Positions 1 to 64,000 of a DNA stretch of 64,000 bases are shown piece after piece. Below the pieces are notes generated by a model, which did not search any database, was not told the origin of the DNA, and was given only the letters and a program-made list of their open reading frames with translations. Where the stretch lies: the IMG/VR virus record IMGVR_UViG_3300012984_000568, positions 20,373 to 84,372 of that record. The stretch is one strand, 5' to 3'. This stretch comes from a virus. How positions within the stretch are numbered: the first letter of the stretch is position 1; the number at the start of each line of letters is the position of its first letter. Both the position numbers and the translations under genes were made by a program.

Positions 1-470
1 GCCGGCTCATTGCCGCGATCGTGAGCGCCATCGAGAAGGACAAGGCCTGGGGTGGCGTCGAGCTCGGCGTGCTGCAAGGGCTTGCGCTCTGCGCGCGCAC
101 CTCGGTGTGGAGCGAGTACGAGCGCAAGGCCATCAAGCGCCGCGGCTGGGACCAGACACCGGAGGTGGACGGCAAGCGTCAGAAACCCGTCGACGACATC
201 TTCGAGAACCGCGTGCTCACATCGTCCAAGAGCGTGATCGCGGGGCTCATTGTCGAGCTGCTGATCGGCCGTGAGGTGCCGGGCAAGAACCGAGAAGAGG
301 CTGACACCGGCGTATCGCTGATTTGCGCGGCGCTTGGGCTCAGCTTCGAAAAGGAGCTCGAAACGGTACAGAAGGAGCGCGCCTCCAAGTCTGGCGCCAA
401 GGCTGGCAAGAAATCCACAATGGCTACGCCGCCGAAGTCGAAGGTCAAAAACAAGGGGCGGAAGAGGTGA
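1..470 (+). CDS. Hypothetical protein, 5' end outside window
   Basis: The reading frame is open to the left edge (first full codon at base 3), so this is the C-terminal part of a longer protein. A GTG at 21 is in frame but has no ribosome-binding site, so a start there is unlikely. The visible part is mixed alpha-helical in character with a single hydrophobic stretch (VIAGLIVELLIG), and ends in a Lys/Ser-rich basic tail that may bind nucleic acid. It is the first visible member of the rightward chain of small coupled genes; the next gene starts at a GTG overlapping its stop. I do not recognise the family. Confidence 0.6.
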   Translation, partial: RLIAAIVSAIEKDKAWGGVELGVLQGLALCARTSVWSEYERKAIKRRGWDQTPEVDGKRQKPVDDIFENRVLTSSKSVIAGLIVELLIGREVPGKNREEADTGVSLICAALGLSFEKELETVQKERASKSGAKAGKKSTMATPPKSKVKNKGRKR

Positions 471-661
471 GGCGGGGAGACCAACCCAAGCATCCAACGC
501 TCACACCGTTGCGGGCGCTCGATCTGCTCCTGGTGGTGATCGAGAAAGCCGGGCAGACCCGCGGCTCCGGACACAACACGTCGAGCGCCACTGACAGAAC
601 GATCCGAGAACTCACCGATCACGTGAAAGCCGCGCTTGTGCGCGGGAGGAAACGTCGATGA
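467..661 (+). CDS. Small basic hypothetical protein (64 aa)
   Basis: Begins at the GTG of a GTGA overlap with the preceding stop, preceded by a purine-rich GGAAGAG. A longer in-frame extension upstream (to 323) lies wholly inside the previous gene and is rejected. The protein has one amphipathic helix-rich core (RALDLLLVVIEKAG) and ends RGRKRR. It is followed by an ATGA overlap, so it is translationally coupled on both sides. Function unknown. Confidence 0.6.
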   Translation: MRRGDQPKHPTLTPLRALDLLLVVIEKAGQTRGSGHNTSSATDRTIRELTDHVKAALVRGRKRR

Positions 662-999
662 CCACCAAACCAGACTCCCCGCACTCACCAAGTCGTGCGC
701 CCAGAAACGTGAACGAAGCTCTAACCCCGGATTCGCCGGGAGTGGGGCTGACCAAAAGTCCTGATGGGGGCGGCGAGGCTCTCAACCAAACCGCTAGCGC
801 CGTAGCCTACGCCGCCCTGTCTGCAATCGAAGCGGGGAGGGACCGAGTGGAGCTGGTGAATGCGATCCCTGATGAGCGCCTCGATTCGATTGCGTCTTCG
901 GCGCGCAAGTGTCTACCCGACAGCATTGGCGTTGCGATACCCGCGGCGGACTTGCTGCTGATGATCGCCGAAATTCGGCAAGGAAGGACCACGCGATGA
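658..999 (+). CDS. Hypothetical protein (113 aa)
   Basis: ATGA start overlapping the previous stop, with GGGAGGAAA just upstream as ribosome-binding site. The first ~45 residues are polar and Ser/Pro-rich, probably disordered. The rest is predicted helical (AVAYAALSAIEAG, AADLLLMIAEIRQG). No catalytic motif is seen. Member of the coupled rightward operon; function unknown. Confidence 0.6.
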   Translation: MTTKPDSPHSPSRAPRNVNEALTPDSPGVGLTKSPDGGGEALNQTASAVAYAALSAIEAGRDRVELVNAIPDERLDSIASSARKCLPDSIGVAIPAADLLLMIAEIRQGRTTR

Positions 1000-1547
1000 G
1001 CACCGAACCCCATACCAAGCAACCAATCCAACCCGGCGCCTGGCTCAAGTGCATCGACGCCTACAACACCGACAACGCCCTGATCGTTGGCAGCCAATAC
1101 CTCGTCACCGCAATGCACGACGCGACGAACGTTGTGCTTCTAGGCGTTGACTCTCTGCCGTTCTGGCATGTGTCACGCTTCGTGGTTGGCGAGTGCACAG
1201 CGGCAAGCTCTACCCCTGGGAGTGGGGAAGCTCGCTCCGAATCCGATTGTCGGCGCTGCGGCGAGGTCCCGTGTGTCTGCGACAACCCTCAGCGGCCGGC
1301 GGCCCCGTTCTGCTCGACGCCCGCATGCTCAGTTCGCGGCGTAGTGGCTACATGTGACAATCTCTGCACCTACTGCGCTCATCGCCTCGGCGATGTCGGC
1401 TGGGACCCTGGGCCTTTTCACGCGAGCGCGGAGAACGTCGCTGCTCGCGCTCGCCTTGCCGCTTGGAGCAAGCCAGTCCGCCCATTGGCATCGCCGAAAG
1501 CACTAGGCGAACTGGCCAAGCCACACCCGTGGGTCTGCGATGAATAG
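996..1547 (+). CDS. Cys-rich protein with SH3-like N-terminus
   Basis: About 183 residues from the ATG of an ATGA overlap. The N-terminal ~60 residues (GAWLKCIDAYN ... WHVSRFVV) have the alternating hydrophobic pattern of a small beta-barrel and resemble the repeats in the protein at 6316-7341. The middle carries clustered cysteines (CRRCGEVPCVC, then C..C..C..CAHR), suggesting one or two zinc-binding knuckles. It fits the zinc-ribbon-rich character of this arm. No enzymatic motif seen; role unknown. Confidence 0.6.
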   Translation: MSTEPHTKQPIQPGAWLKCIDAYNTDNALIVGSQYLVTAMHDATNVVLLGVDSLPFWHVSRFVVGECTAASSTPGSGEARSESDCRRCGEVPCVCDNPQRPAAPFCSTPACSVRGVVATCDNLCTYCAHRLGDVGWDPGPFHASAENVAARARLAAWSKPVRPLASPKALGELAKPHPWVCDE

Positions 1548-1626
1548 CGAATCACGAGTCGTAGAGGTCCCGCTGACCCGGGGCAAGATCGCGATCATCG
1601 ACGCTCGTCGGCTGCCGCGCTGTTGA
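1540..1626 (+). pseudogene. Short ORF resembling the start of an HNH/AP2 homing endonuclease
   Basis: A 28-codon frame starting at an ATG that overlaps the preceding gene by 8 bases. Its sequence VVEVPLTRGKIAIID matches the usual opening of phage HNH endonucleases with AP2-type DNA-binding domains (PLTxGKxAxVDDEDY), but the frame stops right after it and no HNH motif follows in the 70 bases before the next gene. It looks like a deletion remnant. It could instead be a real tiny peptide; the resemblance covers only ~15 residues. Confidence 0.35.
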
Positions 1627-1696
1627 ATTGGCATCGTGCCCTGTCCGGTGTCGACATGCGCATGCGACCAGGAACCGAACAACTCACGGAGACCAC

Positions 1697-1951
1697 ATGA
1701 AAGAGATCATCGAGCCCGTTGCCGCCGCTGTGCACAACTCTTGGATGGCTGAGAAGCGCATGCAGGGAGTGGACGACAAGCGCTCCGAAACAGGCGAAAA
1801 CCTGCTTGTCCCGTATGACCAGCTGAGCGAGGACGCCAAGGACCTGGACCGAGTGCTGGTCCGCTCAGTGATCGGCGCGCTGCTCGGTCTCGGCTACACG
1901 CTTCAGCGACCAACGTCGCCGAGCGCTCCCGTAGCGGCGGTGGTCAGATGA
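1697..1951 (+). CDS. RyR-domain protein (84 aa)
   Basis: The body of the protein follows the RyR domain pattern (named for ryanodine-receptor repeats and also found in bacteria and phages): a H-x-x-W-x-x-x-K-R-x-x-G opening (HNSWMAEKRMQG), then LVPYDQL, a Dx(L/Y)DR turn (KDLDRVLV), and a closing helix with LGY. The region between the K-R-x-x-G and LVPY segments is short compared with classical copies. The ATG at 1697 is preceded by CACGGAGACC. RyR domains are thought to bind ligands or proteins; the partner is unknown. The stop overlaps the next start (ATGA). Confidence 0.65.
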   Translation: MKEIIEPVAAAVHNSWMAEKRMQGVDDKRSETGENLLVPYDQLSEDAKDLDRVLVRSVIGALLGLGYTLQRPTSPSAPVAAVVR

Positions 1952-2478
1952 TTACGCGAGACCCTATCAGCTACCCCGGTGGTCTCTCAGGTCACTACGG
2001 AAGCCCGATGCCGCCGGTGTTCGCCGAAGCGCTGGAACGCTGCGGCATCAAGGTTCTCAGCGGAACGCCCATTGTCGGACAGCTCGGCGCGTTCACGTTC
2101 CGTTTTCACAACTACTACTGGATCGTTGATGGCCCGATGCCGCTCGACGTGGCGCTGAAGCTGTACGCCGATCCGGTTGGGAAGACCGACATCCGGAGCG
2201 GCGGGCACTGCGGGTGTCCGAGTCCTGAAGAATATGGCGCCGATTACTTCGACGCGGATGGGAAACAGCTCTGCAGTGATCCAGACGGGAAGGAAGCCGC
2301 TTCGCTTGCCGGGTTCATCGAGCGCGGTACGCTCCCGCCTGACGCGGCAGATGACTACCGTTTCGTCCCAGACAAGCGCGTCGGCTACGCCCGCGCTGAG
2401 GTGCGTTGCTACCACGTCGACAGCGAACTCGGGCTCTACATCTTGGCGAATGCGATTCGCGGATTGGGGGCGCCATGA
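1948..2478 (+). CDS. Hypothetical protein (176 aa)
   Basis: Starts in an ATGA overlap with the RyR gene and ends in another with the next gene. Aromatic and Gly/Pro-rich globular protein with a central CGCPSPEEYGADYFD segment. Two close Cys (CGC) and one further Cys make a single metal site conceivable but unproven. Codon use and overlaps support a real gene. No recognised family. Confidence 0.6.
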   Translation: MITRDPISYPGGLSGHYGSPMPPVFAEALERCGIKVLSGTPIVGQLGAFTFRFHNYYWIVDGPMPLDVALKLYADPVGKTDIRSGGHCGCPSPEEYGADYFDADGKQLCSDPDGKEAASLAGFIERGTLPPDAADDYRFVPDKRVGYARAEVRCYHVDSELGLYILANAIRGLGAP

Positions 2479-2684
2479 ACCTTGCCGCCGAACGCGCCCG
2501 TCTCCTCCGCGAATACGTCAGCGAGGGAATCAAAGACGCCGCTGCAGCTGAGTTCGCGGGCTACCCTCCTTGGGACAACGAAGGGAGGCCGCTCAGAAGT
2601 GGGATTCCGTGTTTGGCTCGGTACAACTCGTGGAACCGCGAGTACTCGGCACTCGTACAACGAATGAGGGAATCGAATGGTTGA
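2475..2684 (+). CDS. Small hypothetical protein (69 aa)
   Basis: The ATG is the second half of an ATGA overlap at 2475; longer upstream starts fall inside the preceding gene. The N-terminal half is a charged helix (AERARLLREYVSEGIKDAAAAEF) followed by a Trp/Tyr-containing segment. Overlaps the next gene by 8 bases. Function unknown. Confidence 0.55.
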   Translation: MNLAAERARLLREYVSEGIKDAAAAEFAGYPPWDNEGRPLRSGIPCLARYNSWNREYSALVQRMRESNG

Positions 2685-3093
2685 CCGTTGCTTGTTTTTC
2701 GGGTGCTGGAACGGGCCGGGGCATCAACTTGTCGGGCCAGGCCGTCGCTGTACCGGATTGCCAAACGCAGAGGCCGATCGGCTTGAGTGCGCGCTCGACT
2801 CAAAGTTTGCTCCACAGCGCGATCGAGGCGGCCCGATCACTTTCGGAGAGCGCTGGCTTGACGAGTGCCCCCAAGGCCAGTTCCTCCGTCACCAGCTGCT
2901 CGGCTACACCTTGATCCAGTGGTGGGACCGCTGCCAGGGCGACAAGCGCGGGGCGTGCAACAGCACCGTCTTGCTCGAAGGTGAGCACACGACAGAGGAG
3001 ATGCTCGCCGCTCTGGCGCTCCACTTCCAGCATGTGCTCGAGAATCTGAAGCGTGCCGGCGTGGAGCTGGTGGAGGTGTTTGTGAATGGCTGA
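2677..3093 (+). CDS. Hypothetical protein (138 aa)
   Basis: ATG at 2677 preceded by GAGGGAATCGA inside the previous gene end. N-terminus CLFFGCWNGPGHQL is distinctive, followed by a DRxGP...LDECP stretch and a helical C-terminal third (LALHFQHVLENLKRAGVELVEVF). Four to five cysteines are scattered rather than paired. Overlaps the next start by 8 bases. Family not recognised. Confidence 0.55.
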   Translation: MVDRCLFFGCWNGPGHQLVGPGRRCTGLPNAEADRLECALDSKFAPQRDRGGPITFGERWLDECPQGQFLRHQLLGYTLIQWWDRCQGDKRGACNSTVLLEGEHTTEEMLAALALHFQHVLENLKRAGVELVEVFVNG

Positions 3094-3511
3094 GCCCACC
3101 GAAGAAGAGCGCGCGGAGCTCCGGAAACTAGCCGTGGCGGCAACGCCTGGCCCTTGGTCTCAGGGTCCCGGCTCGGAATCTCGCTCCTTCGTCTACAACA
3201 CAACCGGAATGCGTCGACAGGTGGCGCGCACGCTGAAGCTTGGCGACAACCACGACGCTCGCTTCATCGCCGCAGCCAACCCAGCAGTCGTGCTCTCCCT
3301 GCTCGACGCTCTCGACTCCAGGGATAGGGCGTTGGCCGAAATCAAGGCCGCGCTGCGCCGCTTCGTCCCATCGAAGCTCGACTCCACTCGGTGTCGCAAC
3401 TGCGAGGAGCCCCGTCACGAGCACTACTCGGGCCCATTTGCCGAACCAGACACGCTGTATTGCTCCAAGTACTTCGTGCCCATGAGGCCTACGGAGGGGC
3501 AATCCCGATGA
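3086..3511 (+). CDS. Ead/Ea22-like phage protein
   Basis: The opening ELRKLAVAATPGPW is the signature found at the N-terminus of many Ead/Ea22-type phage accessory proteins, followed by the usual D-A-R-F-I-A-A-A-NP-x-V-x-x-L-L-D-x-L pattern (DARFIAAANPAVVLSLLDAL). The C-terminal ~50 residues add a possible zinc knuckle (CRNCEEPRHEH ... YCSKY). Ea22 of lambda is an accessory early-region protein with poorly understood effects on lytic/lysogenic choice; whether this homologue acts so is unknown. ATGA overlap with the next gene. Confidence 0.65.
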   Translation: MAEPTEEERAELRKLAVAATPGPWSQGPGSESRSFVYNTTGMRRQVARTLKLGDNHDARFIAAANPAVVLSLLDALDSRDRALAEIKAALRRFVPSKLDSTRCRNCEEPRHEHYSGPFAEPDTLYCSKYFVPMRPTEGQSR

Positions 3512-3876
3512 ACATCGACAACATCGCCACGTGGACGCAGATCGCCTACCGCGCACCGGATAAGCGCCCATCACGCAAGCATAAGAAACGGCGCGCCCGC
3601 AACCTTCGACGCTGCCGAGTCGCGCTCGTTCGCTTCGCTGGCCACCACTTCACGGTGACAAGTGATCCCGCGAAGGTCAAGGCACACATCCAGCGGTTCG
3701 TCGACCAGTGGATGTTTTCGAAACCAATCAGGGTCCCGACGTCGCTGCGCGGACTTCTCGGAAAAACCGTGGGCACCGCTTGGTCGACCTGGAAGATGAC
3801 GCTCGACATGCAGGAGTTGATCGCCCAGGCAACGGCCATGGCGAATCAGATGAAGGCGAGTAACCCAGATGAGTAG
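3508..3876 (+). CDS. Basic hypothetical protein (122 aa)
   Basis: Starts at the ATG of an ATGA overlap. A strongly basic block near the N-terminus (RPSRKHKKRRARNLRR) suggests nucleic-acid binding. The remainder contains two amphipathic helices. No recognised domain. Overlaps the next start by 8 bases. Confidence 0.55.
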   Translation: MNIDNIATWTQIAYRAPDKRPSRKHKKRRARNLRRCRVALVRFAGHHFTVTSDPAKVKAHIQRFVDQWMFSKPIRVPTSLRGLLGKTVGTAWSTWKMTLDMQELIAQATAMANQMKASNPDE

Positions 3877-4333
3877 TATTACTGACCAAGTCCGTTGCAT
3901 GGCCTGCGTAACCGAGAGCCTCGGCCCGCCGTTTCCAACGCCGCAACCGCAGCATGTCGATAGGTGCCCGTACGCGCCGACTACCCCAGCATCACCCGAG
4001 CCAGTGGAGCGATGTCCTGATTGCGACAGGCCGCTGTCTGGCGGCGATACCGGGACACTCGCGACGCATTGCTTCGCCAATCGTCAGGGTGATTGGCTCG
4101 GCGAGCGCCTCTGTCGCGACAACACCATCGCCCGCCTGCGCTCAGAGCTCGCCAGTGTACAGGCACTGAATGCGGCCGAGAAGAACGTGCTGTTTTCAGC
4201 CGAGCAGCTGCACAAGAAGCTCGTGAGCGAGTCGATTGACGACGAAGACACCGGGGTCGAGCTCGAGCTCGTGAACAGCGCGGTTCGCGTGCTCTTGGAC
4301 CTTCGAAAGGAAACGCCCAATGTTCCATTGTAG
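3869..4333 (+). CDS. Zinc-ribbon protein with helical tail (154 aa)
   Basis: N-terminal third contains MACV..., RCPY... and ERCPDCDRPL, a CxxC-type knuckle, followed later by THC; together they could complete one zinc site. The C-terminal half is a long charged helix (RLRSELASVQALNAAEKNVL...) likely to form a coiled coil. ATG at 3869 overlaps the preceding gene by 8 bases. The CPDCxRPL knuckle recurs in the protein at 8116-8361, so the two may be relatives. Confidence 0.55.
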   Translation: MSSITDQVRCMACVTESLGPPFPTPQPQHVDRCPYAPTTPASPEPVERCPDCDRPLSGGDTGTLATHCFANRQGDWLGERLCRDNTIARLRSELASVQALNAAEKNVLFSAEQLHKKLVSESIDDEDTGVELELVNSAVRVLLDLRKETPNVPL

Positions 4334-4505
4334 CATCAGCATCCTCACCCGAGACCTCCACCAAGTAGAGCGCGACATCATCACCGTCACCCAAGCTCGA
4401 ATGCGGGCGCCGACCCTGGCCAACCTGATATGCCTGGAAGAGTTGTTTGCGCGACGGGAGCGGGCGGTTCGTGATGTGGAGAGTCAGGTGCGTTGTGGTG
4501 CTTGA
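4320..4505 (+). CDS. Small hypothetical protein (61 aa)
   Basis: ATG at 4320 preceded by CGAAAGGAAA as ribosome-binding site inside the previous gene end. Helical throughout (DLHQVERDIITVTQARMRAP, LICLEELFARRERAVRDVE), probably a helical hairpin. Stop overlaps the following frame. Function unknown. Confidence 0.5.
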   Translation: MFHCSISILTRDLHQVERDIITVTQARMRAPTLANLICLEELFARRERAVRDVESQVRCGA

Positions 4506-4779
4506 GACCGCCGAGGAATTCGAAAAGCGCGCGTCCGCCGGAGCGCCGACGCATGCGGAAGCCGTGGCGCTCATCAAGGAGCGAGATGCCGCCGTAGCTC
4601 GGGCTGCGAGGCTGGAGCTGCTGGATGAGCTAACCGAGCGAGGTTGCGAGTTGATGCGCGAAGCAGCAAACAACCCAGCGCTCGACCACGACACGGTGAT
4701 GTCGCGCATTGCCGGCGTGTTCGCGCAAGCGATTCGCGAGGCAAAGTCCAAATACGGAGCAGCAAAGGAGCCCGGGTGA
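4474..4779 (+). CDS. Helical hypothetical protein (~100 aa)
   Basis: The start is uncertain: ATG 4474 gives a 32-base overlap with the preceding gene, while GTG 4495 or 4498 would match the 4-8 base overlaps usual here. Almost entirely charged helix (ETAEEFEKRASAG ... ALIKERDAAVARAARLELLDELTERGCELMREAANN). Stop and next start form TGATG. Function unknown. Confidence 0.5.
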   Translation: MWRVRCVVVLETAEEFEKRASAGAPTHAEAVALIKERDAAVARAARLELLDELTERGCELMREAANNPALDHDTVMSRIAGVFAQAIREAKSKYGAAKEPG

Positions 4780-4973
4780 TGCGAAACCACAAGGTCGTTT
4801 TCAGGCTCTACGGCATCCGACGCCCGCTCAAGTGGCGCCGGCGCATGGCGCGCCAGAACCGCCGACTCGCTGACCAGCTTGGAAAGAAGTGGCGCGCGTG
4901 CCGCGGATCCCACTCTCGCTGGTGGGAGCAGGGGTTGATTGAATCGATGTTCGAAGGAGTTCGCTTTGACTGA
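4779..4973 (+). CDS. Small arginine-rich protein (64 aa)
   Basis: ATG at 4779 overlaps the previous TGA. More than a quarter of residues are Arg/Lys (RRPLKWRRRMARQNRR), with several Trp, so nucleic-acid binding is plausible but not shown. Its 3' end contains the GAAGGAG ribosome-binding site of the next gene. Confidence 0.5.
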   Translation: MRNHKVVFRLYGIRRPLKWRRRMARQNRRLADQLGKKWRACRGSHSRWWEQGLIESMFEGVRFD

Positions 4974-6138
4974 CCAATCTCGCCTCCAACGCGCCCTCCT
5001 GCTTGCCGACCTAGTTCCTGGAAAACCGAGTGACCCGGCGTCGCCTGGCTGGGGCGGAGTCGAAGCTGACCAGCTCACGGAAGCGCTGCTAGCCCACCGT
5101 GACCCTCAGGTGCGCATCGCGATAGCTGTCTCGAATCTGCTGCTCAAGGAGGCGAGCCGCGGCGCATTGCAGTCCTTCGACGAGCGAGAGGAGCAGGTGC
5201 ACCCGATTGCGAGGGCTCACCAGCCGTTACTCGACGGGCTGCGTGAGGCTCAATCCGAAGCCGAGGCAAACCCGAAGCTTCAGGAAAGAGTCGACGCGCA
5301 CCCGAGTGGATTCGTTCACCCAGCGCCAGCATCGCCACCCACAAAAGAACAAGAGCCGCCCGAAGACGACTCCCGCTCTGACCCTCGGCAGAAGAATCGC
5401 CAGAGAGCCGCCGTCCAAACTGACAAGGCCGGACAGGGAATGCATACCATGCCGCACGCTGAAAGTTACCTGGCCCCAGGTCTGCAATTCAAAACGCTAC
5501 GCGAGGAGCGCGACACCCTCCGCGCCAGAGTGGAGGAGCTGGAGGCGCGGCTCGGCGTGCTACCAGGCAACCCCGTCGAGGACGCAACGACTCGCCAGCA
5601 GCTGCAGCGAGGGCTCGACGACGTGGCCGGCGCGCTGGGCCGCCCGGCGCTTCTTGTAAGCGAGCACGGTCCGGCGGTGAAGGCCCGCATCCAGCAGCTC
5701 GAAGGCGAGCTAGCCACCCTGGGCTCAGCGTGCGACAAGATGCGCGTTCAGCACTCCGAGACATGCCGCGGCTTGGATGACGAAGCGAGCGAGCTGCGCA
5801 CCGAGGTCAACCGCATCAACGCCGAGCTAACCGAGCTGAAGCGCCAGCAGCCCTACATGGACGAAGAGCAGCGCGAGCTAGGGAGGCGTGAGCGGGATGG
5901 CGAGGTAGCGGAGCTGGTCAAGAAGCTGGAGGGCTGGGATGTAGTCGGCGACGCGCTTCGGGAGAGAGAGGCTGTTGTCGAAGCCGCGCGCCGAACGGCT
6001 GACGTGTGGGAGCGGATGTTTCGTGAGTCGCATTCCAGATTGAGTCGCGCCCGCACCCTGATGATGGTCGGCACTCGTGACGAGATTTCGAAGTTCGCGG
6101 AAAACCTAGACCACGAACCAAGCGAGACGAAGACATGA
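4966..6138 (+). CDS. Coiled-coil protein (390 aa)
   Basis: Start chosen at TTG 4966 because a near-consensus GAAGGAG lies six bases upstream and the start overlaps the preceding stop. Residues ~1-90 are helical; ~95-155 are Pro/Glu/Gln-rich and probably disordered; ~165-370 form long heptad-like coiled coils (REERDTLRARVEELEARL, ASELRTEVNRINAELTELKRQ). A partner-binding or structural role is likely, but nothing more can be said. It is the largest product of the rightward operon. Confidence 0.6.
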   Translation: MTDQSRLQRALLLADLVPGKPSDPASPGWGGVEADQLTEALLAHRDPQVRIAIAVSNLLLKEASRGALQSFDEREEQVHPIARAHQPLLDGLREAQSEAEANPKLQERVDAHPSGFVHPAPASPPTKEQEPPEDDSRSDPRQKNRQRAAVQTDKAGQGMHTMPHAESYLAPGLQFKTLREERDTLRARVEELEARLGVLPGNPVEDATTRQQLQRGLDDVAGALGRPALLVSEHGPAVKARIQQLEGELATLGSACDKMRVQHSETCRGLDDEASELRTEVNRINAELTELKRQQPYMDEEQRELGRRERDGEVAELVKKLEGWDVVGDALREREAVVEAARRTADVWERMFRESHSRLSRARTLMMVGTRDEISKFAENLDHEPSETKT

Positions 6139-6335
6139 GCAAGCGGGCGCCGAAGCGAATTTACCTCGAGATTTGGCCAGAGGGCACAAGTCGCGAAGAC
6201 CAGGTGCACTGCGAGCCTACTGGATACGGCGTCGACATGCGTACCGGGGCGACAAGTCGCATTGTCGCCTACGAGCGCGTGGCTCGACAGATGGCTACTG
6301 AACGAAAGGCGAAGCGTGGCACACGAAAACGATGA
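6135..6335 (+). CDS. Small basic protein (66 aa)
   Basis: ATGA overlap with the coiled-coil gene. Basic ends (MSKRAPKR..., ERKAKRGTRKR) flank a beta-like core (RIYLEIWPEG ... TSRIVAYERV). No recognised family. Confidence 0.5.
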   Translation: MSKRAPKRIYLEIWPEGTSREDQVHCEPTGYGVDMRTGATSRIVAYERVARQMATERKAKRGTRKR

Positions 6336-7341
6336 CTACGACTTTCGGAGAGCTGCCCAACGAATGGCGCTCGATCCGACCGACGAGAACATGGGGGTGA
6401 CACTATCGGAAGACTTCTTGAACGAAGTTGCGCCGAAGGCCACACCCAACGACCTCCAATCCAAACTCGAAGACTCCAGCAACGTCATCACGCTTCACCA
6501 GCCGCTGAAGCCAGCACCTTGCCCGTTCTGTGGATGCGACGAGTGGGAATTCAATGGCGGCGACTCGGATGTCGTCGTCCAGTGTTGCGCTTGCTTGGCG
6601 GAGGGGCCGGTTGCGACCGTCGGGTGCCGCGGCGAGGATGAACTCGAAGGCGTTGACCTGGAATCGGAAGCGACGGAGCTCTGGAATAAGCGGCCCACTC
6701 AACAGCTCGCTGAGCTATGCGGAGACGCGAGTGGCTCGCTGCTTCTTGATGTCCAGCAGGATTGCATTGCGGCGAACAAACGATGCGCAGACCTAGAATC
6801 CAAGCTCGAAGCCCTCACCAACGCCGCCGCTGGCGCCCTCGGCTTCCTCCCTAGGAATGACCCTGGGGCTAGGATGGCGGCGGATAGGATTGAGAGGGTG
6901 CTGGGGGAGATTGGGGTGGCGTTACCGGCTCCAGCGCGTCCAATCGTTGTCGGTTCGAAGTGGCGCGACTCGGCGACCGAGAGCGAATTCACAGTGAAGA
7001 GAGTGGCGCGCGGAAAGGTGACGTACCTGACGCCAAAGGATGAATGCTGGGCGTTCCCAGAATACACGTGGGCTGAGGCGGTGTTCCGCAACAGCTTCGT
7101 TTGGGTCAGCGACCCCGAGCCAGCCAGCGAGCCTCGCGCGGTCGTCGTAAACAGCATCTGGCGCGGCAATGCCGGGCGCCGTTGTACGGTGCTCAAAATA
7201 TATCCAGGGGAAGACAGGTGCGTAAGCGCGGCATGGGAGGACGACCCAATCCCGATGCTTCTGTTTTCGAAGCATGCCTTCGTTGAGTTCTTTACCTGGA
7301 TCAGTGACCCTCCCGCCACCAGTGAGGGTGGGGAGCCGTGA
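6316..7341 (+). CDS. Lar-like zinc-ribbon protein with two SH3-like repeats
   Basis: Start at GTG 6316, with GAAAGGCGAA upstream and a 20-base overlap with the preceding gene; ATG 6364 is an alternative. Residues ~65-127 match the Lar (restriction alleviation) zinc-ribbon layout: LKPAPCPFCG, a second CxxC pair (QCCAC), and the closing (A/E)xxLWNKRP. Lar of Rac/P22 relieves type I restriction; many Lar-like ribbons in phages are of unknown role. Residues ~210-330 hold two ~60-residue beta-barrel-like repeats, each beginning GSKWR/NSIWR and ending in a FVWVSDP / FTWISDP motif. This fusion is unusual. Confidence 0.65.
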   Translation: MAHENDDYDFRRAAQRMALDPTDENMGVTLSEDFLNEVAPKATPNDLQSKLEDSSNVITLHQPLKPAPCPFCGCDEWEFNGGDSDVVVQCCACLAEGPVATVGCRGEDELEGVDLESEATELWNKRPTQQLAELCGDASGSLLLDVQQDCIAANKRCADLESKLEALTNAAAGALGFLPRNDPGARMAADRIERVLGEIGVALPAPARPIVVGSKWRDSATESEFTVKRVARGKVTYLTPKDECWAFPEYTWAEAVFRNSFVWVSDPEPASEPRAVVVNSIWRGNAGRRCTVLKIYPGEDRCVSAAWEDDPIPMLLFSKHAFVEFFTWISDPPATSEGGEP

Positions 7342-7475
7342 GGGCCTACACCCGAATGCGAATCAGGCAAGCCTGGGATACCGGGCCAGCAATTTTCGGA
7401 CGCTACCTAGCGACGTCAGTGGTAATTGGCTATGCAACGTGGCGCTTTACGATCTGGTTCTTTGGCCGGTGGTAG
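7338..7475 (+). CDS. Small membrane protein (45 aa)
   Basis: GTG in a GTGA overlap with the previous stop; TAG at 7473-7475. A basic N-terminus (VRAYTRMRIRQ) precedes one hydrophobic, aromatic segment (AIFGRYLATSVVIGYATW) and a C-terminal FFGRW, giving a likely single-pass inner-membrane protein with cytoplasmic N-terminus. Short, so support rests on the overlap and the membrane pattern. Confidence 0.45.
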   Translation: MRAYTRMRIRQAWDTGPAIFGRYLATSVVIGYATWRFTIWFFGRW

Positions 7476-7485
7476 AGTCGAAGCC

Positions 7486-7833
7486 ATGAGCGAGCCAACC
7501 GAACCAAAGTGGATGGTCATCGCCAACGTGAAGCGCGAGACTACTCATGGCACCGGTCGCGCCGACGTCGAATCTGGCCTGAAGCACTTCTCGCCCGGAA
7601 CCAAGGTGTACGTCACGCGGACGATGCACGACCGTGCGCATGTTCTCGGGCGTCATCGTGGCGGCTCGCGCTTGGTGAGCATGGTGGTGGAGCTCCGACA
7701 TCTGGAGAACTTTCGCGCGAAGCTCGTCTATGACCCGGGTGTGCTCGGTAATTGGGACGCTGCTCCGCTGAGCGAGTCCGATGCTCAGGACTATCTGGCG
7801 CGCGCGATCGCTGGATCGAGGTGGGGACAGTGA
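7486..7833 (+). CDS. Conserved-type hypothetical protein (115 aa)
   Basis: ATG at 7486 preceded by TAGAGTCGAAGCC. The pattern WMVIANVKRE ... KHFSPGTKVYV ... GRHRGG-RLVSMVV ... FRAKLVYDPGVL resembles a small beta-rich hypothetical family I recall from diverse bacteria, with no assigned function. Ends in a GTGA overlap with the next gene. Confidence 0.6.
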   Translation: MSEPTEPKWMVIANVKRETTHGTGRADVESGLKHFSPGTKVYVTRTMHDRAHVLGRHRGGSRLVSMVVELRHLENFRAKLVYDPGVLGNWDAAPLSESDAQDYLARAIAGSRWGQ

Positions 7834-8123
7834 CTGACTCCGATCGTCCCATTCTCCAACCGTACGATCTCGTGCGCGCCACGTTCGCGCCGAAGCGCAT
7901 CGACGACCTGAAGCCCGAAGCGGCATGGTGGGTAGGAAAAACCGCGAGCTGGCGCGTTGCGTGGCTCATAACGCCTGAGGATGGCGGCCCATACGTGGGT
8001 CAATGGGCGATGACGCTCAGTCGCGAATCGGACGCCGAGACCGGGCCGCACAACGCAGTTGGGTGGGTTCCGTCGGGTGACTTGGAGGATGTCGAGCTGT
8101 TGCGGAGAATAGTCGATGGCTGA
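7830..8123 (+). CDS. Hypothetical protein (97 aa)
   Basis: GTG of a GTGA overlap; longer upstream starts lie in the preceding gene. Trp-rich, beta-like composition (AAWWVGKTASWRVAWLITP, VGQWAMTLSR) suggests a small barrel. Overlaps the next start by 8 bases. Function unknown. Confidence 0.55.
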   Translation: MTDSDRPILQPYDLVRATFAPKRIDDLKPEAAWWVGKTASWRVAWLITPEDGGPYVGQWAMTLSRESDAETGPHNAVGWVPSGDLEDVELLRRIVDG

Positions 8124-8361
8124 CCCCGACCGCCCCATGGTTTCGCCCCCGCTCCCAGCTGGAGGCAAGCCCTGTCCCGACTGCGAGAGACCTTGGAGCG
8201 GTTCCGGCGTGCGCCACTGCCAGCGCGCGGCGCCGGGGAGCAAGTGCGTGGTCGAGGGATGCAATAGCCGGCCGCTCACCGAATGCATTGGTGCGGACGG
8301 GCAGCGGCTTGCGGTGATTTGCGCGAAGGGCGGCGCGCACCGGTGGAGAAAGCCAGCGTGA
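8116..8361 (+). CDS. Zinc-ribbon protein (81 aa)
   Basis: Pairs of cysteines CPDC, and CVVEGC...C with a His, in the spacing of a small treble-clef or ribbon. The PCPDCERPWSG segment parallels RCPDCDRPLSG of the product at 3869-4333, which points to duplication within this arm. Ends in a GTGA overlap with the next gene. Confidence 0.55.
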   Translation: MADPDRPMVSPPLPAGGKPCPDCERPWSGSGVRHCQRAAPGSKCVVEGCNSRPLTECIGADGQRLAVICAKGGAHRWRKPA

Positions 8362-8615
8362 CAACAACGGAAGAGACAGCGCTGGAAGTTCTGAAGCTCC
8401 GTCGAGAATTGGAGGACCAGCAGCGCTCCTTTTCGGCTCAGAGCCAGCTGCTCTGCTCGGTCGTAGAGGCAGCCCGGTCGGTCGAGGCGTTATTCTCGAC
8501 CAACCACTGCGAAGAGTTAGAGAGCCTACGCGCAGAGCTTCACGCGCTAGATACAGCTCCCAGCCAGTGGGAGCCCGAGCCCCAGCATGGCTGGCGCCCA
8601 CCGGAGGATGGCTAG
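8358..8615 (+). CDS. Coiled-coil hypothetical protein (85 aa)
   Basis: GTG of a GTGA overlap. A first helix (EETALEVLKLRRELEDQQRS) is heptad-like, then a second helical stretch and a Pro/Trp-rich tail (WEPEPQHGWRPPEDG). No recognised domain. Confidence 0.5.
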   Translation: MTTTEETALEVLKLRRELEDQQRSFSAQSQLLCSVVEAARSVEALFSTNHCEELESLRAELHALDTAPSQWEPEPQHGWRPPEDG

Positions 8616-8889
8616 GAGCATGAGCGAACAGACCCACTATCGAAAGCTCGTGCAGGCCAAGGACGTGCCCGACCTGCCGCTGCTCTACGCGATCAAGCGC
8701 TGCGAGCCGCATTGGGCGCTCATCTGGGATTTGGCGGAGCTCCCAGAAATGGCCACGTTCCCGTTCAAAGTGGTGCGCGCCAAGCTTCAGCAGATGATCA
8801 ACAGCGGGCTCATCTCGGGCTGCTGCTGCGGATGCCGCGGCGGGTTCGAACTCAAGCCTGCAGGCGTCGAGCGACTAGGAGCGAACTAA
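8608..8889 (+). CDS. Winged-helix-like DNA-binding protein (~93 aa)
   Basis: Either ATG 8608 or ATG 8620 could start it; 8620 has AGGAG nearby and CCGGAGG further up. Residues ~20-85 read as a winged helix: LLYAIKRCEP, then FKVVRAKLQQMINSGLI (recognition-helix position) and SGCCCGCRGGFELKPAGVERL as the wing. The CCCGCRGGFEL stretch is typical of small phage wHTH proteins. It may regulate one of the convergent operons. TAATG joins it to the next gene. Confidence 0.55.
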   Translation: MARSMSEQTHYRKLVQAKDVPDLPLLYAIKRCEPHWALIWDLAELPEMATFPFKVVRAKLQQMINSGLISGCCCGCRGGFELKPAGVERLGAN

Positions 8890-9230
8890 TGCTAACGATC
8901 ACGTCCTACCCATGGGCAAACATTCGCGTCACTGGCGAGCCGTCGCTGGATGTCATGTCGCGGCCGGCTCGTTCACCGTTGCCAGCCGGCCCAGCACCGA
9001 CGGAGGTGCTCTTCTCGCTGTACTACTCCGGCTCTGACAAGAGCGTGCTGGCGCTGATTCAGGACGCCATTGGGTCAACCGCAGACTCGCCGAGCCCGCG
9101 CACGCCAACCATCGAGGAATGCACCTCGCTACTCGAGCGGTTGCACGCGCTACATCCAGAGGCAACGTTCCGCGCGATTGGGCCTGGTTACAAGCTCGCG
9201 ATTAATCGCACGGGCTGGCTTGACGCCTAG
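8889..9230 (+). CDS. Hypothetical protein (113 aa), last gene of the rightward operon
   Basis: ATG at 8889 overlaps the preceding TAA. Contains a Pro/Ser-rich linker in the middle and helical ends (ECTSLLERLHALHPEATFRAIG). Its TAG lies in a CTAG shared with the stop of the convergent minus-strand gene, so the two operons meet base to base. Function unknown. Confidence 0.5.
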   Translation: MLTITSYPWANIRVTGEPSLDVMSRPARSPLPAGPAPTEVLFSLYYSGSDKSVLALIQDAIGSTADSPSPRTPTIEECTSLLERLHALHPEATFRAIGPGYKLAINRTGWLDA

Positions 9231-9481
9231 CCGCGCGTCTCGACCATTCCAACGCCGCGATCATCAAACGGCGCTCTGCAGCACGCGACGACGTGCATCA
9301 TCGACGGCGATGTGTGGCAAGAGCATGTGCACCGCTCATGAGCCGGAGCAGGGACGTCCGGCAGCTGCTCGACCGATGCCTTGATTCCGCAATCCGCTAG
9401 CACGGACGCGAAAGCGTTCACCAGTTCGGGAGGCACACCGGAACCATGCGCGATCGTCGCTCCCTTTGATTGCTCGCTCAT
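9227..9481 (-). CDS. Cys-rich hypothetical protein (84 aa)
   Basis: Minus-strand gene beyond the likely terminator of the lysis operon, so it probably has its own promoter in 9482-9567. The middle carries a dense cysteine/histidine group (HERCTCSCH ... CC) that could bind metal. N-terminal helix PELVNAFASVLADCG. The stop overlaps that of the convergent rightward gene. Family not recognised. Confidence 0.5.
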   Translation of the reverse strand: MSEQSKGATIAHGSGVPPELVNAFASVLADCGIKASVEQLPDVPAPAHERCTCSCHTSPSMMHVVACCRAPFDDRGVGMVETRG

Positions 9482-9507
9482 GAGCGTAATGATGCCACAA
9501 ACGAGCT

Positions 9508-9540
9508 AACGCCCGCCAACCTTTGCGGCTGACGGGCGTT
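9508..9540 (-). terminator. Hairpin terminator after the leftward operon
   Basis: Perfect 8-bp inverted repeat AACGCCCG / CGGGCGTT with a 17-base loop, 27 bases past the last lysis-region gene in the direction of transcription. On the minus strand it is followed by only a short T-rich stretch (TTAGCTCGTTTG), so efficiency is uncertain. It could also act on the plus strand. Confidence 0.5.
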
Positions 9541-9567
9541 TCGGGTGGAGCTCGAAATGGCTCGGGG

Positions 9568-9828
9568 CTAAGTTTTGCTTCCGCGCGCGGCGTACTGTCT
9601 TGCGAGTCTCAGCACGTAGTCCCGGTCTGCCTGTTGGTCTATCGCGCGGAACGACTGACAGAGCTGATCGAGCTCGAGTTCCAGCCGCGTCGTCGCCGCG
9701 TCCGGCTTGGTTGGCTCATCATCAGGGATGCTCTCGAGTGGCGGTCGCTCCCCGTCGAGCAGCTGCGCCAGGGTGACGGTCTGAGAGACCTGGCGCCGGC
9801 GAGGTGGCAGCGGCGGCGGCTTGTTCAC
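9568..9828 (-). CDS. Hypothetical protein (86 aa), end of the lysis-region operon
   Basis: GTG start overlapping the stop of the upstream gene (GTGA). Pro-rich N-terminus, then a helical C-terminal half (RLELELDQLCQSFRAIDQQADRDYVLRLARQYAARG). No membrane segment. Possibly a partner of the membrane proteins encoded just before it; function unknown. Confidence 0.5.
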   Translation of the reverse strand: MNKPPPLPPRRRQVSQTVTLAQLLDGERPPLESIPDDEPTKPDAATTRLELELDQLCQSFRAIDQQADRDYVLRLARQYAARGSKT

Positions 9829-10511
9829 GGCAGCGGGGGCGGGGGCGTTTTCACCTCGAGGATGATGCCGCCAGTGACGCGAGCCTTAGCGCGCGGCGCC
9901 GAGAACTCGACCGTTGTGCTCGGCAAGGCGTTGGGCTGCTTTGGAATGGCGACGCCGAACCGCGCCCAGATTTGGCGGTTGTAGTCGTCATAGTCGCGCG
10001 CCCACGCACGGCACTTGGTGGCGCCCAGCGCGGCAGCATCCACGGCTTCGGGGAGGGGCTTGGTGACCGTCTCTTGCGCCTGCACCTTGGCTTCGGTGTT
10101 GTCCTGCTTCTGGCGAATTTGACCGGCGTAGAGCTCGGCGAGCACGGTCACGGCGCCGAGAAACGCGGTCACCGCGGCGAGGAACTTGAAGACCGCGCTC
10201 TTCCACTGTCCGCGGCTTGGTGGTCGCTCGCTCGACGTTCCGCGCGCGCGGAGTTCGGCGAGCTCGTCCCGCTGCGCCGGAGGCCCCATGCCGACCAGGG
10301 TTGGCTCGTGCTCCGCCGGCTCGAGCAGCGGCTGGCTCCCCACACGCGTGCGCGGCATCGCGAGCGCGCGTGGCGGATCCATCCGCATCGCCGGCGGCGG
10401 CTCTGTGGGGGCTGCGTGCGCGTCCGGGATTGGGGTGTGCGGCGCGTTTGAGACGTTGGGCTCTGCCACGGAGCGCGGCAAGCCGTCGGGGCGTGGCGGA
10501 GGGCGAGGCAT
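9825..10511 (-). CDS. Membrane protein with Pro-rich N-terminus, spanin-like topology
   Basis: Residues 1-100 are Pro/Ala/Arg-rich and probably cytoplasmic; ~106-126 form one transmembrane segment (FKFLAAVTAFLGAVTVLAEL), followed by ~100 residues with a helical stretch (RQKQDNTEAKVQAQETV). This topology, in a lysis region three bases after another TM protein, would suit an inner-membrane spanin or accessory lysis protein, though the N-terminal domain is too long for a classic Rz. Unassigned. Confidence 0.45.
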   Translation of the reverse strand: MPRPPPRPDGLPRSVAEPNVSNAPHTPIPDAHAAPTEPPPAMRMDPPRALAMPRTRVGSQPLLEPAEHEPTLVGMGPPAQRDELAELRARGTSSERPPSRGQWKSAVFKFLAAVTAFLGAVTVLAELYAGQIRQKQDNTEAKVQAQETVTKPLPEAVDAAALGATKCRAWARDYDDYNRQIWARFGVAIPKQPNALPSTTVEFSAPRAKARVTGGIILEVKTPPPPLP

Positions 10512-10514
10512 TGG

Positions 10515-10964
10515 TCAACGGAAGGTGCGAATTAGGGCGAGCACGGCGATGGCGCCAATGACGAGCAGAGCGACGTACGGCACCCACCGGCGCTCGAGGT
10601 CATACGCTCGTTGTCTTCGGTCGATCGCTTTTACGAGCTCGTTGGTCTCGATCGAGAGCTGCGCCGCCTTTCGGCTGCTCTTTTTGATGATCGTGAGGTC
10701 TTCGCCGCGCTTGCGGTCCGATTCTTCTAGCTTGGTGAGCCGCTCCATCACGCGAATTTCAAAAGGCCTCTCGGCTGGGGTGAGTTCGTCGTGGTCGGTG
10801 TCGCGGATCTCGTGATCGGCTTGCCCCAGGTTCGACAGCGGGCGCAGGCGCGTGACGCCGGCTACCGCTTCAGCGATTTGGAGCTTTGGGCGAGAGTCGA
10901 ACGACTCCATCGGTGTGATCGCGCGATCGGCGTCGTCGAACTTGGGGGGCAACTCGCTTGCCAT
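10515..10964 (-). CDS. Coiled-coil protein with C-terminal membrane anchor
   Basis: Start ATG 10964, overlapping the muramidase stop (TGATG). Residues ~75-115 form a coiled coil (RVMERLTKLEESDRKRGED...), and the C-terminus has one transmembrane segment (VPYVALLVIGAIAVLALI) ending IRTFR. Likely membrane-associated lysis accessory or holin-like protein, by neighbourhood. The tail-anchor layout resembles XhlA-type proteins, but the family cannot be confirmed by eye. Confidence 0.5.
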   Translation of the reverse strand: MASELPPKFDDADRAITPMESFDSRPKLQIAEAVAGVTRLRPLSNLGQADHEIRDTDHDELTPAERPFEIRVMERLTKLEESDRKRGEDLTIIKKSSRKAAQLSIETNELVKAIDRRQRAYDLERRWVPYVALLVIGAIAVLALIRTFR

Positions 10965-11761
10965 CAGGAGTTTTTCTCCGCGTTCAGATCGAGGCCAGCG
11001 GCAAGGTCGGTGGTGAGCTTGTCCCAACCGGCAGCGTTGTACGCTTCTTGCTCGGCAAGGCGCTGCGCGAGCAACTCTTCGCGCGTCACCGGCGCTGGGA
11101 TCTCGTGCGGCGGCACCGCATCGCTAGGGTTCGTCTTGGCCAGCGGCAGCGGCCCGTCCGCGACGTTCTGATCGAGCAGCATCGGCTTGATCGCCCCACC
11201 GGGGCCGCCTGGATTGTACGGACCGACCGTGCGCTGCCAGATCGCGAACGGCCTGTCTCCTGGCGTCGCTGGCTTCGCTGCGTGCGTGTAGTGAGCGACC
11301 CAAAGCGGGCGAGCGAGAACCCACGCCGGCTTGCCGAGGCGGCCGAAGTCGCGCTGCGTGATGTAGATCATCACCTCGCCGAACTCGCTCAGCAGCCCAT
11401 CGCAAAACTGGCTTAGCTTCGGCTCCCACGACGGCTCGAGCTTCGCGGTCAGGTCGTCTTCGACGTCGATCGCCGGCGCGATGTCGCCCGCTCCGATTCC
11501 GCAGGTGATGGCCTGCGCGCAGAATGCGTCGAGCTGCTCGGTGACGCCCTGGGTTGACCGAAAAAAATGATAGAGCCCGACCTGGAGCCGGGCCGCCCGC
11601 GCGTTCTTGATGTGGGCCTGAGCGCTAGCGTCCTTCGATGAGCCGTAGGTTGCGCGCACGATTGCGAACTTGCTGGCCTGCGCGATGGTTGACCAGGAAA
11701 CGCCTGCGGGGGCGCTAGTGTTTTGGAAATGCGAAACGTCGACGCCGTAGATGCGGGGCAT
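10964..11761 (-). CDS. Endolysin: glycoside hydrolase family 25 muramidase
   Basis: 265 residues from the ATG of a TGATG overlap. The N-terminal YGVDVSHFQ (catalytic-region Asp8) and APAIDVEDD (DxE at 99-101) are the GH25 lysozyme hallmarks, with KFAIVRATYG and GLYHFFR as the usual core strands and WQR near the end of the domain. It should cleave the beta-1,4 bond of peptidoglycan glycan. Residues ~215-265 are a helical tail with no recognised wall-binding motif. There is no signal peptide, so export relies on a holin. Central gene of the lysis region. Confidence 0.9.
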   Translation of the reverse strand: MPRIYGVDVSHFQNTSAPAGVSWSTIAQASKFAIVRATYGSSKDASAQAHIKNARAARLQVGLYHFFRSTQGVTEQLDAFCAQAITCGIGAGDIAPAIDVEDDLTAKLEPSWEPKLSQFCDGLLSEFGEVMIYITQRDFGRLGKPAWVLARPLWVAHYTHAAKPATPGDRPFAIWQRTVGPYNPGGPGGAIKPMLLDQNVADGPLPLAKTNPSDAVPPHEIPAPVTREELLAQRLAEQEAYNAAGWDKLTTDLAAGLDLNAEKNS

Positions 11762-12063
11762 CACAGGTTTTCCCCACCAGGAACGAGCACGATGCCTTTG
11801 GCCGCACACTCGTCGGTAAGTCGGACCACTTCCGCGCCATTATTCGCGCCGTGGCGTTGAGCCTCGACGAGCGCGTTGTATTCGCGATGCAACCGGCGCG
11901 ACTCCTCGCCCATGCCGTCAGGGTAGTGAGACACGGCGGGCTGGGGAGGCGACCAGCCACTCAATTCTGCCGCAAGCGCATCGGCGAAGCGCTTGCGCTG
12001 ACCGGCAGGCGAATCTGGCACCCAACTTGCGGCCCAATCAATCAACGATTCACGCGTTAGCAT
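11761..12063 (-). CDS. Hypothetical protein (100 aa) before the endolysin
   Basis: Start chosen at ATG 12063, preceded by AGAGGGACGAG; upstream codons run into the inverted repeat at 12085-12107. Soluble, helical (TRESLIDWAASWV, RRLHREYNALVEAQR). It is coupled to the muramidase by TGATG. Function unknown. Confidence 0.55.
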   Translation of the reverse strand: MLTRESLIDWAASWVPDSPAGQRKRFADALAAELSGWSPPQPAVSHYPDGMGEESRRLHREYNALVEAQRHGANNGAEVVRLTDECAAKGIVLVPGGENL

Positions 12064-12084
12064 CTTATTCTCGTCCCTCTCTCG

Positions 12085-12107
12085 AACGTCGCCCGCTCTG
12101 CGCGGCA
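12085..12107. repeat. Left arm of a perfect 23-bp inverted repeat
   Basis: The 23 bases beginning AACGTCGCCCG and ending TGCGCGGCA are an exact reverse complement of 12442-12464. Together they flank the single gene 12160-12414. No transposase is present. They could be the ends of a small mobile cassette, an invertible-segment border, or a long-range RNA stem. Confidence 0.8.
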
Positions 12108-12159
12108 TCGAAGTCACGGCCGTTGGCGCCTCATCGGTACCGACCGCGGCTCTCAGGAA

Positions 12160-12414
12160 TCAGACCTCGTCAGCCCAGCGCCAGCACCAGGCGCCCGCGG
12201 GATTCGAGCTCTTATGCACCACCGAAGTGAAGCGCTCGAGCTGTTGTCCATACGGGTCCGTTTTGGACTCGTCTCCCGACACGATCACGAGGTTGCACCC
12301 CGGAATCGTTCCGCCGCCGCAACCTGGCCAGACCTTGGTGACAAGGGCCGGATGGGCCTCACGGTGCGCGTCAATGTAGACGATGCTGTCGCCGATCTTG
12401 AGTTCTCGTTCCAT
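12160..12414 (-). CDS. Hypothetical protein (84 aa) inside a 23-bp inverted repeat pair
   Basis: ATG at 12414; uncoupled from its neighbours, unlike the rest of the region. Beta-rich with a KIGDSIVYID opening and a VTKVWPGCGGGTIPGCNLVIVSGDE core, suggestive of a small SH3-like barrel. It is enclosed by the inverted repeats at 12085-12107 and 12442-12464, consistent with a later insertion (a moron). Function unknown. Confidence 0.55.
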   Translation of the reverse strand: MERELKIGDSIVYIDAHREAHPALVTKVWPGCGGGTIPGCNLVIVSGDESKTDPYGQQLERFTSVVHKSSNPAGAWCWRWADEV

Positions 12415-12441
12415 TTCGATGCTCGCTTTCCGCGGCTGCTT

Positions 12442-12464
12442 TGCCGCGCAGAGCGGGCGACGTT
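12442..12464. repeat. Right arm of a perfect 23-bp inverted repeat
   Basis: Exact reverse complement of 12085-12107, immediately followed on the plus strand by a run of T (12463-12470). The surrounding 12415-12574 stretch holds no gene. It also contains a short local hairpin CGCGGC/GCCGCG at 12431-12448. Confidence 0.8.
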
Positions 12465-12574
12465 TTTTTTCGCAACTGGGCGCGCGAGCGCCCGAACAGT
12501 TCCCGCCACGGCGCGCCAGCCGACCCGCACGCTGAACCGACCAGCGTCAGGGAACCGGCGGCGCCGTAGGCTGC

Positions 12575-12712
12575 TTATCCGCTCACGAAATCTCTAAACA
12601 TCTGCCGTGCCACACCGAGCGCGCCCTTGCTGAAGTAGTAGCCACACACACCGAGAGCGACGACGATTGCCGCCGCCTCGCAGGTGCGGACGAAGGCCTT
12701 GCTCGAGCGCAT
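12575..12712 (-). CDS. Small membrane protein (45 aa), possible holin
   Basis: ATG at 12712 overlaps the stop of the HExxE-protein gene (TGATG); TAA at 12575-12577. Basic N-terminus MRSSKAFVRTCE, one hydrophobic segment (AAAIVVALGVCGYYF), then a basic amphipathic C-terminus. Size and position allow a pinholin-like role, but one-TM proteins of this kind cannot be assigned from sequence. Confidence 0.45.
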   Translation of the reverse strand: MRSSKAFVRTCEAAAIVVALGVCGYYFSKGALGVARQMFRDFVSG

Positions 12713-13407
12713 CACGCAATGACGCTGGCTCGGCGCATCGACTGCGGAATGCCGCGGCGCGCGAGGCGACTGCCGTTCGTCTTCTTGGGCTCAGCCGCAA
12801 AGCGCTGCTGCCAGCCCTTGCTCACGGCATGGAGGTCCAAATAGGCGAGGTAACCTCCAGTCAGGATTTGCAGCGGCTTGGTGACGGCGCCCGTGTAGCT
12901 CAGTGGTCCCGTCACGGGGACCGAGGGCATCCAGAACTTCGGCAGCACGAAGTCCGACACGTACACGCCGTCGATCGGGTACGCGAACGAGTCGTCCTCG
13001 CACGCGTCGCAGACCTCCGTCGCGTAGAGCTTTTGCCCCGACTCGTCGAGCAAGCAGGCGTTGATTTCGGGATCGGCCAGGAGCTCGAGCAGCTCGTGGC
13101 TGAACGTCACCGTCCAGTTTCCGCCGTTCTTGCGCGTGGTCTCGGCGAAGCAGTACCCGATCGGCGTGCCCGCCTTCGTGGTCTCGTGATAGCCAAGCGA
13201 CCCGGCGACGTCGGCGTTGTCGACCACGATCAGCTGCCAATCGTAGGCGCTCATCGGGGTGTCCTTCGCCGAGAAATGGCATTGCGCTTGGATGCCATAG
13301 GCCTTGCCGAAGTGGTGCTCGACCTGCTTGTTGCAGGCGTCGATCACGCGCTTCACGTCGGTGTCCGCAACCACGGTGGAGTGGTTTTTGACCTGTACCG
13401 CGATCAT
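12712..13407 (-). CDS. HExxE-motif protein in the lysis region, putative metallohydrolase
   Basis: 231 residues from ATG 13407, which overlaps the preceding gene. The segment WTVTFSHELLELLADPEIN (residues ~98-116) gives His104-Glu105-x-x-Glu108 followed by Asp112. That helical HExxE(x)nD pattern recalls zinc-dependent peptidases but lacks the HExxH second histidine; H73 or a later residue might complete the site. Cys-rich segment VCDACEDD follows. No signal peptide. Sitting among lysis genes, it could aid wall degradation, but a structural or other role is equally possible. Confidence 0.5.
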   Translation of the reverse strand: MIAVQVKNHSTVVADTDVKRVIDACNKQVEHHFGKAYGIQAQCHFSAKDTPMSAYDWQLIVVDNADVAGSLGYHETTKAGTPIGYCFAETTRKNGGNWTVTFSHELLELLADPEINACLLDESGQKLYATEVCDACEDDSFAYPIDGVYVSDFVLPKFWMPSVPVTGPLSYTGAVTKPLQILTGGYLAYLDLHAVSKGWQQRFAAEPKKTNGSRLARRGIPQSMRRASVIA

Positions 13408-13724
13408 TTGCTCGCCTCCGTGCACCGGCTGTTCGCCAAACAATTCTTCGCGCCAGACAGGCACTTGACCTGCGCGGCGGTTAGCGTTTTGCACCACGCA
13501 TCCGGATCGGCCGCCTCGAAGCCGCAGCCGAGGCGCTTGGTGTTTTCGATCGCGTTGGCGCAGCTCGAGCCACCCGCCGCGGCGAACACCGTGCCGTCGA
13601 CTGACGGGTCATCTGCTGGCCAGCTGGGATCGGGGGTAGTCGGGTCCTTCGAGAGCGAACCGACGTTGCAGGAATTGCACGCGAGCGCGAGGGCTCCAAC
13701 CAGGAGCAAGGCGAGCCGGTTCAT
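13404..13724 (-). CDS. Cys-rich lipoprotein (106 aa), possible o-spanin-like
   Basis: ATG 13724 is the ATGA overlap with the upstream gene. N-terminus MNRLALLLVGALALAC is a short signal peptide with lipobox (LALA-C16). The mature part is Pro/Asp-rich, then has six spaced Cys, consistent with a disulfide-bonded periplasmic domain. A lipoprotein in a lysis cassette suggests an outer-membrane spanin subunit, although the mature part is larger and more Cys-rich than typical Rz1. Confidence 0.6.
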   Translation of the reverse strand: MNRLALLLVGALALACNSCNVGSLSKDPTTPDPSWPADDPSVDGTVFAAAGGSSCANAIENTKRLGCGFEAADPDAWCKTLTAAQVKCLSGAKNCLANSRCTEASK

Positions 13725-14368
13725 TTGTACGCCGCCTCGATCTTGGCCAAGAAAGCCTTGCCGCGCGCGACTCCGATACCCTCGTCCGGGGTGATGCGTT
13801 CGCCCGGTTTCCGCGCTGCAATCCTCGCTGAGAGCTGCTCGACGACGGCTTTGACCGCGCACTCCACGAACGCGAGGCCTTCCGTCTTGCCGAGCGCCAG
13901 TAGGTCGTCTTCGTAGCTGCCGCCGCTCGACGTCAGAACCGACTCGACTTCGCTGAAGAGCGTATCGGGCGTCGGTGCGCACTCGCCAATCTTGGGCCAC
14001 ACCGAGCCGCCAGGGCCGAACAGGCTGCACCCGGGGAGACCGCAGGCGAGCATGAGCGTCAGAAGGAACATCGGCAACGGCGGGACGAACGGCTTCGCAG
14101 CCTTCAGCGGCGCGCTCGAGCGATTCGACGGCGCACCAGGGAGCAGCAATGCCGCCGAGACGATCACAGCCACCGCAAAGTCGGTCCACGTGGTTGCGCC
14201 CGTCAGCGTGGCCTGCAGTGACGCCACGAACGGCAGAATCGGCGGAAGCCACACCTGAACGACAGCGGGGAGCTTTCCCCAAAAGGGCTTGGTGGCGGAG
14301 AAAATGCGGGTGAATTGGGCGAAGAACGCGAGCGAGATCGCGACGACTTGGGCGACGGTGAAGTGCAT
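13721..14368 (-). CDS. Multi-pass membrane protein, holin candidate
   Basis: ATG 14368, first gene after the large stem-loop. Hydrophobic segments at ~1-22 (MHFTVAQVVAISLAFFAQF), ~37-55, ~63-80 (FAVAVIVSAALLLPG) and ~97-112 (MFLLTLMLACGLPGCS, which contains an internal lipobox-like LPGC). A soluble ~100-residue helical domain follows. The first three TM helices look like a class I holin; the internal signal-like sequence plus soluble tail may be a fused spanin or lipoprotein. It could be two ancestral genes joined. Confidence 0.5.
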   Translation of the reverse strand: MHFTVAQVVAISLAFFAQFTRIFSATKPFWGKLPAVVQVWLPPILPFVASLQATLTGATTWTDFAVAVIVSAALLLPGAPSNRSSAPLKAAKPFVPPLPMFLLTLMLACGLPGCSLFGPGGSVWPKIGECAPTPDTLFSEVESVLTSSGGSYEDDLLALGKTEGLAFVECAVKAVVEQLSARIAARKPGERITPDEGIGVARGKAFLAKIEAAYK

Positions 14369-14399
14369 GAGTTCCCTCTTTCGTTGTGTGAATCGCCGA

Positions 14400-14478
14400 G
14401 ACGCAGAAGACCGGCCTCAGTGCTCCGCCCAGTGGGAGGGTGGAACCAACCGGGCGGCAGAGGCCGTTCTTCTGCGTC
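14400..14478. other. Large stem-loop between fibre and lysis genes
   Basis: GACGCAGAAGACCGGCCTC (14400-14418) pairs with 14460-14478 over 19 bp with one mismatch; inside the loop CCGCCC/GGGCGG add a second stem. It lies in the only sizeable gap between the fibre and lysis genes (14369-14487) and has no T-tract on either side. Likely to act as an RNA structure (partial terminator, processing or stability site). It contains no gene. Confidence 0.7.
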
Positions 14479-14487
14479 TTGGTGGAG

Positions 14488-14847
14488 CTAGTTGTTGCCG
14501 ACGTAGAGTTCGAGCGTCTTGTCGCGGGTCGCGCCGTTGGATAGGAACCAACGGCTTCGGAGCAAGTAGCGCTTTGGATCGGGGCGCACGCCTGGCGTCA
14601 CGACCGGATTAGCGACACCACCGTCGACGCTGCACGTCGCCTTCCAAAACACGTCGAACGTCACCACGACGAGGCCGAGCGTGAACGCGGACGGAACCAC
14701 GGGAACATCCGCGTCATCAACCTCAGTGACCGTAACCGATGTGACCGTCACGCCCTCCGGAACGTCGCCGCCCCTGAACGTGATGGCGACGCGATCGTCC
14801 GGGTCTTTGACGCCTGGAAACCTGGGGAGTTTTGCGCTTGCGCTCAT
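14488..14847 (-). CDS. Beta-rich tail-associated protein (119 aa)
   Basis: ATG 14847 overlaps the fibre stop (ATGA). Pattern MSASAKLPRFPGVKDPDDRV followed by regular beta strands (GVTVTSVTVTEVDD, FTLGLVVVTFDVFWKA) and ending DKTLELYVGNN resembles small Ig-like accessory proteins encoded next to phage fibres. Probable virion or fibre-assembly protein. Confidence 0.5.
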   Translation of the reverse strand: MSASAKLPRFPGVKDPDDRVAITFRGGDVPEGVTVTSVTVTEVDDADVPVVPSAFTLGLVVVTFDVFWKATCSVDGGVANPVVTPGVRPDPKRYLLRSRWFLSNGATRDKTLELYVGNN

Positions 14848-17800
14848 TTCAAAACCAGGAGCGGTGAGGTGAACGGAGCATCGCCGAGATCGAACAGCGG
14901 AGAGCAGAACAGCAGCGACGCCACCGGCGCCCCGCTTGGGTCGAACGTCTTGGACGCGCCTGAGCGCTCGAGCGAGCGCACGCTGGTGCACGCCGTGAGC
15001 GCCGTGGTCGTGGTTGCTCCCGAGCTCGCCAGCGAACGAGTGACGCTTGGCGCCGAAATCGACCCTGAGAAATCCACCGACGCGCTCGACACTGCCATGC
15101 TGCGCGATGGGCTGCAGACGGTGCCTAGCGCAACCTGGGCGGCGCTTGAGCGTGCCAGCGAGCGGCTAGCGGAGGGGGAGCTCGTCGACAGCGTCGTGTC
15201 GACCGAAGCCCCCGAGCTCGCCAGGCTGCGGCTGCTCGAGCAGACAAGGGCAGCCGCGGCCACTGCGGCGCACGAGCTGCCGAGTCCGCGGGAAGCAGCG
15301 CAGACGGCGCCCACGGTGAGCACAGGAGCGCTCGAGCGGGCGAGAGAACGCGTCGTCGACGGGGCCGACGTCGAACCGGTGGTGTCGACCGAGGCCCCAC
15401 TGGTCGCCAGGCTCCGCGTGCTTGAGCAAACCGTCCCCGTGTCGCTCACCGTCGCACCGGAGCGCGCGAGTGAGCGTGAGGCGGACGGCACCGAGACCGA
15501 GCCCGTTGAGTCGACGGATGCCCCAGAGCTGGCCTGGGACCGGACCGCCGAGCATGCCGCGAGGAGCAAGGCTGCGGCGGCCCCGCTCGAGCTCAGCGAT
15601 CGGGACAGGCCCGGCGCGACCGTCGGTGACTCCAGAGGGGCGCCCGACTTGGCGAGCGAGCGGATTGGCTGCCCCAGGGCGCTTGGGTTAGGGCTTACCG
15701 CGCCGCTATTGGCCGCGCTGCGCGTTGCCGCCGGCGCGTCGCCCGTCGTGTCAACCGCAGCTCCCGACGTCGCCAGCGAGCGCGTGGTGCTCGGAACCGA
15801 GGCCGTAGCCGTCGAGTCCACGGAAGCCCCCGAGTTCGCGAGGGAGCGACTCGGCTGCGCAGCGGCGCCGGCGGTGGTCTGAGTCGCCCCTGACGTTGCC
15901 TGCGAGCGCGCTGGGGTGGCAGCAATGACGGCTGACGAGAGAGTCGCGCCAGAAACGCAGTCGCCCGGCCCACCAATCGAGATCGAAACCGCGGTGACGC
16001 TGGAAGCGCACGGGGAGAGCGGAGACCGAGATGGCGACGAAATATCGCTGGCGACGCATACCGCAGCGAACGCGCGGGCAGCGCTTCGGGTCGCGCTCGG
16101 CGCGCTCACTGAGCCGGTGCTATCGACAGACGCGCCAGATCGCGCCTGGGTGCGAGCAATAGCGGGAGCTGCGGTGACGTAGGTCTGCGTTGCCCCGGAC
16201 CGGGCCTGCGACCGGCTCGTGGACGGAGCGCTCGCGCTCGTTCCAGTCGCGCGCATCCTGAGCACCACGCCAGGCCCGCGCGCGTTGGTAGTCGTACCGC
16301 CCGTCGTAGCCGTGAAGACCGGCGCCGCCGAACTCGTGCCGCTCAGCGCCTTCGCTGAAGCAATAAACCCGGCGATCTGATTGCCAGTCGCGGTGGTTGG
16401 TTCCGCCAGCTCCGTGACCGAGCTGTAGGTGATTCCCGTCGTGGTGACGGCTTCGGCTGAGTAGGTCGCTGCGTTCGACGCACCGTTAAATGCCAGCAGC
16501 ACAACGTCGCCAGCAACTTCTCCAGGATCACTTCCAGCCGTGATCGATACGTTGCCGGAGGTAGTGTCGCTTCCAGTTGCGCTCGCATAAGAGATCGTCG
16601 AACCAGCAATCGGACGCAGCAGAACGAACGTTGCAGAGCAAACGTTGTTCGTCCCGACCGTGACAGATAGCGTCCCGCTCTCGCTTCCAGTTGCAGGGGT
16701 CGTCTTGCGATAGACGAACGTATTCGTGTTGCCCGTGCCCGAGCCGAGCGTTGTCGAGTAGCCGCCCGCGCCCGTGAGCGAGTCGATCAGTGTATAGCCG
16801 GTCGGTGTCGTAACCGTGCCGCTATTCGCTGTGCTCGGCTTCTGCGCGACAATCAGGATGATCTCATCGCCGGCCTGGATGGTCGGCAACGTCGAATAGC
16901 TAGGCGCGACGCTGGTACCGCCGCTCGTCGAATAGACGGGCGTGTTCGCGCCTAGGTTGCGCGTTCCGACGTAGACGAGCGCAGGCGAACTCGTGGTCGT
17001 TCCAGCATTCGTGCCGCCAGTCTCAGTGACCGCGCACGTATAGCTTCCGAGATCGTCAGTGTACGCAAGCGCAGCAGTCGTGTAGCTCGAAGTAGTGCCA
17101 CCGCTACCCGTGCTGACGTTGGTGCCGTTGATCTTCCACTGGTAGGAGAGAGTGCCGCCGCCAGATGCCGTCGCGGTGACCGAGAACGAAGCCGTCGCTC
17201 CGCTTGCAACCTGAGTCGACGCCGGCTGACCTGTGATGTTCGGGCCGACGCTGCCGGGAATCAGCGCAATCGCAGTCGCTGACCACGCAGCGGCACTCGG
17301 CCCACCCGTCGAGATCGAGACCGAGCCACCAGACGAAAAGCCATCGAGTGTCGCGACGTCGGGAAATGCGCTGCTTTTTACATAGCTCGAGTTTGTGCCG
17401 CAGCTGCCCGCTGTCTGAGTAGAGCCGTCGTTGGCGTTGACGAGCAGAACGCAAACATCGCCGGAGGTCGTGCCGGTTAGCGATACCGACGGTGCCGAGG
17501 CGGTGCCGGAACTCTGATTCTGGACGCGCAACCCGCTGCACGCAGGCAGCTCGACGATCGACATCGTGATGCCGTCGCCGCCTGAGATTGCCGCCGATGT
17601 GACAGTGTTGGCGCCAGCCGCAATGCCGAGCGCGTAGAAAATCCTAACCCACTTGAGGGTGCTTGGATCCTGAAAGGCGGTTGTCGCCGTGTACGAATTG
17701 CCGCGCGTGTCGCTGACCGATACGGGCGAATTGTCAGTTGACCACACGCATGCCGCGATCGTGTTGCCTGCGGTGTTGGCTGAACCGAATGCGACGGGGT

Positions 17801-17855
17801 TCGCTACCCCGCCGAAAACAACAGCGGAGGCCGATTGGATTGCGGGATCTGCCAT
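14844..17855 (-). CDS. Large tail fibre/adhesin with Ig-like domain and RSLAxSGA tandem repeats (1003 aa)
   Basis: ATG 17855, 3 bases after the upstream gene. Residues ~1-200 and ~297-540 are two related beta-sandwich segments (each with a run such as SGDVCVLLVNANDGS or AGDVVLLAFNGAS). ~205-295 is an Ig-like domain (QPASTQVASGATASFSV ... YQWKINGTNVS ... GSYTCAV). ~543-970 is a tandem array of about 18 units of alternating ~20 and ~22 residues, consensus RS(L/Q)AxSGA(S/A)VDxTGxxS. The position after gp48-like and LamG proteins suggests a distal fibre. The repeats are Ser/Ala-rich and may form an extended stalk. Confidence 0.7.
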   Translation of the reverse strand: MADPAIQSASAVVFGGVANPVAFGSANTAGNTIAACVWSTDNSPVSVSDTRGNSYTATTAFQDPSTLKWVRIFYALGIAAGANTVTSAAISGGDGITMSIVELPACSGLRVQNQSSGTASAPSVSLTGTTSGDVCVLLVNANDGSTQTAGSCGTNSSYVKSSAFPDVATLDGFSSGGSVSISTGGPSAAAWSATAIALIPGSVGPNITGQPASTQVASGATASFSVTATASGGGTLSYQWKINGTNVSTGSGGTTSSYTTAALAYTDDLGSYTCAVTETGGTNAGTTTSSPALVYVGTRNLGANTPVYSTSGGTSVAPSYSTLPTIQAGDEIILIVAQKPSTANSGTVTTPTGYTLIDSLTGAGGYSTTLGSGTGNTNTFVYRKTTPATGSESGTLSVTVGTNNVCSATFVLLRPIAGSTISYASATGSDTTSGNVSITAGSDPGEVAGDVVLLAFNGASNAATYSAEAVTTTGITYSSVTELAEPTTATGNQIAGFIASAKALSGTSSAAPVFTATTGGTTTNARGPGVVLRMRATGTSASAPSTSRSQARSGATQTYVTAAPAIARTQARSGASVDSTGSVSAPSATRSAARAFAAVCVASDISSPSRSPLSPCASSVTAVSISIGGPGDCVSGATLSSAVIAATPARSQATSGATQTTAGAAAQPSRSLANSGASVDSTATASVPSTTRSLATSGAAVDTTGDAPAATRSAANSGAVSPNPSALGQPIRSLAKSGAPLESPTVAPGLSRSLSSSGAAAALLLAACSAVRSQASSGASVDSTGSVSVPSASRSLARSGATVSDTGTVCSSTRSLATSGASVDTTGSTSAPSTTRSLARSSAPVLTVGAVCAASRGLGSSCAAVAAAALVCSSSRSLASSGASVDTTLSTSSPSASRSLARSSAAQVALGTVCSPSRSMAVSSASVDFSGSISAPSVTRSLASSGATTTTALTACTSVRSLERSGASKTFDPSGAPVASLLFCSPLFDLGDAPFTSPLLVLK
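14948..16238 (-). repeat. Tandem 60/66-bp coding repeats (RSLAxSGA units)
   Basis: DNA encoding residues ~540-970 of the fibre. Units are diverged at base level but keep the RSxAxSGA core every 20 or 22 codons; several adjacent pairs form 42-codon super-units (for example SGASVDSTGSVS and SGASVDTTGSTS copies). The composition also opens a long antisense frame. No reverse transcriptase or template repeat is visible here. Confidence 0.7.
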
Positions 17856-17858
17856 TGC

Positions 17859-19034
17859 TCAAAACAATCGCTTGCGGAACAGCCCAGCGGTCCAACCAGA
17901 CCAATAAAGAATCCCGTCCTGGCTGATCATGTTTACGGGGCCGTCGCCCGTGGAGAGATCCGTCAGTTCAGTCCAGCTCGTCGGATTTGAGACCGGCGCC
18001 CGCCAAAGCTGATCCATGTAGTCGAACGATCGCCAGGTGCGCCCCGTGTAGATGTAGCCATCTCCGCCATTGCACACGCCGGTGTAGATGCCACTCGGCA
18101 AAGCCGACAACGCCGCCCACGTAAGCCCATTGTCGCTCGAGATGATCGGTTGCCCGCCTGCGCCCGCAATCAACCGACCATCGGGCAGGTACATAATGTG
18201 CTGGCCGACGTGAACCGCACTGAAAGCGCTGGTCACTTGCGTCCACGAGCTGCCGGCATTGGTCGTCCGCCAAATCCCGCTCCCGTCAGTGCCGACGAGC
18301 CACGTGTTTGCGTTGCCCTGTCCTGTTGCTGGATCGTAGAGAAACGCAGGGGGCTGCGTTCCGCCAGGCCATCCAGCGGGTGGGTTGTGGGCGGTCCACG
18401 TGCTCCCACCGTCAGTCGTCTCTAGGATCCCGCTCGTAGAGAACCCTGTCCAGGGTGAATGTCCTCCGACAATCACATGATTGAAGTCAGTCGGATCGAC
18501 AGAAAACGACGTGACGTCCTGAGAGCCAACCGTGCTCGAAATAGACACGTAGCCCGCTGGCTTAAACCAGTTCGCGCCGCCGTCAGTTGTTTTCCAGAAC
18601 CCAAAAACATCCGCAGTTTCACTGCGGACACCGACAGTCAGATAGCCGAGCAGCGGATTCGTTGGGTGCCACCGGAGCTGATTCGGTGAATCGAAATACG
18701 TTGTGTTGTTGGTACCATTGACCGGCGAGATCTGTCCGCCCGTCCACGTGGCTCCGTAGTCGGTAGATTTCCAGAGCCCTTTTTGGTCTACGCAACACCA
18801 GATCTCACCCGCGCGAGAAGGGTTCGCTACGACCCACACGACGCCATACGTAGCGGGGCTGGGCGGCACCATCGACCCGACGGGTGGGGTGATGTTGTTC
18901 CAAACATTGAGCGGCAATCCGGGCAAGCTCGAAACGCTTGCGCCGCTTCTTGCCTGCGAGCGCGAAGCGCTGGGCGCGGTCGACAGCACGCATACAGCGG
19001 CCGCCGCGCGCCCTATCCCTCGTTGTACCGGCAC
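17859..19034 (-). CDS. BNR/sialidase-type beta-propeller tail protein
   Basis: GTG 19034, six bases after the upstream stop. Repeated Asp-box-like strands are visible: GLWKSTDYGATWTGG, FGFWKTTDGGANW, GILETTDGGSTWT, GIWRTTNAGSSWT, PIISSDNGLTW. These are S/T-x-D-x-G-x-x-W Asp-boxes, giving a five- to seven-bladed propeller. The first ~35 residues (TAPSASRSQARSGASVSS) are a copy of the repeat unit of the next fibre gene. Probable receptor-binding or adhesin protein; no glycosidase active site could be identified. Confidence 0.7.
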   Translation of the reverse strand: MPVQRGIGRAAAAVCVLSTAPSASRSQARSGASVSSLPGLPLNVWNNITPPVGSMVPPSPATYGVVWVVANPSRAGEIWCCVDQKGLWKSTDYGATWTGGQISPVNGTNNTTYFDSPNQLRWHPTNPLLGYLTVGVRSETADVFGFWKTTDGGANWFKPAGYVSISSTVGSQDVTSFSVDPTDFNHVIVGGHSPWTGFSTSGILETTDGGSTWTAHNPPAGWPGGTQPPAFLYDPATGQGNANTWLVGTDGSGIWRTTNAGSSWTQVTSAFSAVHVGQHIMYLPDGRLIAGAGGQPIISSDNGLTWAALSALPSGIYTGVCNGGDGYIYTGRTWRSFDYMDQLWRAPVSNPTSWTELTDLSTGDGPVNMISQDGILYWSGWTAGLFRKRLF

Positions 19035-19040
19035 AAAGCC

Positions 19041-19910
19041 TCAGATCGTACCGATGCCCGCCGAAATATCGTGATTGAACGTGCCGGACGAAGCCGTGAT
19101 TGGCAGGCCGCTATTCGTGGTCTGCGCGTCGCCGTGGTGCCCCGCCACGATGCCCGCCGAGAGGGCGTTGACCGAGATGCTGCGTGCGCCAAGCGCTGCC
19201 AAGGCGCTCAATGTCACAGTGACGCCGTTGGTCATCTGAATCACCGTTCCGGAAGGCAGCGGGCCCTCGAGTGGTTCGACCCACAACGTGGTGTCGCTCG
19301 TGCTCGCATCCTTCACGCAGCGGACCAAGGTGCGGCCGTCGCAGAAGTGGACCAGGCGCGAGGACGCTGCGGTGTTGCTGATGTTGTCGACCAACACCAT
19401 GCCGTGCACGGTATCGTTCAACGTGATGCCAGTAACGTTTGCCGCGCCAATCGTGCCGTTTACGTTCGTCTTGCTCGAGAGCAATGCCGCAGAGGCGAAA
19501 GCGGGAGCTCCCGTGCACAGCGCGCCGTCGACCTTGTCGTAGGTATCGGCGGCGGTGAGGTTGATCGCGCAACCACCGCTCGAATACGTGCCTGTGCCAA
19601 CGACGTTTTGGCCGTCGAGCGTGGTCAGCTGGTAGGTGTTCGTGGTGACGCCGGCGACCTTGAAAGTACCGTTGGCGTTCAGCATGCCAGCGACCCCGCG
19701 CTGCACGATGATGTCACCATTCGAAAAGCCGTGAGAGTTGCTGGTGACGACAGCGGGCGTAGCAGTCGTGATGCCGGTGATCGCTTTGATGCACGTGTCC
19801 GTCAGCGTGCCGTCGAGCTTGAGCGGCATGAAACAGAAGTTGTGTGCATCCCAGTCGATGTCCGCAGCAACGAATCCCTGGCGGCCCTTATCGAAGAATC
19901 GGTTAGACAT
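19041..19910 (-). CDS. Tail structural/fibre protein with FCCH-like segment (289 aa)
   Basis: ATG 19910 at the end of a 95-base gap. Residues ~40-95 show the SHGFSNGDIIVQRGVAGM-LNG-FKVAGVTTNTYQL pattern recurrent in phage structural proteins as an FCCH-like beta module. The rest is Thr/Ala/Gly-rich beta structure. No enzymatic motif. Placed between the SGNH hydrolase and beta-propeller genes, so most likely part of the fibre complex. Confidence 0.55.
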   Translation of the reverse strand: MSNRFFDKGRQGFVAADIDWDAHNFCFMPLKLDGTLTDTCIKAITGITTATPAVVTSNSHGFSNGDIIVQRGVAGMLNANGTFKVAGVTTNTYQLTTLDGQNVVGTGTYSSGGCAINLTAADTYDKVDGALCTGAPAFASAALLSSKTNVNGTIGAANVTGITLNDTVHGMVLVDNISNTAASSRLVHFCDGRTLVRCVKDASTSDTTLWVEPLEGPLPSGTVIQMTNGVTVTLSALAALGARSISVNALSAGIVAGHHGDAQTTNSGLPITASSGTFNHDISAGIGTI

Positions 19911-20005
19911 TCGTTTCCCTTGGTTGGTCGTGCGCCGAGCAGGGCTCGGCCTCTGCAGCGCGTGGGCTGCGGTGGATGTTGTGAGTCGACTGCGCTAAGT
20001 CCGGC

Positions 20006-21382
20006 TCAATTGGGGAGCGCGAAGACGTACGTCGGAGGCACGGTTGCTTGGTACAACCGAGAGACCGTGAGATTGGTGCCGTTGGCGCCCAAGAGCTCTG
20101 CTTGCAGCTCGGTCACCAGCACCGGGTCCCAAAGCAGATATCCGCCCTCGGCCAGATGGGTGCCGTCGACAGACAGGGAGCGGTTTGCCATGTCGGCCTG
20201 CGTTAGAACCTGGCCAACGTTCGCCATGCGGTGCGCGAATGTTGGCCACGTCGACAACAGGTCCGCGTTGATGATCTGTCGCGCGGCTTCGAAATTTGCG
20301 TCGCCTTGGACAGCTGACAACGTGCAGGCGATCACGCGGAAGCCATCCGCCATGCCGCGGCTGCACACCGACTTGTATGCAGGGAGGACGAGCGCGGCGA
20401 CTTGACTTGGCGTAAGCGTGCCCAGCCCGGCGGACACGTCGTTGATCGAGATGCCCTGGCAGACGAGAATGTTTTTCGCTCTCGATGCCGAGTAGCGAGG
20501 GAGAGCATCGGTCAGATAGAACGCGGGGATTTGCGCCGGATTCGTCGTACCCGTACCCGCCGCCGCAACGTTGATCGCGCGAGGGGGATTAGCCAGTCCA
20601 TTCAAGGACGATTGCCACGCCGGGCGCCAAGCCGCGCCAACGGAATCTCCCAGGATGATAATCAGCGGCGCGGACGTCGGAGGGTTGCCGACGGGCTTGC
20701 TCACCAAATACGCTTGGAGATCGCCTTGGTCGGTCGACGACAGCGCCTGATAGAAAACCGCGTACTGACTTACTGCTAGGTGGGAGTTCGCGTATCCGGT
20801 CCAACGCCCCAGCTGGAAGTTGGTCAGCGTTCCGGCGGTGGGCGCCGTCGCGATCACCTTCGTCGACGTGACGCCGTTGATCGTGAGTCTGATCTCAAAC
20901 TGAGTCGGGCTGCATGTCAGAAGTAGGTTGCACTCGGTGACGTTGTGACCCGGCTGAATACCAGTCAGCCCGGGTATGACTGCGGTGTACGCGGGCGATT
21001 GGAGAACAAAGCTCCCACCCTGCATATACATCGCAAGATCGGTCCCGGCGCTGTGCGTAGCATACAGCAACGGCATGGTCTGCTGCCCGCCGCGTGACTG
21101 CCATGCGAGGCCGATCGTGCAGTTGTTCGCCGGCACCGGACTCGCCGGCGCAGGGAACACCATGTAATTCGGATCGCCCGAGTGAAAGTCGAGCGCGGCC
21201 GTTTCGCGCCAAGGCCTAGCGCTCCCACTGGCCGTGATGTTTCCGGACAGCGGCGCAGGCTGCGCGATCTGCTGAACGCGACCGTATGGCGTCGCGGCGA
21301 TCGTCGAGCCCGCGTCTGAGTAGGCGGTCTGAGATCCGTCGAACCAGAGCGCCAAGTTCGGCAGGGTTGCCGGCGTGCTCAT
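20006..21382 (-). CDS. Tail-associated SGNH/GDSL hydrolase with lectin-like N-terminal domain
   Basis: 458 residues, ATG 21382 in an ATGA overlap. Residues ~1-230 are a LamG/concanavalin-type beta-sandwich (ALWFDGSQT ... FQLGRWTGYANSHLAVSQYAVFYQALSS). From ~238 the SGNH hydrolase begins: block I IILGDSVG with Ser247, block III QGISIND with Asn314, block V SVDGTHL with Asp406 and His409, forming the expected Ser-Asp-His triad. Such virion enzymes commonly deacetylate host capsule or LPS sugars. The substrate here is unknown. Confidence 0.8.
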   Translation of the reverse strand: MSTPATLPNLALWFDGSQTAYSDAGSTIAATPYGRVQQIAQPAPLSGNITASGSARPWRETAALDFHSGDPNYMVFPAPASPVPANNCTIGLAWQSRGGQQTMPLLYATHSAGTDLAMYMQGGSFVLQSPAYTAVIPGLTGIQPGHNVTECNLLLTCSPTQFEIRLTINGVTSTKVIATAPTAGTLTNFQLGRWTGYANSHLAVSQYAVFYQALSSTDQGDLQAYLVSKPVGNPPTSAPLIIILGDSVGAAWRPAWQSSLNGLANPPRAINVAAAGTGTTNPAQIPAFYLTDALPRYSASRAKNILVCQGISINDVSAGLGTLTPSQVAALVLPAYKSVCSRGMADGFRVIACTLSAVQGDANFEAARQIINADLLSTWPTFAHRMANVGQVLTQADMANRSLSVDGTHLAEGGYLLWDPVLVTELQAELLGANGTNLTVSRLYQATVPPTYVFALPN

Positions 21383-22407
21383 ACAGCAACCGATCCGCCG
21401 TACTTCGCGGTGACCGCCGCGCGCACTGCCGACCAGTCGGGAAGATTCGGAGTGTAAACGAGCACCAAGAGCTCTGCGTTCGCGGGTACCCCAGCTCCGG
21501 GGGAGTGGAATACTCGAACGTTCGAAACTGCGTCGTTACCTGCGTTGCCCGTAGCCGAAACGGCGCCGATCTTGGTTGTGTCGCTCGCATTATTCGAGCG
21601 TTTGATCTCCAGGATGTTCCAGTTAAGCGGATTGATAGTTACGCTGACGCCCGCGACGTTGGCGTTCTTATGGTAAAACCCTGTCGACGGCGTAGCGCTG
21701 AGACAGCCGACGCGATTGCCATACGCGGCGTCGCCGTTACCAAGCAGGCACGCATCCGCCGCCGTTGCCAAGTAGCGGAATACAGCAAATACGTAATACG
21801 GCGTGGTTCCCGGCGCGGGCAGCGTGAGGCCGGAAATGGAAAGCACGTCGTCAGAGCCGTCTGCAACGAGACTGTTGCAGCCTCCAAGACTTGCTGTGAT
21901 AGCGGCGCGCGCAGTGCCTGAGGCAGTGCCGTTCTTGCCGTTGCCGCTACGATCAGTAACGGTCAACGTGGTCCCGTTGTCGGTCGTACCGACGTTCGGC
22001 TCCAAGATCGCCCAGGCGCCTGGGAAGTAGGTTGTCCAGTCGACAGAGGCAGCCGAAACCGTCACGTTCACCGCGGGAGAGTCGCCGGTTCCGCCAGCGG
22101 ATGCCGTAGCGGTCGCGGTCAGAGAAGCAGCGCCTGTGCTCGAAGGCGTCCAGCTGTACGTCCACGACGTGCCGGATCCAGTCATCGATCCCACAGTCGA
22201 GCCGTTCACTTTGAAGGCGACGCCGCTCGCACTGACGCTCGTGGTTACATTGACCGTTACCGGCGTACCCTGCGTCACGGTCGCACCCGCGGTAGGCGAG
22301 GTGATCGCGCAGGTGATGCCACCGATGTCGTCAGCGGTTGTCGAGTTCTTCAGAGAAAATAGGTACTGCGACCCACCGAGAGCTTTCTCGATCGTCAATG
22401 CGCGCAT
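21379..22407 (-). CDS. Ig-like plus LamG-like tail fibre protein (342 aa)
   Basis: Residues ~28-120 form an Ig-like module (ITCAITSPTAGATVTQG ... VAFKVNGSTVGSM ... YSWTPSSTGAASLTATA), ~125-340 a LamG/concanavalin-like domain (GAWAILEPNVGTTDNGTT ... YYVFAVFRYLA ... LLVLVYTPNLPDW). Both recur in neighbouring fibre proteins. The closing segment resembles glycan-binding domains used for host attachment. ATGA link to the SGNH hydrolase gene. Confidence 0.6.
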   Translation of the reverse strand: MRALTIEKALGGSQYLFSLKNSTTADDIGGITCAITSPTAGATVTQGTPVTVNVTTSVSASGVAFKVNGSTVGSMTGSGTSWTYSWTPSSTGAASLTATATASAGGTGDSPAVNVTVSAASVDWTTYFPGAWAILEPNVGTTDNGTTLTVTDRSGNGKNGTASGTARAAITASLGGCNSLVADGSDDVLSISGLTLPAPGTTPYYVFAVFRYLATAADACLLGNGDAAYGNRVGCLSATPSTGFYHKNANVAGVSVTINPLNWNILEIKRSNNASDTTKIGAVSATGNAGNDAVSNVRVFHSPGAGVPANAELLVLVYTPNLPDWSAVRAAVTAKYGGSVAV

Positions 22408-22442
22408 GCGTTCAACCTTTCAAACGAGATTGCGAGTCGCGG

Positions 22443-23213
22443 TCAGAGCAATCGCCAGGTCAGCTCGACGTCCCACGTGTAGGTGGTCGAAGCTTTTCCG
22501 GTGACCGTCATCACGACGCTGTTGCCGACGACGGCGAGAGCCGGTGTGCCGCACGCAGCGTCGTCCTTCTGAATTGCGAAGACGTTGTTCACCGAGCCCC
22601 AGATGGTCGGCGCAGCTGAGGCAATGCGGCGATAGACGGCGCGCTGCTCGAGAAACACCATGTTCCCGGCAGCGTCCACACCCTTCCAGCGCGCGAACAG
22701 TGAAACGAGGTTGTTTGCTGCTAGCGGTATACTGAGCGTGTTCGCCGTGGTCGCGTTGGCTGTCGTGTAGCGACCGACGGTGCGCGTCTCGACCTTACGC
22801 AACGTGGTAGCGTCGTGCAGCTGCAGCTCGTACGAGGTTCCGCCGCCATTGGCGTCCTGAATGAAGCGGAGGATGCCAACGTCGTCGAAGCTCGGCGGGT
22901 TGATGCCAGTTGAGCGCGCAACGAACTCGGCAATTGCATCGCCGTTCTGCGTTTCGTCGGGCGAACCGGAGACAACGCGGCTCTTTTTCGCGATGAAGCG
23001 AGCGGGCACCGCATCGCTGCTGAACTGATACGACACCCAGCCGCGCTCGGCTGAGCTACCAGTGCTCAGCGCCGCATCTCCGGGGAATACGACGGAATCG
23101 GCCGTGTCGCGCATCACGCTGCCGACTCGGTTCGCCGTGTTCGCGTTCGCCGCGGTTTCGGTTTTGACGACGTCGGCAGAGGCCTGAAGCGTTGCTCGAG
23201 AGACAGCGGTCAT
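22443..23213 (-). CDS. Beta-rich tail protein (256 aa)
   Basis: GTG or ATG at 23213, ten bases after the gp48-like gene. A helical N-terminus (MTAVSRATLQASADVVKTET) then repeated beta strands ending TWDVELTWRLL. By position it would be the collar between baseplate and fibres. No recognised family. Confidence 0.5.
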   Translation of the reverse strand: MTAVSRATLQASADVVKTETAANANTANRVGSVMRDTADSVVFPGDAALSTGSSAERGWVSYQFSSDAVPARFIAKKSRVVSGSPDETQNGDAIAEFVARSTGINPPSFDDVGILRFIQDANGGGTSYELQLHDATTLRKVETRTVGRYTTANATTANTLSIPLAANNLVSLFARWKGVDAAGNMVFLEQRAVYRRIASAAPTIWGSVNNVFAIQKDDAACGTPALAVVGNSVVMTVTGKASTTYTWDVELTWRLL

Positions 23214-23222
23214 CGGGATTCC

Positions 23223-23999
23223 TCAGACAAACGAGTCATCGAAAGTCACATCGAAAATGTCGGTGTAATCGACGAGCAGGACCGGCCACAGGTGGGTCGG
23301 GCGTAGCTTCAGCACCAGGCGCTCGAACTCTTCGCGGCGCGTGTTCAGCACGTCAGCGTGGTTGGGAAACGTCGATGCGCCGATGTAGAAGAAGTACGGC
23401 CAAGTCGTTGGATCGTCGGGGACTGGCGGTGGCGCGCGGCGCGTCAGGTCTTTGTTGACCAGATAGTGAGTGTCGTTCGCCAGGAACGTGTTGCACTGGG
23501 GTTGCGTGGCATTGGGTAGCCCATATGCGGTGCACTGCGGTTGCACCGAGAGCAGCGAGTTGGGCGTGCACTGCACCGTGCCAATGCGCGGGCGCTGCGT
23601 GTAAGCTCGAGGGTCGCGGGCGACGTAGGGCGGACCAGAGCTCCACCAGTCGTGCACGTACACGTCGAAGCCCGCCGCGCGGAGGACACCTTGGATGTAG
23701 CTCGGTGATTGCCCACCGGTTGAGCGCCACTCCGCAGCAAGCGCCAGCCGTCGCAACGCGACGTCGGCGGTCGCGGCTGGGACGAGCCCAAACTCCCGTT
23801 CCCACTCCTCAAGAGCCCCTGGCGTGCGGGCGGTGGCCGGGAATTGGTCCGACCAGATATCGTCGACGAATTGCCGGAGCGCGTCAGGGGTGCCGGTCAG
23901 CCCCTCGAACAGCTTTCGCAGCGTCTTGTTGCCGGTGAGCGCCCACGTCGGGCTGCGCGGCAAAAGGTGCTGGAGGGTGGCGAGAAACCGGGATGGCAT
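23223..23999 (-). CDS. Baseplate wedge protein, Mu gp48/P2 gpI-like
   Basis: 258 residues. N-terminal PSRFLATLQHLLPRSPTWAL and the DALRQFVDDIWSDQFPATA / LEEWEREFGL / RRLALAAEWRSTGGQSPSYIQGVLRAAGFDVYVHDWW sequence are typical of the YmfQ/gp48 family (DUF2313), which ends the baseplate wedge in Mu-like tails. It is separated from the baseplate J gene by a fibre-like gene and the antisense lipoprotein gene, suggesting insertion there. Confidence 0.8.
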   Translation of the reverse strand: MPSRFLATLQHLLPRSPTWALTGNKTLRKLFEGLTGTPDALRQFVDDIWSDQFPATARTPGALEEWEREFGLVPAATADVALRRLALAAEWRSTGGQSPSYIQGVLRAAGFDVYVHDWWSSGPPYVARDPRAYTQRPRIGTVQCTPNSLLSVQPQCTAYGLPNATQPQCNTFLANDTHYLVNKDLTRRAPPPVPDDPTTWPYFFYIGASTFPNHADVLNTRREEFERLVLKLRPTHLWPVLLVDYTDIFDVTFDDSFV

Positions 24000-24067
24000 G
24001 AGGCGGCAGACACACGGTGGTCGGGCGAGCAGTTGCGCGAGCTTGCGGGCCGACTTAGCGTTGCTGG

Positions 24068-24853
24068 ATGTTCAGAGGGCTGTGCGCGTTGGGGCTGGTG
24101 GCGCTTGGATGCGGTGGGACAGCGGCTGAACCGCCTGAGCACGGGTTGCTGGCGGCACAGGCAGGGTCACCAAGCGATGCGCGCGGTGGCTCTGGGTCGG
24201 GGAGCATTGGCGGCTCTGCGCCGACTGCGCAGGGCGGAAGAGGCGGCAGCACGGCGCCCAAGGGCGGCGCCGGCGGTAGGTTGAGCATCGAAGACCGAGG
24301 CGGTGAGTCGAGTGGCGGCAGCGCCGGACGAGCGAGCAGCGGTGGTCAGGGCGGAGACCCGGTCGAAGCAGGCGGTTCCGCGCCGGCGGTGGCAGGCTCG
24401 TCTAGCGGTGGTCAGGCAATCGTCGACAGCGGCGGATCGGCGTGGGGCGGCAGCTCTGCTGGTGGCTCGTGGGCTGGCAACGGCGGTGCCGCCAGCACCG
24501 GCGGCGGCGGGGCGGGTGGCTCCGTCGATAGCGGATCGGGAGGTGCGAGTGCGGGTTCAGGCGGTAGCGCACCGTGCGTTTGCTCGAGCGGCGAGTGTTG
24601 CGATGGGTGCCAGTTCCGACCCTATTCCTATTTCCTGGGGGAGTTCCCGTCTACCACTCGCTGCTCCTCGGCGACTTGGCTCGAGACAGGATACCGAAAC
24701 AAGTTCTGCACCGGTGCGTCAGCTACCGACGTTCGCTGGAGTCCAACGCCTTGGTTCGTAGATAAGAATTGTGACGATGGTACCAGTACCGGCATGGTCT
24801 GCGCCGCAGTCGGCACCGGAAGCCTTGCCGCTCAATGCGTGCCGAAACCTTAA
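24068..24853 (+). CDS. Gly/Ser-rich lipoprotein, antisense cargo (moron) gene
   Basis: The only plus-strand gene inside the late region. MFRGLCALGLVALGC gives a short signal peptide and lipobox with lipidated Cys15. Residues ~30-170 are low-complexity Gly/Ser/Ala (GGSAGRASSGGQGG type), then a C-terminal ~90-residue Cys-rich domain (CVCSSGECCDGCQF ... MVCAAVGTG). This architecture is common among myxobacterial surface lipoproteins. It probably has its own promoter in 24000-24067 and is expressed in the lysogen, perhaps altering the cell surface or excluding related phages. Convergent stops share TTAA with the next gene. Confidence 0.75.
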   Translation: MFRGLCALGLVALGCGGTAAEPPEHGLLAAQAGSPSDARGGSGSGSIGGSAPTAQGGRGGSTAPKGGAGGRLSIEDRGGESSGGSAGRASSGGQGGDPVEAGGSAPAVAGSSSGGQAIVDSGGSAWGGSSAGGSWAGNGGAASTGGGGAGGSVDSGSGGASAGSGGSAPCVCSSGECCDGCQFRPYSYFLGEFPSTTRCSSATWLETGYRNKFCTGASATDVRWSPTPWFVDKNCDDGTSTGMVCAAVGTGSLAAQCVPKP

Positions 24854-26073
24854 GCGCGCACCGACAGAGCAATTTCAGTTTGCGCACCAGTGGCATGCGC
24901 GACGACGAATCTCCCGTCCGCCACCACGATTCGATTCCAACCCGCCGTTGCGACGCGGTGATTGCCGACCGCAACCGTTGACCAACTCGCGCCCTTGTTC
25001 GTCGAGTAAGCGATTCCGCCAAAGCTGGCGCTCTGGGTCACCATCACCCAGAGTGGACCGATTACCGCGAGGTCATTCGCTGCTGGCGGGCCAGGCGTAA
25101 GCGTCCAGGTCAAGCCGTCTGGCGATGTCGAATAGCCGAGGCCGTTTCCGATCGCCATCCACAGTCCATCGTACGAGCTGTAGGCAACGCCAACCCAAAG
25201 GCCTGAGCCTCCGAGTGCTCTTTCTGTCCAGTTGATGCCGTCAGGTGACGTGAGGCACTTGCTGTAGGAACCGAGCGGGAGGATCACAAAGAGTGACCCG
25301 TTCCACACGATTCGCCGCGCGCCACCGCAGCCAGAGACCCACGCGCCTGGCGTAGTGCGCACTGTCCAGCTGCCAGCAAGCCCAGTCGGCGACGTATAGA
25401 TCACCCCAGCATCGCCAGCGAGAACCCACAGGCTGAGGCTCTCTGCCCAGCAAGCGACGGCGTGCGCCGGCACCGTCGCAGAGAGAGGGCCCCAGGCGAG
25501 ACCGTCTACCGACGTGTAGTATCCGGTCGGCGCAGCCCAGGTCATCAGGAAGCCCGGCGCGCCGTTGATTTTTCCGTATGCAACGCACTGATACGCCGCG
25601 TTGTTCAGCCCCGAGTGATCCCACTCGGTGCCATCCTCTGACGACCAAGGGCGGAACCCAGAAGTATTGCTCGGAGAGATGACCACGTAGCGTCCGCCGA
25701 GACTGACTCCGAGCGTTGGTGCCCACGCGATGTCCACCGGTCCGTCAGGCGTAACTAAATCGCCAGCGTCGTGGAAGCTTCCGCGCTCAGGCCAATTGAT
25801 AGCTTGTTTCTTTTGAATTTCGCGGCGACAGGCATCTCGAAGGGCATCGAGATATTGCGACGCGCCGACCTTGTCGGGCGTGTTCGTCGGAGTGATGCGC
25901 GCGGCATCGAGTAGCGCCTGCTCGAAGCCGAGGAAGTCGTTGACGAGGTCCTGCTCCCAGGGTGTACCCGTGCCGTCGTTGACGACTACAATGTTCTGCG
26001 CCTTGCCATTGGGATAGCCAGGATCGAGCGTCGATACCTGCCCTGGATAGCGAGTCTTTGGATCGAGTGCCAT
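24850..26073 (-). CDS. Beta-propeller-type tail adhesin (407 aa)
   Basis: Start chosen at ATG 26073 after the baseplate J stop; the longer frame runs into that gene. Residues ~1-100 (MALDPKTRYPGQ ... KVGASQYLDALRDACRREIQKK) have the fibre-attachment style seen in phages: 'DxKxRYPGQV' and 'TPDKVxASQYL'. From ~120 on there are repeated propeller strands (GFRPWSSEDGTEWDHS, GYYTSVDGLAWGP, KCLTSPDGINWTE, GLGYSTSPDGLTWT, GIAYSTNKGASWS) with S/T-x-D-G-x-x-W Asp-box motifs. Likely receptor-binding. Confidence 0.65.
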   Translation of the reverse strand: MALDPKTRYPGQVSTLDPGYPNGKAQNIVVVNDGTGTPWEQDLVNDFLGFEQALLDAARITPTNTPDKVGASQYLDALRDACRREIQKKQAINWPERGSFHDAGDLVTPDGPVDIAWAPTLGVSLGGRYVVISPSNTSGFRPWSSEDGTEWDHSGLNNAAYQCVAYGKINGAPGFLMTWAAPTGYYTSVDGLAWGPLSATVPAHAVACWAESLSLWVLAGDAGVIYTSPTGLAGSWTVRTTPGAWVSGCGGARRIVWNGSLFVILPLGSYSKCLTSPDGINWTERALGGSGLWVGVAYSSYDGLWMAIGNGLGYSTSPDGLTWTLTPGPPAANDLAVIGPLWVMVTQSASFGGIAYSTNKGASWSTVAVGNHRVATAGWNRIVVADGRFVVAHATGAQTEIALSVRA

Positions 26074-26089
26074 GCTGTTTCGCGCTCGC

Positions 26090-27274
26090 TCAGGCGTAGT
26101 TGATATGGTCCAGTTTGGCTTTTTGCCCTGGGCCAAGAGTGAATGCCGGACCAGGCGAAGCGGTAACCTTCGTCACGCTCGCGCCGTTGGCATCAACGAT
26201 CGTTTGCACGACGCCACCAATGGCAGAATCGGTGACGCGGTCTCGGCGTGGCAACGTCGACAACCCTTCGATGTACGGCTCTCGGGTGCGCAAGAACTCG
26301 TCTACGCCAGCCTTCAAAGCTTCCCGCGTTGCTTGCACATCAGGGTCGAATCCAGCAACGGTGACGAGAACTGCTGTTCGAGTGATCGGGTAAACGTTGA
26401 TCGCGGCGCCTACGGGCCGGCGGCTAGCAAGCCCAGAGCTGTCGATAAACTGGAGCGCGTTGAAAACCGCCGTGATCTGCGCTGGCGTGGCAATGCCATC
26501 CGCGCTCCCCGAACTCGCCTGGTCCGCCTCGACGTAGATGTCGACTTCGCCCGGGCGTGGGCTGGCGTACGGATAGACGTTGATGATCCCCGGAACTTCG
26601 AGCGCCCAGTCAACGTAGTCGGCGTAGCAGCCGCCCTGGGGCTTGCCCTGAGTTTTGGTAAGCAGGCGCGCGCGGTAAGCGTCGGTGGTTTCGGCATCTG
26701 TGCCTGCGACTTCCTGACCAACAACCGTTGCCTTGCTGACGACGTTTGGCGGCGGGTTGGCGAACTCGAGCACATCGCCGTTCTGCCGGTTTCCAATGCT
26801 GCCTGACCCGTCGCCGCCGGATTGGTCCGAAACGGCGCGCACGTTCACGGTAACCGTCGAAGCGTCGAGCGCCACTTCAGCTACGGTCTCATAAATGATG
26901 TTGGCTGCCGGAAAGAGCAGTGCGGTGCCGCTCGCCAACTTGCCGGTCTGGACCGTGACCGTGACGCTGATCTTGTGCTGCGCCTGTATCGCTGGCTCGG
27001 GGTCACCGATGCCACTGCGTCGGCCGAGTTCGACGAGCGGGCGAACGATCTTGCCGTTGATCGTCGTCTCTTTGTCCGTCGCATAGGCGACGAAAAGCTG
27101 CAGGAAGATAAAGCCGCAGTATTTCCACAGAATGACGACGAGGCCGGCGAGCACCTTGGCCAGGACGTTGATGAACGCCTTGGGCAGGATTGGCACGGTC
27201 TGCTCGAGCGACGCGCCAATCTGATCGGAGATGTTGCCGCTCAGCTCCTGAGTCGATGGTGTGGGCAGGCTCAC
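26090..27274 (-). CDS. Baseplate assembly protein J (Mu gp47-like)
   Basis: 394 residues. Order of features matches baseplate J: N-terminal LPTPSTQELSGNISDQIGA, central VTVQTGKLASGTALLF and VTVNVRAVSDQSGGDGSGSIGN, DAETTDAYRARLLTKTQGKPQGGCYADYVDWALEVPGI (the usual E/D-x-x-x-R-x-R and wedge segment), and a C-terminal DFLRTREPYIEG-like helix. It forms the wedge of the contractile baseplate. Overlaps the gp46-like gene by 4 bases. Confidence 0.88.
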   Translation of the reverse strand: MSLPTPSTQELSGNISDQIGASLEQTVPILPKAFINVLAKVLAGLVVILWKYCGFIFLQLFVAYATDKETTINGKIVRPLVELGRRSGIGDPEPAIQAQHKISVTVTVQTGKLASGTALLFPAANIIYETVAEVALDASTVTVNVRAVSDQSGGDGSGSIGNRQNGDVLEFANPPPNVVSKATVVGQEVAGTDAETTDAYRARLLTKTQGKPQGGCYADYVDWALEVPGIINVYPYASPRPGEVDIYVEADQASSGSADGIATPAQITAVFNALQFIDSSGLASRRPVGAAINVYPITRTAVLVTVAGFDPDVQATREALKAGVDEFLRTREPYIEGLSTLPRRDRVTDSAIGGVVQTIVDANGASVTKVTASPGPAFTLGPGQKAKLDHINYA

Positions 27275-27699
27275 TTGGAGATTCCGGGCGGCTTGAGACT
27301 GAAGAGAGTTTTTTCGCCGTTGATGACGACGGCGATGTCGACCTGGACCTTGTCGACGCCGGGCATGGTGGCGCGCGCAGCGACCGAATCAGCGACGCTC
27401 TCTTGCATCCAAGAGAGGTCTTTGACCGCTGCGTCCTCGAAGCGAGTTAGGTTTGCCGGGATGAGCGGCAGGGTCTTCAGCGCGTGCTGCAGTTCGCTGC
27501 GATAACGCTTGTCCGGATCAGACTCGTCGAAGTTCGCCCAGAACTGCTTTGAATCGTCAGCGGAGAGTCCAGAGTCATCAGAGTTCCCTCCGAAGCAGCT
27601 CAGGTACGCGGCAACGTCGAGCCCTTCGGTAAGGGTGATTTGCCCGTTTTCCGCGATGATTTCGCCACCGTCTGGCGTCTGAAAGATCAGGACGTCCAT
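27271..27699 (-). CDS. Baseplate protein, Mu gp46-like (142 aa)
   Basis: Starts MDVLIFQTPDGGEI with a second GQITLTEGLDVAAYLSCFGG segment, the typical opening of the phage gp46 family, and a central LTRFEDAAVKDLSWMQE followed by the DIAVVINGEKTLF strand. Immediately upstream of baseplate J, as in Mu. Forms part of the wedge/hub junction. Confidence 0.75.
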   Translation of the reverse strand: MDVLIFQTPDGGEIIAENGQITLTEGLDVAAYLSCFGGNSDDSGLSADDSKQFWANFDESDPDKRYRSELQHALKTLPLIPANLTRFEDAAVKDLSWMQESVADSVAARATMPGVDKVQVDIAVVINGEKTLFSLKPPGISK

Positions 27700-27705
27700 T
27701 TCGAT

Positions 27706-28146
27706 TCAGGACCAGGGGATGACAGTGTTGGGTGGAGCGACGAGAGTGCTCAGCCCCGTTTTCATCCACGTGTTGATCAGCGAGGCGATCGCGCTCGCCG
27801 CTGCGGCTGCTGTGGGCGGCTTCGCACCGCCGAACTGCGCAGCAAAACCGACGGGGGCCGGCGGGGGCGTGGGCACGAATCCGGCCATGCCACCGCCAAC
27901 AGTCACCGCGAACGCTGCGAACGCGCTCTCCATGCCGGGGATCGCGGAGGGCGCCGCGAACGCGCCGGCGAGCGATGAGGCTAGCGCAGCACTTGCGCTG
28001 GCGACCGTCGTTGACGCCGGTACGATGCTAGCTGCCCAGCCCTGTACTGCGTCTGCCCACGACTGCGCGCACGCGGCGTAGCCGTCAGGCGGACTCTCGA
28101 AAGTCGACTGTAGCCCGCTCGAGAGAGCGGAAAGATTGAGGGGCAT
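27706..28146 (-). CDS. Ala/Pro-rich baseplate-region protein (146 aa)
   Basis: Low-complexity Ala/Ser/Gly/Pro-rich protein (AGFVPTPPPAPVGFAAQ) with helical ends, located between the spike and gp46-like genes with TGATG-style coupling to the spike gene. Proteins of this composition occur at this place in other Mu-tail phages and are probably minor baseplate components; I know no function. Confidence 0.5.
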   Translation of the reverse strand: MPLNLSALSSGLQSTFESPPDGYAACAQSWADAVQGWAASIVPASTTVASASAALASSLAGAFAAPSAIPGMESAFAAFAVTVGGGMAGFVPTPPPAPVGFAAQFGGAKPPTAAAAASAIASLINTWMKTGLSTLVAPPNTVIPWS

Positions 28147-28691
28147 CAGGTGCCCGGGGTGGGCTTGTCCGTGGGACCGACGCCCGTCGGGTGCAGATGC
28201 GTCGAGAGCGAAACACTCGCGCCGCCCGTCATCGCAGTGACTTCACCCGGGGCTTTGATGCTGCCGTCCTTGTCGATGACGACTCCGTTGATGATCACTT
28301 TGCCGCCGCTCACTGCCGTGGAAAGTTCGATGTCGGCGCCGTCCTTGAGTGCCGAGATCGCAATCTTGCCTGGGCCCTTCAGCCATATCTCGCAGACGAC
28401 AGAGCCGTCGGCGGGGTCGCGCGCGTAGATGCGTTTCTCGCCCGGCAGCGCTTTCCCCTTCGTCTTGGTGTTGGCATAGCCAGCGGAGCGCAGCGCGCCT
28501 TGCCCGGTCGAGTCAGCGGCGCCAGCGAAGTCGTCGGGCAACGGCAGAGAATCATCGCCGGCGTCCGCGACGTGCTCGAGCGTGAGCAGCTCGCCGCCGC
28601 CGGCGTCGACCGTAACCTCGACGAGCTCGCGGCCGTCATCTTTGGTTACTCGCTCGCTCGATTGAACGACGCCCGTTCGCGCATGCGCCAT
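28146..28691 (-). CDS. Baseplate spike protein, gpV/Mu gp45-like (181 aa)
   Basis: N-terminal OB-like part, then a beta-helix-like stretch (DGADIELSTAVSGGKVIINGVVIDKDGSIKAPGEV) and a C-terminal HLHPTGVGPTDKP tip. The HxH and Pro-rich end are typical of spike tips that bind metal and pierce the membrane. Located directly after the gpP-like hub gene, as in Mu. Confidence 0.8.
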   Translation of the reverse strand: MAHARTGVVQSSERVTKDDGRELVEVTVDAGGGELLTLEHVADAGDDSLPLPDDFAGAADSTGQGALRSAGYANTKTKGKALPGEKRIYARDPADGSVVCEIWLKGPGKIAISALKDGADIELSTAVSGGKVIINGVVIDKDGSIKAPGEVTAMTGGASVSLSTHLHPTGVGPTDKPTPGT

Positions 28692-29797
28692 CAGTCCGCC
28701 TCATCCCAGGGCAAAACGTCCGGGGTCTCGCCGCTGAAGGCGCCAGGCAACACGAGGTTGAGCGATGCACTGAGCTTTTCCGTGCTCTGGCGCAGGGTCA
28801 CCTCGCGGATGAGCATTTCCGTTTCTCGGTAAACCATCGCACCAGGAGCGAGCAGCGTGAGGCTCGTGTTCGGGTCCCAAAGCTTCCCGTCCGGATCTCG
28901 CCAGGTGGGGAGATCGTCAATCGTGTAGCTCACAATGTTCGCGAACATTCTCCCCATCATGGCTTTCGCCGAATCGGGAGCATCCGCGCGCTCGGTGTCG
29001 TTGAACTTCTTCGATATCGGACGGTATTCGTTGATTGGCGCGCCCGAGTCGAGGCGCGTTCCGAGGTGCGGGTTCAACGCCACCGTGACGCCGCCTTTTT
29101 TGCCTTTGCACGCCGGGGCGTAGCCAGTGATTTGGCTGTAGAAGTCCTGGGGCGAGAAGTTTGCGCTCACCTTCGTCAACGGCGGGACGGCTTCGACGAA
29201 CTGCACGACCGGCGCGCCGCGTTTGATGGTGCGCCAAAACAGCACCTTCCCCGCCTCGGTATTCGTAATCACGAATCCGCGCTGCTGCGCGAGAGGGACG
29301 AGGAAGGCGTGGATCTTCTTTTCGATCTCGATGCTGACCCGATCGAACTTCGGGCCCGGGTCGCCGCGAAACTCGCAGTCCAAATCGAACGGGTCGCAGA
29401 GCTGCTGCGCGATCGCCTGCAGCGTCATCTTGGTGAACTGCGTCTTGATTGCGCCTTTCGGCCGGCGCCCCTTGTAGCCTTCGCCGGTTGGCGCGGTGCA
29501 GTCGCAGAGCATGCCGGGGAAGGCGTAGCAGGACACCGACACCGTCTTCGAATCACGGTCTATCCTCGGGTCCGGCGTCAGCATCGTCCCAGTGAACAGC
29601 GGGTCGCCGTTCAGCAGGACCTGCACAGGCTGGTACGAGAAGGGCCGGAATAGGGTGCGAAATTCCTTCCGGGATGGCTCGAACGGAGCCGAGAATCGAA
29701 TCGAATCGAACTTGTCGACCGACAGCGTGACCTCGAGATCGAGCCAGTTTGCGAACTTCTTGCCGGCGATCACCAGCTCGATTTTCTCGTCGAGCAT
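28691..29797 (-). CDS. Baseplate hub protein, Mu gpP (gp44)/P2 gpD-like
   Basis: 368 residues in the late-control D/gpP family layout: N-terminal LDEKIELVIAGKKFANWLDLEVTLSVDKFDSIRFSAPF, QPVQVLLNGDPLFTGTM, SVSCYAFPGMLCDCT, and the middle FLVPLAQQRGFVITNTEAGKVLFW. It forms the trimeric hub that carries the spike encoded next. Gene ends overlap both neighbours by one base. Confidence 0.85.
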   Translation of the reverse strand: MLDEKIELVIAGKKFANWLDLEVTLSVDKFDSIRFSAPFEPSRKEFRTLFRPFSYQPVQVLLNGDPLFTGTMLTPDPRIDRDSKTVSVSCYAFPGMLCDCTAPTGEGYKGRRPKGAIKTQFTKMTLQAIAQQLCDPFDLDCEFRGDPGPKFDRVSIEIEKKIHAFLVPLAQQRGFVITNTEAGKVLFWRTIKRGAPVVQFVEAVPPLTKVSANFSPQDFYSQITGYAPACKGKKGGVTVALNPHLGTRLDSGAPINEYRPISKKFNDTERADAPDSAKAMMGRMFANIVSYTIDDLPTWRDPDGKLWDPNTSLTLLAPGAMVYRETEMLIREVTLRQSTEKLSASLNLVLPGAFSGETPDVLPWDEAD

Positions 29798-31200
29798 CAG
29801 GCCGCAGTCGGGTAGTAGACGATGCGTTTGCTCGCCGGCAGCTCGAGCAGCTCATCACCAGTGAGGTCGTTGCTCGTGATCAGCAGGTCGAGCTTCCCGT
29901 CCTTGTCGACGGTGCCGTAGAGCTCGGCGCACAAGTCGATGACGGTGCGCGGGCGGGTCAGGACCACAGCGCGCTCCGGCAGCGCCGAGAACGACGCTTG
30001 AATCAGGTAGCCAGCCGTCTTCGCCACTACGTTCTGCAGCGCGGCGTAGGCTTCGCCGGTGTCGATGGCTTGGCTGGCATCGCCGATGGGGCCGAGTGCC
30101 GCAAACCCGTCGTCCCGCCAAGCCACGAGCGCGTCCATTTGCTCGAGCACCGCAGCAGCTGTCGAGAGGATCTGCGTTCGATTGCTGAAGCCCGCCGCAA
30201 GCGCGACGGTTGGCGCCTTGATCGGCTGCGAAATCGCGGTGACCACTGACCCCGCGACGGCGTTCATCGAGAAGAGGCTCGCGATGTGGAAGTCGTTGGC
30301 TACTTCCGCTTGATGCCCCGCGAGAACTGACGCCGAACTGAGCGCTTTCGCTGGACTGCCTGCGCTGGAGCCGAAGATCTCCGTGGCGAGCCGCGCATAC
30401 GCGTCCAAGCGCGAGGCGATGCCAGCGAGCGCCCGTCCCGGCGCCTGGATCAGGTTCGAAATCTGCAGCGCAAGCGCCAGCGGGTTGCCAATGAGCACAT
30501 CCATTCCGCCGTTGACCGCGGCCAATCCTTTGCCAAAGCCGTTGCGGACATCGGCAATAGAATCGGAGATCTTTCCTAGCGCCGCCTTGACCTTCTTCAG
30601 CAATCCCTTGAGCGTGCCAATGGCCGCCTGCTTCCGCACCGTGGCGAGTAGGTTGGTGTTCGACAAGAACTGCGCGGCGACGGCAGCATTGAAAAGATCG
30701 AGCAAGCCTTCGATGTCGCCGGTACCGCTGCTCGTGTCGTCCGGGTAGATCGCGGGGATGCTGGTCCAAAACGTCACCGTGACGACGCTCTGATTTGAGG
30801 CCGTGACCAGCGCGTCGTTTCGCTCGACGGTACCAAACGGCAGGGCCGCGATCGTGCCGTAGAGAGGGTGCTCGAGCCGCCCAATCCCTGGCTCCATCAG
30901 CGCCGCTTCGAAGCCGCCGGCGAGCAGGTCGCAGTTCTTCCCGCCGAAGAAACAGACCATTGGATACTTGCGCGAGCTATACCCAGTCTGCTGCACATAA
31001 GAATCGCTGACGCCGGGAAAGTCGAAGGCTGTGCCGCGGACGTCGAAGCTGCGCCCGACGTCGGTGTACGCAAACGGCACACGCGTACCGGTGACGGGTG
31101 ACGTGTATGCCGCTTCCTTGAGCCGATCGCGCCAGCTGCTTTGACCACCGAAGCCAATCAGCTTCGAGGCGACACTCGATACGGGTCCGAGGTCGGGCAT
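29797..31200 (-). CDS. DNA-circularisation/tail protein, Mu gpN (gp43)-like
   Basis: 467 residues. N-terminus WRDRLKEAAYTSPVTGTRVPFAYTDVGRSFDVRGTAFDFPGV is the DNA_circ_N domain signature, followed by CFFGGKNCDLLAGGFEAALMEPGIGRLEHPLYG. The rest is helical and variable. In Mu-type tails it sits between tape measure and hub and builds the baseplate. Despite the family name, no DNA activity need be assumed. Confidence 0.85.
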   Translation of the reverse strand: MPDLGPVSSVASKLIGFGGQSSWRDRLKEAAYTSPVTGTRVPFAYTDVGRSFDVRGTAFDFPGVSDSYVQQTGYSSRKYPMVCFFGGKNCDLLAGGFEAALMEPGIGRLEHPLYGTIAALPFGTVERNDALVTASNQSVVTVTFWTSIPAIYPDDTSSGTGDIEGLLDLFNAAVAAQFLSNTNLLATVRKQAAIGTLKGLLKKVKAALGKISDSIADVRNGFGKGLAAVNGGMDVLIGNPLALALQISNLIQAPGRALAGIASRLDAYARLATEIFGSSAGSPAKALSSASVLAGHQAEVANDFHIASLFSMNAVAGSVVTAISQPIKAPTVALAAGFSNRTQILSTAAAVLEQMDALVAWRDDGFAALGPIGDASQAIDTGEAYAALQNVVAKTAGYLIQASFSALPERAVVLTRPRTVIDLCAELYGTVDKDGKLDLLITSNDLTGDELLELPASKRIVYYPTAA

Positions 31201-32429
31201 CAGAAAGCACCGCTGGGCGTGAGGTTGAGGCTCACGCCGCCCTTGGACTGGCTCACAACGCGTGCGGCCGATCCGCCCTCGGCGCGCACGGCGATCTCGC
31301 CGTTGAATTGACCGGAGCCAGCCGCGCGCTCGGCTGGCGTGACCACTTGCGGCCCACTGCCTTCGCTGGGCGACGCACCTTGTTCACCACCGCCAAGCGC
31401 GCCTTCCGTGACTCCGTGACCAACACCTTGCACGAACTTGATTGCGCGCTCGATGCCGGAAACGATGGCCTCGACTTTGCCGATCACCCACCCCAATGCA
31501 GTTTCGAACGCATTAGAGATTGTGCTCCACAGCCCAGCAAAGAACGTGGACAGTGGTGTCCAGATGGCGACGAACACGCCATAAAGATCCTTTGCCGTCT
31601 GTACGATCCCGCCCCACCAGAACGAGAATACCGTCTTCACGCCTTGCCAGAGCGCGCTGTAAAACGCCGACAACGGCCCCCAGATCGCCTTGATATCCTC
31701 GATATAGACGTTGGCGACCGCGACGATTGCGTCCCATGCGAGTGAGAACGCCGTTCCGACGACACCCCACAACCAAGTGAAAAAAGCGACAATCGGCTCC
31801 CACATCGGCCTGAACAGATTGACGACGAAGCGCATGACCGTGCTCAGCGCATAAAGCTCGAGCGTCCAAATGCCGACGATGAAGTCGACTACGCCACGCA
31901 CGGTCGACTTGAGGCCGTCCCAGAAGGCGCTGAAGAACGACGCGACCGGTCTCCAAACACTCAGGAAGGCATCCGAAACCTTGTGCCAGAGGTTCGAGAA
32001 CCAGGCACCGACCGCCGCGGCGCCTTCCTTGATCGTCGTCCAGAGACGAGAGAAGAACGCCGAGATCTCGGGCCAGTATGCGACGATCAGCGCGATCGCG
32101 GCGACGATGGCTAGGGCGAGCGCGACGTAGGGATTGCTCGCGACGAAGTTGGCGATGTTGATCGCGGCGTTCGCCGTCTTGACGGCCGCCGAGAACGCCA
32201 TGAAGACCGCGATGATCTTCAGAATGCGCATTCCCCACGTCACGATCTTCGGCATGTTGTCGGCAATGCTCTTGATGAAGTCGCTGACCCGAGTGACGAT
32301 CAGTTCCTGATTCGCCTGGATCCACGCGTTCACCTGGTCGATGACTTGCCGAAGCGCGCCGCTCTTCAGCTGGAAGAGCTTCACTTCGAGCACTTCAATC
32401 GTAGAGAGCAGCAGTTTCCAGCTGCCCAT
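31200..32429 (-). CDS. Tail tape measure protein, C-terminal part downstream of an in-frame TAG
   Basis: Same frame as 32517-33479, from which it is separated only by a TAG codon at 32517-32519 and a normal-looking linker (SGEFDKLLESLKNTG...). Reading through would give one 2280-base, ~759-residue tape measure. This half has the membrane-like central region of tape measures (IAVFMAFSAAVKTANA, YVALALAIVAAIALIVAYWPEISAFF) and many Trp/Phe-rich repeats (FFSAFWDGLKS, FFTWLWGVVGT, FYSALWQGVKT, FFAGLWSTISN). ATG 32429 is the first possible restart. It has no obvious ribosome-binding site. Confidence 0.75.
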   Translation of the reverse strand: MGSWKLLLSTIEVLEVKLFQLKSGALRQVIDQVNAWIQANQELIVTRVSDFIKSIADNMPKIVTWGMRILKIIAVFMAFSAAVKTANAAINIANFVASNPYVALALAIVAAIALIVAYWPEISAFFSRLWTTIKEGAAAVGAWFSNLWHKVSDAFLSVWRPVASFFSAFWDGLKSTVRGVVDFIVGIWTLELYALSTVMRFVVNLFRPMWEPIVAFFTWLWGVVGTAFSLAWDAIVAVANVYIEDIKAIWGPLSAFYSALWQGVKTVFSFWWGGIVQTAKDLYGVFVAIWTPLSTFFAGLWSTISNAFETALGWVIGKVEAIVSGIERAIKFVQGVGHGVTEGALGGGEQGASPSEGSGPQVVTPAERAAGSGQFNGEIAVRAEGGSAARVVSQSKGGVSLNLTPSGAF

Positions 32430-32516
32430 CGTGGTGTCGAGGCGGATCTGTGCGACCTTTTCGGCGTAATTGCCGGTGTTCTTGAGGCTCTCGAGCAGCT
32501 TGTCGAACTCCCCGGA

Positions 32517-33479
32517 CTAGGCCATGCGCTCGAGCCCGAGCGCCGCCTTGTCGCCGCGCAACCCGACGAGCTCGGCAAAGAAGCTCATCTTGCTCATGTT
32601 GCCGCCAGCCTTGTCGCCGGCTTTCACGAACTGGCCGAGGACGTCGCGGAACGAGAGCATGTTGCCCTTCGCGTCCTGAAACTTGACCCCCATCGCCCTC
32701 ATCTTGTCCGCCGCCTCCTTTGAGGGGTGGGAGATTTTGGCGAGCATGGTGGCGACCGCGCTGCCCGCGGTCGACGAGTCGATACCCGTCTTCTGCAGCA
32801 AGCCTACCGCCGCCGCGGTGTCTTCGATCGACACGCCGAGGGCCTGAGCAGTTGGCGCCGCGATCGCGAGCGCCGTGCCCATGTCGGTGATCTTGGCGCC
32901 GGTCTTTTCCGCGGTGAAGGCCAGTACGTTCGCGACGTAGCCAGCCTGCTTCGCCTCCAAGCCGAAACCGCGGATTGCGCTACCAACGACGGTCGCGACT
33001 TCGGCCATGCCCTCTCCGGAGGCCGCGATCGCGTTCAAAACGCCGGGAATGCCCTGCAGGATTTCCTCGGCGTCAAAGCCCTTGCGGGCCATGAACTCCA
33101 TCGCTTCGGAGACTTCGGACGCCGAGAACTGCGTAGTTACACCGAGGCTCAGCGCTGACTGTTCGAGCTCCGAGATCTGCGCGCGGGTCTTACCCATGAC
33201 CGCGCCGACGTTCGTGATCGACTGCTCGAACTCAGCGCCGGAATGCACCACGTGATGCAGGCCGGCGCCGACGGCAGCACCGATCACAGCGCCTGCCGCT
33301 ATCGCCTTGTGCGCTACGGCCTCAAAGCTCGCGCCGATCTTCTCATTGGCCTCGGCAATGCCGTGGATCGCTTTGGACGCACCAACACTGAAGCCGGACA
33401 CGTTCGAGCGGATCTTCGCGATGACCGCGGAGACCTGGTCGTTGCCCTTGAAAAGGGCCTCGATTGAGAAGCGAGACAC
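32517..33479 (-). CDS. Tail tape measure protein (TP901-type), N-terminal part, ends at in-frame TAG
   Basis: GTG 33479 directly after the stop of the frameshifted chaperone. The typical tape-measure core is present: FEQSITNVGAVMGKTRAQI, VTTQFSASEVSEAMEFMARKGFDAEEIL, GVLNAIAASGEGMAEVATVV and AAAVGLLQKTGIDSSTAGSA. It then ends ...LGLERMA at TAG 32519-32517. Since downstream codons continue the family in the same frame, the TAG is either a nonsense mutation, a sequencing error or a read-through site. The protein sets tail length and helps DNA ejection. Confidence 0.85.
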   Translation of the reverse strand: MSRFSIEALFKGNDQVSAVIAKIRSNVSGFSVGASKAIHGIAEANEKIGASFEAVAHKAIAAGAVIGAAVGAGLHHVVHSGAEFEQSITNVGAVMGKTRAQISELEQSALSLGVTTQFSASEVSEAMEFMARKGFDAEEILQGIPGVLNAIAASGEGMAEVATVVGSAIRGFGLEAKQAGYVANVLAFTAEKTGAKITDMGTALAIAAPTAQALGVSIEDTAAAVGLLQKTGIDSSTAGSAVATMLAKISHPSKEAADKMRAMGVKFQDAKGNMLSFRDVLGQFVKAGDKAGGNMSKMSFFAELVGLRGDKAALGLERMA

Positions 33480-34111
33480 TTACGCTTTCGTGTGCTTTTT
33501 GAGTGCTTCGCGAATGCCGTTGTAGAAGAACCGAATCTCCTGCATCGACAACGTTCGTGGGTCGGGCAAACCTGGATAGTCACTGCATATCTGCAGCAAC
33601 ATCTCGCGGTAGACGGGAACCAGCCTATGGCACTCGGCGCCGGTTTTTCTGTCTCTCTCGAGCCGCGCATCGACGCCGTTGCGCACGATTAGGTCGACGA
33701 CCCTTACCCCAAAAAAAGGCCGACCAACGCTGCGCAGAACGTGTAGTCGGGCGCCGCAAGCTTCGACAATTCGCCCCTCGGCCATCCGGTGAGGTCGGCG
33801 AGCATGGCGATCATCATGTGCTGTTCGCCCTGCTCTTTGCCGTCGTCCATCGCCATGAAGGTCGCGCCCTTGGCCATCCGGAACGTTAGCGGCTTGGCGC
33901 CGTCCACGGGCGGCGTGTACGTCGCCGTGCCGTCTTCTCCGACGACGAGCGTCCCCACGGAGATCTCTTTCACGATCTTCGCGCGGAGCTTCTTGAGCGA
34001 TGTGAGCTCCTTTTTGGTCAGCCCGTCTTCGTCGATGTCGATGCGCCGCAACGTGCACAGCCGCTCGAACTCTTTTTCAGCGGCTTCCACCGCAACACGC
34101 AATTCAGCCAT
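33480..34111 (-). CDS. Tail assembly chaperone, -1 frameshift product
   Basis: Join of the 33704-34111 frame with a downstream frame ending at 33480. Near the end of the first frame the minus strand reads T TTT TTG (33716-33710), a canonical X XXY YYZ slippery heptamer; a -1 slip gives ...FFGVRVVDLIVRNGVDARL... and a ~78-residue extension ending LSMQEIRFFYNGIREALKKHTKA. The same arrangement is conserved between tube and tape-measure genes in lambda (G/GT) and P2 (E/E'). The fusion binds the tape measure during tail assembly. The extension has no start of its own. Confidence 0.8.
33704..34111 (-). CDS. Tail assembly chaperone, unshifted product (135 aa)
   Basis: ATG 34111. N-terminus MAELRVAVEAAEKEFERLCTLRR is helical. 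The C-terminal part EQHMMIAMLADLTGWPRGELSKLAAPDY resembles the gp41/gpE-type tail assembly chaperone that follows the tube gene in Mu-like and P2-like phages. It terminates at TAA 33704-33706, seven codons after the slippery site begins. Ratio of short to long form is usually set by frameshift frequency. Confidence 0.7.
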   Translation of the reverse strand: MAELRVAVEAAEKEFERLCTLRRIDIDEDGLTKKELTSLKKLRAKIVKEISVGTLVVGEDGTATYTPPVDGAKPLTFRMAKGATFMAMDDGKEQGEQHMMIAMLADLTGWPRGELSKLAAPDYTFCAALVGLFLG

Positions 34112-34145
34112 GATTTACCCTCGTCCGTTTCTTCAAACAGCCGCT

Positions 34146-34529
34146 TTACTGCGGCGTGAGCTTGCCCTGGCCCATGAGCGTGATACTCGTGGTTGCCTTG
34201 GCGGTGCTGAAGTCGTGATCGTCCGCGACGATGCCCTTGCCCTGGTAGGTGGTGCCGTCGATGTACGTGATTGTGCAGGGCACGATCTCCATCGCGTCGG
34301 CCTTGTCCTGCAGGAACTCGTTGTCAGCCTTGTCGTTGTCGATTGTGATCGTGATGTCGCTGACCGACCACGGCTCAACCGTGCCGAGCACTCGGACCGT
34401 GCCATCACCGTTGGCTTCGACGGCCACCTTCTTGCCGCCGAGCTTCACCTTCGCGTCCGCATCGGTCGCGACGGCGAACGGGCGCCCGTCGATCTCGATG
34501 CCTTTGATCGAACCACCTACTGCTGCCAT
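34146..34529 (-). CDS. Tail tube protein (127 aa)
   Basis: ATG 34529 preceded by GCGAGGATTCAA. Starts MAAVGGSIKGIEIDGRPFAVATDADAKVKLGG and continues in the Mu gpM-like tube style (ITITIDNDKADNEFLQDKADAMEIVPCTITYIDGTTYQGKGIV ... TTSITLMGQGKL). Position after the sheath gene supports it. Forms the inner tube through which DNA passes. Confidence 0.8.
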   Translation of the reverse strand: MAAVGGSIKGIEIDGRPFAVATDADAKVKLGGKKVAVEANGDGTVRVLGTVEPWSVSDITITIDNDKADNEFLQDKADAMEIVPCTITYIDGTTYQGKGIVADDHDFSTAKATTSITLMGQGKLTPQ

Positions 34530-34633
34530 TTGAATCCTCGCTCGTGCGTGGGGGAAGTGCGGGCACACCGCGGCCTTCCCGACTGCGCAGCTGGGCGCTC
34601 AGGGGTCAGGCCGCGACGCGCGGTGATTGGTTG
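34530..34633. other. Sheath-tube intergenic hairpin
   Basis: The 104-base gap has no gene. CGCGGCCT (34569-34576) and AGGCCGCG (34608-34615) form a perfect 8-bp stem with a 31-base loop. No T-tract follows, so a stability or processing role is more likely than termination; tube protein may need higher expression than sheath. Confidence 0.4.
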
Positions 34634-36421
34634 TTAGGCGACCAGCGTCTGCGGGTCGATGTAGTACGAGAACTCGAGCGTGACGGCCTTTTGCTTCGTG
34701 TTTCCCGAGATGTACCAAGTAGACTTGGTGTCGATTCGATTCGGAGCAGCGATGCGCGCCGTTGTCGACTTCTTGGTAGCCGCTGGGTCGCTGATGAGCG
34801 CCGCCAAACCGAGGTCATCCGCGAGCGCGGAGATTTCGGCGATCGCTGCGGACGGCTTGCGCGCGTCCGGGTTTGACGTCGCTTGGTCGGACGGAATGAG
34901 CACCGCGCGGCGCCACTTCGGACCGCCGAAGATCAGGGCTTCGTTGAAGATAATATTCATGATCTTCACGAGGTCCTTCACGTGGCGGTAAGCCGGAGGC
35001 TCCTCGCCAGTGGGCGCGTAACACGTCAAGATGTCCTCGAGCACCACGACCTTGTCCTCGATCGAGGTGGTCGAGCACCCCGCCAAGTTGGCTTGGTTGC
35101 GCGTCGGGAAGTCCCATTGCGCCGCGTCGGAGCCAGGGACAACGCCCTGTCCCGCGCTCGTGATCGGCAGCCCGCAATAGTCGAGTGCTGGGTTGGAGGC
35201 GGCTTGCACGGCAATGCGCGCGAGCGCTCGAGCGGCGACCACCAAAGGCAGGGTGGGTGAGTCCGGGGCAGCGATGATCGAGTTGATCCGGTCCGTTTTG
35301 CGCGTCGAGCTCACGGCGGACGCCTGGTCGACCGTGCTGTGGATCGTGCCGGTGAAGAAGACGATCGGCTTGTGGACGGTCGTCCCCCAACGCCCATCAC
35401 CGAAGTTCTGGTAGGCGTCGAGCGCGTTCGTGTTGGCGACCGGCAGGGTGTTCAGACCGAACACCTCCCAAACGTTGCCAACCCAACCGAGCTGAGTGGT
35501 GGGGTCCGGGTCGGTGAGGCCGCCGTTCATCGCTGTCGCGGCGAACACGACGCCGGTCTGCTGCATGAGGACCTCGATCTTCATGAGGTTCCCCATCGTG
35601 CCCTTCCAGCCTGCCGTGAAGTTGATCTTCGTCGCCGGCACGGTGATCGTGAACGTCGCGCCGACGCCGAAGTCGGTCGAGCCGTCCGTGATGGTAAAGC
35701 TCAGGCCGTTGACCGTGAACACGGTTGCAGCGCTGGCGCCGACCGTCTGAGTCAGAGTGCGCGAGAGCACATTGCCGAGCGGGTCGGTGAGCGTCCACAC
35801 GCCACCGTTCACCACCGCGGTGTTCAGCACGAGCTTATAGGCGCCGGGCAGCGCGGGACCAACGACAGAGAGCGCACCGATCGTGCCGTTGCCGGTACCA
35901 GACAGCGCGGAAGCCGTAGGCGTGCCGTAGGCGAACGACGTCGTGACCGGCATGTGCAACACGGAGTTCATCGCGAACCCGATCTTGGCCAGAGTCAGAT
36001 TGACGTCGATGGCGCCGGCCGGGATACCGAACGACTTCGACGCCACTCCGCCGACGCGAACGACGTAGTCCGCCGCAAAGGCTGCTGTGCCAGAGGGGGT
36101 GAGGTCGCCCGTGGCAGCGGTCGCGCCGACCGCGTCCGTCATCGGATAGACGGTGACCGGGATGGTGCCCACGCCATCACCGTTGGACGGAAAAAGCTCG
36201 CGCATCGCGAGGTAGATGGCCGACTTGTAGCCGTAGAGCGCGCCCGCGGCGCCAGCGCTCGTGAGCTCCTGCTTGGCAGCAGGGAACGAAACGCCGGTTT
36301 GCCCCTGAGCAAACACTGCAATGCGCGGCGGCAGGACGGCGCGAGAACCACCCGCCAAGGCCTTGTATTGGACGTCGATGCCAAGGACGCTGGCAATGGC
36401 GGTGCTATCGATCTGAGTCAT
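34634..36421 (-). CDS. Contractile tail sheath protein (Mu gpL-like, 595 aa)
   Basis: ATG 36421 overlaps the preceding gene by 4 bases. N-terminus PPRIAVFAQGQTG and ...QELTSAGAAGALYGYKSAIYLAMRELFPSNGDG fit sheath domain I. The C-terminal part ILTCYAPTGEEPPAYRHVKDLVKIMNIIFN and TWYISGNTKQKAVTLEFSYYIDPQ fits the conserved sheath C-terminal domain. A ~170-residue Gly/Ser/Thr-rich insertion (~120-300) is probably the surface-exposed domain. Establishes a myovirus tail. Confidence 0.88.
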   Translation of the reverse strand: MTQIDSTAIASVLGIDVQYKALAGGSRAVLPPRIAVFAQGQTGVSFPAAKQELTSAGAAGALYGYKSAIYLAMRELFPSNGDGVGTIPVTVYPMTDAVGATAATGDLTPSGTAAFAADYVVRVGGVASKSFGIPAGAIDVNLTLAKIGFAMNSVLHMPVTTSFAYGTPTASALSGTGNGTIGALSVVGPALPGAYKLVLNTAVVNGGVWTLTDPLGNVLSRTLTQTVGASAATVFTVNGLSFTITDGSTDFGVGATFTITVPATKINFTAGWKGTMGNLMKIEVLMQQTGVVFAATAMNGGLTDPDPTTQLGWVGNVWEVFGLNTLPVANTNALDAYQNFGDGRWGTTVHKPIVFFTGTIHSTVDQASAVSSTRKTDRINSIIAAPDSPTLPLVVAARALARIAVQAASNPALDYCGLPITSAGQGVVPGSDAAQWDFPTRNQANLAGCSTTSIEDKVVVLEDILTCYAPTGEEPPAYRHVKDLVKIMNIIFNEALIFGGPKWRRAVLIPSDQATSNPDARKPSAAIAEISALADDLGLAALISDPAATKKSTTARIAAPNRIDTKSTWYISGNTKQKAVTLEFSYYIDPQTLVA

Positions 36422-37170
36422 GGATTCTCAGGCTCCTGGGAAATCGGGAAGTCTGCGGTGAACAGGAGTTCGCCGGTTTCGGCGCGCATGAACGACGACG
36501 AGATGAGCTCGAGCGGCGCGCCCTGAACTTGTTCGGAGAACTCGTTGAACGTGACGGCGAGCGAGACGCGCGCGCCTACGATGTGCTGCGCGACCCGCTC
36601 ACTGGGGCCGACGGGCGACATCTGAATGCTTTGGACCCAACGTCCGCCCCAAATGACTTTGTTCTCACCCTTGGCCATTGGAAAGCCGAGGGTGATGTAG
36701 TGCGCCGACATGAGGATCGTGCGCACGAGGCGGTAAGCCCGCTTCGCTTCGATTGCGGCGAGTTCGTCACCGGTGAAGTGGCCCAACCCGTTTGGGTTGT
36801 CGGCAGTCAGGCCCAAGCCAAAACAGTCAATTAAGAACGTCCCGTCGGCGGCTTGGCGCTCGTGCGGGTCGCCCTTCGACTTGTCGAACGCCTCTTGGTC
36901 GAACGACACGTTGACGATGGGCGAGCGGTCGAAATCGGGCTTCGGCTTGCCCGCGCTCGGGGCGTCGGACCACATCTCCCACGCGTTCGAGCGCTCGACG
37001 AAAACGCGGAGTTTCCAGAGCTTCTCGTTCTTGCTAGCCGCTTTCGCCATCGCCTGCTGCGACAGCGACTCGGCGAGAAGAATTGCCCCGATTTGGTAGC
37101 AAATCAGCTCGGAGTTGTCCTGCCGATCGATCAGGGTGGTGATCTTCGACGGGATAGTCGCGATCGTCAT
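36418..37170 (-). CDS. Neck/tail terminator-region protein (250 aa)
   Basis: Lies between the connector gene and the sheath, the place of Mu gp37-like tail terminators. Helical N-terminus (LICYQIGAILLAESLSQQAMA) then beta segments (PIVNVSFDQEAFDKSKGDPHERQAADGTFLIDCFG). The 'VNVxFDxExFDxS' pattern recurs in phage proteins at this place. Exact role not certain. Confidence 0.55.
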   Translation of the reverse strand: MTIATIPSKITTLIDRQDNSELICYQIGAILLAESLSQQAMAKAASKNEKLWKLRVFVERSNAWEMWSDAPSAGKPKPDFDRSPIVNVSFDQEAFDKSKGDPHERQAADGTFLIDCFGLGLTADNPNGLGHFTGDELAAIEAKRAYRLVRTILMSAHYITLGFPMAKGENKVIWGGRWVQSIQMSPVGPSERVAQHIVGARVSLAVTFNEFSEQVQGAPLELISSSFMRAETGELLFTADFPISQEPENP

Positions 37171-37174
37171 TTAG

Positions 37175-37564
37175 CTATCCGGGCGGCGGAGCGAGCTCGA
37201 AGAACTCGAGAATCAGGACGAGGCAGCCGAGCGTGCGATCGGGAATCGTCTCGGCGATCGTGAACGTCTGCGACTGGCAGCCGACGGTCTCAGCGAACGT
37301 CACCTGCCAGCACTTCGACTTGTCGGCGTCGAGCACACGGACCGGCTCCATGTTGACGAGCGCCAGGTCGCGCATCGACAGCGCCACCGAGCAGCGCCGC
37401 AGGCTCACCGTCTTGCCCGTCTCGGGATCGACCGCGTGGGCGATGTCCGCCTGCATGCCGCGGAGCTCGGCCGTCCTGCCGCCGGGCTCTTGGAGGGTGA
37501 CGACGCAGCCGTCGGCGTTCAGGATCGCCTGAATGTCGGCGGCTGCGATATCAGCGAGGCTCAC
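37175..37564 (-). CDS. Head-tail connector-like protein (129 aa)
   Basis: Starts MSLADIAAADIQAILNADGCVVTL and shows strands LRRCSVALSMRDLALVNMEPVRVLDADKSKCWQVTF, consistent with lambda FII-type or similar head-completion proteins that follow the capsid gene. Ends in a Pro-rich APPPG. Overlaps the upstream gene by 4 bases. Assignment rests partly on position. Confidence 0.5.
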   Translation of the reverse strand: MSLADIAAADIQAILNADGCVVTLQEPGGRTAELRGMQADIAHAVDPETGKTVSLRRCSVALSMRDLALVNMEPVRVLDADKSKCWQVTFAETVGCQSQTFTIAETIPDRTLGCLVLILEFFELAPPPG

Positions 37565-38076
37565 TTGACGAAGTGGCCTTCGGCGTCTAGTTGGGCGAGA
37601 CGCTCGGCGCCGTTGTGCATGATGTCGGCAGCGAAGACCTCTTCGCCCTCACCAAGCACGCCCCGCAGGCAGTGAATGGACTTGTTTTGGGCGAGTACGT
37701 AGCGCCGATCACTCGGCTGGCCCTGAGCGTCAGCAGCGCGAGCGATGCTCGACGACTGCGCGTCCGCTTGCTTTGCTAGCGCCGCATCCACGAGCAGTCC
37801 ATGCTCGTATTCCGCGAAGTAATTTTCGTAGTTCTCGGCACGATATCCCTTCGCCACGAATTCGTCCACGGAGGGGCGCGTGTAGCCTTCGGGAAGTTTC
37901 TCGGTGCCATCGAGAACCACGGCGGCTCGAGCCTTCTCTTTCACCTGAGACTCCAGATCGGCAACTAGCGCAGTGAGTTGCGCATGGTTCAGACCATCCG
38001 TCTTCACTTCGGCGCTGAGTTGGACACCAAGCGCCAGGGCGCGTTCCGAGAGTTGCTTTTTGCTGAGATCTGCCAT
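37561..38076 (-). CDS. Head-module protein with HeH/LEM-like N-terminus (171 aa)
   Basis: Start chosen at ATG 38076 (MADLSKKQLSERALALGV). The first ~45 residues look like a HeH/LEM-type helix-turn-helix pair (SKKQLSERALALGV...LNHAQLTALVADLE); the rest contains EGYTRPSVDEFVAKGYRAENYENYFAEYEHG. It sits one gene after the capsid, where lambda has FI. Role unknown. Confidence 0.5.
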   Translation of the reverse strand: MADLSKKQLSERALALGVQLSAEVKTDGLNHAQLTALVADLESQVKEKARAAVVLDGTEKLPEGYTRPSVDEFVAKGYRAENYENYFAEYEHGLLVDAALAKQADAQSSSIARAADAQGQPSDRRYVLAQNKSIHCLRGVLGEGEEVFAADIMHNGAERLAQLDAEGHFVK

Positions 38077-38137
38077 TCGAATCACCAATCGGTTGATGCG
38101 AGTAAAGTGAGGGCGCGCAGAGGCGCCCCCAAATCGC

Positions 38138-39226
38138 TCAGAACACGGTGATGCAACCGAAGGTATCGATTGCGACGGGGATGGTTAGCGGTCGCGTGCC
38201 AGCCGACACCTTCAGGTGCTGACCGTCTTGGGTGATCCACGCGTACGTGGACAGGTCGAACCCGTTGCCACTCATGCGAGTCGGCAGGTACGGGAGCACA
38301 CGCGGATCGGGAGCAACGATGCGCGGGATGCCACCGAACGATAGGTCCATGCGCGCGCTGGGCGACGTCATGATGACCTTGTTGTCGGCGACGTACGGCG
38401 TCAGCACCTTGGTCTGCGGATGAATGTACGACCCGTCGTACAGCCACATTTCGAACCGGTAGTTCTGCACTACGATGGTGCCGGCGAACGTCGCATCTTG
38501 TGGACCTGCCTCAGCGGAGGGCACGGCAAGCTTGACCAAGTCCTGCATACCGATGCTGGCGATCGCAGCCTTGACGTCTGCGTTCTTGGTGAAGCGCTGC
38601 CATGCGCCGGCGCCGAAGGTGAGCTTGGCCGGGCGCTTGCGTCCGTCCTTGCGCAAAATGGCCGCCAATGCAGCCAGGTCACCCATCGGATCGCCGGTCG
38701 ATCCGTTGGCCGCCCACGTCGTGCCGACGGTGAAGAAGTGCGTGGACTTCGGCTGAAAGTCCAAGGTGTACAGTTCGACTCCCGCGTCATCGAACAAATG
38801 CAGTTCGCCGGTCTGCAAGACCTGCGAGGACATGAGTTCGACAGCGCGATTGACCTTGTTGCCCAGCTTCCGGAAAATGCTGAACGCCTTGACGATCGCG
38901 GTCGCTTGGAATACCGGGTCTTCGAACGGAACCACGCCCGGCTGACGCTTCAGGAGGTCGAACGACGTGATCGTTCCTTCCTCGTTGAACAACGGCGGGC
39001 GAAAGCTCTTGTTGGTGAATTTTCCGTCGGCGTTTTGGCGCGCGCCGGTGGAAAGGTCCTGAATTACGACAGCGACTTCTTCCGAGTCGCGCTGTACGTC
39101 GATCTCGACCTCTTCCGTGTTGTGGATTTGGCGCGGACCGGTGTGGAACTGGCTCGACAGGTACATCGGCGCCGGAGCTTCATCCGTGTACGCCTCGATC
39201 ATCCGTCGGGTGGATGAATCACTCAT
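38138..39226 (-). CDS. Major capsid protein, lambda gpE family (362 aa)
   Basis: N-terminus with PAPMYLSSQFHTGPRQIHNTEEVEIDV and the gpE-like motif GKFTNKSFRPPLFNEEGTITSFDLLKRQPGV. The C-terminal part DNKVIMTSPSARMDLSFGGI and LPTRMSGNGFDLSTYAWITQDGQHLKV also follow the family. Position after the decoration gene is as in lambda. Forms the capsid shell. Confidence 0.88.
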   Translation of the reverse strand: MSDSSTRRMIEAYTDEAPAPMYLSSQFHTGPRQIHNTEEVEIDVQRDSEEVAVVIQDLSTGARQNADGKFTNKSFRPPLFNEEGTITSFDLLKRQPGVVPFEDPVFQATAIVKAFSIFRKLGNKVNRAVELMSSQVLQTGELHLFDDAGVELYTLDFQPKSTHFFTVGTTWAANGSTGDPMGDLAALAAILRKDGRKRPAKLTFGAGAWQRFTKNADVKAAIASIGMQDLVKLAVPSAEAGPQDATFAGTIVVQNYRFEMWLYDGSYIHPQTKVLTPYVADNKVIMTSPSARMDLSFGGIPRIVAPDPRVLPYLPTRMSGNGFDLSTYAWITQDGQHLKVSAGTRPLTIPVAIDTFGCITVF

Positions 39227-39310
39227 TGGGATTGTTCCTTATTGCGGTACGGAGAACGCACGAACGCCAATGGGCGATGCGTACCCGTCAAAACGAGTTG
39301 GGTTGTTTGA

Positions 39311-39345
39311 GGGCGGCGCCGACTCCGTAAACGGGAGCGCCGCCC
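39311..39345. other. Hairpin between decoration and capsid genes
   Basis: Perfect 9-bp inverted repeat GGGCGGCGC / GCGCCGCCC, with an inner CTCC/GGAG pair, inside the 130-base gap between the decoration gene stop and the capsid start. No T-tract. Probably an mRNA stability/processing element. Confidence 0.5.
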
Positions 39346-39356
39346 CAGAGTGTCAA

Positions 39357-39767
39357 TCAGTCGTGGGTGTCGAAACCTGCGATGTGATTCACATCGATCG
39401 GGATGATGTCGTAGTCACGCAGCTGGTCGAGCACCGCGCCGTCGATGTTCACGCCGGTACCGTCCACGTCGATGATGAGCTTCGACTTGTCTACGGTGCC
39501 TTTCACGAGCGCGCGGACCTTGTAGTCAGCCGCGCCGGTCGTAGTGAGCGGATAGGTCAAAACGGCTTTGGGAATGCCGTTTTGGTTGGTCGAACCGCCT
39601 TTGGCAAACACCACGAGCTTCAAGCTCACGCTGTCGCGCGCAAAGATTGTTCCTGCGGGAAAGGTCTTCGCGCTAGCCGCGGTGAACACCTCGTCGCGAA
39701 ATTCTTCGTCACGAAGGGCGACGGCACTGACCTCGATGTCAGTGACGGTCATGCTGTTTGCGGGCAT
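39357..39767 (-). CDS. Head decoration protein, lambda gpD-like (136 aa)
   Basis: Located between the protease/scaffold and capsid genes, as in lambda. Pattern FTAASAKTFPAGTIFARDSVSLKL ... PKAVLTYPLTTTGAADYKVRALVKGTVDKSKLIIDVDGTGVNIDGAVLDQLRDYDIIPIDV is that of HK97/lambda-type decoration proteins, whose C-terminal region ends 'LR..GI.A..V'. It should trimerise on the capsid surface and stabilise the packaged head. Confidence 0.75.
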   Translation of the reverse strand: MPANSMTVTDIEVSAVALRDEEFRDEVFTAASAKTFPAGTIFARDSVSLKLVVFAKGGSTNQNGIPKAVLTYPLTTTGAADYKVRALVKGTVDKSKLIIDVDGTGVNIDGAVLDQLRDYDIIPIDVNHIAGFDTHD

Positions 39768-40150
39768 TACGCCACCTTCTTGCTGGTGCGGCCGAGTTGG
39801 CGATCGATTTCGTCAGCGACCTTGTCGCCCTTGTCTTCCGAGGAAGCCTCGGGAGTAGCTGCGGCAGCAGCCGCCGGGGAAGCGCCGGCGACAACTGCGC
39901 CAGCGGCGTCAGAATCGTCCTGGCGAGCACCACGCGATGCGCGGTTCATCCCAGCAGCCATGTACTTGGCTTGCAGGGTTGCGGTCATTGCGGTGCCGGC
40001 GTTGATGGCGGCAATTGCCGTCGGCATGTCGCCAGATGCTTCGCCCATGGTGAGGTGGGCGCAGACGCGATCGCGCTCTTGAGTGACGCCCTGAGCCAGC
40101 ACCGCCGCGTGAAGTTCCGGGTGCTGCGCGAGCAGTTCTTTCTCGTTCAT
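39767..40150 (-). CDS. Nested scaffold protein (Nu3-like), in-frame internal start
   Basis: An ATG at 40150 (MNEKELLAQHPELHAAV) lies in frame within the protease gene, with GAAAGCAGAAAG upstream. The resulting ~127-residue product is helical, charged and Ala-rich, like capsid scaffolds, and corresponds to lambda Nu3 nested in gene C. Alternative: only the fusion is made and cleaved by the protease. Evidence is the start context and the analogy. Confidence 0.45.
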   Translation of the reverse strand: MNEKELLAQHPELHAAVLAQGVTQERDRVCAHLTMGEASGDMPTAIAAINAGTAMTATLQAKYMAAGMNRASRGARQDDSDAAGAVVAGASPAAAAAATPEASSEDKGDKVADEIDRQLGRTSKKVA

Positions 40151-41143
40151 TTTGGTCTTTCTGCTTTCGTGCCCGGGTTCCCGGGGCGGTGATGGTGGCG
40201 GCTCCGCGGCGGCCGAGACCGACGGGGGCTGCTGCGGTGCAGGCGCGCCATTGTTGGCGGCCGCAACTCTTGACGCGGGGGTCGGGTCAACCTCGACTTC
40301 ATCGTCACCGGAGGCCTTGGTGCCGCGCTTAGGCTTCTTTGGCTTCTTGTCGATGAGTCCAGCTTCGAAGGCCGCCGCGGCCAGCATCGTGGCGCCGCGG
40401 CCGAAGTCACTGTTGACGCGCTCGACCGTGAACTGCATGCCAGTGGCATTGGTGCGCCCCCGAGCGATCGCATCAGCGAACAGCTCGTGGCAGGCATCGA
40501 GTTCCGCCACGATGACCGCCTTGCCATCGGGCGTGCGGGGGTCCGGGCGCTTGTTCGGCGCCGGCGTACTCGTCACATTGATGATCTCCTGGTCGGCCCA
40601 GAAGCTGTAGGTCTGCACGACTCCAATGCTGCCGAACTCGGACGCTGGACCTAGCGGGGTGATTGGCCCTGCCATGGCGGCTAGTGCGTAGGCGGCGGAG
40701 CACGCTAGCGACGCCTGCACAGCGATCGGCTTGCCAAACGCCTCGATCGCCGAGAGCGTGTCGAACATTCCGTCGCAGTAGCCGCCGGGGCTGTGTACGT
40801 CGAGAATCACGCTCTGGACGTTCGGATCGGCTCCGGCGAGCGCGAAGGAGTCGCGAATGTCCTGATAGCAGGTCTGATCTTCACCCATCAGCCACGCCCA
40901 AAAGTCGGGCGTTTCGGAGAGCACGCCCGCGACGCGGATTTGCGCAACGGTACCGACAACTGCGTAGTTTTCAGGATCGGACGAGGACGCGGCTCGAGCG
41001 CCTTCGACTGTAGCCGAGTAACGCGGGCGCGCAGCGAGCGCGGCGTTGAAGTCCTCGCGTTGCTTGATCGAAAGAGAGAGGCCCGACTTGTACAGCCGAC
41101 CGATTTTCTCGGCGACGTCCGGGCGCAGGAACATTTGAAGCAT
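39767..41143 (-). CDS. Head maturation protease, S49 (lambda gpC-like) with C-terminal scaffold
   Basis: 458 residues. The N-terminal half follows S49 peptidases: VGTVAQIRVAGVLSE, SVILDVHSPGGYCDGMFD, and nucleophile region ACSAAYALA (Ser149), then SEFGSIGVV and Lys198 as likely general base. After residue ~270 the sequence becomes Lys/Asp/Pro-rich and then a helical scaffold region (see nested frame). The protein cleaves scaffold and portal during prohead maturation. It is separated from the portal gene by two bases. Confidence 0.85.
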   Translation of the reverse strand: MLQMFLRPDVAEKIGRLYKSGLSLSIKQREDFNAALAARPRYSATVEGARAASSSDPENYAVVGTVAQIRVAGVLSETPDFWAWLMGEDQTCYQDIRDSFALAGADPNVQSVILDVHSPGGYCDGMFDTLSAIEAFGKPIAVQASLACSAAYALAAMAGPITPLGPASEFGSIGVVQTYSFWADQEIINVTSTPAPNKRPDPRTPDGKAVIVAELDACHELFADAIARGRTNATGMQFTVERVNSDFGRGATMLAAAAFEAGLIDKKPKKPKRGTKASGDDEVEVDPTPASRVAAANNGAPAPQQPPSVSAAAEPPPSPPREPGHESRKTKMNEKELLAQHPELHAAVLAQGVTQERDRVCAHLTMGEASGDMPTAIAAINAGTAMTATLQAKYMAAGMNRASRGARQDDSDAAGAVVAGASPAAAAAATPEASSEDKGDKVADEIDRQLGRTSKKVA

Positions 41144-41145
41144 TT

Positions 41146-42798
41146 TTAGGCGGCTCTCTCGAGGCGAAGGCGCGTGCGGGCGAGCTCGATATCCTCGAGT
41201 GCGTCGAGCGCATCTTGGCCTTCGGCGAAATCGTCTTGTGGTTTGCTCTCGTCGGCCGCTGGCTGCTTTGGCGCTTTTGTGGCGGCTTCCAGGGCAGCAA
41301 GCGGGGCGTTCGCAGCAGCGATCAGCTCGTTTTCTCGCTTTAGCTTTGGCGCGTTCTTCGAGAACTTAGTCCCGAACGTTTCGCGCGCCGCGCGATCACG
41401 GGTCATGAAGCCTTCTTTGACGGCTTCCGCGTACCCCTTGACCATCTTCATGATGTCGACCGACGGCTTGATTTGCCCGGTCCAATCGCTAGATGTCCAC
41501 GCCGCGAAGATGTCGAACTTCGACCAATCGCGCCAAGCTTCAATGAAGCCGTCTGCTCGCACGCGCCCAGCAAGCGTCTCAGCTAGGAGCCACTCCGTGT
41601 AAATCGGCTGGCAGAAGTTGTCTCCGAATTCCTGACGAACCTTGTTCAGGTACATCTTGAATTCGTTGATGGCGGCCTGCGAAGCGCTGTAGTTCGAGTT
41701 GAAAGAGAGCAGCAGAATCTCGGGCGGCATCTCGTGCGCCCACGCAATTCCCTGGATGATCGCGGCTTCGAACACACCGAACGTCTCGACGGTGCCGTTC
41801 GACTGGAAAGCCTGAGGCTTTTCGCCTTTTTGCAGCTGCTCGATCACGAGCCCTGGAACGTGCTGGGCGGTTCTGAATGCGCGATCTGGACCAGAAGACT
41901 CCGAGGAAGCGACCTCGACACCATTCTTGGTTGCGCTGCGTGTCAGCGGACGGGACGACACAGCGTCCTCGCCCTTCTCGATATACATCGCGAGGCAACT
42001 GAGGATGAACGCCTTGCGTTGCGTGCTGTCTCTGAAGCGATCGATCTCCTTCAAGCTTTGCAGGACGAGCGACAGCAACGGCTTGCCGCGGACGTCGTCC
42101 ATGCGCTTGTCGGTGCCGTAAAGCAGCCAAGCTAGCCGGCGCCCAGACTTTTCCCCGAAAGCCGGTAGCCGCTTCGACGTACCGTCGGGCTGCCGCACCC
42201 AATAGGCCACCTGGCGACCCATCGAGTCGACCTCAACACCATGCTTGATTTCGTTCCCGCCTTGAGGGCTTGCTTCAATTGGAGTCTGGACGGCCTCCCC
42301 GTTGATCAGCTGCACGCGCGGGAGCTGCGTGCGGGGGTCCTGACGCAGCAGCACAAGCACATCGCCGGCGACGAGCGCTTCGGTGCGCGCGATCGCTTGG
42401 AGCGCACCGAACGTTAGCTTTTCGCCCTGGTCACAGAGCCATGCGTTGGAGCGCCAAAGCGAGAAGCGGTTCTCCGTCTCTTCGGTCCAGTCCGCGAGCT
42501 CGTCCTCAGCGAAACCGAGGATCGCCTCCTCTGGAGTGGCCTCGAGGTGCAACCCGACGTTGATTTCGTTCGTGACGAGACGGCGAATCAGGCCGCGGGC
42601 GTACAGGTTTTTTTCGTACAGCTCCGCACTGCGGCGCCGAAGGGTCCAGTAGTCCGGAATCAGGACTTCAGTCGCGCCGAATCCGCCGGCGAACTTGGAA
42701 CCGTCATCCCACGAGAAACGGACATCGGGGAGTTGCCCGAGCGTTAGTTTCGGAACTTTCGGCCGAAACCAGCTCTTTACGACGTCGACGATGTACAT
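41146..42798 (-). CDS. Portal protein, lambda gpB family (550 aa)
   Basis: Typical motifs include a central IARTEALVAGDVLVLLRQDPRTQLPRVQLINGEAVQTP, then YWVRQPDGTSKRLPAFG and SLVLQSLKEIDRFRDSTQRKAFI. EMPPEILLLSFNSNYSASQAAINEFKMYLNKVRQEF is characteristic of the lambda portal family. C-terminal tail is Ala/Lys/Glu-rich. Forms the dodecameric head vertex through which DNA is packaged. Confidence 0.9.
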   Translation of the reverse strand: MYIVDVVKSWFRPKVPKLTLGQLPDVRFSWDDGSKFAGGFGATEVLIPDYWTLRRRSAELYEKNLYARGLIRRLVTNEINVGLHLEATPEEAILGFAEDELADWTEETENRFSLWRSNAWLCDQGEKLTFGALQAIARTEALVAGDVLVLLRQDPRTQLPRVQLINGEAVQTPIEASPQGGNEIKHGVEVDSMGRQVAYWVRQPDGTSKRLPAFGEKSGRRLAWLLYGTDKRMDDVRGKPLLSLVLQSLKEIDRFRDSTQRKAFILSCLAMYIEKGEDAVSSRPLTRSATKNGVEVASSESSGPDRAFRTAQHVPGLVIEQLQKGEKPQAFQSNGTVETFGVFEAAIIQGIAWAHEMPPEILLLSFNSNYSASQAAINEFKMYLNKVRQEFGDNFCQPIYTEWLLAETLAGRVRADGFIEAWRDWSKFDIFAAWTSSDWTGQIKPSVDIMKMVKGYAEAVKEGFMTRDRAARETFGTKFSKNAPKLKRENELIAAANAPLAALEAATKAPKQPAADESKPQDDFAEGQDALDALEDIELARTRLRLERAA

Positions 42799-43061
42799 CA
42801 GAAGCCTGGCACTACGTGCGTCGATCCGGTGCGGCAGAGCATCGACTCAAGCATGGTGACCTGATTGAACAACCACGCGGCGTGCTCACGCATCGAGGTG
42901 AGATTCAGTCTGGTCACAAGGTGACGCGTTTGCCCGCTGTCGAATTGGTAGCTGGCCATCCCGTCTACAGCGACCTTCGCGATCGCCGTGTTGAGCGACG
43001 CGAGCTGAAGCTTGAACGCCGCGAGCTGCGTCGAAAGCGTCTCGTCGCAGGAGTCGGCCAT
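42798..43061 (-). CDS. gpW-like head-tail joining protein (87 aa)
   Basis: Small helical protein between terminase large subunit and portal, exactly the place of lambda W. N-terminal helix QLAAFKLQLASLNTAIAKVAVDGMASYQFDSGQ matches the (L)xxxxxAxxxL..G....V...G... pattern of gpW/hypothetical connectors. Overlaps the portal by one base. Completes heads before tail joining if the assignment is right. Confidence 0.6.
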   Translation of the reverse strand: MADSCDETLSTQLAAFKLQLASLNTAIAKVAVDGMASYQFDSGQTRHLVTRLNLTSMREHAAWLFNQVTMLESMLCRTGSTHVVPGF

Positions 43062-43064
43062 TGT

Positions 43065-45095
43065 TCAGTTTGGGGCTTCGTAGAAGAAAAGTTGCTGCTC
43101 GATGCAAGCCGAGAAGAATTCATCCCAGTCCACGAACTCGCGCTTTTTCTGCTTCACGCAATAGTCGTGAGCGATCATCTCGAGTGCCGCGTTGGCGTAC
43201 ACAAGACAGTCCCATAGCTCGTTTTTTGCGCCGCTTGGCCGGCGCCATTCAGTCCCGATGCGCTCATTCGTGACAGCGTCGCGCTTCTCGACTTTGACCT
43301 CGACCGTAAGCTCTTTCAGCTGATCGTCGACGACGTCTTGTGGCGCGTTGAAGTGCCCGTGCGGTTGCAGCCCATCGCCGATCCAACTGCGGCGCAAGCG
43401 CGCGCTCCAACGGTCCTTGTAGATGTCGACCGTGATGCCGTAGGCGATGGTGCCCATGGTGGTCGTGAATTCCGAGAATTCTTTGAGGTTCGCGCCCTTC
43501 GGCGGCAGTTCGCGCCCCTTGATCGGGAACACGCCGGCGCCGCAATCAGCGGCGAAGCGATAGACTTGGTCCGTTAGATGACCTGAATCGATGAGCGTGA
43601 GTTCGATCCGGTACCGCTTGCCGTCGTCAGCCTTGTATTCCTTGCTCTCGATGAGTTCGCGCAGCTTGCCCCAAGTCGTTGGACTGTCGGTTTGCTCCGT
43701 ATCGCCGGCGTAACGCCAATAATCGATGAGAAAGGCTCGACCCCCGGTGCACCAACCGAACACAGATACGGCGAGGTTGTCACCGTGCACGTCTACCGTG
43801 CAGACGAGCAGAAGAATCGGGCCGCCCGCGTGCTCTTTTGCCCACTTGTTCGGAATTTCTCCGAACTTGTAGATACCGATGCGTCGATGCGGCGAAACGG
43901 CTTCGAACCGAACGCGGTCACCCTGCGGCTTGAACGGAGCGCCCAGGTCGTTGTTGTAGAACACCTGCAGCTTCTTGACGCTTCGGGCTACGTTCCTTTC
44001 GGGGTCCCACGCTTCAAGAAAATCGCGAACGATCGCTTCCCATGTGCGCATCCCAGGCGGCGAATACAAGCCGCTCAGGTGATAGCTGCGCAGCTGCTCG
44101 TGCTGCGGCTGTACAGTCGGCTTCCACTTCGCTCCGTTTGCCGGTGCGAGCAGCTTGAGCTTGTCGTCGTTGGTGTGCCTGTGACCACATCCTGCGTTTT
44201 CGCAGATGTAGTGCACCGACCCTGGGGTAACGATACGCGTTTCACCTTCACCCTTGTCTGTCTCCCACCAAATTCCGGAGACGGAGCCTGTCAGGTTGTC
44301 GGTGCGATTCCACCGCAACACTTGCGGGAAACCGCAGCGAAGACACCTGATGAAATAATAGCGCTGGTCACCCCGGCGGAAGCGATCGGCGATCCGCGAC
44401 GTGCCCTCCTCGTTCGGTGTTGACCCGTCGAGTAGCTTGTAACTCTTCTCGAAGGAGTTGCAGCGAGCCGCCGACAACTTCATTGGGTCGCCGTCTTTAC
44501 CGACGACGAGAGGCCAAGAGTCGACCTCGTCCCGGCACATGAACCGGATCGGCTGCTGCCGAAACTTGTTCGGCGATTTGGCGCCGTTGGGCAGTAGGGC
44601 GCCGCCACCAGCCCATTCTAGTTTTTTGGCGGTCTTTCCGGTCTTGCGGGCGTTGCCGACGTCCGACGACTGAATCAGATGCGCGAGGCCCGACTCCTCG
44701 AGCATCGGGATGATCGACAAGTCGATGCGCGTCTTCGCGAGGCTGTCGTCACTTGTGACGTACATCATCGCGGCGGTCTTCACGTGCGCGATCGAGTAAC
44801 CGATGAAGTTCTCGAGCACTGCGGTCGTGAAGCCGACCTGCGCGCCTTTCATGACCGCCACTTCGCGCACGGGCGAGGTGACGCTCAGGCAATCAACAAC
44901 CTCCTGCCAGTAGGGAGTTACCGCAAAACGGAACGGCCCGGGCATCGCCGCCGCGGCCTGCGGAAGATAGCGCTCAGACTCCGCCCACTCGGACGGTGTT
45001 TTGAACACCATCCTTGTCGTGAGCGCGCCGAACTGCTGATCGAGAAAGAGTAGCTGGTCCTCAGTCGGTTCGGTTGGCACCGATTGCACGCTCAA
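43065..45095 (-). CDS. Terminase large subunit, GpA family (676 aa)
   Basis: ATPase: Walker A-like KGAQVGFTT (residues 83-91) and Walker B FMCRDEVD (~185-192). Also typical for GpA: PYWQEVVDCLSVTSPVREVAVMKGAQVGFTTAVLENFIGY, and two CxxC zinc pairs (FIRCLRCGFPQ, YICENAGCGHRH). The C-terminal nuclease half includes LLVCTVDVHGDNLAVSVFGW and LTLIDSGHLTDQVYRFA. It cuts concatemers and powers DNA packaging; GpA relatives cleave at cos sites. It overlaps the small subunit by 35 bases. Confidence 0.92.
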   Translation of the reverse strand: MSVQSVPTEPTEDQLLFLDQQFGALTTRMVFKTPSEWAESERYLPQAAAAMPGPFRFAVTPYWQEVVDCLSVTSPVREVAVMKGAQVGFTTAVLENFIGYSIAHVKTAAMMYVTSDDSLAKTRIDLSIIPMLEESGLAHLIQSSDVGNARKTGKTAKKLEWAGGGALLPNGAKSPNKFRQQPIRFMCRDEVDSWPLVVGKDGDPMKLSAARCNSFEKSYKLLDGSTPNEEGTSRIADRFRRGDQRYYFIRCLRCGFPQVLRWNRTDNLTGSVSGIWWETDKGEGETRIVTPGSVHYICENAGCGHRHTNDDKLKLLAPANGAKWKPTVQPQHEQLRSYHLSGLYSPPGMRTWEAIVRDFLEAWDPERNVARSVKKLQVFYNNDLGAPFKPQGDRVRFEAVSPHRRIGIYKFGEIPNKWAKEHAGGPILLLVCTVDVHGDNLAVSVFGWCTGGRAFLIDYWRYAGDTEQTDSPTTWGKLRELIESKEYKADDGKRYRIELTLIDSGHLTDQVYRFAADCGAGVFPIKGRELPPKGANLKEFSEFTTTMGTIAYGITVDIYKDRWSARLRRSWIGDGLQPHGHFNAPQDVVDDQLKELTVEVKVEKRDAVTNERIGTEWRRPSGAKNELWDCLVYANAALEMIAHDYCVKQKKREFVDWDEFFSACIEQQLFFYEAPN

Positions 45096-45768
45096 CTTCG
45101 CGCGTCATGGGATCGAGCTGAGAGCTGATCAGATCGCGCACCACATCCTCAGCGACTTCGGGCGGTGTGTCCGTGCTCGCCAGCGCGTACACTCGAGCAA
45201 CGAGCGTCTTGGGCAAGTCACCGAGCAGCCTGCGATTGCAGGCTTCGATGCGACCAAACACGTGTGTGCGCACGAGGCTGCGCGCTATGAGCTCGCCTTC
45301 GGTCTCTTCGTTGCCAAGGCGCTTCTCACGGATGACTTCGATTTCCTTGAGCGCTAGCAACCAATCACGGAAAGTGCTCTCGGTGCCGAACCGCTCGAGC
45401 ATCGGCCGAAGCAGCTCTGCGATCCGCTCAAGCTCCTCGGGCGAGCCGTCGAATTGCAGCTCGCCTTCGCCGGCTTCAGGTCGTCGCGCAGTCGGTTTCT
45501 CTGCTCGCTTCGGGCGCCCATCCGCGACCTTCGGCGGTGCCGGCGGCGGCTCCGGCTCGGGTTTCGACTGCCTGGTCGGGGCCCGGGTGGCCTTGGGGAT
45601 TTCTACTCCACGAGACGCCAACCATGCCCGGCAAGCCGGATGGTCGAGGTCGACGCGGTCGCCAGCGGCGGCTGCCGCGAGACCCTTCGCGCACTGCTTG
45701 GTGATCGCGGCTTTGGAAACGCCAGCGAGCTTCGCGAGCTCGGCGCGTGAGATTGTTCGCTGGGGCAT
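45061..45768 (-). CDS. Terminase small subunit, Nu1-like (235 aa)
   Basis: N-terminal helix-turn-helix (ISRAELAKLAGVSKAAITKQCAKGL ... VDLDHPACRAWLASRG) as in Nu1/phage DNA-packaging proteins; a Pro-rich linker (~60-110); helical C-terminal domain for binding the large subunit (FRDWLLALKEIEVIREKRLGNEE...). It recognises the packaging site. The GGTTAAC repeats 32-59 bases upstream of its start are candidate binding sites. Confidence 0.8.
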   Translation of the reverse strand: MPQRTISRAELAKLAGVSKAAITKQCAKGLAAAAAGDRVDLDHPACRAWLASRGVEIPKATRAPTRQSKPEPEPPPAPPKVADGRPKRAEKPTARRPEAGEGELQFDGSPEELERIAELLRPMLERFGTESTFRDWLLALKEIEVIREKRLGNEETEGELIARSLVRTHVFGRIEACNRRLLGDLPKTLVARVYALASTDTPPEVAEDVVRDLISSQLDPMTREVERAIGANRTD

Positions 45769-45953
45769 ACAACGCCGGCGGGGGCCGGCCGAGGAGAGCG
45801 GTTAACGGTTAACGGTGCTTGGTTAACCCCGCGAGGAAAGTCAGATTGTCGTGAGAGGCCGCGGTCGCAATGTTGAACGGCACACCTGGGCGTACAGCGT
45901 TACAGTACCTTTGGAATTTACAGTTAGGGCTGCATTCCACGTATGCTGCAACG
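45769..45953 (-). promoter_or_regulatory. Intergenic control region upstream of the terminase genes
   Basis: 185 bases without a gene in an otherwise compact genome, just upstream of the packaging/head/tail operon on the minus strand. It holds the GGTTAAC repeats (45800-45827) and AT-richer sequence around 45895-45935. A -35/-10-like pair on the minus strand (TTGCGA ... GACAATCT) is weak. It is a plausible late promoter and/or packaging site; no terminator is evident. Confidence 0.45.
45800..45827. repeat. GGTTAAC iterons
   Basis: Four 7-base units in register: GGTTAAC (45800-45806), GGTTAAC (45807-45813), a diverged GGTGCTT (45814-45820) and GGTTAAC (45821-45827). Each exact unit contains the palindrome GTTAAC. 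Candidate binding sites for small terminase or a late regulator. Confidence 0.7.
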
Positions 45954-46649
45954 CTACGTGCCGATGCTGAGCCGCTGCATCTGCTGCGTGAGCGCAGCCT
46001 GCATCATGTGCTCGACCTTGGGCCTTACTGCTGCCACTGAGCGCTCCAAGGTGGGCTCGGGCTTCACCCGCACAGACCCACGTGACACGTCGTACAGCAG
46101 CCGCGTCTTCAGCTTGCGCTTGCCACCACTGATGCTGAACAGCCCCTGGCCACCCCTCGGTCTGGTGAGCAGCACGACCGTCTTGCCCTGCTTGCGGGCC
46201 ACGGCGATGGCGATGGCGTTCTTCTGTCGTCGTCCGCCATGTAGCGCAGGGTGGGCCACCTGCACCGCCCCCAACTTGAAGCGTCCAGCTACCAGCCTGG
46301 TGCGCTTCCCTGAGCCAGCAGCCTGCCCAGCAGCCGAGGGGCCAGGGATAGCCACCACGCGCCGGTTGGCATGCACCACGCCACCGTCCTCCTGAGTGCG
46401 CAGCCAGGGAGCGACGCTGCCCGTCCGCGCTTCGAGCTTGGTGACGCTGGCCTGCTCGACCCGAACCGAGTTGGCCGTGAAGGTGTTGCGGTTCGTGAAC
46501 GTCGACTTGATGTCACGCTGCCAGATCGACCGGACTTCGAAAGCGCACGTGTTGAGCGCGTTCCGAATGGCGAACGGAACGGCCTTGGCCCGCATCTTGG
46601 CCAGGTCGTCCACCATGCGCTTGTCGCCCTTGAGTTCGACGGTGATCAT
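45954..46649 (-). CDS. Minor tail protein Z-like (GPZ/tail completion, 231 aa)
   Basis: Opening ITVELKGDKRMVDDLAKMRAKAVPFAIRNALNTCAFEVRSIWQRDI is the usual pattern of prophage minor tail Z / HK97 gp10-type proteins. The middle LRTQEDGGVVHANRRVVAIPGPS and VLLTRPRGGQGLFSI match Z-like relatives. Normally found with head-tail connector genes downstream of the capsid; here it is upstream of the terminase. Probably completes the tail end that meets the head. Confidence 0.65.
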   Translation of the reverse strand: MITVELKGDKRMVDDLAKMRAKAVPFAIRNALNTCAFEVRSIWQRDIKSTFTNRNTFTANSVRVEQASVTKLEARTGSVAPWLRTQEDGGVVHANRRVVAIPGPSAAGQAAGSGKRTRLVAGRFKLGAVQVAHPALHGGRRQKNAIAIAVARKQGKTVVLLTRPRGGQGLFSISGGKRKLKTRLLYDVSRGSVRVKPEPTLERSVAAVRPKVEHMMQAALTQQMQRLSIGT

Positions 46650-46755
46650 TGGATTGGGACCAGCCCGCTACTTGCGCGCAAACACTTTCACGGGCCTAGG
46701 TGCGGACTCTGCCTCGGATGGCCTTTGCGAGCCGCCTTCGACGCTCCGACCGTGC
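46650..46755. other. 106-base gap without a convincing gene
   Basis: Between the hypothetical gene stop and the Z-like gene start. Short frames run through it (for example one ending VKVFARK), but none has a good start or ribosome-binding site. No clear hairpin. Confidence 0.3.
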
Positions 46756-47001
46756 TCAACGCCGAGCGCGCGGCATGCGCTGCGCTTCGGCGAATAGTTC
46801 CTCGACCTCTTGGGTGATGCCTGTGCGGCGCCGCTCAGTCGGTCGAGGCTGCTTCCCCTCCAGGAAGTTCCGCAACGATATCGCCCAAAGCGCGTCCGGT
46901 TCCGCTTTGCTCAGCTGTTCGAGCCCAGAGTTTTCGCTGAGCTGCGGTCGGAGGCGGCGGTGTACCGGTGCGGCGCGAAGCGGGGTTGTGTCGGTGATCA
47001 A
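46756..47001 (-). CDS. Hypothetical protein (81 aa)
   Basis: TTG 47001 is the first possible start. The second half looks like a genuine globular helix pair (DALWAISLRNFLEGKQPRP, GITQEVEELFAEAQRM). A competing overlapping frame 46835-47044 has poorer composition. Not coupled to its neighbours; the gap upstream (47002-47118) may hold a promoter. Function unknown. Confidence 0.4.
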   Translation of the reverse strand: MITDTTPLRAAPVHRRLRPQLSENSGLEQLSKAEPDALWAISLRNFLEGKQPRPTERRRTGITQEVEELFAEAQRMPRARR

Positions 47002-47118
47002 AGGTGGCGACTTCGGCGGCGAGGCTTGGCCTGTGGTCGTACATGTCGGTGCGTGCGTCCTCGCGCCTAGGCGCGGTCGGCTATGAGTGGGCTGCGGCGC
47101 ATGCGGCGAACGTGCGTC

Positions 47119-47550
47119 CTAAGTGCGTCCAATCTCTTCCAAGAGCGGTGCGATTCGCAGCTGGAATGCCGCGGTTTCACTCGAAATGCGCTCTACGATT
47201 TTTAGCCGCTTCGCGTGGTCTGAAAGCAGCCGCTTGTGGTCGCTGAGGAGTGTGGTGTGCCCCTTTACCTGTCGCCGGAGCGCTCGCTGGTTCTGCGCCA
47301 ACTTGCCGAACTCCACGTCGAGCCGATCGACGGTCGCTTCGTCCGATGGGAGTAGGTAGGCCAGCGCGCTCACGCTGATGAGCATGCGCCGGCCCTCGCG
47401 CTTCGAACAGCGCACGCTCTCGAGCCGCTCGGCGCGCTCGACTAGGCGTCGGGCATATTCGGCACGACGACGCGAGCTCAGTTTGGCCACGCGTGGCGAC
47501 TTCGCTGCCAAGGCATCACCCAATTGGGTGGTGGTGAGCCAGCGCTTCAT
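47119..47550 (-). CDS. HTH plus coiled-coil protein (143 aa)
   Basis: N-terminal WLTTTQLGDALAAKSPRVAKLSSRRRAEYARRL reads as a MerR/excisionase-like helix-turn-helix, then a segment MLISVSALAYLLP and a long C-terminal coiled coil (KHRLLSDHAKRLKIVERI-type heptads). Could be a DNA-binding regulator or structural partner. ATGA coupling with the upstream gene. The gap 47002-47118 after it has no gene. Confidence 0.5.
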   Translation of the reverse strand: MKRWLTTTQLGDALAAKSPRVAKLSSRRRAEYARRLVERAERLESVRCSKREGRRMLISVSALAYLLPSDEATVDRLDVEFGKLAQNQRALRRQVKGHTTLLSDHKRLLSDHAKRLKIVERISSETAAFQLRIAPLLEEIGRT

Positions 47551-47846
47551 GCGCCCTCTTTTTTGAACAACGCGACGGCCTGCCCTATTACCTCGCTCGC
47601 AAGCGACTTTCTTGCCTTCTTTGGCAGGCAGCCGACCTCACGCTGCTGTCCTACCCAAACCCAATCTGTTGCTGCGGGCGGTCGATGGTCAGCGCGACAA
47701 TGCTCCAATAGGCGCCTGACAAGCGTTGTCTTCAATTCAGGCGCCTTCTTAGAATATCCGGCTTGCACGGAATTGCGGTTCTTAGAGCCTTTACCCCTGG
47801 ATCCCCACGGGCCAACATTGGGCTGCGCAGCGCCAGCGTTCGCCAT
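47547..47846 (-). CDS. Basic hypothetical protein (99 aa)
   Basis: ATG 47846 immediately after the upstream stop. Basic and Lys-rich toward both ends, with a middle LVRRLLEHCRADHRPPAATDWVWVGQQ. No recognised domain. Part of the leftward operon by spacing. Confidence 0.5.
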   Translation of the reverse strand: MANAGAAQPNVGPWGSRGKGSKNRNSVQAGYSKKAPELKTTLVRRLLEHCRADHRPPAATDWVWVGQQREVGCLPKKARKSLASEVIGQAVALFKKEGA

Positions 47847-48743
47847 TTATTGTCCCTCCAGCTCGAATAGGATGCGCGCGCAGGTCCACCACTGCTTGCG
47901 GCGTGTCGCATCAACTGGAACCGGAGACACGTCCATCAGCCGCTCGCCGAAATCCTCCAACGTACGCCTTGGTGTTTCACTGGCGGTTCTAGTCGTCGTC
48001 GGCTTCACAGTCGCTCTAGATGCTGCTGCCTCTTGGGCTTTCTTTTCCTTCATCGCCTCAGCTTCAGCCCGCTGGCGAGCCTCCGCTTCCTGGGTTTTGC
48101 GTCCAAGCTCCAGAGCCGCCAGTCGGCGTTCCTCGGCCTCGCGCACTTTTTCCTTGGTGTAGTCCAGCGCTTTGCTGAGCGGATCGAGCGGACAGTCGAG
48201 CACGTCCGAAACCCTCAACACCACCCCATCGTCAGGAATGACCTCTCCTGACTCGATTGCGTCGAGTTCCTTCAGCTGGATTCGCAACATCTTCGCCATG
48301 GTCTTTGGCTCGATGCCGTTCGTCGTGCGCGCTGAGCGAATCGCAGCGCCGATCCCTTGCGGATCTCGGGCGTGCCCAGAGGGATCAAAAAACGGCGGCG
48401 TGGTGGTCGGGGTAGCGGTCTTTGCCATGATGATCTCTCCAAGATTTGCGGATAGCGGTTTACTTGTTGTTGGCGCCTTGCTTCGCGGAGCAGGAGGCGG
48501 CCGAGGTGGTCCGATTGGCGCAACGGGCGCTGGCGCAATAACCGACTGAGACAACCACTCATCGTCGGTCACCTTGCGGACTGACGCTAAATCGATGGTT
48601 TCATTGCGGCCGTTGATTTTTACGACAACCGTGTACCCGCGCATCTGTACGACGCGACCAGGCAGTTCCGTGACGCTGCCGCTGGTCGTTCGCCAGCGCA
48701 CGACCACGTCTTCGCCGCGATGAAATCTTTTCTTCTCACCCAC
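47847..48743 (-). CDS. KOW/SH3-like plus XRE-type HTH protein (298 aa)
   Basis: Start chosen at GTG 48743 (VGEKKRFHRGEDVVVRW); the longer frame upstream lies inside the preceding gene. Residues ~8-65 form a small barrel-like domain (GEDVVVRWRTTSGSVTELPGRVVQMRGYTVVVKINGR). ~90-150 is a Pro-rich linker. ~175-235 is an XRE-like helix-turn-helix (IGAAIRSARTTNGIEPKTMAKMLRIQLKELDAIESGE). A charged helical tail follows. Likely a DNA-binding regulator; an internal ATG at 48428 could give the HTH part alone. Confidence 0.6.
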   Translation of the reverse strand: MGEKKRFHRGEDVVVRWRTTSGSVTELPGRVVQMRGYTVVVKINGRNETIDLASVRKVTDDEWLSQSVIAPAPVAPIGPPRPPPAPRSKAPTTSKPLSANLGEIIMAKTATPTTTPPFFDPSGHARDPQGIGAAIRSARTTNGIEPKTMAKMLRIQLKELDAIESGEVIPDDGVVLRVSDVLDCPLDPLSKALDYTKEKVREAEERRLAALELGRKTQEAEARQRAEAEAMKEKKAQEAAASRATVKPTTTRTASETPRRTLEDFGERLMDVSPVPVDATRRKQWWTCARILFELEGQ

Positions 48744-49533
48744 GGGAACCTCCGACGCGCTGCGCGCGCGTTCGCACAGGGTCAGCGCCGGCCTTCGACT
48801 CCGCCCACTCAGCATGGGCCTTTTCGCTAGCCGCCTTCGCAGTGGCGATTGCGCTAGAGCGCAATTCGCGATTGCCCTTCTTTGGCAGCTCACACGCGGC
48901 TAGTAGCTTGTCAGGCGCGGCACTGAGCAAGATCGCGAGACCGGCCCACTCCCCGAGCTCGGCCTCCACGCTAGTGCGACGGACCGCGGACCAAATGCGA
49001 CCCATGGTGCGCTCCCAGCGCGCCAATCTGGCCTCATACTGCTTTTTCTTGATTGGCTTGCCCCGCTTCCCAATCTCCTGGATTGGACGCTCGCCTACTG
49101 GGTGCTGCCCCTTCACGTATTGGTCGCGCGCGCCGTACCCCTCATCACTGCGGAACTCAGCCGGCGGCGGAGCATAGCGCGCCAGCAGCACACGCTGACT
49201 CTCATGGGTGAGAGCGAGCCAGGCCGTGCTCAGCCACCGATGGCGCTCGACCTGGCCGATCTCCTCGCCATTGCGCCCCCAACCCAGCTGGGCGTCCTTG
49301 TAGGGGTGAGTGTTCGGCACGCCACCGCCGGGGCCGCCGCGCTCGAGCTGCGCGATGATGCCGCCAAGCGTGCCCTTCTCACCAAGCGCGGCGTTGCCCG
49401 CCTCCAAGAACCACGCGAGGTCAGGATCGATTCCAGTGCGCGATCGTCGTGGCTTCGCGACGGGCAGCCCCGTCCACACGCGGTCCTTCGCGCTCGTTCG
49501 CTTCTGTGTCTGCATTGCCGCCTCGCTCGCCAT
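48736..49533 (-). CDS. Hypothetical protein (265 aa)
   Basis: ATG 49533 with a near-consensus AAGGAGG eight bases upstream, the best ribosome-binding site in this region, at the first gene after a 64-base gap. The layout DPDLAWFLEAGNAALGEKGTLGGIIAQLERGGPGGG...NTHPY, then WLALTHESQRVLLARYAPPP, suggests a phage antitermination or middle-region protein of unknown type. Likely first gene of a sub-operon. Confidence 0.55.
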   Translation of the reverse strand: MASEAAMQTQKRTSAKDRVWTGLPVAKPRRSRTGIDPDLAWFLEAGNAALGEKGTLGGIIAQLERGGPGGGVPNTHPYKDAQLGWGRNGEEIGQVERHRWLSTAWLALTHESQRVLLARYAPPPAEFRSDEGYGARDQYVKGQHPVGERPIQEIGKRGKPIKKKQYEARLARWERTMGRIWSAVRRTSVEAELGEWAGLAILLSAAPDKLLAACELPKKGNRELRSSAIATAKAASEKAHAEWAESKAGADPVRTRAQRVGGSRG

Positions 49534-49568
49534 CGTGTAGCCTCCTTGGAGCCGACCAAGCTTCCAAG

Positions 49569-49588
49569 AGCCTCACGCGAGTGGGGCT
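49569..49588. terminator. GNRA-loop hairpin in the 49534-49597 gap
   Basis: AGCCTCAC-GCGA-GTGGGGCT: 8-bp stem (one G-U) with a GCGA tetraloop. On the plus strand a TTTT follows, then more T; on the minus strand the A-run precedes it. It lies right after the stop of the leftward gene 49598-49912 and could be a bidirectional or antisense terminator. Confidence 0.45.
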
Positions 49589-49597
49589 TTTGCGTTT

Positions 49598-49912
49598 CTA
49601 TTTGGCGGGCAACAGCGCGCGCAGCCAATGGCGCTGCGCCAAGTACGTCACCTGGTCATTGTTCCGAAACAGTTCCTCCGCGCTGAAACGGGTGCTTGGC
49701 CCTACTGATCGACCCTTGAAGGCCGGCGCACGCGGACCGCTCGCCTTGAGCCTGTTCCCGTCAGCGAAGCGCAGCTCGTCAACTAGCTCGGGGTTGCTTT
49801 CGAGCACGCCCATCGTCGAACCGGTGGCGCGCCCCTTGAACACGGTGACTGTCTTTGGCTCCGCCACCCCCGCCTTGATGCGCTTCCACGCTGCTCTGTC
49901 GATGCGGGTCAT
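49598..49912 (-). CDS. Hypothetical protein (104 aa)
   Basis: ATG 49912 in an ATGA overlap. Basic N-terminus (MTRIDRAAWKRIKAG), beta-like middle (TVTVFKGRATGSTMGV) and a C-terminal RFSAEELFRNNDQVTYLAQRHWLRALLPAK. Family not recognised. Confidence 0.5.
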   Translation of the reverse strand: MTRIDRAAWKRIKAGVAEPKTVTVFKGRATGSTMGVLESNPELVDELRFADGNRLKASGPRAPAFKGRSVGPSTRFSAEELFRNNDQVTYLAQRHWLRALLPAK

Positions 49913-50388
49913 TCGGAAGTGCTTTCCCGCGACCGTGGCGCGGTGACGATGACGCGCCCGCCGGCAATCTCAGCTGTCCAGCCCGCCACGCCGGACCGGC
50001 TCGTCAACTCATCGACCAATACGCGCAATGGGAACCCCATGCCTGCGAAGCGCGTAGCCAAGTATGTGAACACCGCCGAGACGGTGTCATGCACCGTTGG
50101 CCCATCAGGGCTGTCGTCTAGCGCTGACTTTTCACGCGGCGCGTCTGGTGGCCAGGGATAGGCCTTGGTCACGGGAGGTCCGCCCCTGCCGATATCGACA
50201 GCGACTGAACGCGATGGGCGCGGCAGCTGGCTAGTTGGCGGTCGCAGTGCCTCGACGAGCGTTCGTAGCCAAAAACCAGTCAATTCGCCGCGCTGCCCAC
50301 ATGCCTGGCACTCTCCGTCACCGTAATACCGCGACAGCTGCTCAAGCTGAGGCGTGCAGTTGACGCAGAGTTTGACGATGGTGTTCAC
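49909..50388 (-). CDS. Zinc-finger hypothetical protein (159 aa)
   Basis: Opens MNTIVKLCVNCTPQLEQLSRYYGDGECQACG: a CxxC ... CxxC zinc ribbon in the first ~35 residues, then a Pro-rich linker and a C-terminal alpha/beta part (FTYLATRFAGMGFPLRVLVDELTS ... GRVIVTAP). GTG/ATG coupling on both sides. Unknown role. Confidence 0.5.
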   Translation of the reverse strand: MNTIVKLCVNCTPQLEQLSRYYGDGECQACGQRGELTGFWLRTLVEALRPPTSQLPRPSRSVAVDIGRGGPPVTKAYPWPPDAPREKSALDDSPDGPTVHDTVSAVFTYLATRFAGMGFPLRVLVDELTSRSGVAGWTAEIAGGRVIVTAPRSRESTSE

Positions 50389-50990
50389 GCGCCCTCCGGG
50401 TTTGCGTTCAGGTTGCAGTGCTCGCGCCAGCGTTCCGCGTCGGCCTCGCTGTGCTGCAGACGCGCGGCCAGCTCGAGCGCGCCTTCTGGGCTCAGCGTTG
50501 CCTTGTACGCGCGGAGCTCGTGCACTTCGTTAACCAGCGCGAGCAGCGCTTCGTTCGAGACTTTCGTCTCAAAGCTGCCAGGCGGCAGCATCGACAGCTC
50601 GCGCAGGGTCTCATCGGTCAATGGGCGAACATTGGCGAGCAGCTGCTCGCGCTCGTTGTTCAGCAGCCGCTCTCGAAGCTTCGCAACATCGAGCGCCGGT
50701 TTCGGCTGCGCCAATGGAATGAAGAGGGAAAGCGTCAACATCTTGCCGCTTCGGTGAGCGACTTCGGCAGCCTCGTACTCCGCCATGCTGTAAAGCGGAA
50801 GCACCACCTCACCGAATACGCCGCCTGAGCGCAGCGTGCATGACCCCACTGGTGCGCGCGAGTCGCGGAATGGGTTCGGCGATTCGTAGAGTAGGTCCGT
50901 GGCGTACACGCGCCAGTTGATACGCCCGTGTGGATGCGCCTCGACGAAGCTCTCGGGAGGTGGCGGCAGACGGTCAAAGACGGTGGTCAC
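50385..50990 (-). CDS. Hypothetical protein (201 aa)
   Basis: GTG 50990 in a GTGA overlap. Beta-like N-terminal half (INWRVYATDLLYESPNPFRDSRAPVGSCTLRSGG) and a helical, charged C-terminal half (KLRERLLNNEREQLLANV, ELRAYKATLSPEGALELAARLQHSEADAERWREHC). No known family recognised. Confidence 0.5.
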   Translation of the reverse strand: MTTVFDRLPPPPESFVEAHPHGRINWRVYATDLLYESPNPFRDSRAPVGSCTLRSGGVFGEVVLPLYSMAEYEAAEVAHRSGKMLTLSLFIPLAQPKPALDVAKLRERLLNNEREQLLANVRPLTDETLRELSMLPPGSFETKVSNEALLALVNEVHELRAYKATLSPEGALELAARLQHSEADAERWREHCNLNANPEGA

Positions 50991-51235
50991 GCGCCCTCAC
51001 GCTTCCCGCCGATGCGTGGCGTCGCTGCACCCGGAGCGGTGGCGGCAATCAGCCTAGCAGCGCCGTCGGCGAGCTCGTGCACCTCGTGAGCGCTCAGCCG
51101 CAGCGGGTGCGCAGCGTCACCGGTGCTGACGGGTCTCGGTACTGCGGGAGCGGTGTGCTCCTTCAGCATTGCGAACATCTCGCGTGCAAGGGCAACGCGC
51201 TCTGAAGTGTCGGTTTGGTTGGTTTGTTCAGTCAT
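50987..51235 (-). CDS. Small hypothetical protein (82 aa)
   Basis: ATG 51235 from an ATGA overlap; the longer frame upstream is inside the preceding gene. Gln/Thr-rich N-terminus then a helix ERVALAREMFAMLKEHTAPA and LSAHEVHELADGAARLIAA. Function unknown. Confidence 0.5.
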   Translation of the reverse strand: MTEQTNQTDTSERVALAREMFAMLKEHTAPAVPRPVSTGDAAHPLRLSAHEVHELADGAARLIAATAPGAATPRIGGKREGA

Positions 51236-51525
51236 TCGATTCTCACTTTCGGGCCAGGGTCGTCTTGAAGCGGGTAGGGTGGTGGCCAAATACAGGCCGC
51301 ATTCCAGCGTTCGGGCGATCCGATTGGCGCCGGCAGCGGCACTAGCTCTGGGATCCTCAATACTGCAGCGGTAGCAAGGTAGCGCGGCCACGTGAGCGTC
51401 AGCCCCACGCTGTCAACGCTCCCCCGATGGTCGCACGTATGCGAGTCGTCCAGCCGGCACCACACCTTCGTCTTCTCGCGAGTGGCAATCCACGTCACCT
51501 CTGTGTATGAGCCGCAGCGAATCAC
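51232..51525 (-). CDS. Hypothetical protein (97 aa)
   Basis: GTG 51525 in a GTGA overlap with the membrane-protein gene; upstream extension rejected as it overlaps that gene out of frame. Beta-like opening VIRCGSYTEVTWIATREKTKVWCRLDDSHTC with three Cys, then Trp/Pro-rich. Unknown function. Confidence 0.45.
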   Translation of the reverse strand: MIRCGSYTEVTWIATREKTKVWCRLDDSHTCDHRGSVDSVGLTLTWPRYLATAAVLRIPELVPLPAPIGSPERWNAACIWPPPYPLQDDPGPKVRIE

Positions 51526-51764
51526 TTGCCGCTCCGATGCCTGGCTTTGAGAGCATGCTCCGCTACCGAATCCAGGAAACTGGACGTGCTGCGCAATTCT
51601 GCTCCAAGCAAGATGCAGAGCGTGCCCATGAAGGCAATGGGCCAAATGAAGAAGTTCAGCAGTGCTGTGTCCGATCCGGCGAAGCGCGCCGCGAACCACA
51701 CGGTTGCGCTGCCGAGAACCATCCAGGCCAAGATGATCGCGATAATGACCAGCGCCGTCGTCAC
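51522..51764 (-). CDS. Two-pass membrane protein (80 aa)
   Basis: GTG 51764 in a GTGA overlap. Two hydrophobic segments (VTTALVIIAIILAWMVLGSATVWFAARF; ALLNFFIWPIAFMGTLCILLGAEL) with a short turn, then a charged tail. Early-region membrane protein directly after the AAA+ gene and a small gene; role unknown, could be exclusion or lysis-related. Confidence 0.55.
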   Translation of the reverse strand: MTTALVIIAIILAWMVLGSATVWFAARFAGSDTALLNFFIWPIAFMGTLCILLGAELRSTSSFLDSVAEHALKARHRSGK

Positions 51765-51979
51765 GTGTTGCGCTCCGTGTCGGGGGTTGGCTCGAGCGGC
51801 GCGCCAACAGGGGCACATTGGCGCTGCTCAATTGCGACAAGGCGTGCTTCGACGCTGGCTTGGAATTCGTCGAGCACTTGGCAGAGTGAAGCGTTGATTC
51901 CCAGATGCCCCGAGTTCAGCTCTGTTTTTGGCATGAAGAACTCCAGGTAGCGCTCACTGATCTTCTGGCCTGGCTTCAC
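51761..51979 (-). CDS. Small hypothetical protein (72 aa)
   Basis: GTG 51979 overlaps the AAA+ gene stop (GTGA). KPGQKISERYLEFFMPK then a helix LGINASLCQVLDEFQASVEARLVAIEQRQ. Being coupled directly to the ATPase gene makes it a possible adaptor or substrate, but nothing in the sequence proves this. Confidence 0.5.
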   Translation of the reverse strand: MKPGQKISERYLEFFMPKTELNSGHLGINASLCQVLDEFQASVEARLVAIEQRQCAPVGAPLEPTPDTERNT

Positions 51980-53448
51980 TCGATCCTCCCTGGGCGCTTC
52001 TCGATGCCGCCCGGCTGAGCGCCGCCCATCGCGTCGCACTTCTCGATCACGAGCTCGGTCAGCTTTGATGCCAACAGTTCGGCGTAGCTCTCGCGCACCG
52101 CGTCTTGGATGTCATAGCGAATCAGCCCCGTCGCTTCTCCGGTGGCTCGGTGGCGCTGCAGCGCGCGCCGGGTAGCGCGGTTGACGATGCCAGTTACCAG
52201 CGCGCCGTTCAGCGCGTCACGGAGGCGAATCAGCTCAGCGCCATGTCGAAACTGCAACTCGTATAGAGTGGCAGTCTCACTATGCAGCAGCTGAGTGGCG
52301 TACTCGGCTAGTTCGTCGACGCTGGAATCGACATGGCGACCGCGCAGCGCGAGCGCCATGATCGTCTTGGTCGCCGCCGCATCAGGACGCCCGATCCGGA
52401 TCTTCCGGTCGATGCGCCCGTCTCGAACGATCGCCGGGTCGAGCGAGTCGGGGCGGTTCGTCGAGAGCATGACGAAGCACCCCGACTCGTCGAGGCCGTC
52501 CATTTCGGCCAGGAACATCGGGACGAGCGTTTGCGTGATCGCCATCGTGAGACCCTGGCCCTCGCGGGTGCCGAGCAGCGCATCGGCCTCATCGATGAAC
52601 AGCACCGCAGGGTTGCCCGTCTTTTCCTTGTGCGCTCGAGCGCGCGCGAACAACCCGCGCACCGCAGCCTCCGACGCACCCACGAATCGGTTCAGGACCT
52701 CGGCCGCTTTGACGTAGATGAACCCGCTCGAGTCACCGTCGACAGCGAGCGCGGTCGCGACGGCCTTGCCGAGCATCGTCTTGCCGGTACCGGGAGGGCC
52801 GTAGAGCAGCACGCCCTTGGTCGGCTTCTGGCCGTACGCCTTGTACGCCTCGGCGTAGCGAATCGGGTACTCGATGGCCTCGCGCAGCGCTTCTTTCGCT
52901 TCCTCGTGCCCGCCGATGTCATCCCAAGAAACACCCGGTGATTTGTGCACCACGTAGTCCGACGGCTCCTCGTTGCCGACGTTGCGCAGCACCACTTTGC
53001 CCGTGGGGTCGAGCTGCACCTTGTCCCCGACTCGGGCGCTGATGGTCGAGGGCAGGAAGGCTGTTTGCTGCAGCATGCCCTGGTCGTACATGACGTCGTG
53101 CCCAGTCTTGCCGGCCACGGTCACCACGGGACCGAAGTTCACGTGCGCTGGGAGGACTTCGAGGATCGAATTCGATTCAGCCGCGATCGAGACCTGAGCG
53201 CCAGCCTTGCAGCCGTCGGGCAGCTTCAGGCTCATCTGCCCATTCATCGCGAATACCATGCCGCGCTGGCCGGGTAGAACGCAGCCGACAGTGCCGATGA
53301 GCTGAGGCTTTTCTCGCGTGCGGTTGAGCGTGTCGTTCGCCTGTTTAAGCTGGTAACGGAGCTTTTCCTCCTCGGTTCGGAACTCGTCAGGTTGAATCTG
53401 GAATGGGTTGACGGTGAATGGCCTGGTGAAGAGTTTGTATTCGGTCAC
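51976..53448 (-). CDS. ARC/Mpa-like AAA+ unfoldase (490 aa)
   Basis: ATP-driven ring unfoldase by architecture. Residues ~22-46 are a heptad-like coiled coil (RTEEEKLRYQLKQANDTLNR). ~50-100 and ~105-160 look like two OB-type barrels. ~172-365 is an AAA module of proteasomal ATPase type: VSWDDIGGHEEAKEAL, Walker A GPPGTGKT (217-224), pore loop aromatic-hydrophobic-Gly F255-V256-G257, Walker B LFIDEAD, sensor-1 N331 (STNRPDSLDPA), arginine fingers in RDGRIDRKIRIGRPD. A helical C-terminal domain follows. The C-terminus (RPGRIE) lacks the HbYX or GQYL tail used to dock on a 20S core. No protease subunit gene is visible, so partner and target are unknown. Confidence 0.8.
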   Translation of the reverse strand: MTEYKLFTRPFTVNPFQIQPDEFRTEEEKLRYQLKQANDTLNRTREKPQLIGTVGCVLPGQRGMVFAMNGQMSLKLPDGCKAGAQVSIAAESNSILEVLPAHVNFGPVVTVAGKTGHDVMYDQGMLQQTAFLPSTISARVGDKVQLDPTGKVVLRNVGNEEPSDYVVHKSPGVSWDDIGGHEEAKEALREAIEYPIRYAEAYKAYGQKPTKGVLLYGPPGTGKTMLGKAVATALAVDGDSSGFIYVKAAEVLNRFVGASEAAVRGLFARARAHKEKTGNPAVLFIDEADALLGTREGQGLTMAITQTLVPMFLAEMDGLDESGCFVMLSTNRPDSLDPAIVRDGRIDRKIRIGRPDAAATKTIMALALRGRHVDSSVDELAEYATQLLHSETATLYELQFRHGAELIRLRDALNGALVTGIVNRATRRALQRHRATGEATGLIRYDIQDAVRESYAELLASKLTELVIEKCDAMGGAQPGGIEKRPGRIE

Positions 53449-53840
53449 GGAGCAGAGGAGCCTTTCTTCAATTCGGAGATGGAGAAACAGACTTCGCCGA
53501 TGGCGTCTGGGCCGTGGCGGCGGTTGATGCTCGCTGCGCGGTGGAGCAGCTGGCGAGCGAGTGTTTCGTCACGCTTTGCGACGATGAGCACGCGCTCGCA
53601 CTCTTCGGGACTGAACGGGAACTCGACCGCGAGCGCTTTCGCTTGCGTCAGGTCGGGACCTGGCGGTTCAGTCCGCGGCGCTGGTGGCTTCGGGTCGGGC
53701 CCGAATGTGGTGGTGAGCCAGCCGAAAATCTCGTCAGGCGTGACGAGCGGACCCGCTGCGGGCTTCACGCGCGGCAGCCGCGGCCCGCGGTCGATGTACG
53801 GGTGTTCCGGATCTTCACTGTTCCAGCGATCGTCACTCAT
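53445..53840 (-). CDS. Hypothetical protein (131 aa), upstream partner of the AAA+ gene
   Basis: ATGA-coupled to the ATPase gene. Pro-rich N-terminal 70 residues, then EFPFSPEECERVLIVAKRDETLARQLLHRAASINRRHGPDAIGEV, helical and basic. It might supply a substrate or adaptor for the ATPase given the tight coupling; not recognised. Confidence 0.5.
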   Translation of the reverse strand: MSDDRWNSEDPEHPYIDRGPRLPRVKPAAGPLVTPDEIFGWLTTTFGPDPKPPAPRTEPPGPDLTQAKALAVEFPFSPEECERVLIVAKRDETLARQLLHRAASINRRHGPDAIGEVCFSISELKKGSSAP

Positions 53841-54187
53841 CGCAGGATGTCCTTCGGATCGCGCGTCCTGTTGAGGTAGTCCCGAACCTGGTCCGTCAAG
53901 CGCGCGAGTCGGGTGGCTCGAGGTGTCACGGCTCGGTCTTCGGTAACGTACTTCACCATGCGGTGGAGCAGTGCTCGGCCCTCGCGGCGTCGCCCATCAA
54001 GCTCAGCGATGCGCGCTTGGCTCGATGCGGCACCGCGCTCGAACGCCGAGAGCGCGACTACCTGCAGAGGCGCCGAGCGGCAGCAGCGGGGGCACCACCA
54101 ATGGTCTGCTTCGCTATTCACAATCTCGGAGTCGCACCCGTACGGGCATGCTAGGTGAGGGCCGGCGAGGGTCATCGGCTCCGTCAT
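53837..54187 (-). CDS. Zinc-ribbon protein (116 aa)
   Basis: ACPYGCDSEIVNSEADHWWCPRCCR in the first 40 residues is a CxxxC...CxxC zinc ribbon. The rest is a helical stretch (ARIAELDGRRREGRALLHRMVKYV) and a basic tail with RTRDPKDIL. Coupled at both ends. Confidence 0.5.
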   Translation of the reverse strand: MTEPMTLAGPHLACPYGCDSEIVNSEADHWWCPRCCRSAPLQVVALSAFERGAASSQARIAELDGRRREGRALLHRMVKYVTEDRAVTPRATRLARLTDQVRDYLNRTRDPKDILR

Positions 54188-54459
54188 CGGCGGCCTGCCT
54201 TTCGCTTGGCGCGCTCGGCTTTGCGCTTTGCCCGCTTGGCCTTCTGCGCAGCGGTGAACACCGGTTGGTGTTGGCGCTTCGGTGGTTCAGGCGCCGGCGG
54301 CGCGGCGGGCAGAGCTCGCCTGGGTTCGGGCATCGCTGGCCCTGGCGCGAAGTCCGGTCGGCCGCTTCCGCCGAAGCCAATGCCGCCGGTGCTCGCGATC
54401 GCCATGAGTGCCATCAGCTGCAGCGGGCTACGGCGGCGTAGCGGGTTTTGGTCAGCCAT
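54184..54459 (-). CDS. Small basic, Pro-rich protein (91 aa)
   Basis: ATG 54459, overlapping the preceding gene by 8 bases. N-terminal LQLMALMAIASTGGIGFGG is short and hydrophobic; the C-terminus is a Lys/Arg/Ala repeat (AQKAKRAKRKAERAKRKAGRR). The basic tail suggests nucleic-acid contact. Function unknown. Confidence 0.45.
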   Translation of the reverse strand: MADQNPLRRRSPLQLMALMAIASTGGIGFGGSGRPDFAPGPAMPEPRRALPAAPPAPEPPKRQHQPVFTAAQKAKRAKRKAERAKRKAGRR

Positions 54460-55306
54460 CGGCGGCGAGCCTCATCGCTGGGCGTGGAGTCTTCGCGAGT
54501 CGGTCAGCAAGCGCGGTCAGCTCGGCACCGCGCAGGGTTTTCGCGGCATCGCGCGCCTTGGCGCCGTACAGGCCCGCCTCGGCGTTCTCGAGCGCCAGGT
54601 TGCGCGCGCGCCGTAGCTCTTCGTCCGACGCTGGCGGTGGCCCGCCACGGGGCGAGGCGCGCGGCTCTGAGCGCTTGGGCTTCTTGGCCTCGTCGCGCAG
54701 CCAAAGCTCAAAACAGGCGTCCTGGTCGACCATCTGCCGCCCCTTGCCCTTGGCCTGAGCCTTGAAGCGCTTGAACTCGTAGGCGACGTCCAACCCGAGC
54801 TCGGCGCCGAGTGCTTGGTGCTCTGGGGTTGGCTCTGCCAATTCGCTGGTGTGTGTGTGATCCGGAGAGGAGGGGGAGTGGAGAGGAGAGGGAATCGTGA
54901 CGCCTACCGTGACAGGCTGCGGCGGTTCGTCGTCTGTCCCACCGTGACCACCTCCGTGACCGCCACGTGACTTGGCTTTTCTGAGCCGTGCCGCTTCGCG
55001 CGCCTTCAGCACCTCGTCACGCGAGGACGACCAGTCGAGGTAGTCGTGCATGAGCATTTGGTCATCGGCTTCGTGGAGCAAACCGACCGTAACCAGTGCG
55101 GCAAGGGCCGCGGCGCGCTTCTTTGGGTTGGCTGGCCCACGTACCTCATCGAGCATGTCCTTGGGGATCGCGCCGTCTGTCAGGTGCTTGCCGCAATATG
55201 CGCGCAGCCCAAGCCAAAGGTGAATTGCCTCACTGCCCCCGAGCTTCGCCGCTCTGATGAACTTCGGGTGATCGAGAATACCGTCGTCGAGTTCCAGCCA
55301 GCTCAT
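54452..55306 (-). CDS. Phage replisome organizer-like/replication protein (284 aa)
   Basis: Start chosen at ATG 55306 (MSWLELDDGILDHPKF), one base after the upstream stop; the longer frame is inside the preceding gene. The N-terminal ~110 residues (WLELDDGILDHPKFIRAAKLGGSEAIHLWLGLRAYC ... AALAALVTVGLLHEADDQMLMHDYLDW) match the winged-helix-like domain of phage replication-organizer proteins. The middle is disordered (HGGGHGGTDDEPPQP) and the C-terminal part basic. Probably binds the origin or loads helicase; no origin repeats are identified. Confidence 0.6.
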   Translation of the reverse strand: MSWLELDDGILDHPKFIRAAKLGGSEAIHLWLGLRAYCGKHLTDGAIPKDMLDEVRGPANPKKRAAALAALVTVGLLHEADDQMLMHDYLDWSSSRDEVLKAREAARLRKAKSRGGHGGGHGGTDDEPPQPVTVGVTIPSPLHSPSSPDHTHTSELAEPTPEHQALGAELGLDVAYEFKRFKAQAKGKGRQMVDQDACFELWLRDEAKKPKRSEPRASPRGGPPPASDEELRRARNLALENAEAGLYGAKARDAAKTLRGAELTALADRLAKTPRPAMRLAADG

Positions 55307-55307
55307 C

Positions 55308-55592
55308 TCACCATCCCGTCCATTTCGTTTCCACCAATGTGCCCCTGTCCATCGGTTGCTTTGCGCGCGAGACACGTGTGCGCGCGGCCTTGCCGGCGCG
55401 TCGGCGAGCTGACTCAGCCCTGCCAGCGTCGAGCTCGGCTTCGGTCTTTGACGTGATCGCTCGAGCGCGCCACGCTGGAAGCCTCGAGGCAAGCGTCACG
55501 ACCGTTGGAGGCGTCGTTGCTGGCGTGCCGCCGCCGCGATTCAGACAAGCATCGCAGTCGCAGCACAGCGCGTGCCCCTCGGTGAAGCTCAT
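55308..55592 (-). CDS. Small Cys-cluster protein (94 aa)
   Basis: ATG 55592 overlapping the RusA-like gene. MSFTEGHALCCDCDACLNRGGG: a CCxCxxC knot near the N-terminus, then basic Arg/Ala-rich sequence. HxLCCDCxxCLNR resembles small DksA/zinc-type phage proteins. Unknown role. Confidence 0.45.
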   Translation of the reverse strand: MSFTEGHALCCDCDACLNRGGGTPATTPPTVVTLASRLPAWRARAITSKTEAELDAGRAESARRRAGKAARTRVSRAKQPMDRGTLVETKWTGW

Positions 55593-56191
55593 TGGCGGGC
55601 CCCCGTTCGCAGCTCGATGATCACGCAACCTTCACCAGGCGGAGCCGGCTCCCAAATCTGGTGCACCTCGATCACCGAGCCCTTGTCGTTGACCAGGTAG
55701 CCGAGCCCCGGCACCGAGCGCTTACTGGTCTTCTTGCGCTTCGTTGGCACGCACAGCTTGTCGACCGGGATTTTCCCCCAATCGCTCGTTGGGTCCGTTT
55801 CGATGTGCGAGAAGCGGCGACAAATCACCTGCGGTCGCCCGCCCAACGGCGCGCTCGCTCGGCCGTTCGCTTGCAGCAGCATCAGCTGCCCGACCTTCGC
55901 TTTTATCTCCCCCTGCGACCAACCCGACGCGCCACGGGTGGCGTTCGAGGTCGGGCACAGGTGCAGTGGAAGCGCGCACTGAAGCACGAGCTGCCCCTTG
56001 GGCTTCGGGCGAACGATCCAGTTCAGCGCCGGCGGCCGAGACAAGATGTCGTGTGCCAGCGCGAACGCCTTCGGAATGTTGAAGTGCGGATGAGCCTTCG
56101 GGCGGCGTTTCGGTGCCTTCTTGCCTGTGACCAGCGCGGTCACCTTGGCCATCAGTGACGCCTTCGAGAGGCGCTTCTTTGCGACCTTCAT
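55589..56191 (-). CDS. RusA-like Holliday-junction resolvase fold protein (200 aa)
   Basis: Start ATG 56191 from an ATGA overlap. The C-terminal ~115 residues follow the RusA pattern: YR(F)..SHIETDPTSDWGKIPVDKLC (D-x-x-N/D...K-x-x-x-D region), then GLGYLVNDKGSVIEVHQIWEPAPPGEGCVIIEL (the acidic DD-like turn and closing strands). RusA resolves junctions in phage replication or packaging. A conserved second Asp seems replaced by NDK, so catalytic competence is uncertain. Coupled to replication-type genes. Confidence 0.55.
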   Translation of the reverse strand: MKVAKKRLSKASLMAKVTALVTGKKAPKRRPKAHPHFNIPKAFALAHDILSRPPALNWIVRPKPKGQLVLQCALPLHLCPTSNATRGASGWSQGEIKAKVGQLMLLQANGRASAPLGGRPQVICRRFSHIETDPTSDWGKIPVDKLCVPTKRKKTSKRSVPGLGYLVNDKGSVIEVHQIWEPAPPGEGCVIIELRTGARQ

Positions 56192-56430
56192 TGCTTCGGC
56201 CCCTCCATCACGCAGTGCGGGCAAAGCTCGCCGTTGTAGAGCGTTTGCTTGTGCTTCGGGCACTCGGTGACCGTGCAGCACGCCTCGGCCTTCTCGTGAA
56301 ACCTGACGAGCTCCAGCGCCGAGACGCCGCCCTGGATGCCAAACTGCGGAACATGCAAGCGCCCGCACTTCGAGCAGTAGAACCCCACCGCTCTGCCGCT
56401 CTCTTGCTCGGCTAGGCCAACAGCGTTCAT
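56188..56430 (-). CDS. Zinc-ribbon protein (80 aa)
   Basis: FYCSKCGRLHVPQFG ... ACCTVTECPKHKQTLYNGELCPHC: two CxxC-type pairs and His give a likely double zinc site. ATGA coupling. Possibly nucleic-acid binding; unassigned. Confidence 0.55.
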   Translation of the reverse strand: MNAVGLAEQESGRAVGFYCSKCGRLHVPQFGIQGGVSALELVRFHEKAEACCTVTECPKHKQTLYNGELCPHCVMEGPKQ

Positions 56431-56942
56431 CGCGCGCCCTCGCTGACGGTGATGTGAATGCGTCCCGTCTCGATGCCCGCGTCGGTTCCGAACGACATCG
56501 TGACCGCGATATTCGCCGGGAGGGTTTCGCGCAGGGCGTCAGCGATTGCGGATCTCACCGCAGCTTTCGAGCCGAGCGGTCCAGCGAAACGCCGATAGAT
56601 ACGTTCGCGCAGCTCTTCGTCGCTCTCCTCCGAATGGAGCGTGTCGCCCGCAATCACCGCGCAGATGCGCGCGACGCGGGAATTTTTCCGGGTGAAGGCG
56701 ATGGCGAGCAGGACCCACACCGAGTTGACGGCGAACACGGCGAAGCCAGCGAACCAGCTGAGGCGCTGTCCTATCTGAAAGTAGTAGACTAGGTTCCATG
56801 CGCCCCAGCACTGGTACCAAACCGTCGGTGCGATGCGCACACCTGCGAGCTTCCGATCACGCCAGAGCGCGCGGATATTGAGCAGCAGCACCAGAGCGCC
56901 ACCGAACTCGAATAGTGCATTGATTGCGTCGAAGGCACTCAC
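56427..56942 (-). CDS. Membrane protein with C-terminal soluble domain (171 aa)
   Basis: GTG 56942 in a GTGA overlap. Hydrophobic segments near ~8-25 (LFEFGGALVLLLNIRALW), ~43-60 (WYQCWGAWNLVYYF) and ~62-85 (WFAGFAVFAVNSVWVLLAIAF), with RALWRDRKLAGVRIAP between, resemble PQ-loop-style phage membrane proteins. The C-terminal ~80 residues are soluble. The role in the phage is unknown. Confidence 0.55.
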   Translation of the reverse strand: MSAFDAINALFEFGGALVLLLNIRALWRDRKLAGVRIAPTVWYQCWGAWNLVYYFQIGQRLSWFAGFAVFAVNSVWVLLAIAFTRKNSRVARICAVIAGDTLHSEESDEELRERIYRRFAGPLGSKAAVRSAIADALRETLPANIAVTMSFGTDAGIETGRIHITVSEGAR

Positions 56943-57115
56943 GTCAATTTCTCCAATTGCTCGATGAATGCGCGCCACTCGGCAGCGCGCTCCGGATGTC
57001 CCCACCGCTCGCACTCGCGCATCGACGCTCGAGCGTGTGAGAGGGTGATGTCGAGTGGCGTGCCCCACTCTCGTGTCTGTTGCTGATTCCCACTTTGCTC
57101 CTCACTCAGCCGCAA
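56939..57115 (-). CDS. Small hypothetical protein (58 aa)
   Basis: Start taken as TTG 57115 because GAGGAC lies ~8 bases upstream and it overlaps the preceding gene by 14 bases; an internal ATG near the C-terminal helix is possible. Helical (DITLSHARASMRECERWGHPERAAEWRAFIEQLEKL). Function unknown. Confidence 0.4.
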   Translation of the reverse strand: MRLSEEQSGNQQQTREWGTPLDITLSHARASMRECERWGHPERAAEWRAFIEQLEKLT

Positions 57116-57968
57116 CGGTGTCGTCCTCGAACACGAGCGCATCGAGCAACCGCGTAAGGCGATAGACGTCCGCGGCGGTGAGGTTTTCCGGCAGCACAAG
57201 GCTCGCTACGAAGTCGCGGCGCAGCGGGAACTCGTAGGTTTTCGGCGTTGCCGAGCTGGTCAGCGCGGGCGACGGCGCGGGGCGCTCGGCGCTTCCGGTG
57301 CGCGGGGCGCTCTGCGCTTCCGGTGTGGGCGCTGGCACCGCGCCTGACTTAACCGCTTGGCAAATTTTGCAGCGGCGATTGCGCCCAGTCTTTGCATTGC
57401 TGTTCAGCGAGAAGGCCAGGACGTTGTCCTCGTGCCCGCATTGCGGGAACCGCACTCTGCACAACTGGCCGGCGCCTTGGCTGGGAAGGCCGGCTAGGAC
57501 GATGACGCCTGCAATCTCCTTTCCGACCATCACGCCTTCGATGTCGATGGGTCTTCTTGACATGGGCTCCTCGTTCTTCGTCGCTAGTTGTGGTGGCTTC
57601 GTGGTGAACGCCGGCGGCGGGACAGCCGGTGCCGGCGATGGAACCGCGGCGAGCTCGAGCCCGATGATCGGCAGGGACGAGCGCGCTGAACGCGGGGCGC
57701 GCAGCGGGACGCCCGGCATGTGCTTGCGCGAGGCGCGTGCACCGGCGTGAGGGTCGACATCGACGTCTGCGGCGCGGCGCTTCACCTCGCGCCCGAGTTC
57801 GCACCCCTTGCAAAGCATGAGGTGGGCGGGCGGAAAGGCCGAATCAGCCTGCGCCTGGCGCGTGACGCACGAGCGCGCCAGCATGCCGCAGTTGTACGGA
57901 ACACAGCGGAACAGCTGCGCGCCCGTGGTGAGCTGCTCAACCGGCACCAGGGAGAGTGTCGCCGTCAC
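57102..57968 (-). CDS. Zinc-binding hypothetical protein (288 aa)
   Basis: ATG 57968 overlaps the methyltransferase stop. Three possible cysteine clusters: FRCVPYNCGMLARSC, LCKGCELG, and QCGHED...RCKICQ. Pro/Ala-rich linkers between them. The N-terminal VPYNCGMLARSCVTRQ resembles phage proteins with CxxxxxxC...C near methyltransferases. No catalytic motif. Confidence 0.5.
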   Translation of the reverse strand: MTATLSLVPVEQLTTGAQLFRCVPYNCGMLARSCVTRQAQADSAFPPAHLMLCKGCELGREVKRRAADVDVDPHAGARASRKHMPGVPLRAPRSARSSLPIIGLELAAVPSPAPAVPPPAFTTKPPQLATKNEEPMSRRPIDIEGVMVGKEIAGVIVLAGLPSQGAGQLCRVRFPQCGHEDNVLAFSLNSNAKTGRNRRCKICQAVKSGAVPAPTPEAQSAPRTGSAERPAPSPALTSSATPKTYEFPLRRDFVASLVLPENLTAADVYRLTRLLDALVFEDDTVAAE

Positions 57969-58738
57969 TGCGCACCTCCGGCCGCACGCGTTCGCGGCGC
58001 AACGCCGAAGCGCGGACTAGAGTCCCAACCCAGCGCCCGGCGCCCACAAGCTCGAGCAGCCTCGATCGTGCTCCCGCTGCCCGCGTACGGGTCGACTACG
58101 AGATCACCGTGGTTCGAGTACTGCCGCACCAGGTTGCAGAGCAGGTCGATCGGCTTTTGCTGTGGGTGCGCGCGGTGCTCGTTGTTCGTCGGCACCGTGC
58201 CGAAATGCAGGACCGAGCGCGGGTGACGGTCAGTTGCGCCGGCGCGCGACTTCGCTGTCTGCGCCATGCTCCCGTAGTTCTCGCTGCCCGTGGCAACGCC
58301 GGCGCCGACCGAGCTCACCGGCACGCCGGTCTCGACCATCTGCGGGTTGAACACCGTGGTCCCCTTGCGGGCGAAAATCAGGATGAACTCGTGCGCGCGA
58401 AGCGGTCGGTTCGCCGCGTTCAGGTGGCCGGTGGCGAGGGTCTTTTCCCACATGAGGTCGTAGCGGTAGGCCTTGGGTTGCGAGGCGATCACCGCGGCCG
58501 CGAAGCGGAGCGAGGACGTCATCAGCACGGCGCAGCCGGTCGCGCTCAGCGCGTGCCACACGGCAGGCCAGAAACGCGCGAAATCCGGGGCGCGATCGAA
58601 CTTGGCCGCGGTCTCGCCCGAGGGCAGGTCCGAGAGAATCAGCGCAGCGCTGCCGGCGCCGAGCGACTCGAGCCCCTCGATTCCGTCCCCGAGCTCGGGA
58701 GCGTAGAAGGGCAGGGGGCGGAGCTTGAGCTTAGGCAT
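57965..58738 (-). CDS. DNA methyltransferase, beta class, DLPSG-type (257 aa)
   Basis: Site-specific adenine-N6 or cytosine-N4 methyltransferase by motif order: catalytic motif IV LILSDLPSG (residues ~33-41), then later SAM-binding motif I VVDPYAGSGSTIEAARACGRRALGWD (~213-238), the IV-before-I order of the beta class. Between are WHALSATGCAVLMTSS, QQKPIDLLCNLVRQYS. No nuclease partner is present, so it likely protects phage DNA or controls genes. Target sequence unknown. Confidence 0.85.
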   Translation of the reverse strand: MPKLKLRPLPFYAPELGDGIEGLESLGAGSAALILSDLPSGETAAKFDRAPDFARFWPAVWHALSATGCAVLMTSSLRFAAAVIASQPKAYRYDLMWEKTLATGHLNAANRPLRAHEFILIFARKGTTVFNPQMVETGVPVSSVGAGVATGSENYGSMAQTAKSRAGATDRHPRSVLHFGTVPTNNEHRAHPQQKPIDLLCNLVRQYSNHGDLVVDPYAGSGSTIEAARACGRRALGWDSSPRFGVAPRTRAAGGAQ

Positions 58739-59168
58739 GCTCCACCGTCCCCACCTTGGCGCGAAGAGCGCGGAGCTCCGCGGCTACCTCTTTGACCCGG
58801 TCAAAATAGAACCCCTTTTCGGCCACGCCGCCGAACTCCTCAGCGATGAGTTCGCGCAGCTCGTCGAGCTCGATCGAATGGTAGGGGTCGTAGCCAAGCC
58901 CGAGATTCGGTGCCTCGACGCCATCAAACCGCCGCGCCGCATTCAGGACTGCGCAGACCAAGTCCTCGCATTGCTCGGTGGTCAGCGTTTCGTTCACCGC
59001 AACGCGGACGCCGGCGGCAACAACGCAAACACCCTTCGCCTCCGGTTGCGCGAGGTCGAGACCCAACTCTTGGGCATGCTCCGCCACGGAGGCCTTGAGA
59101 GCTGCGCGCTTTCGAGTTCGGCGCGCGGTGGCCAGGTCGACGAGTTCGCCAGGCTTGCGGTCGCTCAT
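58731..59168 (-). CDS. Hypothetical protein (145 aa)
   Basis: ATG 59168, ATGA overlap with the upstream methyltransferase-like gene and 8-base overlap with the downstream one. Basic helical N-terminus (LATARRTRKRAALKASVAEHAQELG), middle GVRVAVNETLTTEQCEDLVCAVL, and C-terminal helices (DELRELIAEEFGGV, FDRVKEVAAELRALRAKV). Lies between two methyltransferases; may be an accessory, unproven. Confidence 0.5.
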   Translation of the reverse strand: MSDRKPGELVDLATARRTRKRAALKASVAEHAQELGLDLAQPEAKGVCVVAAGVRVAVNETLTTEQCEDLVCAVLNAARRFDGVEAPNLGLGYDPYHSIELDELRELIAEEFGGVAEKGFYFDRVKEVAAELRALRAKVGTVEHA

Positions 59169-60169
59169 TCGCCCCTCGCTGGACCGAAAAGTGCGGCGTC
59201 AATGTGGTCGCGTGTCGGATGCTCAGTGGTTTTGGGCAAAAAAAGAGGCGCAGCTGCTCCCAGCGACTCCGGAGTACTCCCGCGACGCGCGTGTCGGCTC
59301 GAGCAGGGAGCGACGTCGCCCGCGCCGGCGGCAGCGGCGCGACCTGGATCCGGCGACGTTGCCGGCGCCGAGCGACGGTGCGCCACGGAGGCCTTCAGCG
59401 ACGTGTCGCCTCGATGGTGGAGCGACGTCCGCTTGAACTCGGCGAACGCGCGACCCACCACGCCAGTCCCAGGAAAGAGGTCGTCGAAGTCATCGCCGGG
59501 CGACGCGCCGAGCAGGCGGAACAGGAACGCGCAGAACGCAAGCGGCTTGCGCCCGGGCAGGGTGCCGCCGCCTCGCGCCGGCTGCGCCGATAGAAAGTCC
59601 GGAAACCCTGGGCGGCGCAGCCGAGCAGGCACGTAGATGATCGGCTCCCACGCGTTGTGCGCGCCGCGGGTCTTCGAGCTGACGCCGTGTGGCTTGCCCC
59701 ACGCGGCAACGCGGGCCTCGGGTGGGCAGAGGGGCAGTATGTGCCGCAGGGCCTTGGCGGAGGTCGATAACGCCCAGCCGTCGTACGTGACCAGCTTGGC
59801 GACGAGCGCCTCGTGGTCGACTTCACCGGCGTAGGTCGGTTCGTCGCGGTAGTACTTCCGCGACGTCCCAGGGTAGGGCGGGTCCCCGTAGCCGAGCCGC
59901 TTTGGCGTGTCGCCGAGGTCCTCCGCGACGCAGAGCTGGCGCATGCGCCACGCCGTCTGGCGGCACTTCTTCGAGCACCATCGGAACCGTTCCGCAGGAA
60001 GGGAAACGCCGCACCACAGGCAGCGTCGCTCCGAGCAGCTCTCGACGTCGCCCGCGGCCGCGCTGGCCTCGGGGCGTCCGCTCGAGCACCCAGCGACCCC
60101 GCGTCGCTCCGGTACCGCGGCGACGTCGTTCGGCGCCGTCGCGGTTGCCGTCGGCAGACGCGCGGTCAC
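59165..60169 (-). CDS. Zinc-ribbon DNA adenine methyltransferase-like protein (334 aa)
   Basis: Start chosen at GTG 60169 (GTGA overlap with the small membrane gene); the longer frame runs into it. Residues ~38-70 are a Cys4-type knuckle (CLWCGVSLPAERFRWCSKKC). Motif IV LGYGDPPYPG (~85-94) precedes motif I DDLFPGTGVVGRAF, the beta-class order of N6-adenine methyltransferases. GRKPLAFCAFLFRLLG lies just before motif I. Both ends are low-complexity and Arg/Ala-rich, with a ~24-bp near-direct DNA repeat (59301-59324 and 60033-60056). Target unknown. Confidence 0.7.
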   Translation of the reverse strand: MTARLPTATATAPNDVAAVPERRGVAGCSSGRPEASAAAGDVESCSERRCLWCGVSLPAERFRWCSKKCRQTAWRMRQLCVAEDLGDTPKRLGYGDPPYPGTSRKYYRDEPTYAGEVDHEALVAKLVTYDGWALSTSAKALRHILPLCPPEARVAAWGKPHGVSSKTRGAHNAWEPIIYVPARLRRPGFPDFLSAQPARGGGTLPGRKPLAFCAFLFRLLGASPGDDFDDLFPGTGVVGRAFAEFKRTSLHHRGDTSLKASVAHRRSAPATSPDPGRAAAAGAGDVAPCSSRHARRGSTPESLGAAAPLFLPKTTEHPTRDHIDAALFGPARGE

Positions 60170-60267
60170 GCCCACCCCCGAGCGACAGCGAAACGCAGCA
60201 CGGCTCGGCGAGTCCCCAAGTAGGCGGGGATACCCGTGAGCAGGGAGGCAGCGGTGAGCAGGATCAC
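60166..60267 (-). CDS. Tiny membrane protein (33 aa)
   Basis: GTG 60267 overlaps the preceding stop (GTGA) and its TGA overlaps the next start in the same way. Hydrophobic helix VILLTAASLLTGIPAYLG followed by basic RRAVLRFAVARGW. The double coupling makes it likely translated. Function unknown. Confidence 0.45.
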   Translation of the reverse strand: MILLTAASLLTGIPAYLGTRRAVLRFAVARGWA

Positions 60268-60545
60268 TGCTTCCTCCCGAGCTTGCCGGCGGCTCGAGCG
60301 CGCGAGAGCTTGTTGCGCAGCTTGGTGTCACTCGACTTCTGGAAGGTGGCGATCGTCTGTCGTGCGCTTGCCATTCCGCGGCCAAGGCACGCGGCGTAGG
60401 CGTCGCTCAGTATCGCGTCGGTTTTGACCCGTTTGCGCAGCGCGGCCTGACCAATGCCGACGAGCCGGCACGCGCCGGCGACGGACGGTGCCACGCGGAG
60501 CGCACGCGCGAGCTCGGTGGTGGAGTACTTCCGCGGAGGGGCCAT
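60264..60545 (-). CDS. Small HTH regulator-like protein (93 aa)
   Basis: TGATG start at 60545. RKYSTTELARALRVAPSVAGACRLVGIGQAALRKRVKTD is a helix-turn-helix of the type in small phage regulators (A-C-x-x-x-G-I-x-x-x-A-L-R-K-R). Basic C-terminus. Possibly an early regulator. Confidence 0.6.
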   Translation of the reverse strand: MAPPRKYSTTELARALRVAPSVAGACRLVGIGQAALRKRVKTDAILSDAYAACLGRGMASARQTIATFQKSSDTKLRNKLSRARAAGKLGRKQ

Positions 60546-61711
60546 CAGACTCGAGCCTCCGGGAACTGGCGAACGCGCAGCGACTCAGGCCACTCCGATG
60601 GGTCGCCGCCTTTCTTGTCGCGCAGCATGTGAGCGTGACGCGCCCAGCCCTTGATCGGGGTGACATGCTGACGCTGAAGCGACTCAAGTACCGCGGCCTT
60701 CGCTAGCTCAACGGTCGGCTCACTCGCGTTCTCACCGCCGGTGCCGCGGCGGTCCCAAGTGTGCCAAACACCGTTCTTCCAAACCGTCGCGAGTTCCGTC
60801 TTCTTGCCCATGCAGTCGACTGCGACGGCTTCTAGCGAGCCTTGCGAACGCACGTTGTCGCGCCACTCGACCCTCCAAGGCGCGAAGCAGTTGCCGCCGA
60901 GCTGCTTCACGAAACACGGAATCGCGTTCTCGCGGCACTCGTCCACGATGCTCTCGATCCAAGCCACATCGCACGGGCGCGATCCTGGGCCGCTCTCGCC
61001 GCCGATGATCACCCAATCAAGATGCAGGTGACCAGTGCCGCGGAGCCGCATCGGGCCAAGCATCGGCTCGATGCTGACGAAGTGAACCGCCGCGGGGCAG
61101 CCATGCACGAGCGTGGGCACGCGCGCGTTGTAGGTTTCCTGGTTCTCGGCGGAGGTGCCGAGGTGGACGTTTGGGATGGGCCAGCGTTGCGAGCCTCGAC
61201 CAGGAGCAAATGCCATCGCGCGCGCGGGGCGCGGCAACAGATTCAGCAGTGCGTCGTCGGCCAAACTCGCGCACCGGTCGATCGGTAGCGATTCAATGCC
61301 TGCGCCGCTGCCGTCGACCCACTTGAACCACTCGGCCGCCCGCTTCGGTTGCTTCGTGAGCACCTGAAACGTGTGCTGCGGACACGCCGCCATCACGCCG
61401 AACACCGCCGCGATCTCCTCGTTCGAAAGCGACGGGTGGAACAGGTCGCTCATGCTGTTCACGAAGATGCGGGCCGGCTTGCGCCACTTCATCGGGGCTG
61501 CGAGCTGGCCGGGGATGAAGCGCGCCACGCCGGTCCAATCGACCTTGCCGCGGCGGATCGTCGTCAGCCCCTCAAACGGTTTGCCGGCGCCTGAGAAACG
61601 GTGCGCCATGTTCATCGCGTAGCAGTTGTCGCAGCCTGCACTCACACGGGAGCAACCGCGCACTGGGTTCCAGGTGCGATCGGTCCACTGTATCGAGGTG
61701 AGCGCGCTCAT
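60545..61711 (-). CDS. Phage Gp37/Gp68-family protein (DUF5131), radical-SAM-like
   Basis: 388 residues from ATG 61711 (ATGA). N-terminal SIQWTDRTWNPVRGCSRVSAGCDNCYA has the family cysteines C20-x6-C27-x2-C30 expected to hold an iron-sulfur cluster. Conserved blocks follow: IFVNSMSDLFHPSLSNEEI, HTFQVLTKQPKRA, NVHLGTSAENQ, HFVSIEPMLGP, WVIIGGESGPGSRP and IPCFVKQLGG. The family is common in phages but its reaction is not established. It lies in the early operon. Confidence 0.88.
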   Translation of the reverse strand: MSALTSIQWTDRTWNPVRGCSRVSAGCDNCYAMNMAHRFSGAGKPFEGLTTIRRGKVDWTGVARFIPGQLAAPMKWRKPARIFVNSMSDLFHPSLSNEEIAAVFGVMAACPQHTFQVLTKQPKRAAEWFKWVDGSGAGIESLPIDRCASLADDALLNLLPRPARAMAFAPGRGSQRWPIPNVHLGTSAENQETYNARVPTLVHGCPAAVHFVSIEPMLGPMRLRGTGHLHLDWVIIGGESGPGSRPCDVAWIESIVDECRENAIPCFVKQLGGNCFAPWRVEWRDNVRSQGSLEAVAVDCMGKKTELATVWKNGVWHTWDRRGTGGENASEPTVELAKAAVLESLQRQHVTPIKGWARHAHMLRDKKGGDPSEWPESLRVRQFPEARV

Positions 61712-62124
61712 CGAACAACCGTCCCCTTCCAGCAGCACCACTGCCGGCCAGCTGTTTCACTGCAATACGCGCCGCACGGCAGCTCCGTGCAATTCGGGAA
61801 TTCGATATCAGGCGGCGCAACCACGAGCTGAACATTGGTGTTCCCGGGTGAGCAGTCCGGCAGAGCAGGGGTGGGCTCGTAGGTACCGCCGCACGCGGGC
61901 AGCGCGAGCAGCGTGGCACCCAATGCAAGCGCAGCGACGAGCCGAGCTCGGCGCTGGCGGTCGTCCAGGATAGCCGCCAACCGCAGCGAGCTCTGCGTCA
62001 AATCCTGGACGAGATTTCCCAGGATTTGCGCGCGCCGCCCTTGCCGCTGCTCGAAGGCCCTGGCGAGCGCAGCGCGCGGCGGATGCGAGTGCGTGATGAC
62101 GTCCCCTGGTTTGAACTGACTCAA
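61708..62124 (-). CDS. Membrane protein with internal lipobox-like segment (138 aa)
   Basis: Start chosen at TTG 62124: AGGAGGG lies just upstream and it overlaps the previous TGA. Residues 1-~60 are cytoplasmic-like and basic, ~65-82 hydrophobic ending LLALPACGG, and the rest Cys-rich (CSPGNTNV ... CTELPCGAYCSETAGRQWCCWKG). The LPAC looks like a lipobox, yet it is ~80 residues in, so the gene may be a fusion or the true lipoprotein start lies inside. Outer-surface role possible. Confidence 0.45.
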   Translation of the reverse strand: MSQFKPGDVITHSHPPRAALARAFEQRQGRRAQILGNLVQDLTQSSLRLAAILDDRQRRARLVAALALGATLLALPACGGTYEPTPALPDCSPGNTNVQLVVAPPDIEFPNCTELPCGAYCSETAGRQWCCWKGTVVR

Positions 62125-62495
62125 GACGCCCTCCTGACTGGCCACGCCTGCTCGAGCGCTGCGTCGACCTGGTCCTGGTCAATGCCGACTTCTTCGGCGA
62201 GAAATGCGCGAAGCACCGAGCGCTCCACTCTCGCTCTGCCGCGTGTGTATTGGACGAAGTCCAGGAGCTCCTCGACGCAACGCGGTGGTTGGTCAGCAGG
62301 CCGCGGGCCATGCCAAAACGACGAGTACTCGTACGCCAGTCCCTCGACCTCTTCAGCGGTGAGCGTTCTGCTCTGTCGCGGGTTTCCCTGGGTGATGCCC
62401 ACGCACGGAAGGAGCTTGTTCCAGCAGCCAGCGCGCAGGCAGTAGTCGCACACCACGACCTCGGCAGGCGCGGGCAAGTGGTCGGGCAGCTTCAC
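62121..62495 (-). CDS. Hypothetical protein (124 aa)
   Basis: GTG 62495 from a GTGA overlap. VVVCDYCLRAGCWNKLLPC is a Cys-containing segment, then LTAEEVEGLAYEYSSFW and a C-terminal helix bundle (CVEELLDFVQYTRGRARVERSVLRAFLAEEVG). No known family recognised. Confidence 0.5.
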   Translation of the reverse strand: MKLPDHLPAPAEVVVCDYCLRAGCWNKLLPCVGITQGNPRQSRTLTAEEVEGLAYEYSSFWHGPRPADQPPRCVEELLDFVQYTRGRARVERSVLRAFLAEEVGIDQDQVDAALEQAWPVRRAS

Positions 62496-62626
62496 CGCGC
62501 CCTCCGATCACGCCGCTCGAGCCGCTCAGCGGCAACCATCGCCACCAGCGTCAGCGCTCCCAGCACCAGGCCGAGAGCGCCGAGCGCTGCGACGGCAACA
62601 CCCACCTTTGCTCTGTGCGCGATCAT
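62492..62626 (-). CDS. Small membrane protein (44 aa)
   Basis: ATG 62626 in an ATGA overlap with the nuclease gene; its TGA overlaps the next GTG. MIAHRAKVGVAVAALGALGLVLGALTLVAM is one long transmembrane helix, followed by a basic Arg-rich tail (RLERRDRRAR). Likely a phage inner-membrane protein of unknown role. Confidence 0.5.
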   Translation of the reverse strand: MIAHRAKVGVAVAALGALGLVLGALTLVAMVAAERLERRDRRAR

Positions 62627-63495
62627 TGAGCAGCCTCCATTTCGACCAAGCCAAGCGCTGCCGCTGCTGACTTCAGCACCTTCGCTTCTTGTCGCAGAGT
62701 TTCAGCCGCTGACTTGGATTGCCGCTCGATGCGGTCCGCGGCTTGCTCGAGCTCGGCAATTGGGTCGGCTTTGTGCCCAAAGCGGCGGACCTTCATCAGG
62801 TCGTCAACGGCCTTGCCGATGTTTCCCGCATCCCAGCTGTTGATTTTGAGCCCGGAGAGCTTCTCGAATTCATCGAGATTCGACTGCAGCATTTCCAGCG
62901 CGCGCTGTGTGTTGGCGAGCTTCGCAACGTGCTCCTCGGGACCGCGCTTCTCGCCGAGCTCGATGCCCTCTCGCTTCGCCACCGCGATGGATCGGTCGAG
63001 GCCTTCGCTCGCTCGACGGAGCAGAGCCGCTACGAAACTGCGGGTCAGCGCCTCCGGCTCGAGCTTCGGTGCTTCGGTCTTGCAGACCATCTTGTCGCCC
63101 TTGAGCACCAGCAGGCCCCAGTTCGCGGGGAGCTCGCCGGGCTGCACGATCGACTCGTCGCCGGCGGCCAGCCACCAGCGGTCGCAGTACTTCGCGATCG
63201 CGTCGGCCTTTTTCGGATTCTTGAGCTCGCTCAGCCAGTCCGAGCGCGAGACCTTGATTTCGATGCCCTCGATCAGCAGACCGCGCGAGGGCCAGAGCCC
63301 AACTGCGACGGCGTCAGCGTGACGAGCGACGCCGGCGCCCGTGGCATTGCCGACCTCCTCGAAGAAACCGAACGCACCATTGGGGTAGCGCAATCGCAGG
63401 GCTGCTTTGACGTCGACGGCGGTGGCTCGCGTTGCCGATTTCTTCCCCTCATTTGAGGGAGCAAAACCGGAACCGGCGGCCTTCTTGGCGCTCAC
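62623..63495 (-). CDS. MmcB-like PD-(D/E)XK nuclease protein (290 aa)
   Basis: GTG 63495 overlaps the preceding stop. N-terminal ~130 residues: VKAALRLRYPNGAFGFFEEVGNATG, RHADAVAVGLW with Asp61, then GIEIKVSRSDWLSELKN with Glu79-Ile-Lys81, the ExK core of PD-(D/E)XK nucleases. KADAIAKYCDRWWLA and LPANWGLLVL follow as in MmcB-type DNA-repair nucleases. C-terminal ~130 residues are helical (EKLSGLKINSWDAGNIGKAVDDLMKV). Probably DNA processing early in infection. Confidence 0.7.
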   Translation of the reverse strand: MSAKKAAGSGFAPSNEGKKSATRATAVDVKAALRLRYPNGAFGFFEEVGNATGAGVARHADAVAVGLWPSRGLLIEGIEIKVSRSDWLSELKNPKKADAIAKYCDRWWLAAGDESIVQPGELPANWGLLVLKGDKMVCKTEAPKLEPEALTRSFVAALLRRASEGLDRSIAVAKREGIELGEKRGPEEHVAKLANTQRALEMLQSNLDEFEKLSGLKINSWDAGNIGKAVDDLMKVRRFGHKADPIAELEQAADRIERQSKSAAETLRQEAKVLKSAAAALGLVEMEAAQ

Positions 63496-63710
63496 TGGGC
63501 ACCTCGGGCTTCCTCGGCCTCAAGGGCGGGGATGAAGTTGTCGAGCATGTCCCGCCAGAAGCGGGCCTGGGCGGCGGTCAGCTTCAGCCGCTCAACCGGG
63601 GCGGGGAACATGACGCAGAGCACCCCGTCCTGGAGCTCAGCGTAGGTGTGCCGGCGGCTACCGAGCCGGCGGGCGCGCTCCGTCTCGAGGTCGATGACGA
63701 CGCGCGGCAT
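63492..63710 (-). CDS. Small hypothetical protein (72 aa), first leftward gene
   Basis: ATG 63710 with GGAGG nine bases upstream. MPRVVIDLETERARRLGSRRHTYAELQDGVLCVMFPA then a helix KLTAAQARFWRDMLDNFIPALEAEEARG. It begins the leftward chain of coupled genes; the dyad at 63804-63845 lies ~95 bases upstream. Function unknown. Confidence 0.55.
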   Translation of the reverse strand: MPRVVIDLETERARRLGSRRHTYAELQDGVLCVMFPAPVERLKLTAAQARFWRDMLDNFIPALEAEEARGAQ

Positions 63711-63803
63711 CAGCCGACCTCCGGGAGGACGCCGACTTTGTGGGCCGCAAACACGAGTCCCCACGCCTCGACACTAAGGCGCGTGTCTATTGGGCGCGGC
63801 GAT

Positions 63804-63845
63804 GCGCCAATGCACGCGGATTCACTTGTCCGCGTACTTTGGCGC
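63804..63845. promoter_or_regulatory. 42-nt two-part dyad near the tmRNA end
   Basis: GCGCCAA-TGC-ACGCGGA-8-TCCGCGT-ACT-TTGGCGC: two nested 7-bp perfect arms separated by 3-base spacers, centred at 63824-63825, between the tmRNA and the first leftward gene. No T-tract on the minus strand. It may be an operator at the early leftward promoter or a terminator-like stem for the tmRNA. Confidence 0.55.
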
Positions 63846-63882
63846 GTTTCGCTATCGTCGCTTAATTCTCGCTCTGTCTCAG

Positions 63883-63905
63883 TGGAGGCGCCGGGAATTG
63901 AACCC
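63883..63905 (-). other. Candidate phage attachment site in the tmRNA 3' end
   Basis: The phage genome begins right at the T-arm/acceptor end of the tmRNA, a common integration target. The duplicate core at the other end of the prophage is outside the window, so the boundary is assumed, not measured. Confidence 0.35.
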
Positions 63906-64000
63906 GGGTCCGCGAGGCATCGAGACAACCTTCGTTCACGTGCGTAGCCGGTGGTTGCCCCCGCCGGCAGGAGTTCGTGGATTCGGCCACGACCTAGCCT
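63883..64000 (-). ncRNA. ssrA: Transfer-messenger RNA, 3' part
   Basis: On the minus strand the last ~118 bases read into a tmRNA end: T-arm with CCGGG-TTCAATT-CCCGG, then acceptor strand GCGCCTCC and discriminator A; the CCA is not encoded. Preceding bases form the pseudoknot region. The 5' end and tag codons are beyond the right edge. tmRNA rescues stalled ribosomes; here it marks the host junction. Confidence 0.8.

Follow-up and report, generated by a model that had tools for sequence, protein, structure and literature searches.

A predicted ARC/Mpa-type AAA+ unfoldase in the early operon of a tailed phage

The window analysed here, a stretch of 64,000 nucleotides, corresponds to bases 20373-84372 of the 84,372-base virus record IMGVR_UViG_3300012984_000568. 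The record is that of a tailed phage with a contractile tail, encoding a terminase large subunit (43065-45089 of the window, minus strand, phrog_15), portal, tail sheath, baseplate wedge and replication initiation protein, in agreement with the earlier note on this DNA, which had taken the locus to be phage-encoded. An integrase-like gene, recognised by eye, is located near the left end, and the virus is therefore probably a prophage or a temperate phage. Outside the window, at bases 487-6109 of the record (L002:487-6109), there is a cluster of large genes, including one for a phospholipase-D-like protein, with weak matches to the defence proteins ZacB and PDC-M27B, which is possibly a defence island or host flank. 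Within the window, a 388-aa protein encoded at 60545-61711 matches phrog_2045, a group of unknown function (E 4.5e-84).

The gene under study lies at positions 51976-53448 on the minus strand, an orientation that the earlier note had not given, and encodes a protein of 490 amino acids from a GTG start. The reading frame is open and shows a strong coding bias, with a GC content of 0.67/0.44/0.80 at the three codon positions and the highest codon score in its neighbourhood. It forms part of a single extended array of minus-strand early genes running into the packaging and structural genes, and both flanking genes, also on the minus strand, overlap it by exactly 4 bases (GTGA): a 72-aa gene (51761-51979), which overlaps the stop of the ATPase gene, and a 131-aa gene directly upstream (53445-53840). 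The latter in turn shares 4 bases (ATGA) with a 116-aa gene carrying CxxxC and CxxC pairs (53837-54187, minus strand), and the gene for the phage replication initiation protein (54452-55306, minus strand, phrog_2447) is found four genes upstream of the ATPase, in the same operon-like run of overlapping genes. On the other side, the 72-aa gene is followed by an 80-aa gene with strongly hydrophobic segments (51522-51764, minus strand).

The ATPase gene is an accessory, optional cargo of this early operon, as indicated by comparison with contig L107. This contig is a close collinear relative of the window phage (its terminase is 67% identical), with homologues in the same order of the genes at 47119-47550, 48736-49533, 54452-55306, 55589-56191 and others. 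Both the replication initiator and, as a weak homologue, the 131-aa protein (MSDERW start) are retained, but, despite the collinearity, there is no ATPase gene, which argues against a core replication role for the ATPase. The 116-aa gene is not conserved in L107, and no relatives of the 72-aa gene were found in viral contigs. Thus, of the proposal in the earlier note that the ATPase is tightly coupled to three small genes, the tight 4-base overlaps stand, whereas a conserved four-gene block does not.

Unfoldases of the ARC type have been described in actinobacteria and a small number of other lineages, where they are tied to pupylation. Among the NCBIfam models, the best match of the window ATPase was TIGR03689 (proteasome ATPase ARC/Mpa), with 248.8 bits over nearly its full length (protein residues 65-457 on model positions 63-481), while the CDC48 and PAN models scored lower (191.9 and 191.6 bits, respectively); the score is about half the equivalog cut-off of TIGR03689 (504.75 bits). 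TIGR03689 was likewise the best model for each of the nine other family members examined, which came from phages, a phage-like plasmid and Patescibacteria (196-339 bits), and a profile of the family aligned with Mpa/ARC chains across positions 9-468.

The layout of coiled coil, two barrel-like segments and AAA module proposed in the earlier note was recovered in an AlphaFold model built on 11 family sequences, whose confidence is moderate (pLDDT 79.6, pTM 0.62). All of its elements are encoded on the minus strand. The predicted N-terminal helix, a short coiled coil of 25 residues (residues 21-45, positions 53314-53388), corresponds, in the ARC alignment, to the end part of the coiled coil, ahead of a P-P-x-x-G segment; in Mpa, the N-terminal coiled coil is the docking arm for substrate or adaptor. 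Two all-beta, OB-like barrels follow, at residues 49-99 (53152-53304) and 108-156 (52981-53127), which align with OB1 and OB2 of ARC, respectively, and individual Pfam ARC OB models gave no match to the protein. An ARC-specific beta-hairpin insertion is placed at residues 394-408 (52225-52269) both by the model and by the column alignment with ARC, and together with a C-terminal strand at residues 481-484 it supplies ARC-type elements of a beta-grasp fold. When the model was compared with the PDB by Foldseek, ranks 1-30 were all Mpa (best E 1.4e-32, with an alignment spanning 477 columns), followed by Rpt subunits of the 26S proteasome; in BFVD, which holds predicted viral structures, the top matches were mostly giant-virus AAA proteins, chiefly over the AAA core. 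In the column alignment, the P-P-x-x-G turn after the coil, both barrels and the motor motifs are shared with two genuine ARCs, the ARC-specific insertion lying before an N-G-A-x-x-x-x-x-V-[ND] segment.

The motor motifs, likewise on the minus strand, were read in the translation, and those for which the earlier note gave residues are where it placed them. They comprise Walker A (GPPGTGKT, residues 217-224, positions 52777-52800), the pore loop FVG (residues 255-257, 52678-52686), which is F/Y-V-G in the aligned family and ARC, the sensor Asn331 within TNRPD (52456-52458) and the arginine fingers R342 and R345 within RDGRIDRK (52414-52425), in addition to Walker B (FIDEAD, residues 284-289, 52582-52599). 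The sensor and both arginine fingers are invariant in 11 relatives, and the catalytic residues as a whole are invariant or nearly so.

Relatives were sought by tblastn and by profile and motif scans, the latter including the family-specific motif VPMFLAEMDG, and the family was found in a small number of viral contigs. Further carriers are the Brevundimonas phages Polewnik and Strzyga, a 462-kb huge metagenomic phage and a Methylobacterium phage-like plasmid. Carriage by Patescibacteria is sporadic: one genome scan yielded four contigs with the gene, and a survey of 380 genomes found it in 3. At least two of these copies (L091 and L089) stand among ordinary chromosomal genes, as judged from translations read by eye, the L091 copy adjoining an Era-like GTPase gene and ScpA/ScpB-like genes.

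A tree of 27 rows, in which the sampled ARCs are actinobacterial only and PAN/Rpt sequences are left out, groups the family in one clade (support 100/99), apart from actinobacterial ARC yet nearer to it than to CDC48 and FtsH, which are parted from ARC plus the family by a branch with support of 100/99. The family is best read as a new sister family of ARC, but one that may nest among the ARCs of Nitrospirae or other non-actinobacteria. The proteins of Polewnik, Strzyga and the Methylobacterium plasmid, annotated as "proteasome-associated ATPase" from similarity only, belong to the same clade, but these B-type members lack the OB barrels. The AAA core is common to PAN, Rpt1-6, CDC48 and FtsH, and PAN and Rpt also have a coiled coil, but with one OB domain instead of two (PMC8142254). 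Taken together, the model search, fold matches, ARC alignment and tree bear out the assignment made in the earlier note: the best structural match is not to an unrelated AAA clade, and barrels are present in the N-terminal half. On family and predicted fold, the window protein qualifies as a predicted ARC/Mpa-type unfoldase. It shares with Mpa/ARC (TIGR03689; PDB 7px9, 5kzf) the N-terminal helix, the two barrels, the AAA module with its F/Y-V-G pore loop and the hairpin insertion, with full-length profile and fold matches, and differs in its shorter helix, separate clade, sub-cut-off score and C-terminal end.

As the earlier note had observed, there is no docking tail: the protein ends in RPGRIE, and the GQYL docking motif is absent from it and from every relative examined. 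The motif is likewise missing from ARCs of organisms that have no proteasome genes (PMC3511204). The 20S family PF00227 was detected in none of 16 records, Patescibacteria genomes included, although a diverged small proteasome homologue (PPH) could escape this model. Unlike the Mpa/ARC systems, the record of the window phage has no proteasome, Pup or Pup ligase family (PF05639 and PF03136 absent), and no protease gene of the known families adjoins the ATPase, so that the corresponding statement of the earlier note holds within those families. Among the genomes carrying the family, Pup ligases were found only in a Sungbacteria MAG (G009; L079-L082), which has four Pup-ligase-family genes, two of them in tandem, besides the family ATPase; neither 20S nor Pfam Pup was detected in it. 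A close parallel is the ARC of actinobacteria that have no proteasome, such as Corynebacterium glutamicum, an ARC without docking motif (PMC3511204, PMC8223512); in C. glutamicum, the pupylation machinery frees ferritin iron without a proteasome (PMC8223512). The C. glutamicum system, however, is chromosomal and retains Pup, PafA and Dop, whereas the record of the window phage has no Pup ligase. A literature search returned nothing relevant on phage-borne ARC, DUF1360 or Patescibacteria with Pup ligase.

Conserved partners of the ATPase are present in other genomes, not in the window. In 12 relatives (eight viral contigs, including huge phages, and four Patescibacteria), the ATPase gene is followed by a gene for a protein of 63-90 aa and then by one for a DUF1360 membrane protein. 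A family search detected DUF1360 in 9 of the 16 records, in every case one gene beyond the ATPase, with L089 as an additional block locus, and the DUF1360-kind proteins of the relatives carry a CPYCxSHW motif. The same gene order was observed at two out-of-sample loci found through the ATPase alone, on a 480-kb contig (L123) and a 72-kb contig (L124). Both models match on L123 (small protein, 2.2e-8; DUF1360, 1.1e-29). On L124 the DUF1360 model matches (2.8e-23), but the small protein, although Cys-rich, gives no match to the small-protein model. The small proteins have a basic or glycine-rich start, one helix and disorder, with a Cys-rich tail in 11 of the 12, mostly CxC or CxCW; the one from the 462-kb phage is a variant without the terminal CxC. 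In a structural model of the small protein, the helix is predicted at residues 32-53 and the remainder is of low confidence. In the window, the 72-aa and 80-aa genes occupy the positions of the small partner and of DUF1360, respectively, and neither matches these families; the 80-aa gene was considered as a positional counterpart of DUF1360 and given no weight, a hydrophobic segment being present in 5 of 30 early genes.

Homology of the small partner to Pup was tested with sequence profiles and is doubtful. With a profile of nine sequences, Pup was the best match in the whole PDB (E 0.0033), a promising result that weakened to E 0.075 when the profile was enlarged to 11 sequences and vanished in a jackknife that removed the glycine-rich members. 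Moreover, the Pfam Pup model did not match the small proteins, which end in CxC or a Cys-rich tail and not in the C-terminal GGQ/GGE of Pup. A suggestive resemblance persists in size, gene position, disorder and the single helix. The Pup helix binds the coil of Mpa (PMC8755798), and because of this Mpa-Pup biology the small protein may be a docking adaptor.

The explanation that we favour, and hold to be probably correct, is that the window gene encodes an ATP-driven, ring-shaped ARC/Mpa-type unfoldase that works without a 20S proteasome. By the logic of the family, the ATPase would assemble as a hexamer kept together by the double barrel ring, its paired N-terminal helices would capture a helical adaptor or tag, and the aromatic FVG pore loop would pull a disordered end through the pore, so that the bound protein or complex would be unfolded or dismantled and then released. 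In the relatives, the adjacent gene probably supplies the dedicated adaptor, the small protein, which would be tied to the membrane via DUF1360. Proteasome-independent action, as inferred for the C. glutamicum ARC, seems the most likely mode for the window ATPase as well, with a protein complex of the host or of a competing phage as its most likely target. The explanation is weakened by the TIGR03689 score of only half the cut-off, the short N-terminal helix and the lack of the relatives' partners in the window.

The main alternatives to proteasome-independent action are the feeding of a protease and the remodelling of replication complexes. In the former, the ATPase would deliver chosen host proteins for degradation to a host protease chamber (20S, ClpP, HslV or a phage proteasome homologue). 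The fold is indeed that of a proteasome feeder, as the Foldseek matches to Mpa indicate, and PPHs are known in tailed phages (PMC8665760), but the RPGRIE end, the lack of GQYL among the relatives and the lack of PF00227 proteins in the 16 records, diverged PPHs apart, make this alternative unlikely. We regard as similarly improbable a replication or recombination remodeller that dismantles initiator complexes as ClpX does with the Mu transpososome: its position four genes downstream of the initiator gene in one overlapping run would fit such a role, but L107 retains the initiator without the ATPase, and in the relatives the ATPase does not have replication genes as its neighbours.

A diverged CDC48- or FtsH-type protein of host origin, with a superficial similarity to ARC, could be suspected from a phmmer search against the PDB, in which two-domain CDC48 chains rank first because both of their AAA domains add up; since an alignment along the entire protein, both barrels and the hairpin insertion included, is obtained with ARC alone, and the tree splits CDC48 and FtsH from the family with strong support, we find this hardly credible. 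Counter-defence or superinfection exclusion, in which a defence or competitor protein would be unfolded or segregated, is instead a role within the favoured explanation of a proteasome-independent unfoldase, and a plausible one, if short of an even chance. It agrees with accessory cargo in an early operon of a record with an integrase-like gene and with a distant AAA-domain similarity to the defence ATPase IetA (73 bits), but that match does not extend beyond the generic AAA core, and the ATPase has no adjacent defence partner.

The family thus forms a separate clade in phages, some of them above 450 kb, and sporadically in Patescibacteria, and it occurs with no 20S and, in most cases, no Pup ligase, a distribution indicating that the ARC-type motor also exists in its own right, independently of the proteasome. 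The conserved block in the relatives suggests an undescribed unfolding system, and it provides a concrete partner set for DUF1360, a domain of unknown function, and for the longstanding question of what ARC does without a proteasome. More tentatively, and as a reading less likely than not, the ATPase can be pictured as the motor of a membrane-located unfolding system that is guided by a tag or adaptor and common to huge phages and Patescibacteria. In such a system, the helix of the Pup-like small protein would dock on the N-terminal coil of the ATPase and its Cys-rich tail would join the CPYC of DUF1360 through a metal or a disulfide, so that protein dismantling at the membrane would need no proteasome; the window phage would have a stripped-down version with a partner of its own.

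Several relatives show peculiarities of their own. In IMGVR_UViG_3300031576_000010 (L011:4378-6816), the ATPase homologue is split by an intein-like insertion of about 300 residues located exactly within the Walker A loop (GPPG|C...HN|CGKT). A frameshift splits the chromosomal ATPase copy of an Uhrbacteria genome (L020:7470-9337 / L091), in which the genes for its small partner and for DUF1360 are intact. An extra domain between coil and barrels is found in several relatives (L008, 5371-7056; L017; L018), and that of L008 bears a weak resemblance to MIB_HERC2 (E 2.3e-4, below the cut-off). The barrel-less sub-branch (L012, L013 and L021) has GCGDPNCxxC near the N-terminus in two of its three members and a CDCPAC variant in the plasmid member. 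Finally, L015 (MT835496.1), although labelled as a bacteriophage, is probably a bacterial contig: it encodes a frameshifted ARC of actinobacterial type, after which an apparent Dop/PafA-like gene continues in the same frame.
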